Below, piece by piece: positions 1-34,515 of a stretch of DNA of 34,515 nt. Origin of the DNA: Mycobacteriales bacterium (GTDB lineage: Bacteria; Actinomycetota; Actinomycetes; BP-191); NCBI GenBank assembly GCA_035714365.1, contig DASTMB010000092.1:1-34515 (forward strand). The letters are read 5' to 3'. The first letter of the stretch is position 1; each line of letters opens with the position of its first letter. The position numbers and the translations under genes are program-made. The notes below the pieces were generated by a model, which was given only the letters and a program-made list of their open reading frames with translations, was not told the DNA's origin and did no database searches.

Positions 1-1298
1 ACGAGCAGGCCGAGCGCGCCGCCGGCGACCGCGAGCAGCGCGACCACCGGCACCCGGCGGGGCGTGCGGACCTCGCCGCGCCGGCCGGTCAACGCCGCCA
101 CGACCGGCTGCCGCGCCGCCGCGCGGGCGGGCAGCAGCGTGGCGAGCAGCGCCGTTCCGGCGCCGGCCGCGACGACCGCCGCGAGCTCCAGCGGGCGCAG
201 CGACAGCGGGCCGAGCTCGCTGCCGGCGAGGCGTTCCAGCCACGGGCGGCCGAGGAAGACGGCGAGCGCCGCGAGCCCGACGCCGAGCGTCCCCGCGACG
301 GTGCCGAGCACGACGCCGCCGGCGAGCACGATGCGCCGCACGTCGGCGCGGCTGCCGCCGGCGGCGGCGACCAGCGCCAGCTCGCGCCGCCGCCGCCGTG
401 CCCCCACCGCGAACGCCGTGCCCGCCAGCAGCACGACCTCGAGCGTCGCCAGCCCGACGACGACGACCGTCACGCCGATGCTCTCCGCGTCGACCGGGCC
501 GCCCCGGACCGGCTGCGGCGGCGGGTCGAAGTACCAGGTGCGCGGCCGGACCTGGATGCCGAGCGCGTTGAGCGCCGCGACCTGGTCGACGTCGCGCGCG
601 CCGGGCGGCAGCGTCACTCCCCACCGCACCACCTCGGCGCCCTTGGTGTTGAGCGGGCCGGAGGCGCCGGGCAGGTACACCCGCTCCTCGCGCAGGTCGC
701 TCGGCCGGACGACGACGGCGGTGACCCGTGCCCGCGTGCCCGCGACCGTGACCTCGTCGCCGAGGCGCAGGCCGAGGCGGGCGGCGAGCCGCGGCGTCAC
801 CGCCGCCTCCCCCGCCCGCGGGAACGTCCCCGCGCGCAGCCGCACCAGCCCCGCCGCGGCCGGGTCGGCGAGGTCGGTGCGGTCCGCGATGACCAGCGCG
901 ACGCGGTGCGCCGCCCGCACGCGGACGGCGTACCACTGCGACCACGGCAGCACCCGCGACCCGGGCGGCAGCACCGTCGCCGGGTCCGGCACGAGCCGCT
1001 GCCCGCCGGGGCGCACCGGCTCCGCGCCGGCCGTCCCGGCGTCGGCCCAGCCGTCGAGGCCCACCTGCGCGATCGGGTGGAACGGCTCCACCACCTCGGC
1101 CACCAGGTCCGTGGCGCCGAGGTCACGCGCGGCGCGGACCGCGGGCGGCAGGTGCGACGTGCGCACCGCCACGTCGGCGAACGCCAGCCCGAGCATCGGC
1201 ACGCCGACCATCGCGACGACGAGCGCGCTGCGCCCCTTGGCGCGCAGCGCGTCCCGGCGCGCGATCCGCAACGCCGCCCGCACCCCCGCGGCGTTCAC
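1..1298 (-). CDS. FtsX-like ABC transporter permease, C-terminus cut by window edge
   Basis: Reading the minus strand from a GTG at 1298 gives an uninterrupted frame to the window edge, about 432 codons. It opens MNAAGVRAALRIARRDALRA, followed by a first membrane segment (SALVVAMVGVPMLGLAF, about residues 24-40). A long extracytoplasmic part follows, then a cluster of membrane helices starting near residue 275 (IGVTVVVVGLATLEVVLLAG) with the cytoplasmic loop ARRRRRELALVAAAGGSRADV typical of FtsX/MacB permeases. The GTG overlaps the TGA of the ATPase gene (GTGA), so the two subunits are translationally coupled. Known for the family: such permeases pair with LolD/MacB-type ATPases for export or mechanotransmission. 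The substrate cannot be inferred. The gene continues beyond position 1, probably with a second FtsX domain. Confidence 0.9.
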   Translation of the reverse strand, partial: MNAAGVRAALRIARRDALRAKGRSALVVAMVGVPMLGLAFADVAVRTSHLPPAVRAARDLGATDLVAEVVEPFHPIAQVGLDGWADAGTAGAEPVRPGGQRLVPDPATVLPPGSRVLPWSQWYAVRVRAAHRVALVIADRTDLADPAAAGLVRLRAGTFPRAGEAAVTPRLAARLGLRLGDEVTVAGTRARVTAVVVRPSDLREERVYLPGASGPLNTKGAEVVRWGVTLPPGARDVDQVAALNALGIQVRPRTWYFDPPPQPVRGGPVDAESIGVTVVVVGLATLEVVLLAGTAFAVGARRRRRELALVAAAGGSRADVRRIVLAGGVVLGTVAGTLGVGLAALAVFLGRPWLERLAGSELGPLSLRPLELAAVVAAGAGTALLATLLPARAAARQPVVAALTGRRGEVRTPRRVPVVALLAVAGGALGLL

Positions 1299-2020
1299 CG
1301 GACCGGGCCGTCCGCGAGCAGCGTCTCCGGCGGCGCGACCGGCCCGGCCTGGTCGAGGACCGACCCGTCGCGCAGGAACACCACGCGGTCCGCCCACGCC
1401 GCGTGCCGCGCCTCGTGCGTCACGAGCACGCCGGCCACGCCCGCGTCGCAGCGGGCGCGGAGCAGCCGCAGCACCGCCTCGCCGGTCTCCGAGTCGAGCG
1501 CGCCGGTCGGCTCGTCGGCGAGCACCAGCCGCCGGTCGCCGACGAGCGCCCGCGCGATCGCGACGCGTTGCTGCTGCCCGCCCGACATGTCGTCGGGGAA
1601 CCGGTCGGCCAGGTCCTCGATCCCCACGTCGGCGAGCGCGCGCGCCGCGTCCGCGCGGGCCGCGCGCGAGGCGGCGCCGTCGAGCTCGCGCGGGAGGGCG
1701 ACGTTCTCGATCGCGGTCAGCGCGGGGATCAGGTTGAGGTCCTGGAACACGTAGCCGACCGAACGCCGCCGTACCCGCGCCAGCGCGGACCGCGACAGCG
1801 TCGCGAGGTCGGTGCCCTCCACGAGGACCTGCCCGCCGGTCGGCGCGTCGAGGCCGCCGGCGAGGTGCAGCAGCGTCGACTTGCCGGACCCGCTCGGCCC
1901 CATCACCGCGACCAGCTCGCCGGGCGCGACGGCCAGCGAGACGCCGCACAGCGCGTGCACCTCCGTCGCCCCCGACCCGTGCACGCGGGTCACGTCGCGC
2001 AGCTCCAGCACGGCGGTCAT
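1295..2020 (-). CDS. ABC transporter ATP-binding protein (LolD/MacB type)
   Basis: This 241-residue protein is a complete nucleotide-binding subunit. Visible motifs in order are Walker A (GPSGSGKST, near residue 40), the Q-loop (VFQDLNLIP), the signature MSGGQQQR (M in place of the usual L), Walker B with the D-loop (LVLADEPTGALD) and the H-loop histidine (VLVTHEARH). Length and motifs fit the MacB/LolD class that partners FtsX-like permeases, and such a permease follows with a 4-nt overlap. The ATG at 2018-2020 overlaps the stop of padR (ATGA). The operon order PadR, ATPase, permease is a common actinobacterial and firmicute arrangement in which PadR controls an exporter, often for peptides or antimicrobials. 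The specific substrate is not shown by the sequence. Confidence 0.95.
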   Translation of the reverse strand: MTAVLELRDVTRVHGSGATEVHALCGVSLAVAPGELVAVMGPSGSGKSTLLHLAGGLDAPTGGQVLVEGTDLATLSRSALARVRRRSVGYVFQDLNLIPALTAIENVALPRELDGAASRAARADAARALADVGIEDLADRFPDDMSGGQQQRVAIARALVGDRRLVLADEPTGALDSETGEAVLRLLRARCDAGVAGVLVTHEARHAAWADRVVFLRDGSVLDQAGPVAPPETLLADGPVR

Positions 2021-2586
2021 CGCGCCGCCCCCTTCCGCACCGGCGCGGGCGCGCCGCGCTCCACCGCCGGCGGCGGCCGGTGCCGCGCCAGCCGCGACTC
2101 GCAGTGGTCGAGCCAGCGCACCTCGGCCTCCGCCTGGAACACCAGCGAGTCCACGACGAGCAGCCACGCGACGTCGTCGTCGGTCGCGCGCGCCTTGAGC
2201 CGCGTGTACTCCTGCAACGCGCGCAGCGTGTCGGTGCGCTGCGCCTGGATCACCGCGCGCACGTCCACGCCGGGCACCGTCACGGCGAGCGCGAGCTTGA
2301 TGGCCAGCTCGTCGCGCGGCGGCGTGCCGCGGTCGACCGGCGTCGCGAACCACCGCCGCACCTCGTCCCGCCCGGCCTCGGTGAGCGCGTAGAACGCGTG
2401 CCCCTCGTCGTCGCTGCCCGCCGCCTCGACCAGCCCGTCGCGCTCCAGGCGGCTCAGCGTCGTGTAGACCTGGCCGACGTTGAGCGGCCAGGTCGCGCCG
2501 GTGCGCGCCTCGAACTCGGCGCGGAGCTGGTAGCCGTACCGGGGCTCCTCGTCGAGGAGCGTGAGCAGGGCCTGACGGATCGACAT
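2017..2586 (-). CDS. PadR family transcriptional regulator
   Basis: The protein is 189 residues long. Residues 1-75 form the PadR winged helix (MSIRQALLTLLDEEPRYGYQ, then LNVGQVYTTLSRLERDGLV). The C-terminal half (about 85-175) is a helical dimerisation domain with the WLDHCESRL segment, matching the longer PadR-s1/PadR_C type. It is the first gene of an operon with the ABC ATPase and FtsX permease and overlaps the ATPase start by 4 nt. A perfect 6+1+6 inverted repeat covers its own start codon, so autorepression is likely. PadR members are ligand-responsive repressors, and the expected target here is the transporter operon itself. The ligand is unknown. Confidence 0.93.
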   Translation of the reverse strand: MSIRQALLTLLDEEPRYGYQLRAEFEARTGATWPLNVGQVYTTLSRLERDGLVEAAGSDDEGHAFYALTEAGRDEVRRWFATPVDRGTPPRDELAIKLALAVTVPGVDVRAVIQAQRTDTLRALQEYTRLKARATDDDVAWLLVVDSLVFQAEAEVRWLDHCESRLARHRPPPAVERGAPAPVRKGAAR

Positions 2587-2609
2587 ACCGGGTATGTATA
2601 CGCGGTATG
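2584..2609 (-). promoter_or_regulatory. Candidate PadR operator overlapping the padR start
   Basis: CATACCGGGTATG (2584-2596) is a perfect inverted repeat (CATACC-G-GGTATG) that contains the padR start codon. A second GGTATG half-site lies at 2604-2609, with GTATAC (2596-2601) between. On the minus strand the stretch reads as an AT-richer block just before ATG, with no clear Shine-Dalgarno sequence, so transcription may start at or very near the start codon. Binding by PadR is inference from symmetry and position. Confidence 0.6.
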
Positions 2610-2627
2610 CAGCCCTCCGGCAAGCCC

Positions 2628-3431
2628 CTACTCGTGCCCGGAGGCCAGCTCCCGCGACCGGTCCCGCGCCGCCTCGATCGCCGCGATCAGCGCCGCCCGC
2701 ACCGAGTGCCGCTCGAGCTCGCGGACGGCGTTGATGGTGGTCCCGGCCGGCGACGTCACCGCCTCGCGCAGTCGCACCGGGTGCTCCCCGGTGTCGCGCA
2801 GCATCAGCGCCGAGCCGAGCGCCGTCTGCACGATCAGGTCGGCGGCGACCGCGCGCGGCAGGCCGAGCAGGATGCCCGCGTCGATCATCGCCTCGACCAG
2901 GTAGAAGAAGTACGCCGGCCCGCTGCCGGACAGCGCCGTCACCGCGTCCTGCTGCGACTCCGGCACCCGGATCGTGCGGCCGACGTGGCCGAGCAGCTCC
3001 TCGGTCCGCGCCAGGTGCTCCTCCGTCGCGTGCGCCCCCGGCGACACCGCGCTCATGGCCTCGTCCACCAGCACCGGCGTGTTGCTCATCACCCGCACGA
3101 CCGGGACGCCGTCGGCCAGGCGGCGTTCGACGAACGCCGTCGGGATGCCCGCCGCCATCGACACCACGAGCTGCGCGGGCGTCACCACCTCGGCGACCTC
3201 GGCGAGCAACGCCGCCATGTCCTGCGGCTTCACCGCGAGCAGCACGGTCGCGGCCGTGGCCGCCTCGGCGTTGCTCGCGACGGCGACGCCGTGGCGTTCG
3301 CGCAGGGCGTCGGCGCGCTCCGGCCGCCGCGCCGTGACGACGACGTCGGCCGGCGCGGTGCCGGCGCGGAGCAGGCCGGAGAGCAGCGCCTCGCCCATCT
3401 TCCCGGCGCCGAGGATCGCCAGCGCGGTCAC
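2628..3431 (-). CDS. proC: Pyrroline-5-carboxylate reductase
   Basis: The 267-residue protein carries the P5C reductase landmarks. These are an N-terminal Rossmann motif (ILGAGKMGEALLSGLL), the NAD(P) fold segment LLAVKPQDM, the VVRVMSNTP segment, the signature ALSGSGPAYFFYLVEAMIDAG, and the C-terminal VTSPAGTTINAV. It reduces 1-pyrroline-5-carboxylate to proline with NAD(P)H, the last step of proline synthesis, in the cytosol. Length is normal for ProC. The GTG start at 3429-3431 overlaps the TGA of the upstream proline dehydrogenase gene (GTGA), so biosynthetic and catabolic enzymes share one transcript. It is followed after about 40 bp by padR on the same strand. Confidence 0.96.
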   Translation of the reverse strand: MTALAILGAGKMGEALLSGLLRAGTAPADVVVTARRPERADALRERHGVAVASNAEAATAATVLLAVKPQDMAALLAEVAEVVTPAQLVVSMAAGIPTAFVERRLADGVPVVRVMSNTPVLVDEAMSAVSPGAHATEEHLARTEELLGHVGRTIRVPESQQDAVTALSGSGPAYFFYLVEAMIDAGILLGLPRAVAADLIVQTALGSALMLRDTGEHPVRLREAVTSPAGTTINAVRELERHSVRAALIAAIEAARDRSRELASGHE

Positions 3432-4342
3432 GAGCGGGTCGCCAGCGCGCGCAGGAAGAACGCGAGGTTCGCCGGGCGCTCCGCCAGCCGGCGCATCAGG
3501 TAGCCGTACCACTCCTGGCCGTACGGCGTGTAGATGCGCACCCGGTGCCCGTCCGCCGCGAGGCGGCGCTGCTCGTCCGGGCGGATGCCGTAGAGCATCT
3601 GGAACTCGAACGTCCCCGGCTCCCGCCGCTCCGCGAGCTTCGCGGCGATCGCGACCAGCCGCGGGTCGTGCGTCGCCACCATCGGGTACGCGCCGGCGTC
3701 CATCAGCCGCACCAGCAACCGGACGTAGGCGAGGTCCACCTCGTGCCGCGACTGGTACGCGACCGACTCCGGCTCCTTGTACGCGCCCTTGCACAGCCGC
3801 ACCCGCGCGCCGTCGCGGACCAGGTCCTCGACGTCGCCCGGGCTGCGCCGCAGGTACGCCTGGATCACCGCGCCCGTGCCCGGGAAGTCCGCGCGCAGCT
3901 CGCGCAGGATGCCCAGCGTCGAGTCGGTGGTGGTGTGGTCCTCCATGTCGAGCGTCACCGTCGTGCCCGCCGCGGTGGCCGCCTCGCAGACGTGCCGGGC
4001 GTTGTCCAGGCACATCTGCCGGTCCAGCGCCTGCCCGATCGCCGACAGCTTGACCGACACCTCCGCGCCGCCGGTGAGGCCGGCGTCGTCCAGGCGGGCG
4101 AGCAGCGTGAGGTACGCCTTCGTCACGGCGTCCGCATGGCCCGGCTCGGTCGTGTCCTCACCGAGGTGGTCGAGGCTGACGGTGAGGCCCGCGCCGACCA
4201 GCTCGCGGGTCGCGGCGACGGCGTCCTCCGCCGTCTCGCCCGCGACGAACCGCGCGACGACGTCGCGGGAGACCGGCATGGTGCTGATCGCGGCGCGCAG
4301 CCGCGGCGACCGCGAGGCCGCGAGGATCGTCCGGCGCAGCAT
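3428..4342 (-). CDS. Proline dehydrogenase (monofunctional PutB/PruB type)
   Basis: This 304-residue FAD enzyme is predicted to oxidise proline to 1-pyrroline-5-carboxylate. Conserved PRODH barrel segments are visible: SVKLSAIGQ, LDMEDHTTTDSTL, IQAYLRRS, RLCKGAYKEP, ATHDPRL, FEFQMLYGIR and the C-terminal TPYGQEWYGYLMRRLAERPAN, which holds the paired arginines that bind the proline carboxylate. Length matches the monofunctional Deinococcus/Mycobacterium-type enzyme rather than bifunctional PutA. No P5C dehydrogenase partner lies in the window. Instead the overlapping downstream gene is proC, which runs the reverse reaction. A TAGCCT hexamer sits 6 nt before ATG, with no Shine-Dalgarno sequence, which suggests a leaderless transcript. 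Confidence 0.95.
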   Translation of the reverse strand: MLRRTILAASRSPRLRAAISTMPVSRDVVARFVAGETAEDAVAATRELVGAGLTVSLDHLGEDTTEPGHADAVTKAYLTLLARLDDAGLTGGAEVSVKLSAIGQALDRQMCLDNARHVCEAATAAGTTVTLDMEDHTTTDSTLGILRELRADFPGTGAVIQAYLRRSPGDVEDLVRDGARVRLCKGAYKEPESVAYQSRHEVDLAYVRLLVRLMDAGAYPMVATHDPRLVAIAAKLAERREPGTFEFQMLYGIRPDEQRRLAADGHRVRIYTPYGQEWYGYLMRRLAERPANLAFFLRALATRS

Positions 4343-4348
4343 GGCGGC

Positions 4349-4354
4349 AGGCTA
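4349..4354 (-). promoter_or_regulatory. Probable -10 box of a leaderless promoter for proline dehydrogenase
   Basis: On the minus strand TAGCCT is followed by exactly six bases (GCCGCC) and then the ATG at 4342. The geometry TANNNT-N6-ATG is that of actinobacterial leaderless promoters. The TAG of this hexamer is also the stop codon of the upstream methyltransferase gene (4352-4354). Confidence 0.55.
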
Positions 4355-5080
4355 CCGGGCGACCCACAGGCGCGTGACGAACGGCTCCGCCACCACCCCG
4401 TCCGGGAACGCCTCCTCCAGCAGCGCCCGCTGCGCCGCCAGGAACGCCGGCAGCCGGTCGCCGAGCGCGGCGACGTAGGACTTCGAGGAGAGGAACGTCA
4501 GGTACGCCGGCACGTCCAGCCGCCGCACCCACGGCACCGTGTGCACCGTCACCTCGCCGAAGACGTCGCCGAGGTCCAGCGCCGGGTCGTGCACCCGGTA
4601 GTCGCGGCCGTAGTCGTCGTTGAGCGTCTCCAGCAGCTCCTGCTGCACCTGCCACCAGCGCTCCCCGCGCGCGTCGCTGTCGTTCCACCAGCGGGCGAGC
4701 GCGCCGCCCGGCCGCAGCACCCGCCGCGCCTCCCGCACCGCCTCGCCCGGCCGCATCCAGTGGAACGCCTGCGCGTACGTCACCAGGTCGACGCTGGCGT
4801 CCGGCAACGGCAGCCGGTGCCCGTCCGCGACCGCCACCCCGCGCAGCCCGGCCCCGCCGCGGTCGCGGAGCCGGGCCAGCATGTTCGGCGCCAGGTCGAA
4901 CGCCACCACGTCCGCGCCGCGCGCGAGCAGGCCGCGCGTGGAGATGCCGGTACCGGCGCCGACGTCCGCCACCCGCGCGCCGCGCAGCGGCGGGAGGGCG
5001 TCGTACAGGCCGTCCGGGTAGGTGGGGCGGGCGGCGTCGTAGGAGTCGGCCAGGGCGTCGAACGGCGAGCGGGCGGTCAC
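4352..5080 (-). CDS. Class I SAM-dependent methyltransferase
   Basis: This 242-residue protein begins with the typical FDALADSYDAARPTYPDGLY lead of the Methyltransf_11/UbiE-like group. SAM-binding motif I is VADVGAGTGISTRGLL (about residues 37-52) and the acidic loop is VVAFDLAPNMLARL. Motif II/III regions are LPLPDASVDLVTYAQAFHWM and REARRVLRPGGALARWW. The C-terminal half is variable and would bind the substrate. The substrate is not recognisable. The GTG start at 5078-5080 is chosen because the frame upstream lacks a better start and the family usually starts a few residues before FDxLAxxYD. It lies upstream of proline dehydrogenase, and its stop codon doubles as part of that gene's probable -10 box. 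Confidence 0.9.
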   Translation of the reverse strand: MTARSPFDALADSYDAARPTYPDGLYDALPPLRGARVADVGAGTGISTRGLLARGADVVAFDLAPNMLARLRDRGGAGLRGVAVADGHRLPLPDASVDLVTYAQAFHWMRPGEAVREARRVLRPGGALARWWNDSDARGERWWQVQQELLETLNDDYGRDYRVHDPALDLGDVFGEVTVHTVPWVRRLDVPAYLTFLSSKSYVAALGDRLPAFLAAQRALLEEAFPDGVVAEPFVTRLWVAR

Positions 5081-5134
5081 GCCCCCAGCACAGCGTGCGG
5101 GGGCGCGCCGCGTCCAGCCCGGCCGCCGTTGCGG

Positions 5135-5374
5135 TCACCCCCAGCAGTTGTTGAACCGCTCGGCCGGCGGCCGCCCGGACAGGCGCGTGTTCCAGCCGTT
5201 CTCGTCGGTGTAGCCCGGGATGGGGTACTTCAGCCCGAACGGGTTGGGCTGGTCGAAGTCGATGAGGCTCGGGTCCTGGGACGCGTACTCGTCGTCGTGG
5301 ATGGGGCCGAACGACTCGATCGGATCGTCCCACCTCGGGAACCAGCCCTCGCCGCAGATGTACCCGGCGCGCAT
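5135..5374 (-). CDS. Unknown 79-residue protein coupled to the Ntn-hydrolase gene
   Basis: I do not recognise this family. The protein is acidic and aromatic-rich, with repeated Asp/Pro/Gly turns (PRWDDPIESFGPIHDDEY, FDQPNPFGLKYPIPGY). It has one cysteine near each end (C7 and C77), a single lysine (K49) and the C-terminus NNCWG. No signal peptide or membrane segment is visible. Its ATG overlaps the TGA of the upstream gene by one base (TGATG), and a very strong Shine-Dalgarno (GAAGGAGGG on the minus strand, 5383-5391) lies 8 nt before the ATG inside the upstream gene's end. Clean coding composition and this coupling argue for a real protein. It might be an adaptor, substrate or modified peptide for the Ntn-hydrolase-like neighbour. 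That is inference only. Confidence 0.75.
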   Translation of the reverse strand: MRAGYICGEGWFPRWDDPIESFGPIHDDEYASQDPSLIDFDQPNPFGLKYPIPGYTDENGWNTRLSGRPPAERFNNCWG

Positions 5375-6180
5375 CAGTCGTGCCCTCCTTCGGTCTCGCG
5401 GCCGAGGGCACGGCCGAGCAGCGTCATCCCTGCGTGACGGGTGAGCACCGCGACCCCGACCGGTCCGGCGTCCTCTCCTGAGACCAGCCGGTGGTACCCC
5501 GCCGTCGACCCGACAACGTACCGGGCGAACGCCACCGCGTCACCCAGCGGGGTGGCCGCCGTGACGGCGAGCTGCCGCGGTATGCCGAGCATCTCGTCGA
5601 CCGTCGACACCGCCTCGGCCGGCAGCGCCGCCGCCAGCGCGGGCAGCCAGCGCGGGTCGTACCCGCGGAACAGCCGCAGCGCCGGCCCGCTCCGGCCGAA
5701 CGCCGTCCAGCCGCAGGCCGGGCCGCCGAGCTCGAGCTCCGGCAGCGGCCGCGCGCCCGGCGCGAGGTCGACCCGCCACGCCTCGCCGTGCTCGGCACCA
5801 GGCGAGAAGCCGGCGACGAGGAGGCCCGCCGGGTCCACGCCCGGCGGCGGACGCTCCGGCGGCGCCTCCCACGCCAGGTCGACCAGCCGGTCGGCCACCG
5901 AACGCACCGACCACCGCCCGCCCAGCGCCCACTCCGGCCGCGCCGGGTCCTGCCCGGCGAGCCGCCGCCGCAGCTCCGCCACGAGCATCGGCACGGTCGC
6001 CGCGCCCGTCTCGGCCGCGCCCCACGTCACCGCCGCGACGGGCAGCCGGTCGTGCAGCGCGAACACCGTCCGCCCCCGCCGCCCCGCCCGCGCGCGCCCG
6101 TCCGCCGACGCGACCGTCGCCGTCGCGTCGGCGGCCAGCACCAGCCCTTCCCACACCTTCACCAGCACCGCGACCGTCAC
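5374..6180 (-). CDS. Ntn-hydrolase (proteasome beta-like) protein, Thr1 and Asp17 present, Lys33 absent
   Basis: The 268-residue protein starts MTVAVLVKVWEGLVLAAD. Removal of the initiator Met would expose Thr1, and the Asp then falls exactly at position 17, as in proteasome beta subunits and HslV. A WGAAETGAA segment matches the position of the GGAAD-like turn after the first sheet. The only lysine in the whole protein is K7, so the usual catalytic Lys33 is missing. Arginines (R33, R34, R36 in processed numbering) occupy that region. There is no propeptide and no signal peptide. Start: GTG at 6178-6180, with GAGAGGGG as ribosome site. It is coupled by a one-base overlap to the 79-residue gene. 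It may be a divergent threonine hydrolase or a non-peptidase relative. The substrate is unknown. Confidence 0.7.
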   Translation of the reverse strand: MTVAVLVKVWEGLVLAADATATVASADGRARAGRRGRTVFALHDRLPVAAVTWGAAETGAATVPMLVAELRRRLAGQDPARPEWALGGRWSVRSVADRLVDLAWEAPPERPPPGVDPAGLLVAGFSPGAEHGEAWRVDLAPGARPLPELELGGPACGWTAFGRSGPALRLFRGYDPRWLPALAAALPAEAVSTVDEMLGIPRQLAVTAATPLGDAVAFARYVVGSTAGYHRLVSGEDAGPVGVAVLTRHAGMTLLGRALGRETEGGHD

Positions 6181-6252
6181 CAGCCGTCCCCTCTCGCTCG
6201 GGGACCGACGCTAGGGACGCCGCGCCCGCCGTAGGAGGGCCGACGAACGATC

Positions 6253-6279
6253 TGTGGACGGCTGGAAAAGCCTGTGGAC
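6253..6279. repeat. Two direct copies of TGTGGAC, 20 bp apart
   Basis: CTGTGGACG occurs at 6252-6260 and again at 6272-6280, in the roughly 100-bp intergenic space between the TIM-barrel gene and the Ntn-hydrolase gene. On the minus strand the core reads GTCCACA, which matches seven of nine positions of the actinobacterial DnaA box TTGTCCACA. The 20-bp period places both copies on one face of the helix. Function unknown: possible DnaA-type or other regulator site. Confidence 0.35.
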
Positions 6280-6280
6280 G

Positions 6281-7093
6281 CTACGGCGCGGGGAGCGCCG
6301 CGGCGGCGAGGTGCAGCCGGGTGTAGGCGAGCGCCTCGGCCAGGTCGGCCTCGCGGTCGGCGCGCGACTCGCAGCGGCGGGTGTTGACCTCCACCACGAC
6401 GACGCCGTCGAACGACCGCCGCGCCAGCAGCTCGAGCACCTCGGCGCAGCGCTGCGTCCCGCGCCCGGGCACGAGGTGCTCGTCGCGGGCGGTGCCGGCG
6501 CCGTCGGCGAGGTGGACGTGCGCCAGCCGGTCGCCGAGCTCGGTCGCCATCTCCAAGGCGTCGGACTGCGAGACGGAGGTGTGCGACAGGTCGAGCGTCG
6601 TGTGCCGGTAGTCCTCGGTGACGACGTCCCAGTCCGGCGCGTACGGCACGACGGCCCGGCCGCGGGCGCGCAGCGGGAACATGTTCTCGACCGCGAACCG
6701 CACGTCGGTGAGCCCGGCCATCCGGTCGATGCCGGCGACGAACTCGCGGGCGTAGTCGCGCTGCCACCGGAACGGCGGGTGCACGACGACGGTCGCCGCG
6801 CCCAGCGTCTCCGCGACGAGCTGCGCGCGCTGGAGCTTCGCCCACGGGTCGGTGCCCCAGACGCGTTGGGTGATGAGCAGGCACGGCGCGTGGACGGCGA
6901 GGACGGGGATCTCGTGGTAGTCGGAGAGGCGCCGCAGCGCGTCGAGGTCCTGCGACACCGGGTCGGTCCAGACCATGACCTCGACGCCGTCGTAGCCGAG
7001 CCGGGCGGCGATCTCGAACGCCGACGCGGTGCTCTCCGGGTACGTCGACGCGGTCGACAGCGCGACCTTCGCCGACGGCACCTGGACGACCAC
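6281..7093 (-). CDS. Sugar phosphate isomerase/epimerase-like TIM-barrel protein
   Basis: This 270-residue protein belongs to the xylose isomerase-like/AP endonuclease 2 barrel superfamily. Visible elements are the N-terminal strand [30 protein letters not shown], a [10 protein letters not shown] segment, the metal-site strand [10 protein letters not shown] (Glu), TTLDLSHTS (Asp, His), LAHVHLADG (His, Asp) and [11 protein letters not shown] (Glu). Together these form the metal-binding set of the fold. It resembles M. tuberculosis Rv0498 and lies near proC, as in mycobacteria (recalled from memory). The substrate is unknown. The GTG start at 7093 is preceded by TAGAGT and six bases, a leaderless arrangement, back to back with the Rv0495c-like gene. 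Confidence 0.88.
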
Positions 7094-7099
7094 GGGCCC

Positions 7100-7123
7100 A
7101 CTCTACGAGCCGGTGCGTAGGCT
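7100..7123. promoter_or_regulatory. Divergent leaderless promoter pair in a 36-bp intergenic region
   Basis: The minus strand has TAGAGT (7100-7105), then six bases, then GTG at 7093. The plus strand has TAGGCT (7118-7123), then six bases, then GTG at 7130. Neither gene has a Shine-Dalgarno sequence. The two -10 boxes are 12 bp apart, so each -35 region lies inside or beyond the opposite gene's start, and the two promoters should exclude each other. Confidence 0.55.
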
Positions 7124-7129
7124 GGCGGG

Positions 7130-7861
7130 GTGGCCCAGCTCGACTTCGCCCGCGAGTGGTTCTCGTTCCCGAACCCGGACGACCCGGACGAGGAGCTCCG
7201 CTGCGACCTGACGTGGCTCATGTCGTCGTGGACCTGCATCTTCGGCACCGGCTGCCACGGCATCGAGCGCACCCGGCCCGACGACGGCTGCTGCACGCAC
7301 GGCGCGTTCTTCTCGGACAAGGACGACGAACGCCGCGTCCGCGCGATGGCGCGGGAGCTGACGGCGGAGGACTGGCAGCACCGCGCGACGGGCCGCCGGT
7401 TCGGCCTGACGGAGGTCGAGGACGGGCGGACGAAGACGCGGGTGCACGACGGCGCCTGCGTGTTCCTCAACCGGCCCGGCTTCCCGGGCGGCGCGGGCTG
7501 CGCGCTGCACCGGATGGCGTGGCGGACGGGGCGGCACCCGCTGGAGACGAAGCCGGACGTGTGCTGGCAGCTCCCGATCCTGCGGACGCAGGAGTGGGTG
7601 GACCGGCTGGACGACACGAAGGTGCTCGTGACGACGATCGGCGAGTTCGACCGGCGCGGCTGGGGCGAGGGCGGCCACGACCTCGACTGGTACTGCACCG
7701 GGTCGCCGGAGGCGCACGTCGGCACCGTGCTGCTCTACGAGTCGTACGCGCCGGAGCTCGCCGCGATGATGGGCGAGGCGGCGTACGCCGTCCTCAAGGC
7801 GCACTGCGACGCCCGCCGCGCGGCCGGTCTGGTCGCGCGCCACCCGGCCTCCCTCCGGTAA
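7130..7861 (+). CDS. Conserved cysteine-rich actinobacterial protein (Rv0495c-like)
   Basis: The 243-residue protein matches, as I recall it, the conserved mycobacterial protein Rv0495c in nearly every signature block: [82 protein letters not shown] and [12 protein letters not shown]. About nine cysteines plus conserved histidines (CxxxxCH, CCxH, CxLH, CTGxxxAH) suggest a metal or iron-sulfur site, as in YkgJ-type zinc/iron chelating proteins. No function is established to my knowledge. It is cytosolic, with no signal peptide. GTG start, with TAGGCT six bases upstream (leaderless). Downstream on the same strand is a membrane-anchored propeller gene. Confidence 0.87.
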
Positions 7862-7899
7862 CGGTGCAACCCGGGGGCGGCCACGCGCGTCGTCCCGGT

Positions 7900-8988
7900 G
7901 TGACCCCCGACGTCGTCGAGGCCGGACGCGAACGCCGCCCGCTCGGCCGTGCCGTGTCCGTCGCGGCGACGGTGGCGCTCGCGGTGCTCGCCACCGGCGG
8001 GCTGCTGCAGTCGCGGCACGAGCCGCGCCGGGTGACGGCCACGCCGACCCCGACCGCGCCGGCGTACGTCCCGCCGCTCGCGACGCGGGAGGTCAACCCG
8101 GACATCCCGCTGTACGGCATCGAGGCGCCGCCGTACCGCGGCGCGTTCCGGTTCACGGTGGCGACGCCGGAGGTGCTGCGGTCCGGCCGCACCGGCGCGA
8201 CGCCGGCGTCGGAGGACCCGCCCCAGGGGTGGTCCAACGCCATGCTGCTGCCGATGGGGCGCGGCTGGGTGCTCCAGCAGGAGGGGGAGACGGGCGGGCG
8301 CCTGCTGCTCGACGACGGCGGCGGCGAGCGCGCGACGCTCCCGGCCCCGGGGCTGGGGGTGGTCGCGGCCGCGCGGCCGGGTGAGTTCTGGATCGCCTAC
8401 CCGGGCAGCCCGGTCCGGTACGACCTGGCCGGCCACCGGCTCGGCTCCGCGACGTTGCCGGCCTCGTGGGAGCTGCTCGCCGGCACCGCGGCCGGCCTGC
8501 TCGTCACCGACGACCACGGCACCGTCCGCGTCGTGGACGAGCGGGGCCGGCGGGTCCGCGCCCTGCCCGGCCACGACGCGGTCGTCGGTGTCGGGGCGCG
8601 TTCGGTGGCGTTCGCCGACCCCTGCGGGCACCCGTGCCCGCCGACGATCGTGGACGTGCGGACGGGGCAGCCGTGGGCGTCGTTCGACCCGATGGGCGAC
8701 GCGGACGCGCGATGGGTGCGCTTCGCCCCGGGCGACGTGGCCGCCGCCGTCATCGCGTCGACGTCGGTGTACGTGGTGCGCCCGGACGGCGGGACGTTCC
8801 GCGCCGCCTTCAGCAACGTCTACGGCCTGGACGCGACGTGGGTCGACGACCACCGGCTCTGCGTCACGCAGCAGGTCGCCAACGACCTCGTCGTCTACGA
8901 GTGGGACCTCGTGGAGAAGACGTTGCGGCACGCGGCGACGTACCACCTCGGCGAGGTCGTCGGGTTCGCCGCCGCGCCGCTGAACTAG
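7900..8988 (+). CDS. Membrane-anchored extracytoplasmic beta-propeller protein, unknown function
   Basis: About 362 residues. A short cytoplasmic start ([16 protein letters not shown]) is followed by one membrane segment ([19 protein letters not shown], about residues 18-36) and a Pro/Thr-rich linker ([10 protein letters not shown]). The large extracellular part has repeated strand-turn elements resembling WD40/PQQ propeller blades ([49 protein letters not shown]). No enzyme motif is visible. The start is uncertain: GTG at 7900 is used, but an in-frame GTG at 7864, 2 nt after the previous stop, would add 12 residues and allow coupling. Its TAG stop is the first half of the probable -10 box of gpmA. 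Confidence 0.75.
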
Positions 8989-8991
8989 GCT
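8986..8991 (+). promoter_or_regulatory. Probable -10 box of gpmA, overlapping a stop codon
   Basis: TAGGCT lies eight bases before the gpmA ATG at 9000. There is no purine-rich ribosome site between them, so a leaderless or near-leaderless transcript is likely. The TAG is also the stop codon of the propeller gene ending at 8988. Confidence 0.45.
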
Positions 8992-8999
8992 CGCCGCCC

Positions 9000-9764
9000 A
9001 TGAGCACCCTGGTCCTGCTGCGGCACGGCGAGAGCACGTGGAACAAGGAGAACACGTTCACCGGCTGGGTCGACGTCGACCTGTCGCCGAAGGGCGAGGA
9101 GGAGGCCCGCCGCGGCGGCCGCCTGCTGCGCGAGGCGGGCGTCGAGGTCGACGTGCTGCACACGTCGTTGCAGCGCCGGGCGATCCGCACCGCGAACCTC
9201 GCGCTCGAGGAGGCGGACCGGCTCTGGGTGCCGGTGCGGCGGTCGTGGCGGCTCAACGAGCGCCACTACGGCGCGTTGCAGGGGAAGAACAAGACGCAGG
9301 TCCGCGAGGAGTTCGGCGACGAGCGGTTCCTGCTGTGGCGGCGGTCGTACGACGTCCCGCCGCCGCCGCTCGACGCGGCCGACCCGATGCACCCGGCGAA
9401 CGACCCGCGCTACCGCGACCTGCCGCCGGACCTGCTGCCCGCGACCGAGTGCCTCAAGGACGTGCTGGAACGCCTGCTCCCCTACTGGGCGGACGCGATC
9501 GTGCCGGACCTGCGCGCGGGGCGGACGGTGCTCGTCGCCGCGCACGGCAACAGCCTGCGCGCGCTGGTGAAGCACCTCGACGGCATCGGCGACGACGCGA
9601 TCGCCGGGCTGAACGTGCCCACCGGCATCCCGCTGCGCTACGACCTCGGCGACGACCTGCGGCCCGCCCGCGCGGTGGACCCGGACTACGGCGTCAGCGG
9701 CGCCTACCTGGACCCGGACGCGGCCCGCGCGGCGATCGCCGGCGTCGCCAACCAGGGGAAGTAA
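9000..9764 (+). CDS. gpmA: 2,3-bisphosphoglycerate-dependent phosphoglycerate mutase
   Basis: The 254-residue enzyme interconverts 3- and 2-phosphoglycerate in glycolysis and gluconeogenesis. The catalytic histidine sits in LVLLRHGES near the N-terminus. Further landmarks are [26 protein letters not shown], the conserved acid and substrate loop [14 protein letters not shown], and the second histidine in [19 protein letters not shown]. The C-terminal segment [13 protein letters not shown] is typical of dPGM. Length matches the family (about 250). In mycobacteria gpm1 is a few genes from mshA, as also seen here but at a larger distance (recalled from memory). The ATG at 9000 gives the canonical N-terminus [12 protein letters not shown]. 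Confidence 0.97.
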
Positions 9765-9795
9765 CGCCCCCCTCACGAAGTTAGGCAAAACGACC

Positions 9796-9811
9796 CGGGC
9801 CGTACGGCCCG
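9796..9811. promoter_or_regulatory. 16-bp perfect palindrome between gpmA and a secreted propeller gene
   Basis: CGGGCCGTACGGCCCG (9796-9811) is a perfect palindrome about 30 bp after the gpmA stop and about 60 bp before the next ATG. It has no loop, so it fits a dimeric repressor site better than a terminator. A TACCAT hexamer that could be a -10 box follows at 9816-9821. Confidence 0.4.
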
Positions 9812-9873
9812 CCCGTACCATCGGCCGCACGTGCCGTAACCCCGCACCCCCGTCGCCGTACTGGAGCGCACCC

Positions 9874-12225
9874 ATGTCGAGCCCCCGCCGCGCCCTCGCT
9901 CTCGTCGCCCTCGCCGCCGCCGCCGTCGCGGCCAGCGCCTTCCCCGCCGCCGACGCCGGCGTGAGCGGGACGCGCAACGACTCGCTGGTGACGTTCACCC
10001 CGGCGACGGTCGTCGACCCGATCCTGTTCGGCGGCGAGCCGGGCATCAACTTCGACCCGACCACCTCCGCCGGGCAGCGGTCGTTCGTCGACTGGCCGGT
10101 GTCGAGCCGGCAGAACATCGGCGTGCTGTTCCGCTCCGAGGACGGCGGGCTCACCTACCTCAAGCGGTACGCGGACCCGACCAACCCCGGCGAGGCCGGC
10201 CCGCTGTGCACGGGCCGGCAGATCCCGACCTGCGGCGGCGGTGGCGGCGGCGACACCGACGTCAACATCGACGAGGACGGCACGGTCTACTTCTCGTCGC
10301 AGGAGTCGCTGGCCGACCAGCTCATGGGCACGTCGTTCGACCACGGCACGACGTTCCCGGCCGACCACGTCGACCCGGTCGTCAGCAAGTGCGGGCCGGT
10401 CGACCGCCAGTGGATCACCCACTGGAAGGGCACCGACACGGTGTTCCTCGCGTACCACATCCCCGCGGTCGGCGAGTGCATCAACCGCAGCGACAAGGCG
10501 GGCGCGACCGGCTCCTGGACGATCCCGGCCGGGCCGCAGATCCCGTTCGTCACGCAGAGCGGCGCGATGATCGCCGACAACACCGGCGGCATCCACAACA
10601 AGACCCTGTACATCGCCTACCTCGGCGGCACGTCGCTGCTGTCGCCCGGCATGACGGTGGCGGTGTCGACCGACGGCGCGGCGACGTTCGTCAAGCACAA
10701 GCTCCCCGACGTCGACCCGGACGGGAACTTCACCAAGGTCTTCATGGACCGCAAGGGGAACCTCTACGCGACCTGGGTCCAGGGCAACAAGACGATGCTG
10801 TCGACCAGCAAGGGCGACGACCCGGAGAACCGCAAGGCGCCCGCGTCGAAGTGGAGCACCCCGGTCGCGGTGAGCGCGCAGCCGGTCAACATCTCGATCT
10901 TCTCCGACGGCGTCGCCGGCGACCCCGGCCGCATCGCGATCTCGTACTACGGCACCACGGCGAAGGCGCCGTCGCCCGACGACGTGAAGCCCGGGCAGGG
11001 CGGCTGGTACCCGTACGTCGCCGTCTCGACGGACGCGCTCTGCCAGTGGGGCGTGGGCGGGAAGTGCAAGGCGCCGACGTTCCACCAGACGCGGATCGCG
11101 CACCGCATCAACCAGGACGACAACATCTGCACCGCCGGCACGACCTGCACGGCGACCGGCGGCAACCGCAACCTGCTCGACTACTTCGACATCTCGCTCG
11201 ACAAGCAGGGCCACCTCGGCTTCGTGTGGACCGACACCAACAACGCCACGAAGATGGGCTTCATCAAGGTGGCGCGGCAGGCCACCGGCCCGAGCCTCTA
11301 CGTGGGCCAGCCGAACGCGAAGCAGGTCGTCCGCGGCAACGGCTACGCCGATCCGGCCGGTGACGCGAAGTACCCGTTCTACGGCGCGAAGATCAAGACG
11401 TCGAAGAGCGTCCCGACGCTCGACCTGCGCGGCACGACGGTCCGGCTCAAGGACAGCAAGACGCTCGAGGTCACGATGACGCTGACCAGCACGTCCGGCC
11501 TCGACAAGGGCGTGCCCGGTGGCGGCACCGGCACGGACGGCGCGACGCCGATCCAGCAGGCGAAGTACCTGACCCGCTGGGACTTCGGCGGCCGCTCGTT
11601 CTACGCCGGCGCGAACGTCGCCGCCGGCTCAACCGGCGACGCGGTCCCGGCGTTCTTCTCCGGCGAGGTCTCCAACGCCGAGGGCGTGCTCGCGGCGGGC
11701 GGCGGCACGACGTACTACGGCAACTCGTACAAGCCGCTGACCGCGGCGAAGGGCCGCGTGCTGCCCGGCAAGATCGTGATCGAGGTGCCGGTGTCGGCGG
11801 TCGGCGGCCCGAAGGCCGGGTCGCGTGTCTACTCGGTCGGCAGCTACGCGATGCTCGGCCCGGTCGACGACGCGGTCGTCCTCAACACCATCCCGGTGAC
11901 GGTCGACTCGACGCCGACGTTCGACACGGTGCTGCCGCGGGCGGGCACGAAGGTGACCGTCGGCGGACCGTCGTCCACCAGGGGCATCGCGTCGGCGCCG
12001 GTCACCTCCGGCGGCGGCACCGTGACCGCGCCCGGCACCAAGACCGGTGGCACCGGCTCGAGCGTGACCGCGCCGAAGGACGCGCAGCAGGAGCAGCCGG
12101 TCGACGCCGAGAACCGTTCGCTCGCCCACCGGGTCATGCCGGCCGCGGCGACCGGGCTGTTCCTCGCCGCCTGCGCGGGCGCGTACCTCGCGCGGCGACG
12201 CCGCGCCGTCGGCCCGCCCGCGTAG
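9874..12225 (+). CDS. Large secreted BNR/sialidase-type beta-propeller protein with C-terminal membrane anchor
   Basis: 783 residues. A Sec signal peptide (RRALALVALAAAAVAASAFPAADA) ends near residue 28. Residues of about 40-470 form a propeller with Asp-box-like turns (FRSEDGGLTY, VSTDGAATF). Near residues 416-440 is the motif ICTAGTTC followed by NRNLLDYFDI, shared with two other proteins in the window. A second domain (about 480-690) is strand-rich. A Gly/Thr linker leads to a last membrane segment (ATGLFLAACAGAYLA) and an RRRRA tail. MPAAATG before that helix is a degraded sorting-type motif. No sialidase arginine triad could be assigned, so enzymatic activity is not claimed. GGAG precedes the ATG. 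It converges on the next gene across a hairpin. Confidence 0.85.
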   Translation: MSSPRRALALVALAAAAVAASAFPAADAGVSGTRNDSLVTFTPATVVDPILFGGEPGINFDPTTSAGQRSFVDWPVSSRQNIGVLFRSEDGGLTYLKRYADPTNPGEAGPLCTGRQIPTCGGGGGGDTDVNIDEDGTVYFSSQESLADQLMGTSFDHGTTFPADHVDPVVSKCGPVDRQWITHWKGTDTVFLAYHIPAVGECINRSDKAGATGSWTIPAGPQIPFVTQSGAMIADNTGGIHNKTLYIAYLGGTSLLSPGMTVAVSTDGAATFVKHKLPDVDPDGNFTKVFMDRKGNLYATWVQGNKTMLSTSKGDDPENRKAPASKWSTPVAVSAQPVNISIFSDGVAGDPGRIAISYYGTTAKAPSPDDVKPGQGGWYPYVAVSTDALCQWGVGGKCKAPTFHQTRIAHRINQDDNICTAGTTCTATGGNRNLLDYFDISLDKQGHLGFVWTDTNNATKMGFIKVARQATGPSLYVGQPNAKQVVRGNGYADPAGDAKYPFYGAKIKTSKSVPTLDLRGTTVRLKDSKTLEVTMTLTSTSGLDKGVPGGGTGTDGATPIQQAKYLTRWDFGGRSFYAGANVAAGSTGDAVPAFFSGEVSNAEGVLAAGGGTTYYGNSYKPLTAAKGRVLPGKIVIEVPVSAVGGPKAGSRVYSVGSYAMLGPVDDAVVLNTIPVTVDSTPTFDTVLPRAGTKVTVGGPSSTRGIASAPVTSGGGTVTAPGTKTGGTGSSVTAPKDAQQEQPVDAENRSLAHRVMPAAATGLFLAACAGAYLARRRRAVGPPA

Positions 12226-12243
12226 GAGTGGCACCCGGCGACA

Positions 12244-12285
12244 GAGGCCCGGGTCGAGGTGGCGTGCCACCCCGGCCCGGGCCTC
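12244..12285. terminator. Strong bidirectional hairpin terminator, no U-tract
   Basis: Outer arms GAGGCCCGGG (12244-12253) and CCCGGGCCTC (12276-12285) are perfectly complementary. Inside them GGTGGC (12258-12263) pairs with GCCACC (12266-12271) around a 2-nt loop. It lies between two convergent genes ending at 12225 and 12302. No T-run follows on either strand, as is usual for hairpin terminators in GC-rich actinobacteria. Confidence 0.8.
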
Positions 12286-12290
12286 CCGGC

Positions 12291-12341
12291 GTGCGGTACC
12301 GCTAGCCGCCCATGAGCAGTGCGGTACCGCTACCGCCCATG
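12291..12341. repeat. Imperfect direct repeat carrying the stop codon of the convergent gene
   Basis: Copies at 12291-12314 and 12319-12341 share GTGCGGTACCGCTA and CCGCCCATG and differ by one inserted G between them. On the minus strand the copies encode and follow the C-terminal MGGSGTALLMGG. The extra base in the copy at 12291-12314 creates the TAG stop where the other copy reads through. Confidence 0.7.
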
Positions 12342-13849
12342 CGCACCCGGACGCCCTCGGAACCGTCGCCGTAGTGGAGGACGTGGACGTCTGCGGTCGT
12401 CCCGCTACCCGTCGACGACGTCCTGAACGTCCCCGTCGCGACGTACGTGTTGCCGGTCACGTCGTTGTTCCCGGTCGGCTGGAGGAGCTGCGCGACCGAC
12501 ATCGGCACCAGGTCCGGCGAGGCCACGGCCGGACCGAAGTACTCCACGAAGTTCGACATCGAGCCGACGGCCGACCTGCCCAGCGGCGCGCGCAGGCTGC
12601 CGATCACCTGCTCGCCCGTGTCGCTCGGGAAGGTCGAGCCGACGGACGCGGTCCACCAGTACTCGCCGGTCGCGATATCCACGTCCTGGCGCGTGAGCCG
12701 GAGGCGGTAGCGGCGGAAGCCCGACTCGAACGGGTACGGCAGCCGGCAGCTCAGGCCATTGCCCTCCCCGGTGAAGTGCCCGCAGTTGACGCCGCTGGAC
12801 GCGGTGGCGTTCCGGATCGAGAAGATCGCGGTCTCGCCGACCGTGCCGTCGAAGCGTTCGCCGTCGATCTGGAGGCCGAGGTAGCCACCGCCCCCGCCGG
12901 TGGTCCAGGTGAAGCTGTTCGCCCAGAACGTCTGCGGCGCCTTGTCGTCGACGACGAGCTCCTGGTCGAGGTTCGTCATCGCGAGCCCGACCGGGCCGAA
13001 CGACCAGTTCACGCCGACCTTCGCGTTCTGCTGCTGCCCGAGCGCCGCGCCACCGGGGTAGCTCACCTTGCCGTACGCGTAGCGCTGGTGGGTGCCGGAG
13101 ACCGCGATGTAGCCGCCACCGTCCTGCGTGACGCTGACGCCGGTGATGCCGCCGGTGAACCCCTGCGGGTCGCCGCGGGACGGGACGTTTAACCCGGAGA
13201 CCTGACCGTAGCTGGAGATCGCGAGGTAGCCCTCGCCCGAGCTCGTCACCGCGAGGTCGACGATGTCGCCGGAGAACCCGACCGGCTCGCCGTGCCACGG
13301 CACGTTGAACGTGAAGATGTGCCCGCGCGCGCTGCCGACGACGTACCCCTCGCCGTCCGGCCGCACCGCGACGGCGGTGATCGGGTCGGTGCCGCCGAAG
13401 CCGGAGAGGCCGCCCTGGTAACGGACGGAGCCGAACGCGTAGACGGCGCCCGTCGTGGTCACGGCGACGTACCCCTTGCCGTCCTGCGTGGCGGAGACAT
13501 CCGCGACGTCGCCGGGGAAGTTCACGACGTTGCCGCGGTGGACGACGTTGCCGAACGCGTAGACCTGGCCGCGGCTCGAGATGGCGACGTACCCGCCGCC
13601 GTCGCGGGTGACCGAGATGTCGACGATGCTCCCGGAGAACCCGGCCGGGTTGCCGAGCCACGGCACCGAGCCGTACGTGCTGACGATGCCGTCGTCGGTG
13701 ACGGTGGCGTAGCCGGTGCCGTCGTTGGTGACGCTGATGCCGGTCGCGACGCCGGCGGCGTGCGCCGGCGTCGCCGGCAGCACCGCGAGCGACGCGAGGA
13801 CGGTGGCCGCGGTGACCGCGGCCCTGGCGAAGCGCAGGGCGATGCGCAT
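12302..13849 (-). CDS. Secreted six-repeat propeller protein with a C-terminal DUF3472-like domain
   Basis: 515 residues. The signal peptide ends at PATPAHA (about residue 30). Residues of about 35-275 hold six repeats of about 40 residues with the pattern DGxGYxAVxxxGxVYxFGxVxxxG, such as TRDGGGYVAISSRGQVYAFG and TQDGKGYVAVTTTGAVYAFG. These resemble the widespread actinobacterial GYWLVxxDGGVFxFGDA repeat and should form one six-bladed propeller. Residues of about 285-510 form a separate domain (VNWSFGPVGLAMTNLDQEL, GGGGGYLGLQIDGERFDG) that looks like DUF3472, a carbohydrate-associated family. That assignment is from memory. Start: ATG at 13849, giving the signal peptide. Upstream on the plus strand is the divergent LRR gene. 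Confidence 0.8.
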   Translation of the reverse strand: MRIALRFARAAVTAATVLASLAVLPATPAHAAGVATGISVTNDGTGYATVTDDGIVSTYGSVPWLGNPAGFSGSIVDISVTRDGGGYVAISSRGQVYAFGNVVHRGNVVNFPGDVADVSATQDGKGYVAVTTTGAVYAFGSVRYQGGLSGFGGTDPITAVAVRPDGEGYVVGSARGHIFTFNVPWHGEPVGFSGDIVDLAVTSSGEGYLAISSYGQVSGLNVPSRGDPQGFTGGITGVSVTQDGGGYIAVSGTHQRYAYGKVSYPGGAALGQQQNAKVGVNWSFGPVGLAMTNLDQELVVDDKAPQTFWANSFTWTTGGGGGYLGLQIDGERFDGTVGETAIFSIRNATASSGVNCGHFTGEGNGLSCRLPYPFESGFRRYRLRLTRQDVDIATGEYWWTASVGSTFPSDTGEQVIGSLRAPLGRSAVGSMSNFVEYFGPAVASPDLVPMSVAQLLQPTGNNDVTGNTYVATGTFRTSSTGSGTTADVHVLHYGDGSEGVRVRMGGSGTALLMGG

Positions 13850-14043
13850 GGTGGAGGCCCCTCCCCAGCCGCCCCGCGTCCGTCGCGGGGCGCTCCGCGC
13901 GGCTCGGACGCGTGCGCGGTCACACCTTTTTCGACCTCGTGACCGGCGGCCCTGCCGCGGGGGCATCCGACGACTTCCGGCAAACACCCCTCGCGCCGTC
14001 CTCCCTCCCGGCAGACTCGGACGACAGAGGCGAGGGGGGTGCG

Positions 14044-15342
14044 GTGGGCATCACGTTGCCGTTCCCGGCCGACCGGTCGGTGGGCGAGCTCCAGCGGTAC
14101 GACGAGGCGAACGGCCGGTGGCGGCCGTGCGGCCGGGCGCGCGGCGACGTCGTCGTCGCGGACGACGCGCGGCTCGGTCTGGTCGCCGAACGCCGCCGCG
14201 CGACCTCGCTCGCGTTCCTCGACCCGCTGCCGGTGGCGCCGTTCGCGCGGCTCGGCACCGGCGGCGTCCCGCTGCGCGAGGGCGACGCCGCGCGGCTGGC
14301 GCGGTTCTGCTGGCTCGGCGAGCTGGACCTCGACGGCAGCGGCGTCGCCGACGACGACGTGGCGGCGTTGCGGCCGCTGGTGAACCTCGTGGAGCTGCGG
14401 CTCGGTGGGGCCCGCGCCGGCGACGACGCGCTCGCCTCGCTCGACTTCCCGCTGCTGCGCCGGCTCGACCTGGACCACTCGAACGTCGAGCACGGCATCG
14501 CGTACCTGACCCGGCTGCCCCGGCTGGAGCTGCTCGACCTGGCCGGCACCGCCGTCAGCAAGGCGTCGCTGCACGCGCTCGCCGACCTGCCGCGGCTGCA
14601 CTGGGTGGCGCTCGCGTACGCGCAGATGCGGCCCGAGTCGCTCGTCGCGCTGGGCCGGGTGCCAGGCCTGCGCGAGGTGTTCCTCAACGGCCTCCCGCTC
14701 GACGCCGGCGTGCTCGCCGCGCTGGGGGGGCTGGCGACGTTGCGGCTGCTCGACCTCTCCGGCACCGACGTGACCAGCGCCGCCGTGACGCGGCTCGCCG
14801 CCGCGCCGGCGCTGGTGAAGCTGCGGCTGTCCGCGACCGGCGTCGACGACACCGCGCTGCCGTGGCTGGAGCCGGTGCAGACGCTGGAGTCGTTGTGGCT
14901 GGACGACGCGGACGTGAGCGACGAGGGCGTCGCGTCGGTGGCCGCGCTGCGCGGGCTGCGCGAGGTCGTGCTCGACGGCACCCGCGTGACCGCCGGGGGC
15001 GTGCGCGCGCTCGCGGCGCTGCCGTCGTTGCGGCGGCTGGACCTGGCCCGCACCGGCCTCGGCGACGAGGTCGTGCCGGCGCTGCTCGGGCTGCCGGCGC
15101 TGGCCGAGGTGGACCTGACCGGCACCGCCCTGACCGACGCCGGGCTGGCGGCGCTCGCCGCGCACCCGGTGCTGCGTTCGGTGCGGGTGGCGGGGACGGC
15201 GGTGACCCGGCGCGGCATCCGCGACCTGCTCGCGACCGTGCCGGAGATGGCGTTGCCGGACCTGGGGCTGGCGCCGGAGGTCGACGTGCCGGAGCAGGCG
15301 GCGGCGAGCGAACCCGCCGCGTCGGAGCGTTCCCGGCCCTAG
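14044..15342 (+). CDS. Leucine-rich repeat protein, cytosolic
   Basis: About 432 residues from a GTG preceded by GAGGGGGG. An N-terminal non-repeat part (about 1-95, GITLPFPADRSVGELQRYDE) is followed by some thirteen LRRs of 23-24 residues with the pattern LxxLDLxGTxVTxxAVxxLAAxPAL, such as LRLLDLSGTDVTSAAVTRLA. The repeats resemble the ribonuclease-inhibitor/planctomycete-type bacterial LRRs and would form a solenoid. The C-terminus is Glu/Ala/Ser-rich. No signal peptide, membrane helix or effector domain is visible. The stop shares CTAG with the convergent gene. Function is likely protein binding. The partner is unknown. Confidence 0.82.
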   Translation: MGITLPFPADRSVGELQRYDEANGRWRPCGRARGDVVVADDARLGLVAERRRATSLAFLDPLPVAPFARLGTGGVPLREGDAARLARFCWLGELDLDGSGVADDDVAALRPLVNLVELRLGGARAGDDALASLDFPLLRRLDLDHSNVEHGIAYLTRLPRLELLDLAGTAVSKASLHALADLPRLHWVALAYAQMRPESLVALGRVPGLREVFLNGLPLDAGVLAALGGLATLRLLDLSGTDVTSAAVTRLAAAPALVKLRLSATGVDDTALPWLEPVQTLESLWLDDADVSDEGVASVAALRGLREVVLDGTRVTAGGVRALAALPSLRRLDLARTGLGDEVVPALLGLPALAEVDLTGTALTDAGLAALAAHPVLRSVRVAGTAVTRRGIRDLLATVPEMALPDLGLAPEVDVPEQAAASEPAASERSRP

Positions 15343-15923
15343 GCCACGGCCACGACCCGGGCGGCGCGCTGGGCGGGGACGAGGTCGGCGACGTCGCGGT
15401 CGCGGCGGGTCGCGGGGCAGTCGCCGGCGGCGTCGAGCAGCTCCGGGAGCTCCCGGCCGTAGCAGCGGGCGAGGACGCCGGCGTGCCCGCCGAGCTCGTG
15501 CCGCCAGGCGTGCATCCGCAGGAGGCGCAGCCGCTGCCAGCCGCCCTCGCGAACGACACCGGTGATGCGGGCCAGCGCGCCGTCGACGGCCGCGACGGCG
15601 CTCTCCACGGCCCGCGCGTCGGCGGCCGGGTCGGTACGCTCGGCCGGCCACGACCCCGGCCCGAGGCCGCTCACCTCGACGAACCCGGCCGTCAGCGGCA
15701 ACGACCGCCCGTCCCACACCGGCGGGTAGACGAACAGGTGGCCGTCGACCGGCTCGCAGTCGGCGCTGGTGACGCTCGCGACGGCCGCGGGGGTGCCGGC
15801 GCCGCCGACGAGCAGCAGCACGTCGCGGCGGACCGCGGCGTCGCCGGCGAGGACGTCGAGCGCGAGCGCGAACCACGCGTCGAGCTCGCGGAGGAGGGGG
15901 CACGGCTGCTCGTTCATGGTCAT
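15339..15923 (-). CDS. Hypothetical protein, 194 residues, unrecognised
   Basis: I do not recognise this family. The protein starts MTMNEQPCPLLRELDAWFAL (an alternative ATG lies two codons downstream at 15917). It contains a hydrophobic strand RRDVLLLVGGAGTP, a VYPPVWDGRSLPL segment, and an Arg-rich helical C-terminal half (WQRLRLLRMHAWRHELGGH). There are four cysteines but no spaced metal motif. No signal peptide is present. Its TAG stop overlaps that of the LRR gene through a shared CTAG. Coding frame quality (third-position GC, no stops over 585 bp while the other strand is non-coding here) supports it as real. A gap of about 95 bp separates it from the next gene upstream on the other side. 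Confidence 0.65.
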   Translation of the reverse strand: MTMNEQPCPLLRELDAWFALALDVLAGDAAVRRDVLLLVGGAGTPAAVASVTSADCEPVDGHLFVYPPVWDGRSLPLTAGFVEVSGLGPGSWPAERTDPAADARAVESAVAAVDGALARITGVVREGGWQRLRLLRMHAWRHELGGHAGVLARCYGRELPELLDAAGDCPATRRDRDVADLVPAQRAARVVAVA

Positions 15924-16017
15924 GGTGTCGGCGGCCGCGACCGCGGCGGCGCAGCCCCGGTCGGGGGACCACGAACGGGTCAGGCGGAACGCCGGAGCGC
16001 GCGTTGCGCCGTCCGGC

Positions 16018-16740
16018 TCAGCCGCCTTCGCCTTCCGTCAGCATCGTGACCAGGCGCGGGTCGCCGCTCGTCTCCACGGCGACGCCGCGGCCCCACAGCG
16101 CGAGCAGCAGGTCGCTCGCGCTGCCGCGCAGCGTCGCGCCGGCGTCGGTGGCGCCGTTGCGCACGACCTCCGCGCGGTCCGGGTGGAACGTCGCGTGCCA
16201 GGTGTCGCCGGTGTCCGTCGCGACGAGGGCCGCCGTCCCGGAGAGGCCGTCGACCGGCGTCTGGGCCAGGTAGACCGGGAGGAACACGCCGAGCATCTCG
16301 TCCACGCCGTCCGCCGCCAGCTCCGGCTCGACAGGGCGTGCGTCACCGGCCGCGAGCTGCGCGTCCCAGCGGTGCACCGCCGTCTCCTGCGCCATCCGGC
16401 GGCACCAGAACGCGACGGTGAGGTCCTCGCCGGACCAGTTCCAGCAGCGGGTGTCCGGCGCCTCGTTCGTCAGCGTCTCGACCAGCTCGGCGAGCGCCTG
16501 CTCGTACGCCTCCGGCGAGCCGTCCGGCAGGTCGACCTCGGTCTCGTCGACCTCCGCGTCGGCGTGCGTCGACACGATGCGGGTGACCCAGCGGTAGGCG
16601 TGGGTGGTGTGCCGGACCAGCCGCATGACGTCCCACGCCGGGCAGGACGGCACGGGCGTGTCCGGCGCGGCGGCGCGCGCGGCCGCGGCCAGCGCGGCGG
16701 CCTCGTGCCGCAGCGCGGCGAGGTGGCGTTCGCGGTCCAT
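16018..16740 (-). CDS. Maleylpyruvate isomerase family (mycothiol-dependent, DinB-like) protein
   Basis: 240 residues. The N-terminal four-helix DinB-like domain shows the family landmarks VPSCPAWDVMRLVRHTTHAY (metal-binding His in the second helix) and a later MAQETAVHRWDAQ, giving the ExxxH metal ligands. The C-terminal domain ends with GSASDLLLALWGRG, typical of the TIGR03083/MDMPI_C arrangement. Characterised members use mycothiol, for instance to isomerise maleylpyruvate, but most members have unknown substrates. It follows the threonine-dehydratase-like gene by 10 bp and is probably co-transcribed with it. mshA elsewhere in the window shows that mycothiol is available. Confidence 0.87.
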   Translation of the reverse strand: MDRERHLAALRHEAAALAAAARAAAPDTPVPSCPAWDVMRLVRHTTHAYRWVTRIVSTHADAEVDETEVDLPDGSPEAYEQALAELVETLTNEAPDTRCWNWSGEDLTVAFWCRRMAQETAVHRWDAQLAAGDARPVEPELAADGVDEMLGVFLPVYLAQTPVDGLSGTAALVATDTGDTWHATFHPDRAEVVRNGATDAGATLRGSASDLLLALWGRGVAVETSGDPRLVTMLTEGEGG

Positions 16741-16750
16741 GACGGTCTCC

Positions 16751-17698
16751 CTACGCCGGGCCGAGGAGGCGGGCGAACGTCGCGGCGTCGACGTTGCCGC
16801 CGGTCGCGACGCAGACGACGTTGGCGCCCTTGTCGATGCCAGCCGCGCCGGTGAGGAGGGCGGCGACGCCGGCCGCGCCGGCGGGCTCCACGGCGAGCTT
16901 GGTGCGTTCGATGGTGAGGCGCATCGCCTCGACGATCGCGTCGTCGGGGACGGTGACGACGCGGTCGACGTGCTCGCGCACGGCGGCGAGGGTGTGCACG
17001 CCGGCGAACGGCGCGTTCAGCCCGTCGGCGAGGCTCGCCGGCACGACGTCGACGGGCGCGCCGGCGGCGAGCGCCCGCGTCATCGCGTCGGCGTTCTCCG
17101 GCTCGACGCCGATCACGGTGGCGTGCGGGTTGACCGCCTTGACGGCCGTCGCGATGCCGGCGATCAGGCCACCGCCGCCGACCTGCACGACCACGACGTC
17201 CGCGTCCGGCACGTCCTCCGCGATCTCCAGCCCGACCGTGCCGGCACCCGCGATGACGGCCGGGTCGTCGAACGGGTGCACCAGCGTCCGGCCGGTGCGT
17301 TCGCGGATCTCCGTCACCGCCTCCAGCAGCGCGCCCGCGGTCTGCACGACCTCGCCGCCGTACGCCTTCACCGCCGCGACCTTGCCGGGGTTCGCGTGCG
17401 CCGGCATCACGACCACCGCGGTCGTACCGGCGCCGCGGGCGGCGTACGCGAGGGCGGCGGCGTGGTTGCCCGCCGACAGCGTGACCAGCCCCCGCGCGAC
17501 CTCCTCCGGGGGCAGCGAGAGGACGGCGTTGAAGACGCCCCTGACCTTGAACGAGCCCGTCTTCTGGAACAGCTCCGCCTTCAGGTGCAGCCGCACGCCC
17601 GCCAGCGCGCCCAGCGAGGTCGCGGACATCGTCGGGGTGCGGTGGACGTGCGGCGCGATCCGCGCGGCGGCGGCGCGGACGTCGTCGAGGGTCGGCAT
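16751..17698 (-). CDS. Threonine/serine dehydratase-like PLP enzyme (catabolic type, no ACT domain)
   Basis: 315 residues of fold-type II PLP enzyme. The Schiff-base lysine is in KTGSFKVRG (about residue 50), the asparagine loop is SAGNHAAALAYAA, the phosphate-binding loop is GGGGLIAG, and the C-terminal serine-like cofactor contact is in VATGGN. Length matches single-domain threonine ammonia-lyase (TdcB type) or serine racemase. The absence of a C-terminal ACT domain argues against the isoleucine-biosynthetic, feedback-regulated IlvA. Likely reaction: threonine to 2-oxobutyrate or serine to pyruvate. Start: ATG at 17698. The 10-bp gap to the downstream maleylpyruvate isomerase-family gene suggests an operon. 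It is divergent from the peroxidase gene. Confidence 0.9.
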   Translation of the reverse strand: MPTLDDVRAAAARIAPHVHRTPTMSATSLGALAGVRLHLKAELFQKTGSFKVRGVFNAVLSLPPEEVARGLVTLSAGNHAAALAYAARGAGTTAVVVMPAHANPGKVAAVKAYGGEVVQTAGALLEAVTEIRERTGRTLVHPFDDPAVIAGAGTVGLEIAEDVPDADVVVVQVGGGGLIAGIATAVKAVNPHATVIGVEPENADAMTRALAAGAPVDVVPASLADGLNAPFAGVHTLAAVREHVDRVVTVPDDAIVEAMRLTIERTKLAVEPAGAAGVAALLTGAAGIDKGANVVCVATGGNVDAATFARLLGPA

Positions 17699-17782
17699 GG
17701 GTCCAGCATCCCGGGTGGCCGCGCGCGCGGCGAACCGGCACACTCGTCCCCTCCACGCTTTTCCGACGAAGGGGTGCGTTCC

Positions 17783-18271
17783 GTGTCGCTGCACGACATC
17801 AAGGTCGAGACGCTCTCGGGCGAGGTCACGACGCTGGGCGAGTTCGCGGGCAAGGCCCTGCTGATCGTCAACGTCGCGTCCAAGTGCGGGCTGACGCCGC
17901 AGTACACGGGCCTCGAGGCGCTGCACGAGGAGCTCGCGCCGCGCGGCTTCTCCGTCGTCGGCGTGCCGTGCAACCAGTTCCGCGGCCAGGAGCCGGGGAC
18001 CGCCGAGGAGATCCAGGAGTTCTGCTCCACGACGTACGGCGTGACGTTCCCGCTGCTCGCCAAGACCGACGTGCTCGGCCCGGAGCAGCACCCGCTCTAC
18101 GCCGCGCTCACGGCGTACCCGGCCGGCGACGACCAGGGGCCGGACGTCATCTGGAACTTCGAGAAGTTCCTCGTCTCCCCGGCCGGCGAGGTCGTCGGCC
18201 GCTTCCGCCCCGGCGTCACCCCCGAGGACCCGGAGCTGCGCGCGGCGATCGAGGCCGTGCTGCCCGCGTAG
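17783..18271 (+). CDS. Glutathione peroxidase-family thiol peroxidase (2-Cys, probably thioredoxin-dependent)
   Basis: 162 residues. Peroxidatic cysteine C35 lies in NVASKCGLTPQY, the Gln/Asn site in VPCNQFRGQEPG, and the tryptophan in WNFEKFLV. C81 in EFCSTTYGVTFP is at the position of the resolving cysteine of yeast Gpx3-type enzymes, so an intramolecular disulfide recycled by thioredoxin is more likely than glutathione, which actinobacteria lack. The cytosolic enzyme reduces H2O2 and organic hydroperoxides. GTG start with GAAGGGG eight bases upstream. The stop is only 4 bp from the end of the convergent gene. Confidence 0.94.
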   Translation: MSLHDIKVETLSGEVTTLGEFAGKALLIVNVASKCGLTPQYTGLEALHEELAPRGFSVVGVPCNQFRGQEPGTAEEIQEFCSTTYGVTFPLLAKTDVLGPEQHPLYAALTAYPAGDDQGPDVIWNFEKFLVSPAGEVVGRFRPGVTPEDPELRAAIEAVLPA

Positions 18272-18275
18272 CGCG

Positions 18276-18704
18276 TTACGGCCGGGGCGTCAGGTCCAGG
18301 TCCGGCGGCGGCGTGTCCGGCGTCCTGTACACGAGGTAGCCCTTCCCGAACTCCTCGTGCCAGTGGTTGACGCGGTCGACCAGGTGGTCCCAGGCGCTGG
18401 CGAACGCGCTCTCGTCCCGCGCCGCGATCGCGTCGCGCACCGGCGCGTAGTCGACGGTAAGGAACTCCTCCATCGCCGCCGCGTACTTCGGGCGGCTGAA
18501 CGCGCTCTCCCGCAGGTGCTTGCCGAGCGTGCGGCAGAAGTAGCCGGCCGCCGGCCAGTTCCCGGCGGTCGCCGCGAAGTAGAGGCGGCGGGCCCGCTCG
18601 GCGATCTCCGCCATCAGCCGGTCCATGCCCGGCTGGCTGCGGGCGAGCTCGTTGAGCGTCATCGTGCGCTTGCCGTTGTCGACGACGATCCGGTCGGCGT
18701 CCAT
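18276..18704 (-). CDS. Conserved helical hypothetical protein, 142 residues
   Basis: The protein is predicted all-helical, with long amphipathic stretches (MDRLMAEIAERARRLYFAA, FASAWDHLVDRVNHWHEEF). A tail follows that reads GKGYLVYRTPDTPPPDLDLT. The NHWHEEFGKGYLVYR segment and a single cysteine in GYFCRTLGKH look conserved from memory of similar bacterial proteins, but I cannot name a function. No signal peptide is visible. ATG start at 18704, with GGAG close upstream and a TACGCT hexamer (18713-18718) eight bases before ATG. It is tail to tail with the peroxidase gene and head to head with a zinc-ribbon gene. Confidence 0.7.
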   Translation of the reverse strand: MDADRIVVDNGKRTMTLNELARSQPGMDRLMAEIAERARRLYFAATAGNWPAAGYFCRTLGKHLRESAFSRPKYAAAMEEFLTVDYAPVRDAIAARDESAFASAWDHLVDRVNHWHEEFGKGYLVYRTPDTPPPDLDLTPRP

Positions 18705-18823
18705 GGCTCCGGAGCGTACGTCGCCCCGTCCCGGCGACACGCCGCCGGGGGTGCTCGCCGTTTTTGTCACACCCCCGTTGCACAGTGGTCGAGTCGGTCG
18801 GAACGGCCTCTGGAGGAGCAGCG

Positions 18824-19003
18824 ATGGGTGACACCCGGTGGTGCGGCGGCTGCGTGGCGGAGACCGCGTTCGAGCGGTTCGACTGCGCGGAGCACGAGGG
18901 GGACTGCGTCGAGCTGGTCTGCGTCCGGTGCGGCGCGGGCGTGGAGCTGGCGCCGGTGCAGGTGATGGGAAAGGTGGCGGTGCGCGTCTCGACGGCGGCG
19001 TAG
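18824..19003 (+). CDS. Small zinc-ribbon-like protein, 59 residues
   Basis: The frame from ATG 18824 has an excellent ribosome site (TGGAGGAG, 5 bases upstream). The protein MGDTRWCGGCVAETAFERFD continues to a second knuckle CVRCG. Cysteines at 7, 10, 33 and 36 form two CxxC pairs about 23 residues apart, with additional C21 and C28. This fits a zinc ribbon, or a treble-clef-like site with spare cysteines. The C-terminal part (VELAPVQVMGKVAVRVS) is strand-like. No partner is evident. It lies between an unknown helical protein and a small secreted protein. Function unknown: possibly RNA, DNA or protein binding. Confidence 0.7.
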   Translation: MGDTRWCGGCVAETAFERFDCAEHEGDCVELVCVRCGAGVELAPVQVMGKVAVRVSTAA

Positions 19004-19051
19004 GCGGCTCCAGCCGTGCGCCGCTCGCCAAGAGCAGCCGAGCCCGGTGCC

Positions 19052-19097
19052 TGATTTGACGGCGATGTTACTTTTGTCTTTTTACTAACGAGGGAAA
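19052..19097 (+). promoter_or_regulatory. AT-rich promoter region of the small secreted protein
   Basis: The bases before the ATG at 19101 are strikingly AT-rich for this genome. TTGACG (19056-19061) matches a -35 box. A -10 is less clear: TTTTTA (19079-19084) gives a 17-bp spacer, while TACTAA (19083-19088) gives 21. GAGGG (19090-19094) is a ribosome site 6 nt before ATG. A sigma-70-type promoter with a leader of very few bases is the simplest reading. Confidence 0.5.
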
Positions 19098-19100
19098 AAC

Positions 19101-19379
19101 ATGTCTCGAATTCTTCTCACGGCCGTGGGCGTCGCCGCGGCTCTCGCGGTGCCGGTCGGCAGTGCCCACGCGGACACCTGCGTGGTCACCCCGACGACCG
19201 GGACGACGGCGAGCGTCTGCGTCGCGTCCGAGGGCCTCGCGCCGGTCCCGGGCGGCTACACCACCGCGAGCCGGGTCTCCGTTTCGGTCAACGGCACGAC
19301 GGTCACCCTCTGCATCGCGCGGACGACGGTGTCGACCAGCGGCGTCTACCACGACCCGCGCACCGTGTACGCCTGCTGA
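19101..19379 (+). CDS. Small secreted four-cysteine protein
   Basis: 92 residues. The signal peptide MSRILLTAVGVAAALAVPVG ends at SAHA (about residue 24). The mature part of about 68 residues is Thr/Val/Ser-rich with four cysteines (TCVV, VCVA, LCIA and the very last residue), probably forming two disulfides. The alternating pattern (RVSVSVNGTTVTLCIARTTV) predicts a small beta-sandwich or barrel. I recognise no family. The promoter region is AT-rich and the Shine-Dalgarno (GAGGG) is good, which suggests strong or regulated expression of an exported product. Possible roles, all inferred: surface protein, inhibitor or carbohydrate-binding module. Confidence 0.72.
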   Translation: MSRILLTAVGVAAALAVPVGSAHADTCVVTPTTGTTASVCVASEGLAPVPGGYTTASRVSVSVNGTTVTLCIARTTVSTSGVYHDPRTVYAC

Positions 19380-19449
19380 CAGCGCGCCTGTCGGCCGGAA
19401 CGGCGGGGCGGGCTCGCGCGTAGCGGGCGCGTCGAGGCGGCGGCGCGCG

Positions 19450-20262
19450 CTACGGCCCGGGCGCGACCTCCGGCCACGCCACGGTGAGCTCGCCGAGGCG
19501 CCAGCGGGCCGGGTTCCGCGCCACGCGGTGCCCGTCGGCGGCCAGGGCGGCGGCCGCGTCGGCCCACCGCTGGCGCGGCGGCAGGCCCGCGGTGCGCTGC
19601 CAGGCGCGGTCCCACACGCCGAGGAAGGCGTGCACGCGTTCGCCGGGCACGTTGCGGTGGATGAGCGCCTTCGGGAGCCGTTCGGCGAGCGCCGACGGCC
19701 GCTCCAGCTCCTCCACGCGCGCCGCGAACGTCACCGTGCGCGGCCCGCGCTCGTCCAGCGCCACCCAGACCGCGCGCCGCCCGACCTCGTCGCAGGTGCC
19801 CTCCACCAGCACGCCGTCGTCGGCGAGCTGCGCGCGCAGCAACGCCCACGCCTCGGCGGCGGCGGGCTCGTCGTACTGGCGCAGCACGTTCATCGCCCGC
19901 ACGACCACCGGCCGGCGCCCGGCCAGCGGCAGGTTGAACCCGCCCCGCACGAACGACAGCCGCTCCCGCGCGTACGGCAACGCGGCCTCGACGCGTTCCC
20001 GCACGATCTCCACGCCGACCACCTCGACGTCCGGCCGGACCTCGCCGAGGCGGTCGGCGAGCTCGATCGTCGTCACCGGGTGGCGGCCGTACCCGAGATC
20101 GACGACGAGCGGGTCGGGGGCGCGGCGCAGGCGGGCGCCGTGCAGGGCGAGCAGCCAGCGGTCGACGCGGCGCAGGCGGTTCGGGTGCGTCGTCCCGCGC
20201 GTCTCGTCGCCCACGGGGCGGGTGGCCGGCGGCGGGTGGCGGGGCCCGCCGCCACGGTTCAC
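19450..20262 (-). CDS. Class I SAM-dependent methyltransferase-like protein, last gene of a five-gene operon
   Basis: 270 residues. The Rossmann core is visible but atypical: LVVDLGYGRHPVTTIELADR replaces the usual GxGxG motif I with GYGRHP, followed by VEVVGVEIVRERVEAA (acidic ribose-binding end), LSFVRGGFNLPL and VVVRAMNVLRQY. The C-terminal part includes ADDGVLVEGTCDEVGRRAVW and LPKALIHRNVPGE. The GTG start at 20262 has a strong GGGGGAGGAG site and overlaps the SDR stop (GTGA). A methylation role is inferred from the fold. The substrate is unknown and the changed motif I leaves activity open. Confidence 0.8.
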   Translation of the reverse strand: MNRGGGPRHPPPATRPVGDETRGTTHPNRLRRVDRWLLALHGARLRRAPDPLVVDLGYGRHPVTTIELADRLGEVRPDVEVVGVEIVRERVEAALPYARERLSFVRGGFNLPLAGRRPVVVRAMNVLRQYDEPAAAEAWALLRAQLADDGVLVEGTCDEVGRRAVWVALDERGPRTVTFAARVEELERPSALAERLPKALIHRNVPGERVHAFLGVWDRAWQRTAGLPPRQRWADAAAALAADGHRVARNPARWRLGELTVAWPEVAPGP

Positions 20263-21194
20263 GCGGCTCCTCCCCCGGCCGGGGGCGGCGCGGCCTCGCC
20301 CGCACCACCCTGACCGGCGCCGCCCGCAGCAGGGCCCGCGCCGCCCGCGCCGCCCGCGCCCCGAGCGCCGCCCGGCGCGACGGCCGCCGTCGCCGGGAAA
20401 CGGCCCGGCATCCCGCGCGCCTGCCACGACGCCACCAGGTCCGCCACCTGCCGCACCCCGGTCAAGTGCACCAGCCGCCCCGCCCCCAGCACGCGCGGCA
20501 CCGCCGCGACGCGCGGCCACGGGCGGGTCAGGCAGCGTTCGATCGACGCGGCGACCCACTCCGGCGGGAACCCGCCGAACCGGTTCTCCGCCGCCCCCGG
20601 CAACGGCTCGAACCCCTTCGACCGCGGCAGCCACTCGGTCTTGATCGGCCCGGGCAGCACCAGGTGCACGCGCACGCCGCGCCCGCGCACCTCGCGGCGC
20701 AGCGCGTCGGTGAAGCCGTTGACCGCCGACTTGGTGGAGCAGTACACGGTGAACGGCGGGAACGACACGTAGCCCGCCATGGACGACACGTTGACGATGT
20801 CGCCGGAACGCCGCGCCAGCATCGACGGCAGGACGCGGCGGCAGAGGTCGGCGAGGCCCACGACGTTGACGGCGTAGAGGTACTCGAGGCGTTCCGCCGG
20901 CATGTCCTCGAGGAGGCCCTCCCAGCCGAGGCCGGCGTTGTTGACCAGCGCGTCGACGCGGCCGTGCCGCGCGAGCACGCCGTCGATCAGCGCCGCGCGG
21001 TCGGCGGCGACCGCGACGTCGCAGCGCACCGGCTCGACGCCGGGCACCTCGGCGGCGAGGCGTTCCAGCCGGGCGAGGTCGCGCGCGGCGCCGACGACGG
21101 TGGCGCCGTGCCGCGCCAGCCGCACGGCGGTGTCGCGCCCGATCCCGGCGCTGGCGCCGGTGACGACGACCACGCGTCCGTTCACTCGTCCCAT
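20259..21194 (-). CDS. Short-chain dehydrogenase/reductase with Ala/Gly/Pro-rich tail
   Basis: 311 residues. The cofactor motif is VVVVTGASAGIGRDTAVRLA, followed by a second structural motif VNNAGLGWEG. The catalytic Ser-Tyr-Lys is in VNVSSMAG and YCSTKSAVNGF, so the enzyme looks active. The motif spacing is that of classical SDRs, with the C-terminal region LPGPIKTEWLPRSKGF. The last 45 residues are a low-complexity Gly/Ala/Pro tail. The ATG at 21194 is preceded by GGGAGGG and lies 13 nt inside the aminotransferase gene. The gene is fourth in a tightly overlapping operon. The substrate is not known. The family usually oxidises or reduces alcohols and ketones with NAD(P). Confidence 0.9.
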   Translation of the reverse strand: MGRVNGRVVVVTGASAGIGRDTAVRLARHGATVVGAARDLARLERLAAEVPGVEPVRCDVAVAADRAALIDGVLARHGRVDALVNNAGLGWEGLLEDMPAERLEYLYAVNVVGLADLCRRVLPSMLARRSGDIVNVSSMAGYVSFPPFTVYCSTKSAVNGFTDALRREVRGRGVRVHLVLPGPIKTEWLPRSKGFEPLPGAAENRFGGFPPEWVAASIERCLTRPWPRVAAVPRVLGAGRLVHLTGVRQVADLVASWQARGMPGRFPATAAVAPGGARGAGGAGGAGPAAGGAGQGGAGEAAPPPAGGGAA

Positions 21195-22327
21195 GCCCCG
21201 ACCCTCCCATGCGCGCGGAGGGATCTCGCCAGGCGTTCGTAGTCCTGTGGACGGTTGTAGACGGCTGTGGAAACTCGGACCCACCCGCGCCCGCGCCACA
21301 CCATGCCGCCGACCTCGACCCGGTCGTCGTGCCACAGCGCGTCGCGCAACGCCTCCGCCTCCGCGCCGGACGCGAGGCCGGCGTCGAGCAGCACCATCCG
21401 CTCGTGCCGCGCCGGGTCGACCGGCCGCGGCAGCCCGGTCAGCGCCGCGCCCCACGCGGCCAGGTCGCGGCAGTACGCCGGCAGCGCCGGCCCCAGCGAC
21501 GCGAGCAGCGCGATCGCCGCCGGCGCGACCAACCACGCCGTCGGGTCGTGGGTGCCGACCCAGTCGAACTCCCGCGCGTACCCCTGGCCGTAGCCGTGCG
21601 ACGGCACCAGCGGGTGCGTCCGGTCGCGCCACGCCGCCCGCGTCCAGAGGACGGCGGCGCCGCGCGGCGTGCAGCACCACTTGTGCAGGTTGCCGGTCCA
21701 CCAGTCGGGATCGAGCGCGCGCAGGTCCACCGGCAGGTGCCCCGGCGCGTGCGCCGCGTCCACCACACACGGCACGCCGCGCGCGCGGCACCCCGCGACC
21801 AGCGCCTCGAACGGCATCCGCACCGCGGTCGCGGACGCGATCGCGTCGACCACGACCAGCCGGGTGCGCTCGTCCACGGCGTCGAGCACCGGCCCGGCCA
21901 GGTCCGGTGCCGCGAGGTCCAACGCCACCACGACGACGTCCGCCCCCACCGCCCGCAACGCGATGAGCACGGCCTGGTACGCGTGGTCGGTGACGACGAC
22001 GCGGTCGCCGGGCCCGATGCCGAGCGCGCGGACGACCGTCGCGACGCCGGTGCTGGCGTTCGGCACGAACGCCAGCCCGTCCGGGTCGGCGTTCAGCAGC
22101 GCGGCGACCGCGACCCGCGCCTCCCGCAGCCGCGACTCGTAGCGCCGGTAGAGGAAGTCGAACGGGTCGGCCTCCAGCAGCGCGCGCAGCCGCGCCTGCT
22201 CCTCGAGCACCGGCCGCGGCGCCGCGCCGAACGCCCCGTGGTTGACGTAGGCGACCGACGGGTCGAGCGCCCACAGCGACCGCACCGCGTCGTGGTCGCC
22301 GGGCCAGACCGGCGGGTCGGCGGTCAC
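21182..22327 (-). CDS. Class V aminotransferase-fold PLP enzyme (isopenicillin N epimerase-like)
   Basis: 381 residues. Family landmarks are the N-terminal YVNHGAFGAAPRPVLEEQ, the PNASTGVATVVRAL cofactor loop, VTDHAYQAV, the cofactor aspartate in VVDAAHAPGHLPVDL, and the Schiff-base lysine in WTGNLHKWCCTPRGAA. This combination is that of the CefD-like branch, which includes epimerases, desulfurases and C-S lyases such as ergothioneine EgtE. Which reaction applies cannot be decided. The GTG start at 22327 overlaps the kinase stop (GTGA), and the end overlaps the SDR start by 13 nt. It is not next to sulfur-assimilation or ergothioneine genes here. Confidence 0.88.
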   Translation of the reverse strand: MTADPPVWPGDHDAVRSLWALDPSVAYVNHGAFGAAPRPVLEEQARLRALLEADPFDFLYRRYESRLREARVAVAALLNADPDGLAFVPNASTGVATVVRALGIGPGDRVVVTDHAYQAVLIALRAVGADVVVVALDLAAPDLAGPVLDAVDERTRLVVVDAIASATAVRMPFEALVAGCRARGVPCVVDAAHAPGHLPVDLRALDPDWWTGNLHKWCCTPRGAAVLWTRAAWRDRTHPLVPSHGYGQGYAREFDWVGTHDPTAWLVAPAAIALLASLGPALPAYCRDLAAWGAALTGLPRPVDPARHERMVLLDAGLASGAEAEALRDALWHDDRVEVGGMVWRGRGWVRVSTAVYNRPQDYERLARSLRAHGRVGAWDE

Positions 22328-23544
22328 GGGGCGCCCGCGGCGTAGCGGCCGGCCAGGTCGGGGTCGGGCTCGTCCACGTACGCGACCGGGTTGGCGGCGT
22401 CGCGGTCGAGGTGCGAGCCGGCGCCGGTCGCCGTCAGCATCGCCAGCCCCAACGCCCCGTGCTCGCCGCTGCGCCGGTACGCGACGGGCAGCCCGGTGAC
22501 CGACGGCAGCACCGTGCGCCACGCGCGGTCCTCGTCGCCCGCGCCGTAGAGGAACGCCGCGCCCGGCGCCAGCACCCCCACCAACGACGAGACCGAACGC
22601 GCCGCCGACTCGTACGCGAGCCGCACCGGGTCGCTGCCCGGCGCCGCGACGGCGGCCGCCGCGACCAGCGCCGCGCGCGACCGCCCCGACCGCGCGACGA
22701 GCAGGTCGAGCGCGTCGGTGACGCCGCGCACGGGTGCCTCGTACACCTGGTACGACCGCCCGCCCGCGCGCAGCGCGACCCCCTCCGGCAACGGCCCGGC
22801 GGGCGGCGACACCGGCACCGACACGACGGCCGGCGACCCCCACGTCACCAGCGGCGCGACCGGCAGGGCGCCCGCGCCCTCGACCGCGCACGCCTCGGTC
22901 GTCGCGCCGGTGACGACGGGGATGCGCGAGCGCAGCCCGAGCCGCCGCGCGGCGGGCAGCAGCAGGTCGCCGAGCACCTCGGTCGACCCCTTCTGCGGCG
23001 GCAGCCACTCGGGGTCCACGCCGCAGGCCGCGCAGACCGCCGCGTCGAGCGTCCCGTCGGCCGCGAAGAAACCCGTCCCCGAGGCATACGTCGGGTCGCT
23101 CGCCAGCCGCCCGGTCAGCAACGACGCCACGAAGTCGCGCGTCCCCGCGACCCACCCGACCCGGTCCGGAGCGGAAGCCGCCAGCCGCGCCGGCACCGAC
23201 GCCGCGTCGAGCGGCACGCCGGTCCGCTGCCGCACCGCCTCGAAGCCGCCCGCGCGCTCCGCGACACCGGCATCGCCGGACGCAACCGGCAGCGACACCG
23301 GCCCCAACGGCTCCCCGTCGCGCGCCAGCAACAGGTACGCGCCGGCCGCGCCCGAGCAGCCGACCGCCTCGACCTCGACCAGGTCCGCCGCCAGCCCAGC
23401 GACCGCCGCCTCAACCCCGGCCCACAGGTCCCGCGCCCCACACGAAACAGGCAACGGCGCCCGCGCCACCGACACCAGCCCGTCGCCGGACCAGACCGCG
23501 GCGGTGACCGCCGCCGTACCGGCGTCGAGCGCGAGCCAGGTCAC
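22324..23544 (-). CDS. FGGY carbohydrate kinase-like protein, catalytic Asp apparently lost
   Basis: 406 residues, shorter than typical FGGY kinases (480-520). The N-terminal ATP-fold strand WLALDAGTAAVTAAVW keeps DxGT. The middle has RDFVASLLTGRLASDPTYAS and the C-terminal domain has FLYGAGDEDRAWRTVL and EHGALGLAMLTATG, matching the nucleotide-binding half. Where active kinases carry the catalytic Asp (GGGDQAAAAxGAG pattern), this protein reads TGATTEACAVEGAG (about residues 212-225), with Thr at the Asp position and Glu beside it. It may therefore be a pseudokinase, or may use the Glu. Overlaps of 4 nt on both sides put it in the five-gene operon. Substrate unknown. Confidence 0.82.
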   Translation of the reverse strand: MTWLALDAGTAAVTAAVWSGDGLVSVARAPLPVSCGARDLWAGVEAAVAGLAADLVEVEAVGCSGAAGAYLLLARDGEPLGPVSLPVASGDAGVAERAGGFEAVRQRTGVPLDAASVPARLAASAPDRVGWVAGTRDFVASLLTGRLASDPTYASGTGFFAADGTLDAAVCAACGVDPEWLPPQKGSTEVLGDLLLPAARRLGLRSRIPVVTGATTEACAVEGAGALPVAPLVTWGSPAVVSVPVSPPAGPLPEGVALRAGGRSYQVYEAPVRGVTDALDLLVARSGRSRAALVAAAAVAAPGSDPVRLAYESAARSVSSLVGVLAPGAAFLYGAGDEDRAWRTVLPSVTGLPVAYRRSGEHGALGLAMLTATGAGSHLDRDAANPVAYVDEPDPDLAGRYAAGAP

Positions 23545-24416
23545 CGGTCGCACACGACCTTGCCGAGCGCGGAGAAGTCCTCGCGCCCGTACCCCGCGTC
23601 GCTCGCCTCGCGCAGCGTCTCGCGCACCAGCGCCGTCGTGTCCAGCCGCACCCCGGCACGTGCGGCGTAGGCGAGCGCCAGGTCGAGGTCCTTGAGCATC
23701 AGGTCGGTCATGAAGCCTGGCCGCCAGCCGTTCGACGCGGGCGCGTCCGGCTGCACCCCCTCGAACGGCACCCGCGTCCGCACCGCGGTGCAGTCGCCGG
23801 TCGAGTGCAGCAGCACCTCCAGCGTCTTGCCGAGGTCGGCGCCGCTGCGCGCGGCGAGCGTGAACGCCTCCGCCGTCGCCTGCATCTGCGCCGCGTAGAG
23901 CAGGTTGTTGCAGAGCTTCACGACCTGCCCCATGCCGGGGCCGCCGACGTGCACGATCAGCCGGGAGAACGCGTCGAGCACCGGCCGCACCGAGTCCAGC
24001 ACCGCCGCGTCGCCGCCGACCATCAGCGTCAGCGTGCCGTTCTCCGCGCCGACCGAGCCCCCGGACACCGGCGCGTCCAGGTACGCCGCGCCCGCCTCGG
24101 CGACCCGCTCGTGCTGGGCGCGTTCGGCGTCGGGGTCGATGGTCGAGCAGTCGACGACCGTCAGGCCCGGCCGCAACGCCGGCGCCATCGCGTCGACCAC
24201 CGCCGCGACGTCCGGCGACGACGGCACGCAGAGAACGACGACCGACGACGCCTCCGCGACGCCGCGCGCCGACCCGCCGTCGACAGCCCCGAACGCCACC
24301 GCGTCGGCGACCGGGCCCGGCGACCGCGACGCGACGGTCACGCGGTGCCCCGCGGTGACGAGGTGGCGCGCCATGGGCAGCCCCATGACGCCGAGCCCGA
24401 CGAAGCCGACGTCCAC
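23541..24416 (-). CDS. 3-hydroxyisobutyrate dehydrogenase-family beta-hydroxyacid dehydrogenase
   Basis: 291 residues. The N-terminal Rossmann motif is VGFVGLGVMGLPMARHL and the substrate motif is DAPVSGGSVGAENGTLTLMVGG. The catalytic lysine is in GMGQVVKLCNNLL, with a following helix QMQATAEAFTLAARSG. All elements of an active NAD(P)-dependent beta-hydroxyacid dehydrogenase are present. The exact substrate (3-hydroxyisobutyrate, tartronate semialdehyde, 6-phosphogluconate-like acid) is not decided. The GTG at 24416 (MDVGFVGLG) is preferred because it places the Rossmann strand at the N-terminus. An in-frame GTG at 24434 is possible. It is the first gene of the five-gene operon and divergent from the acetyltransferase. 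Confidence 0.92.
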   Translation of the reverse strand: MDVGFVGLGVMGLPMARHLVTAGHRVTVASRSPGPVADAVAFGAVDGGSARGVAEASSVVVLCVPSSPDVAAVVDAMAPALRPGLTVVDCSTIDPDAERAQHERVAEAGAAYLDAPVSGGSVGAENGTLTLMVGGDAAVLDSVRPVLDAFSRLIVHVGGPGMGQVVKLCNNLLYAAQMQATAEAFTLAARSGADLGKTLEVLLHSTGDCTAVRTRVPFEGVQPDAPASNGWRPGFMTDLMLKDLDLALAYAARAGVRLDTTALVRETLREASDAGYGREDFSALGKVVCDR

Positions 24417-24453
24417 GCCCCCACCCAACACCACCCGGGTCGCCGCCCGCAGG

Positions 24454-24987
24454 ATGATCGGGCGCGTGACGTACCTGGTCCGGCCCGGGCGCGCGGACGA
24501 GGTCGCGCGGTACCGCGCGATCGAGGTCGCCGCCGGCGCGGCGTTCCGCGACGCCGGGATGCCGGAGGTCGCCGCCGACGAGCCGCCGCTGGAGGCCGCC
24601 CTGCTCGGCTACGTGCGCGCGGGCCGCGCCTGGGCCGTCGCCGACGACGGCGGCGAACCCGCTGGGTACCTGCTGCTCGACGTCCTCGACGCCGCCGACG
24701 CGCACGTCGAGCAGGTGTCCGTGCTGCCGTCCTGCCGCGGGCTGGGCCTCGGCGCGCGGCTGCTCGACGCCGCCGCCGCGTGGGCGCGCGAGCGCGGGTA
24801 CCGCCGGCTCACGCTGACGACGTTCGCGGACGTCCCGTGGAACGCGCCGTACTACGCGCGGCTCGGCTTCCGCACCGTCCCGGACGAGGCGCTGACCGAG
24901 CCGCTGCGCGCGGTCCGGCGGCGCGAGGCAGAGCACGGCCTGGACCGCTGGCCGCGCGTCGTCATGGCGCGTGACCTGGACCGCTAA
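24454..24987 (+). CDS. GNAT family N-acetyltransferase
   Basis: About 177 residues from ATG 24454. A GTG four codons later (24466, giving MTYLVRPGRADEVARYRAIE) is an equally good start. The GNAT core is clear: the beta-4 strand AHVEQVSVLPSCRGLGLG with the acetyl-CoA pyrophosphate loop, then ARLLDAAAAWARERGYRRLTLTTF and NAPYYARLGFR. Acceptor unknown; such stand-alone GNATs acetylate small amines, antibiotics or protein N-termini. No ribosome site is obvious. The TAA stop overlaps the TAG stop of the convergent hydrolase gene through CTAA (24984-24987). Confidence 0.9.
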   Translation: MIGRVTYLVRPGRADEVARYRAIEVAAGAAFRDAGMPEVAADEPPLEAALLGYVRAGRAWAVADDGGEPAGYLLLDVLDAADAHVEQVSVLPSCRGLGLGARLLDAAAAWARERGYRRLTLTTFADVPWNAPYYARLGFRTVPDEALTEPLRAVRRREAEHGLDRWPRVVMARDLDR

Positions 24988-26885
24988 CGCGCCACCGGCA
25001 GCCGCACCGACGACGCGCCCCGGCCCAGGTAGAGCGTGACGACCCCGCCCGCCTCCGACTCCAGGCTGCCGCCGTCGCTCGCCGAGAACGTGAACCGCAG
25101 CCGGTGCCCCTTCGCCACGACGTAGTCGGTGTAGAGCGACGGGAACCGCGACACCACCGGCGTCCCCGGCGTCAACGGCGTGCCGGCCGCCGGCGTGGAC
25201 GGCCCGCGCGGGCGCACCGACGCGCGCGACATCGCCTGCAGCCAGGCGTAGGTCACCGTCAGCACGCCGCGGTCGTCGCCGTCGTAGAGGTCGTCGTCCG
25301 GCTTGTCGGCGACGCCCGCCTCCGGCGCGAGGTCGTCGACGCGGACCGCGATGTTCGTGTCCGGCCCGGCCGCCGCGTACTTCAGCGCCAGCTCGATCTG
25401 CCCGGACAGCCGCGTCGCGCGGGCGAACGGCGCCGTCACGAACGCCTGCTGCTCCGGCGCCCCCGCGCCCGCGGCGTTGTCCGCCCAGGTCACCGTCGAC
25501 GCCTCGCCGTACGGCTTGGTGCCCAGCGCCGACGACGCGCCCGGGTAGAGCACCAGGTCCGACCGCGAGGCCGGCCACGACGAGCCGGCCGACCAGCGGC
25601 CGTCCGCGCGCTGCACCTCGACCCGCGGCGCGAGCGCGCCGGCCGGAACCCGCTTGAGGTACTGCAGGAACCACCGGTGCGTGCCCTCGACGAACTTGTC
25701 CGCGAACGGGTGCGGCAGCAGGTGCCCGCCCGCCGAGCAGGTCTTGCCGGTCGGGCAGCGCGGGTCGGCGTGGTCGGCGTTCATCAGCCAGAGCTTCTTC
25801 GGCACCGACGGCGGCAGCGACAGCCACATGTTGCCGACGTTGAGCGTCTTGACGTTGAAGTCGAACAGGCCGTGCACGAAGAACACCGCCGCCCGCACGC
25901 GCTTCGCGTCCTTGCGGAAGTCGCGCTCCGCCCAGAACGCGCTCCCCGCGTCCTGGTACGGCCCGGCATACCCCGCGTCGGCGGCCAGCCCGAACGACGC
26001 CACGCACGCCTTGCGCTCCGCGAGGTGCGCCGCGTAGAGCGTGTCGGCGGTGCCGGAGTTCGGGGTGTCGGCGGCGGCGAACGCCGCCGTGAACTCCGCG
26101 GGCGTCAGCCGGTGCGACGAGAGCTGCACGCCGTTGACGAAGTGGTAGTCGTACCAGGCGTCGATCGCGCGGATCGGGATGACCGCGGCGAGCGCGTCCT
26201 TGTGCCGCCCCGAGATCGGCGCCTCCGCGGCTGCGCCCATCGCGACCGTGCCGTCGTACGAGCCGCCGGTCATGCCGACGCGGCCGTTGCTCCACGGGCG
26301 CTCGGCCAGCCAGTCCACGACGTCGACCGCGTCGAGGACCTCGTCGCGGTCGCCGTAGGCCTGGCAGCCGCTCGTGTTGCGGGTGCCGCGCAGGTCCATC
26401 GCCGCGAACGCGTAGCCGCGCGGCACGAAGTACTCGTCGTACCACTCCGGGAACGCCGTCTGGTGCGCGGCGCAGGTGCTCAGGACCGGCACGCCCGGCG
26501 ACCCCGGCAGCCCGCCCGGCGGCGACTGCGTCGGGGTCTTGCACTCCTCGTGGTAGCCGCGGCCGAGGGTGTTGAAGTACGGCGACGGCATGAGGATCGT
26601 CGGCACGCGCACGCCCTTCGGGGTGCGCGGGCGGATCAGGTCGACCCAGATCTGGTTCACGCCGTCGCGGCTCGGCACCTGGACGTGCTCGACCACGGCC
26701 TTCGCGTACGAGTACCGCACCGGGTCGAGACGGTCGAGGTCCGGCAGCCCGGGCGTCTGGCGCGGCGTCGTCGCGTCGAACCGGTCCGCGACGCGCGTAC
26801 CCTTCGCGGCAGGAACGGCGGCCGAGGCGGTCGCCGCGAGCAGGACCGCGAGGCCGGCTGTGGCGAGGGAGCGAAGGGGGCGCAC
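24984..26885 (-). CDS. Secreted CocE/NonD-type acyl hydrolase (X-Pro dipeptidyl-peptidase S15 family)
   Basis: 633 residues. The signal peptide RPLRSLATAGLAVLLAATAS ends near ASA (residue 24). The alpha/beta hydrolase domain shows the nucleophile motif GMTGGSYDGTVAMG (Ser) after YAFAAMDLRGTRNTSG, the acid strand VFFVHGLFDFNVKTLNVG, and a His-containing segment near HPFADKFVEGTHRWF. The C-terminal jelly-roll domain (about 430-633, ending VTLYLGRGASSVRLP) is the X-Pro dipeptidyl-peptidase C-terminal beta-sandwich. Likely activity is hydrolysis of esters or Xaa-Pro peptides outside the cell. The substrate is not deducible. The GTG at 26885 gives the signal peptide. The promoter lies in the 55 bp shared with the divergent propeller gene. 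Confidence 0.88.
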   Translation of the reverse strand: MRPLRSLATAGLAVLLAATASAAVPAAKGTRVADRFDATTPRQTPGLPDLDRLDPVRYSYAKAVVEHVQVPSRDGVNQIWVDLIRPRTPKGVRVPTILMPSPYFNTLGRGYHEECKTPTQSPPGGLPGSPGVPVLSTCAAHQTAFPEWYDEYFVPRGYAFAAMDLRGTRNTSGCQAYGDRDEVLDAVDVVDWLAERPWSNGRVGMTGGSYDGTVAMGAAAEAPISGRHKDALAAVIPIRAIDAWYDYHFVNGVQLSSHRLTPAEFTAAFAAADTPNSGTADTLYAAHLAERKACVASFGLAADAGYAGPYQDAGSAFWAERDFRKDAKRVRAAVFFVHGLFDFNVKTLNVGNMWLSLPPSVPKKLWLMNADHADPRCPTGKTCSAGGHLLPHPFADKFVEGTHRWFLQYLKRVPAGALAPRVEVQRADGRWSAGSSWPASRSDLVLYPGASSALGTKPYGEASTVTWADNAAGAGAPEQQAFVTAPFARATRLSGQIELALKYAAAGPDTNIAVRVDDLAPEAGVADKPDDDLYDGDDRGVLTVTYAWLQAMSRASVRPRGPSTPAAGTPLTPGTPVVSRFPSLYTDYVVAKGHRLRFTFSASDGGSLESEAGGVVTLYLGRGASSVRLPVAR

Positions 26886-26940
26886 CCCACGCAGTTCGCC
26901 ACCACGGACCGGCGGCCCTGCCGGACAACGGGAGCGGACG

Positions 26941-28725
26941 ATGCGGCGGACCAGGCTGGCGGCGGTGGCGGCGGCGGCGCTCGCGGTGGGCGGCACGGTC
27001 CTGGGCACGCGGGCGGCGCCCGCGGCGGTGGCCGCGACGTCGGGGACGCCCACGTTCACCGCGCCGATCCGCTCCGACAAGCCGGGCGTGCAGAACACCC
27101 CGACCGAGCCGGCGATCATCTCCGACGCCGCCGGCCGCCGGTACGTCGCCAACCAGCTCGACAGCGAGCTCGCCGTCACCACCGACGGCGGCCGCACCTG
27201 GCGGTACCCGCACGGCATGGACGTGCTCGCGCAGAACGTCACCGGGTGCGACGTCACGCAGCTCATCGGGGACGTCGAGCTCACCGCCGACGCCGGCGGG
27301 CGGACGTACTTCTCGACCCTCGGCATCGTCTCCGGCGGCACCGCCGACAACGGCATCCAGCCGCTCGTGGCCTACAGCGACGACGGGTTCCACACCTGGA
27401 CCACGCTCTGCGCGGCGCACCAGCCGTTCCTCACCGACCGGCAGTGGCTGGCGCAGTACTCGCCGCCCGGCACGCCGTCGGACGAGACGTTGCTCTACAT
27501 GACCTACCACGACTTCGGCCCGGACACGATGTGGGTCAACCGCTCCACCGACGGCGGCAAGTCGTGGGAGCTGCCGCAGCCGGTCATCACCGACCCGGAG
27601 GCGATCGCGTCGAGCGGCTGCGACACCGTCCCCGGCGGCATCGCGGTCGACCCGCGCAACGGCTGGACCTACATCTCCTGGGTGGCCGGCCCGCATCCGG
27701 TCAACAACGCCGCCACCGGCTGCAACTACACGCAGGGCACGATCTTCAACAAGCTCTACGTCGCGTTCTCCAAGGACAGCGGCGTGACGTGGAGCAACGT
27801 CAAGGCGTTCGAGGGCCTCGACAACACCACCGAGAGCCCGAACGACCTCTCCGAGATCTTCAGCAACCTCAGCGTCGACCGGGCCGGCAACGTCTACGTC
27901 GCGTACCCGGCGTTCCTCGACGGCGAGTACGGCATCTACTACCAGTGGGCGCCGCCGTCGGACACCGGCGCCCTCCAGTTCAGCGCGCCGGTGAAGGTGA
28001 GCGGCGCCGACGTGCACACGGCGTACTACCCGCGCATGGTCGCCGGCGACGACGGCCGGATCGGCCTGATCTACCTCGGTTCGCCGTTCAAGAACGTCCC
28101 CGCCACCGCGACGAACAAGGCGACCTACACCGGCGACACCGGCGACAACACGCCGAACTGCTCGCCCGAGGTCACCGACCCCGGCAACCACGGCGCCCGC
28201 TTCCTCGGCAAGCCGTGCATGCTGCCCGCGGACACGCCCTGGTACCTCTACCAGGCCACCTCGCTGAACGCGACGTCGGCGGGCGCGTCGTTCGTCACGC
28301 AGAAGATGCGGCCGGACCCGGTGCACGTCGGCGACATCTGCACGCTCGGCATCTTCTGCCTCGACGGCGACAACCGGGACCTCGCCGACGTCAACGACAT
28401 CAAGATCGACGCCACCGGCGGCATGCAGCTCGCCTACACCTGGGAGGCAGCCGACCGCAGCCGCAACGAGATCGTCTTCCAGTGCCAGACCGGTGGTCCC
28501 GGCCTCTACGCGAACGTCGCCGTCACGTCGTGCCAGAGCGGCGCCGCGCAGCCGGTGACCAAGCCGCCGGTGGTCAAGCCCCCGGTCGTGCGGCCGCCGG
28601 TGACCAAGCCGCCGGTCGCGAAGCCGACGATCCCGACGACCGGTGCCCCCGGCTGGCTCGGCCTGGCCGGCGCGCTGGCGGCGGGCGGGGCGCTCCTGCT
28701 CGCCCGGCGCCGCCGCGCGGCCTAG
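26941..28725 (+). CDS. Secreted BNR/Asp-box beta-propeller protein with IPTTG C-terminal anchor signal
   Basis: 594 residues. The signal peptide ends near AAPAAVAA (residue 32). Four Asp boxes are visible (VTTDGGRTW, YSDDGFHTW, RSTDGGKSW, FSKDSGVTW), giving a sialidase-fold propeller. Near residues 464-490 is DICTLGIFC followed by NRDLADVNDI, the motif shared with two other secreted proteins in the window. A repeated Pro-rich spacer (KPPVVKPPVVRPPVTKPP) leads to IPTTG, a hydrophobic helix (WLGLAGALAAGGALLLA) and RRRRAA, a sortase-type sorting signal with Ile in place of Leu. No sialidase active-site set could be confirmed. Start: ATG with GGGAGCGG upstream. The stop overlaps that of nitrobindin through CTAG. 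Confidence 0.87.
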   Translation: MRRTRLAAVAAAALAVGGTVLGTRAAPAAVAATSGTPTFTAPIRSDKPGVQNTPTEPAIISDAAGRRYVANQLDSELAVTTDGGRTWRYPHGMDVLAQNVTGCDVTQLIGDVELTADAGGRTYFSTLGIVSGGTADNGIQPLVAYSDDGFHTWTTLCAAHQPFLTDRQWLAQYSPPGTPSDETLLYMTYHDFGPDTMWVNRSTDGGKSWELPQPVITDPEAIASSGCDTVPGGIAVDPRNGWTYISWVAGPHPVNNAATGCNYTQGTIFNKLYVAFSKDSGVTWSNVKAFEGLDNTTESPNDLSEIFSNLSVDRAGNVYVAYPAFLDGEYGIYYQWAPPSDTGALQFSAPVKVSGADVHTAYYPRMVAGDDGRIGLIYLGSPFKNVPATATNKATYTGDTGDNTPNCSPEVTDPGNHGARFLGKPCMLPADTPWYLYQATSLNATSAGASFVTQKMRPDPVHVGDICTLGIFCLDGDNRDLADVNDIKIDATGGMQLAYTWEAADRSRNEIVFQCQTGGPGLYANVAVTSCQSGAAQPVTKPPVVKPPVVRPPVTKPPVAKPTIPTTGAPGWLGLAGALAAGGALLLARRRRAA

Positions 28726-29207
28726 GAGTCGCCGACCCGCTCCAGCGTCGCGGACAGGTGCGACTGGAGCGGCAGGCCCACGGCGGCCATGTCCACGGCG
28801 TACATCAGCCGCCCTTCGACCAGGCCGTAGAGCCGGGTCAGCGCGGTGACCTCCTTCGCGCTGGTCGTGCGCGCGACGAGGTCGGTGGCCAGGTCGATGC
28901 GGTGACCGGCGACGGTGCCGTAGTAGATCTCCACCACGCCGGTCGGGTGCGCCAGCAGCACCTCGACGCCGCCGTCGGGGCGCGGCCGCCAGTACCCGGT
29001 CTCGGAGTGCAACGGCCGCCCGTCGTCCAGGCTCCACGTCCGCTGCGTGTACGACAGGAACGGCTTGCCGTTGTGCGCGAAGACGACCTCCTCGCCGTAC
29101 CCGAACGACTCCATCGTCGGGTACCCGCCGACCCCCTCGCCGCGCCAGCGGCCCAGGAGGAACGCGAGCGGGGCGAGGTCGCCGTGCGGCGCGTGCGCGT
29201 CGTCCAT
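28722..29207 (-). CDS. Nitrobindin-like heme-binding beta-barrel protein (DUF1794/THAP4-like)
   Basis: 161 residues. The diagnostic GxWxGxG loop is present as LLGRWRGEGVGGYPT (residues 18-32), followed by alternating strands (FLSYTQRTWSLDDGRPLHSE, GGVEVLLAHPTGVVEIYYG) of a ten-stranded barrel. Characterised nitrobindins (M. tuberculosis Rv2717c, human THAP4 C-terminal domain) bind ferric heme through a C-terminal histidine and react with NO or peroxynitrite. A candidate histidine is in PLQSHLSATLE near residue 152. The ATG shares one base with the TGA of the upstream secreted propeller gene (TGATG), so the cytosolic nitrobindin is translationally coupled to an exported protein. Confidence 0.92.
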   Translation of the reverse strand: MDDAHAPHGDLAPLAFLLGRWRGEGVGGYPTMESFGYGEEVVFAHNGKPFLSYTQRTWSLDDGRPLHSETGYWRPRPDGGVEVLLAHPTGVVEIYYGTVAGHRIDLATDLVARTTSAKEVTALTRLYGLVEGRLMYAVDMAAVGLPLQSHLSATLERVGDS

Positions 29208-30745
29208 CAGCGGGTCGCGCGGCGCCGCACGGCGGCGGCCGCGACCAGGCAGGCGCCGGCGGCGAGCGCGAGCAGCCCCGCGTCGGTGCCGGTCGCCGGC
29301 ATCCCCGACCCGCCGGACCCGGAGCCGCCGGAGCCGCCGGTGCCGCTGCCGGAGCCGCCGCCCGTGCCGCCGGTGCCCGTCGGCGGCGTCACCGCCGTCG
29401 GCACCTCCTTGGCGAACGTCACGTCGTGGCGGTCCTCGCCGTTGTCGCTGAACACCACGGCCGCGAGGCCGTCGGCGGTCGTCGCGACCTTGAAGAAGTC
29501 CAGCAGCGAACGGTCGTCCGACGTGCCCGGCACGACGCCGCAGAGGATGCCGAACGTGCAGATGCCGCCCTCGTGCATGACGTGGTCGCTGGCCGTGCCG
29601 AGCCGGCGGACCGGCGTGCCGTCGGCGAGGCCGGTGACGTGCGCGACCTGGACGACCCACTGCGCGTCGGCGGCGTCCTTGTTGTCGGAGTCGGTGTGGT
29701 ACCAGGAGACGACGGCGTCGCCGGCGCGGCCGCCCGCGACCCAGCCGAACAGCGAGTTGCCGCCCTCGGGGCTGACGACGTACTCCTCGGTCCAGGTGCG
29801 GCCGAAGTCCTTCGACGCCTGGAGGAACACCCGCATCGGCTCGGTCGCGTCGTGGTTGCGGCCGGAGTAGGTGACGTAGACGGTGCCGCCCTTGTCGACG
29901 GCGGCGGCCATCCAGAAGTTGCCGTAGTTGGCGTCCGCGTAGCCGGGGTTGACGGTGATGTCCTGCCAGGTGACGCCGTAGTCGTCGCTGACCGACATCA
30001 CGATCTTGCTGATCGGGATGACGGGCGGCGTCGCGCCGGTGAGCGTGTCGGCGCGGGTGATGCCGTAGACGACGTAGACGTGGCCCTTGCCGTCGCTGGT
30101 GATCTGGCCGATGGACGAGCCGTTGTGCGCCGACTCCACGCCGGTCTGCGGGTTGGTGTAGACGACGTGCGGCACCGCGTCGAACGTCTTGCCGGCGTCG
30201 GTCGAGCGCTTCACGAGCATGGTGCCGGTGGCGAGCTCGTGCCAGGCGACGTAGACGATCGCCTCGTCGCCCTTCCCGTCGACCCACAGCCACTCGCGGT
30301 CCGCCGACAGGTCGGTGTCGAGGAACACCCGCTGCGGGAACGTCTCGCCGCCGTCGGTCGACCGCGACACCTCGATGCCGTCGATGGTGAGGTCGCCGAC
30401 GTAGACCGCGCCGTCCTCGCCCACCGCCACGTCGCTGTCCGAGCCGGGCGCGGCGCCGCGCTGCTGGTCCGCGGGCGGGCGGACCGTCGGCTTCTTCGTG
30501 AACGACCGGCCGCCGTTGCGGCTCAGCGCCCACACCGCGCCGCCGTCGCCGGGCGTCGTGACGTAGACGTTCGCGCCGTCGACGGAGAGGCCGGGCTCGC
30601 CGTAGTCGCCCTGGTAGACGGTGACGTTCTTGTCGAACTTCAACGCCGTCGAGGCGGCGGACGGCATCGCGAACGACGGCAGCGCGCACAGGGCGGCGAG
30701 CAGCGGGACGGCGCCCGCGAGGGCGCGCCGGCGGTGGTGGGGCAT
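29207..30745 (-). CDS. Secreted BNR/Asp-box beta-propeller protein with MPATG C-terminal anchor signal
   Basis: 512 residues. The signal peptide [20 protein letters not shown] ends near PSAAS (about residue 31). Five Asp boxes are visible: [36 protein letters not shown] and ASKDFGRTW. The motif GICTFGILC followed by [10 protein letters not shown] (about residues 390-420) matches the other two propellers of the window. A Gly/Ser spacer ([18 protein letters not shown]) leads to MPATG, a hydrophobic helix and RRRATR, again a sorting-type signal. It is a surface-exposed protein of unknown ligand. ATG at 30745, with TACCCT six bases upstream. Coupled to nitrobindin downstream. Confidence 0.87.
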
Positions 30746-30751
30746 GGCCCC

Positions 30752-30757
30752 AGGGTA
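30752..30757 (-). promoter_or_regulatory. Probable -10 box of a leaderless promoter for the MPATG propeller gene
   Basis: On the minus strand TACCCT is followed by six bases (GGGGCC) and the ATG at 30745. A 14-bp perfect palindrome of alternating GC (30761-30774) lies immediately upstream and could be an operator, though such palindromes arise easily at this base composition. Confidence 0.45.
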
Positions 30758-30842
30758 CGCGCGGCGCGCGCCGCTCCTCGCGTCGGCGACAATGTGCTGG
30801 CGCGGTCGCCCGCCGCGCGCCCGCCGACCCGGGGGAGGTGCC

Positions 30843-32141
30843 GTGGCCGACGCCGTCGCGCGGTACCGCCGTGCCCTCCCGCGCCGCGTCGCGACCATCT
30901 CCGTGCACACGTCGCCGCTCGACCAGCCCGGCACCGGCGACGCCGGCGGCATGAACGTCTACGTCGTCGAGCTGTCCCGCCGGCTCGTCGCGATGGGCGT
31001 CGAGGTGGACATCTTCACGCGCACCACGAGCAGCAGCCTCGACCCGGTGGTCGAGCTGGAGCCGGGCATCGTCGTGCGCCACGTCACGGCGGGGCCGTAC
31101 GAGGGGCTCGGCAAGAACGACCTGCCCGCGCAGCTCTGCGCGTTCGCCTCCGGCGTGCTCCGCGCCGAGGCCGTGCACGAGCCCGGCTGGTACGACGTCG
31201 TCCACTCGCACTACTGGCTCTCCGGGCAGGTCGGCTGGCTCGCCAAGGAGCGGTGGCGGGTGCCGCTCGTGCACTCGTTCCACACCCTCGCGAAGGTCAA
31301 GAACGCCGCGCTGGCCGAGGGCGACGACCCCGAGCCGACCGCCCGCGAGATCGGCGAGGCGCAGGTGGTCGACGCCGCCGACCGGCTCGTCGCGTCGACC
31401 GACGACGAGGCGGCGCAGCTCGTCTCCCTCTACGGCGCCGACCCGGCGCGCGTCACGACCGTCGCGCCCGGCGTCGACCTGGAGAGGTACACGCCGGGCG
31501 ACCGCGCCGCCGCGAAGGCCATGCTCGGGCTGGCGCCGGAGGACGTGCTGCTGCTGTTCGTCGGGCGGATCCAGCCGCTCAAGGCGCCAGACGTGCTCGT
31601 GCGCGCCGCCGCCGCTCTCGTGGAGCGCGACCCCGCGCTGCGGTCGCGGCTCGTCGTCGCCGTCGTCGGCGGGCCGTCCGGCACCGGCACCCGCGACCCC
31701 GAACGCCTCGACGCGCTCGCCCGCTCCCTCGGCATCACCGACGTGGTCCGCCGCGAGCCGCCCGTCTCGCCGGAGCGCCTCGTCGCCTACTACCGCGCCG
31801 CCGAGGCCGTCGTCGTCCCGTCGTACAACGAGTCGTTCGGGCTGGTGGCCCTCGAGGCGCAGGCGTGCGGCACGCCGGTCGTCGCGGCCGCCGTCGGCGG
31901 GCTGCGTACCGCCGTCCGCGACGCCGAGAGCGGCGTCCTCGTCGCCGGCCACGACCCGCGCGACTACGCCGCCGTCCTCGACCGCCTCGTCCGCGACCCC
32001 GGCGAGCGCGCCCGCCTCTCCGCCGGCGCCGCCGCGCACGCGCAGGGCTTCGGCTGGGCCGCCACCGCCGCCGGGATCGTCGAGGTCTACCGCGAGGCGA
32101 TCGCCGACCTCGCCGCGTCCGCCCCGGCCGTCAACGAGTGA
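30843..32141 (+). CDS. mshA: D-inositol-3-phosphate glycosyltransferase (mycothiol biosynthesis)
   Basis: 432 residues of GT-B fold, family GT4. It transfers GlcNAc from UDP-GlcNAc to 1L-inositol-1-phosphate, the first step of mycothiol synthesis, in the cytosol. Signature segments typical of MshA are [20 protein letters not shown] (the GDAGGMNVY loop that contacts the acceptor and UDP), [58 protein letters not shown] and the donor-site motif [20 protein letters not shown]. Start: GTG at 30843 with GGGGGAGGTG upstream. A YbjN-type gene follows with a 4-nt overlap, the same pair as Rv0486-Rv0487 in M. tuberculosis. Confidence 0.97.
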
Positions 32142-32662
32142 GCGGCCTCGGCCACGTCATCGGCCGCGACCCGGCCGAGGTCGCCCGCTACGACGCGCTG
32201 GTCCGCGACGCCCTCGACGGCCTCGGCCTCGAGTACGAGCACGTCGAGACCGGCGCGTTCCTCGTCAAGCTCGCCGGGCAGCACAAGCTCGCCACCATGA
32301 CCTGGCTGGTCGTCGGCGACCACACGCTGCTCGTCGAGGCGTTCTTCCTGCGCCGCCCCGAGGGCAACCACGGCGAGACCTACGCGTTCCTCCTCCAGCG
32401 CAACGCCCGCACGTACGGCGTGCACTTCTCCTGCGACCGCCTCGGCGACGTCTACCTCGTCGGCCACGTCCCGCTCGCCTCCGTCACCGCCGAGGAGGTC
32501 GACCGGCTGCTCGGCTGCGTGCTCGAGTACAGCGACGGCTCGTTCGACGCGGCGCTGCGGCTCGGCTTCGCCGAGTCGATCCGGCGCGAGGAGGAGTGGC
32601 GCGCCAGGCAGGCCGCCGAGACCGGCGCCCCCGCCCGCCCGATCTTCGGCGGCGCCCCCTAA
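32138..32662 (+). CDS. YbjN-domain protein coupled to mshA
   Basis: 174 residues. The domain (TIR-chaperone/YbjN fold) is seen in [59 protein letters not shown] and [16 protein letters not shown], with a helical C-terminus ([15 protein letters not shown]). Function is unestablished. In actinobacteria the gene regularly follows mshA, which suggests a link to mycothiol metabolism or its regulation. The GTG start overlaps the mshA TGA (GTGA). The TAA stop overlaps the TAG of the convergent ankyrin gene through CTAA (32659-32662). Confidence 0.9.
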
Positions 32663-33336
32663 CGCTCGGCCCCGCCGCCGCCCGCCGCCGTGCCGCCCGC
32701 CGCCGGGCCGCCCGTCGCCTCGCGCAGCCGCGCGGCCAGCGCCGCGTGCCCCGCCTCGGCCGCCAGGTCCGCCGGCGTCTGCCCGCCGTCGTTGCGCGGC
32801 GCCGGGTCGGCGCCCGCCGCGAGCAGCAGGTCCACCGCCGCCTCGTCGCCGTGCTGCGCCACCGCGTGGATCGGGGTCCACCCGCCGTGCTGCGTGGCGT
32901 TCACGTCCGCACCGGCCTCGACCAGCAGCCGGACCGTCTCCAGGTCGCCACCCGCCGCCGCGCTGTGCAACGGCCGCACCGCCGACGGGTTCGCCGCCAC
33001 CGCGTCGACCGGCGCGTCCCGGTCCAGCAGCAGCCGCACCGCCGCCGGGTGCCGGAAGAACGCCGCCAGGTGCAGCGGCGTGAACCCGTCCGCCGCCACC
33101 GCCCCCACCCCCGCGCCGCCCGCGCCACCCGGCGCCTCCGCACCGCCGCCCGCGCCACCCGGCGCCACCGCACCGCCGCCCGCCGCCCCCGCCGCGTCCA
33201 GCAGCGCACCCAGCCGCGCCACGTCCCCCACCGCCGCCGCCTCGAACACGTCCGCCGGCGCCCGCTCCGCCAGCACCGCGTCCCGCGCCGCGTCGTCACC
33301 CCGGTACACCGCGGCCAGCAGGTCCGACACCGTCAT
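32659..33336 (-). CDS. Ankyrin-repeat protein with Gly/Ala/Pro linker
   Basis: 225 residues. An N-terminal helix pair (TVSDLLAAVYRGDDAARDAV, then VFEAAAVGDVARLGALLDAA) is interrupted by a low-complexity linker of about 30 residues (GGGAVAPGGAGGGAEAPGGA). Four ankyrin repeats follow: DGFTPLHLAAFFRHPAAVRL, VRPLHSAAAGGDLETVRLLV, GGWTPIHAVAQHGDEAAVDL and GGQTPADLAAEAGHAALAAR. The tail is Gly/Ala-rich. It is a cytosolic protein-binding module with no attached enzyme domain. ATG at 33336 with GGAGG upstream. It is divergent from a MarR regulator across an operator, so MarR control is likely. Confidence 0.9.
   Translation of the reverse strand: MTVSDLLAAVYRGDDAARDAVLAERAPADVFEAAAVGDVARLGALLDAAGAAGGGAVAPGGAGGGAEAPGGAGGAGVGAVAADGFTPLHLAAFFRHPAAVRLLLDRDAPVDAVAANPSAVRPLHSAAAGGDLETVRLLVEAGADVNATQHGGWTPIHAVAQHGDEAAVDLLLAAGADPAPRNDGGQTPADLAAEAGHAALAARLREATGGPAAGGTAAGGGGAER
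33121..33180. repeat. Two tandem copies of a 30-bp unit inside the ankyrin gene linker
   Basis: 33121-33150 and 33151-33180 are identical except at the 17th base (T versus A). The unit is in frame and encodes a ten-residue Gly/Ala/Pro block, GGGAEAPGGA versus GGGAVAPGGA. This kind of repeat can change copy number by slippage without disturbing the reading frame. Confidence 0.85.
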
Positions 33337-33353
33337 CGGCGCGCCTCCGTTCA

Positions 33354-33381
33354 GATAGTTGTATGTGCTAACTAAACTATC
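33354..33381. promoter_or_regulatory. MarR operator and divergent promoter region
   Basis: Two nested inverted repeats lie between the divergent ankyrin and MarR genes: GATAGTT (33354-33360) with AACTATC (33375-33381), and TAGTT (33356-33360) with AACTA (33370-33374), 9 bp apart. The stretch is AT-rich against the genome. TAAACT (33373-33378) is a -10-like hexamer exactly six bases before the MarR ATG at 33385, so a MarR dimer bound here would cover the promoter. Confidence 0.7.
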
Positions 33382-33384
33382 GGC

Positions 33385-33825
33385 ATGGCTGCGCGCGCAA
33401 GGGCCGACGCCGAACGCGTCGCCGACCGGCTGCACTCGGCCGCGATCCACCTGCTGCGCCAGGTGCGCCGGGAGGACGTCACGACCGGGCTGTCGGCGGC
33501 GCGGCTGTCGGCGCTGTCGGTGGTGGTGTTCGGGAACATGCCGACGCTGGGACAGCTCGCCGAGGCGGAGCAGGTGTCGCCGGCGACGATCAGCCGGGTG
33601 GTGGCCGGGCTGGAGGCGGACGGGCTGGTCCGGCGGGTGCCGGTGGCCGGCGACGCGCGGTCGTACCGGCTGCGGCCGACGCCGAAGGGCACCCGGGTCA
33701 TGCACCAGGGCCGGCGCCGGCGGGTGCGGCGGCTGGCGGCCGGGCTGGCCGAGCTGCCGCCGGAGGACCTTGCCACGCTCGCGGCGGCCGTGGACGTGCT
33801 GGACCGGGTGCTCGGCCGCGGTTAG
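33385..33825 (+). CDS. MarR family transcriptional regulator
   Basis: 146 residues. Helical dimerisation ends (MAARARADAERVADRLHSAA, C-terminal LAALAAAVDVLDRVL-like helix) flank a winged helix-turn-helix: TLGQLAEAEQVSPATISRVV as HTH, and DGLVRRVPVAGDARSYRLRP as the wing with the conserved D-x-R of MarR proteins. Leaderless start: TAAACT lies six bases before ATG, and no Shine-Dalgarno is present. The overlapping inverted repeats in the 48-bp intergenic space imply autoregulation and control of the divergent ankyrin gene. The inducing ligand is unknown. The TAG stop overlaps the TAA of the anti-sigma gene through TTAG. Confidence 0.93.
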   Translation: MAARARADAERVADRLHSAAIHLLRQVRREDVTTGLSAARLSALSVVVFGNMPTLGQLAEAEQVSPATISRVVAGLEADGLVRRVPVAGDARSYRLRPTPKGTRVMHQGRRRRVRRLAAGLAELPPEDLATLAAAVDVLDRVLGRG

Positions 33826-34454
33826 CCGAGCCGGAACGCGCACCACTCGGTGTGCGCGGCGTCGGTGACCCAGACGGCGCGGACGTCGCGGTACGCGAGC
33901 GGGAGCCGGCCGCCGGCGTCGCCGCGGCCGGCGGTGAGGTGGATCGGCGTCACCGGGACGTGCCTGCCGTCGTGGGCGACCACCTCGACCAGGTAGTCGC
34001 CGTCATGGGGCCAGTCGTCGACGGTGACGAAGACGTACGCCGGGTCTCCGCCGGAGACGATGGCGGAGCCGACGCGGACGCGGGCGGTGTCGTACATCGG
34101 CCCGGCCGCCACCGGCGGGCCGCCGCGCCCGGCCCGCCCGGCGACGACGCCGCCGGCCACGAGCAGCACCGCCGCGGCGGCCACCGCCAGCGCGCGCACC
34201 CACGGCCGCACCCGCCGCCACCGCGACCGGCCGGTCCGCGCCGCCGCGGCCAGCACCCGCGCCTCGAACCCGGCCGGCGGCTCGGCCGCCGGGGCCGCCA
34301 GCCACAACGCGTCCGCGGTCCGGGCCAGCTCCTCGACGTGGAGCCGGCAGGCAGCGCAGCCGGCCAGGTGGGCGACGGCGGCGGCACGGCGTTCGCCGTC
34401 CAGCGTCCCGAGCACCAGCTCCGGCGCGGCGTCGGCGAGCTCGGCGCAGGTCAC
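33822..34454 (-). CDS. Anti-sigma factor with zinc-finger (ZAS-like) domain
   Basis: 210 residues. The N-terminal cytosolic domain has C3, then H29-x3-C33-x2-C36 (AHLAGCAACRLHVEEL), the ZAS zinc-binding pattern of anti-ECF sigma factors. One membrane helix (about residues 84-105, VRALAVAAAAVLLVAGGVVAG) is followed by an extracellular beta-rich domain (VSGGDPAYVFVTVDDWPHDG, ending EWCAFRLG). It should hold its partner sigma factor at the membrane and release it on an extracytoplasmic signal. The GTG start at 34454 overlaps the TGA of the upstream sigma gene (GTGA). This coupling is usual for sigma/anti-sigma pairs. Confidence 0.9.
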   Translation of the reverse strand: MTCAELADAAPELVLGTLDGERRAAAVAHLAGCAACRLHVEELARTADALWLAAPAAEPPAGFEARVLAAAARTGRSRWRRVRPWVRALAVAAAAVLLVAGGVVAGRAGRGGPPVAAGPMYDTARVRVGSAIVSGGDPAYVFVTVDDWPHDGDYLVEVVAHDGRHVPVTPIHLTAGRGDAGGRLPLAYRDVRAVWVTDAAHTEWCAFRLG

Positions 34455-34515
34455 GTCGGCCGCCCTTCCGCCGCGAGCGCGTCGCGCAGCTTGAGCATCG
34501 CGGCGCGGACCCGGG
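34451..34515 (-). CDS. ECF sigma-70 factor, C-terminal fragment at window edge
   Basis: Only the last 20 codons are inside the window. They read RVRAAMLKLRDALAAEGRPT. The start of this segment is the typical end of region 4.2 of ECF sigma factors (GTVKSRVxxAxxxLR pattern). The TGA at 34451-34453 overlaps the start of the anti-sigma gene. Type is inferred from this tail together with the ZAS anti-sigma neighbour. Confidence 0.75.
   Translation of the reverse strand, partial: RVRAAMLKLRDALAAEGRPT

Follow-up and report, generated by a model that had tools for sequence, protein, structure and literature searches.

The product of the larger of two overlapping genes in the window (the whole stretch of 34,515 nucleotides analysed here) is a derived member of a known superfamily, the proteasome-like proteins, rather than a new class of catalyst. 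Judging from the residues it has lost, the protein is probably a pseudoenzyme. A small gene coupled to the large one is a property of the hydrolase family and not of the window alone. Our preferred explanation, to which we give about an even chance, is a domesticated phage-cargo pair that would now act as a binding pseudoenzyme and its partner.

The gene pair

Both open reading frames lie on the minus strand, at the coordinates given in the initial annotation. The one-base TGATG overlap and the good Shine-Dalgarno site described there were also found. The features are as follows.

6188..6195, minus strand: Shine-Dalgarno-like GAGAGGGG, read in front of the hydrolase GTG
5374..6180, minus strand: proteasome-fold Ntn-hydrolase-like protein, 268 aa, GTG start at 6180, stop at 5374
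6177-6175 and 6129-6127, minus strand: codons of Thr1 and Asp17 of the large gene, read from the sequence
6067..6069, minus strand: ACG codon of Thr38 (Met counted), the Lys33 column, which holds Lys in 21 of 21 relatives
5383..5391, minus strand: Shine-Dalgarno GAAGGAGGG of the small gene, within the hydrolase gene, 8 nt before the ATG
5372..5376, minus strand: TGATG stop/start overlap (TGA 5376-5374 and ATG 5374-5372, one base in common)
5135..5374, minus strand: small partner protein, 79 aa, acidic, ATG at 5374, stop at 5135, no relatives found

The overlap at the start of the small gene is predicted to give translational coupling. An open frame of 79 codons is by itself not significant (P ~0.24 at local composition). 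Codon use, however, identifies it as a genuine coding sequence, with a GC3 of 0.97 and a log-odds of 0.39 in frame versus -1.06 and -1.34 in the other two frames. Both genes are intact, and their codon use resembles that of their neighbours.

The 79-aa product is acidic (pI 4.3) with a cysteine near each end, as had been described, and its structure predicted alone is uninformative (pLDDT 47). The claim that it belongs to no known family was borne out: no match was found in Pfam, NCBIfam, PADLOC or the PDB, the best PHROGs match (E 0.48) is at chance level, and none of the collections searched holds a relative. Matches in genomes of the class (E 0.005 to 0.1) and on one plasmid (E 0.8) are scattered and short, and were treated as chance.

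Fold and ancestry of the large protein

The AF2 model of the large protein alone, obtained from a 16-sequence alignment, has a mean pLDDT of 82.6 and the proteasome beta fold rather than a different one, in agreement with the Ntn fold initially proposed. Foldseek matches it to proteasome beta with an E-value of 4e-8. At E<=1e-3 the model matches 476 PDB chains, and each of the best 50 is a proteasome subunit.

A profile made from 15 relatives, with the window protein left out, matches that protein over nearly its full length at E 7e-52. In the PDB, the relatives' profile matches nothing but proteasome subunits at E<1, none of them significant singly (best 0.043). As a single query sequence, the large protein had no match in NCBIfam, the PDB or Pfam (PF00227 included, up to E 10), and a PHROGs search with either window protein gave chance-level matches only. 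Its core fold and sequence homology place the large protein in the proteasome-like superfamily, in the evolutionary sense of Fuchs et al. 2021, and its relatives also belong under the superfamily surveyed there. An ordinary proteasome beta gene is present on a different contig of the genome, so the pair does lie outside the standard proteasome locus, as first stated.

Loss of the catalytic lysine

The window protein has Thr at position 2, which becomes residue 1 once Met is counted off (Met removal itself being predicted), and Asp at residue 17, as originally read. It was aligned with 21 relatives from Actinomycetota, Bacillota, Acidobacteriota, Chloroflexota, archaea and phages. All of these have T or S at the first of these positions, and residue 17 is Asp in 16 and Glu in 5. 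The nucleophile and the acid covary, as Thr1 with Asp17 (16 sequences) or Ser1 with Glu17 (5 sequences). The active-site pair is thus kept across homologues in one of two forms, and the proposed Thr1/Asp17 assignment holds. Gly54 (Met counted) is also an invariant column and is kept in the window; its location within the TWG strand motif led us to equate it with the Gly47 oxyanion position.

Lys33, in contrast, is present in all 21 relatives and replaced by Thr solely in the window protein, which confirms its reported absence. That absence had been deduced from K7 being the only lysine of the 268-aa protein. The count is correct, yet it says little by itself, since proteins of this GC-rich genome are generally poor in lysine (the adjoining methyltransferase also has one lysine, in 242 aa); the aligned column is what counts. 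Lys33 (Lys38, Met counted) is one of four changed columns among the 16 that are invariant in the relatives, the others being Ser19, Gly238 and Lys258 (Met counted). An acidic residue at 242 (Met counted) is also replaced, by Gly. The lost Lys258 is part of a C-terminal signature, as are the lost glycine and acidic residue.

In the tree, the window protein falls inside an actinobacterial clade bearing Thr1/Asp17/Lys33 (98/96), on the longest branch (2.26 versus a median of 0.32), so its exact place is unsure. Because it nests in this Lys33-bearing clade, the loss of Lys33 is derived. The initial idea of an unusual hydrolase therefore calls for revision: the loss is private to the window protein and not a family trait. 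In proteasome beta5, changing Lys33 to Ala lowers activity by ~83% even with free Thr1, and Arg33 inactivates the yeast subunit (PMC4792962). The window protein is probably catalytically impaired, and the pattern of losses suggests a pseudoenzyme more than an unusual hydrolase. Against this stands the retention of Thr1, Asp17 and Gly47, residues that would be dispensable in a pure pseudoenzyme.

Partner genes in the relatives

In nearly all actinobacterial, Bacillota and phage relatives read, a gene of 44-64 aa overlaps the hydrolase gene or directly follows it, and two partner families are conserved. The first comprises basic proteins of 48-63 aa that share the core S[VI]F.S[GA]GQT[KF][QK]...RP (GVF in G714); it occurs in Nocardia, Rhodococcus, M. 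simiae and genome G714. Its genes start within the hydrolase stop, through the TGATG of the window in relative L079 and through ATGA in the others. Genome G1113 has the same partner protein with one core change (GQI for GQT). On the actinophage contigs L117 and L123 a related partner lies directly behind the hydrolase; these were found by position, after the profile of the actinobacterial partners had given no confirmed match in a scan of viral contigs. The second family, with a core of about Q.GSG..YS, directly follows the hydrolase in Bacillota relatives and phages.

Close pairs of partners have a dN/dS of ~0.05-0.3, i.e., they are under purifying selection, and a motif of ~17 residues is conserved in an otherwise variable sequence. 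The co-occurrence initially suggested as a check was found for the relatives' partner family: the same four of ~150 Nocardia genomes hold both hydrolase and partner. A fifth Nocardia match to the partner (20 residues, E 9e-4) lies inside a 343-codon frame and was taken as chance. Each host genome has one partner copy, and a search of these genomes for further copies of the partner motif, as possible other substrates, gave chance-level matches only. Small open reading frames overlapping the hydrolase in M. wolinskyi and Nocardioides fit neither family, and that of the Acidobacteriota locus was joined to neither by pairwise shuffles, the only comparison made for it.

The small gene of the window overlaps the hydrolase stop as in the relatives' cassettes, and its product is a partner by position and coupling, not by sequence. 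Neither shuffles nor HMMs revealed similarity between the 79-mer and the relatives' partners, and both core motifs (SGGQTKQ..RP and Q.GSG..YS) are missing from it. An 'RP' motif common to both was ruled out by shuffling (p 0.48-1.0). Hence, of the two-component unit first proposed, the coupled small gene and its position are retained by homologues, but the sequence of the window partner is not theirs. Given this lack of detectable similarity, a shared origin of the hydrolase-79-mer pair is not established.

These partners bear on the strongest rival explanation: the window protein would be an active, specialised hydrolase or ligase with the small protein as its dedicated substrate, adjacent Arg or water replacing Lys33 in a logic like that of connectase. 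The adjacent Arg (residue 37, Met counted) might partly replace the lysine, and the K33A proteasome retains some activity (PMC4792962). The kept active-site residues and the single-copy dedicated partner with its conserved motif, about as long as that bound by connectase (PMC11745163), also agree with this explanation. Yet every relative aligned has Lys33, the window protein lacks three more residues that are otherwise invariant, an arginine at position 33 inactivates the proteasome (PMC4792962), and the 79-mer does not have the relatives' motif. We thus consider an active enzyme unlikely.

Distribution and genomic context

The relatives are rare and scattered. They were found in 6 of 296 genomes of the phylum sample (the window's own genome counted), in 7 of 401 genomes in the family of the Mycolicibacterium relative, and in 4 of 150 in the genus of G817 (Nocardia colli sequence included). 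One species-level scan yielded 14 loci, extending to Bacillota, Acidobacteriota, Chloroflexota and archaea, and several IMG/VR contigs also carry relatives. The window pair is absent from both congeneric genomes examined.

Several of the relatives' cassettes have a prophage setting. Tape-measure, capsid or HNH genes lie no more than a few kilobases from the cassettes of Rhodococcus, M. simiae, M. wolinskyi and G714, and the cassettes on viral contigs lie behind endolysin/holin genes or beside a run of integrase, holin and endolysin genes. Such a position is a usual one for phage cargo genes. Two Nocardia copies read have neighbours without obvious phage character. The window copy lies between a methyltransferase gene and a xylose-isomerase-like (TIM-barrel) gene, and no phage gene is among the neighbours examined. 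The G714 cassette has an abortive-infection-like gene, Abi_2, at a distance of ~2 kb (L109:10588-11568).

In congener G001 the site of the window cassette holds an unrelated gene (L075:7438-8703), which encodes a secreted-looking protein of 421 aa with Asp-rich repeats and no Pfam match. In congener G002 a similar secreted-looking product is encoded next to the isomerase-like gene, at a contig end. A 243-aa cysteine-containing protein (window 7130-7861, plus strand; no Pfam match) adjoins the xylose-isomerase-like gene and is kept in both congeners.

At L038, L041, L114 and L115, on rhizobial plasmids, multiubiquitin-domain genes and genes for ThiF (E1-like) are found at ~1-2 kb from proteasome-like genes of ~410 aa, a neighbourhood that occurs in two different gene orders. 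It is possible that these loci are a bacterial ubiquitin-proteasome-type neighbourhood.

The patchy distribution, the overlapping genes and the carriage by prophages beside integrase and lysis genes, along with the Abi_2 gene near one copy, would also fit a putative toxin-antitoxin-like or phage-defence pair, with the proteasome-fold protein as the component that harms or guards the cell and the small one as its restraint. However, PADLOC recognises neither the window proteins nor the actinobacterial ones, the gene of the large protein comes first, which is not the commonest order of toxin-antitoxin genes, and the window copy has no Lys33; this explanation is improbable. A decaying, functionless gene beside an unrelated small gene would account for the long branch, the lost invariant residues and the absence from both congeners, but is similarly improbable given the intact 268-codon frame, the neighbour-like codon use, the good confidence of the predicted core fold, the well-placed Shine-Dalgarno sites and the preserved overlap.

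Interpretation

A domesticated phage-cargo pair remains the explanation we prefer. In the family, an enzyme with Thr1-Asp17-Lys33 would be produced alongside a single very small partner dedicated to it, whose gene overlaps or adjoins its own, and the partner most likely binds in the active-site cleft through a short linear motif, as substrate or inhibitor. The large protein of the window would be a fast-evolving descendant of such a prophage-carried proteasome-like Ntn protein, a phage origin that we infer for this copy. In its lineage the pair would have settled amid housekeeping genes. The protein lost Lys33 and the other conserved residues, and the partner was presumably either replaced or diverged past recognition. 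The protein would now probably bind its 79-aa partner while carrying out scarcely any peptide-bond chemistry, or none.

More broadly, we tentatively raise a reading held with much less confidence, namely an undescribed two-component system of bacteria and phages. Its proteasome-fold enzyme would process or ligate one dedicated tiny protein through a short motif, by a logic that parallels connectase or Pup in a phage-borne form, and the window copy would be a branch that gave up the chemistry of Lys33 and exchanged its partner. Proteasome homologs gain a testable interaction, and perhaps a substrate, from a tiny dedicated partner that is conserved beside the hydrolase and carried by prophages; the window copy, which has no Lys33, offers a natural contrast on whether catalysis is needed at all.

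Comparison with known systems

The superfamily itself is known: Fuchs, Alva and Lupas (2021) described 22 new groups of proteasome homologs, e.g., PMI, and reported no genomic context hinting at function (PMC8665760). The window protein shares with that family the beta core fold, Thr1/Asp17/Gly47, the lack of a propeptide and carriage by bacteria and phages. It differs in having no Lys33 and in its small coupled partner gene, which is unreported in PMC8665760; the dedicated coupled partner is what is described here. With 20S proteasome beta and HslV (PF00227) the window protein shares the fold, Thr1, Asp17 and Gly47, whereas it has no PF00227 match, Lys33, propeptide or adjoining alpha-subunit gene.

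The phage family phrog_5990 (427-aa proteins) is matched by L003, L044 and the rhizobial relative L038, while its match to the much shorter window protein is weak (E 0.31).

Connectase, an archaeal proteasome-like protein ligase, has a proteasome-like fold as well, although it does not have helices H1/H2, both of which the window model appears to have, and similarity of sequence is not established. It is nevertheless a precedent for a substrate recognised via a linear motif, as it binds a recognition motif of ~20 residues (PMC11745163), near the length of the relatives' partner motif.
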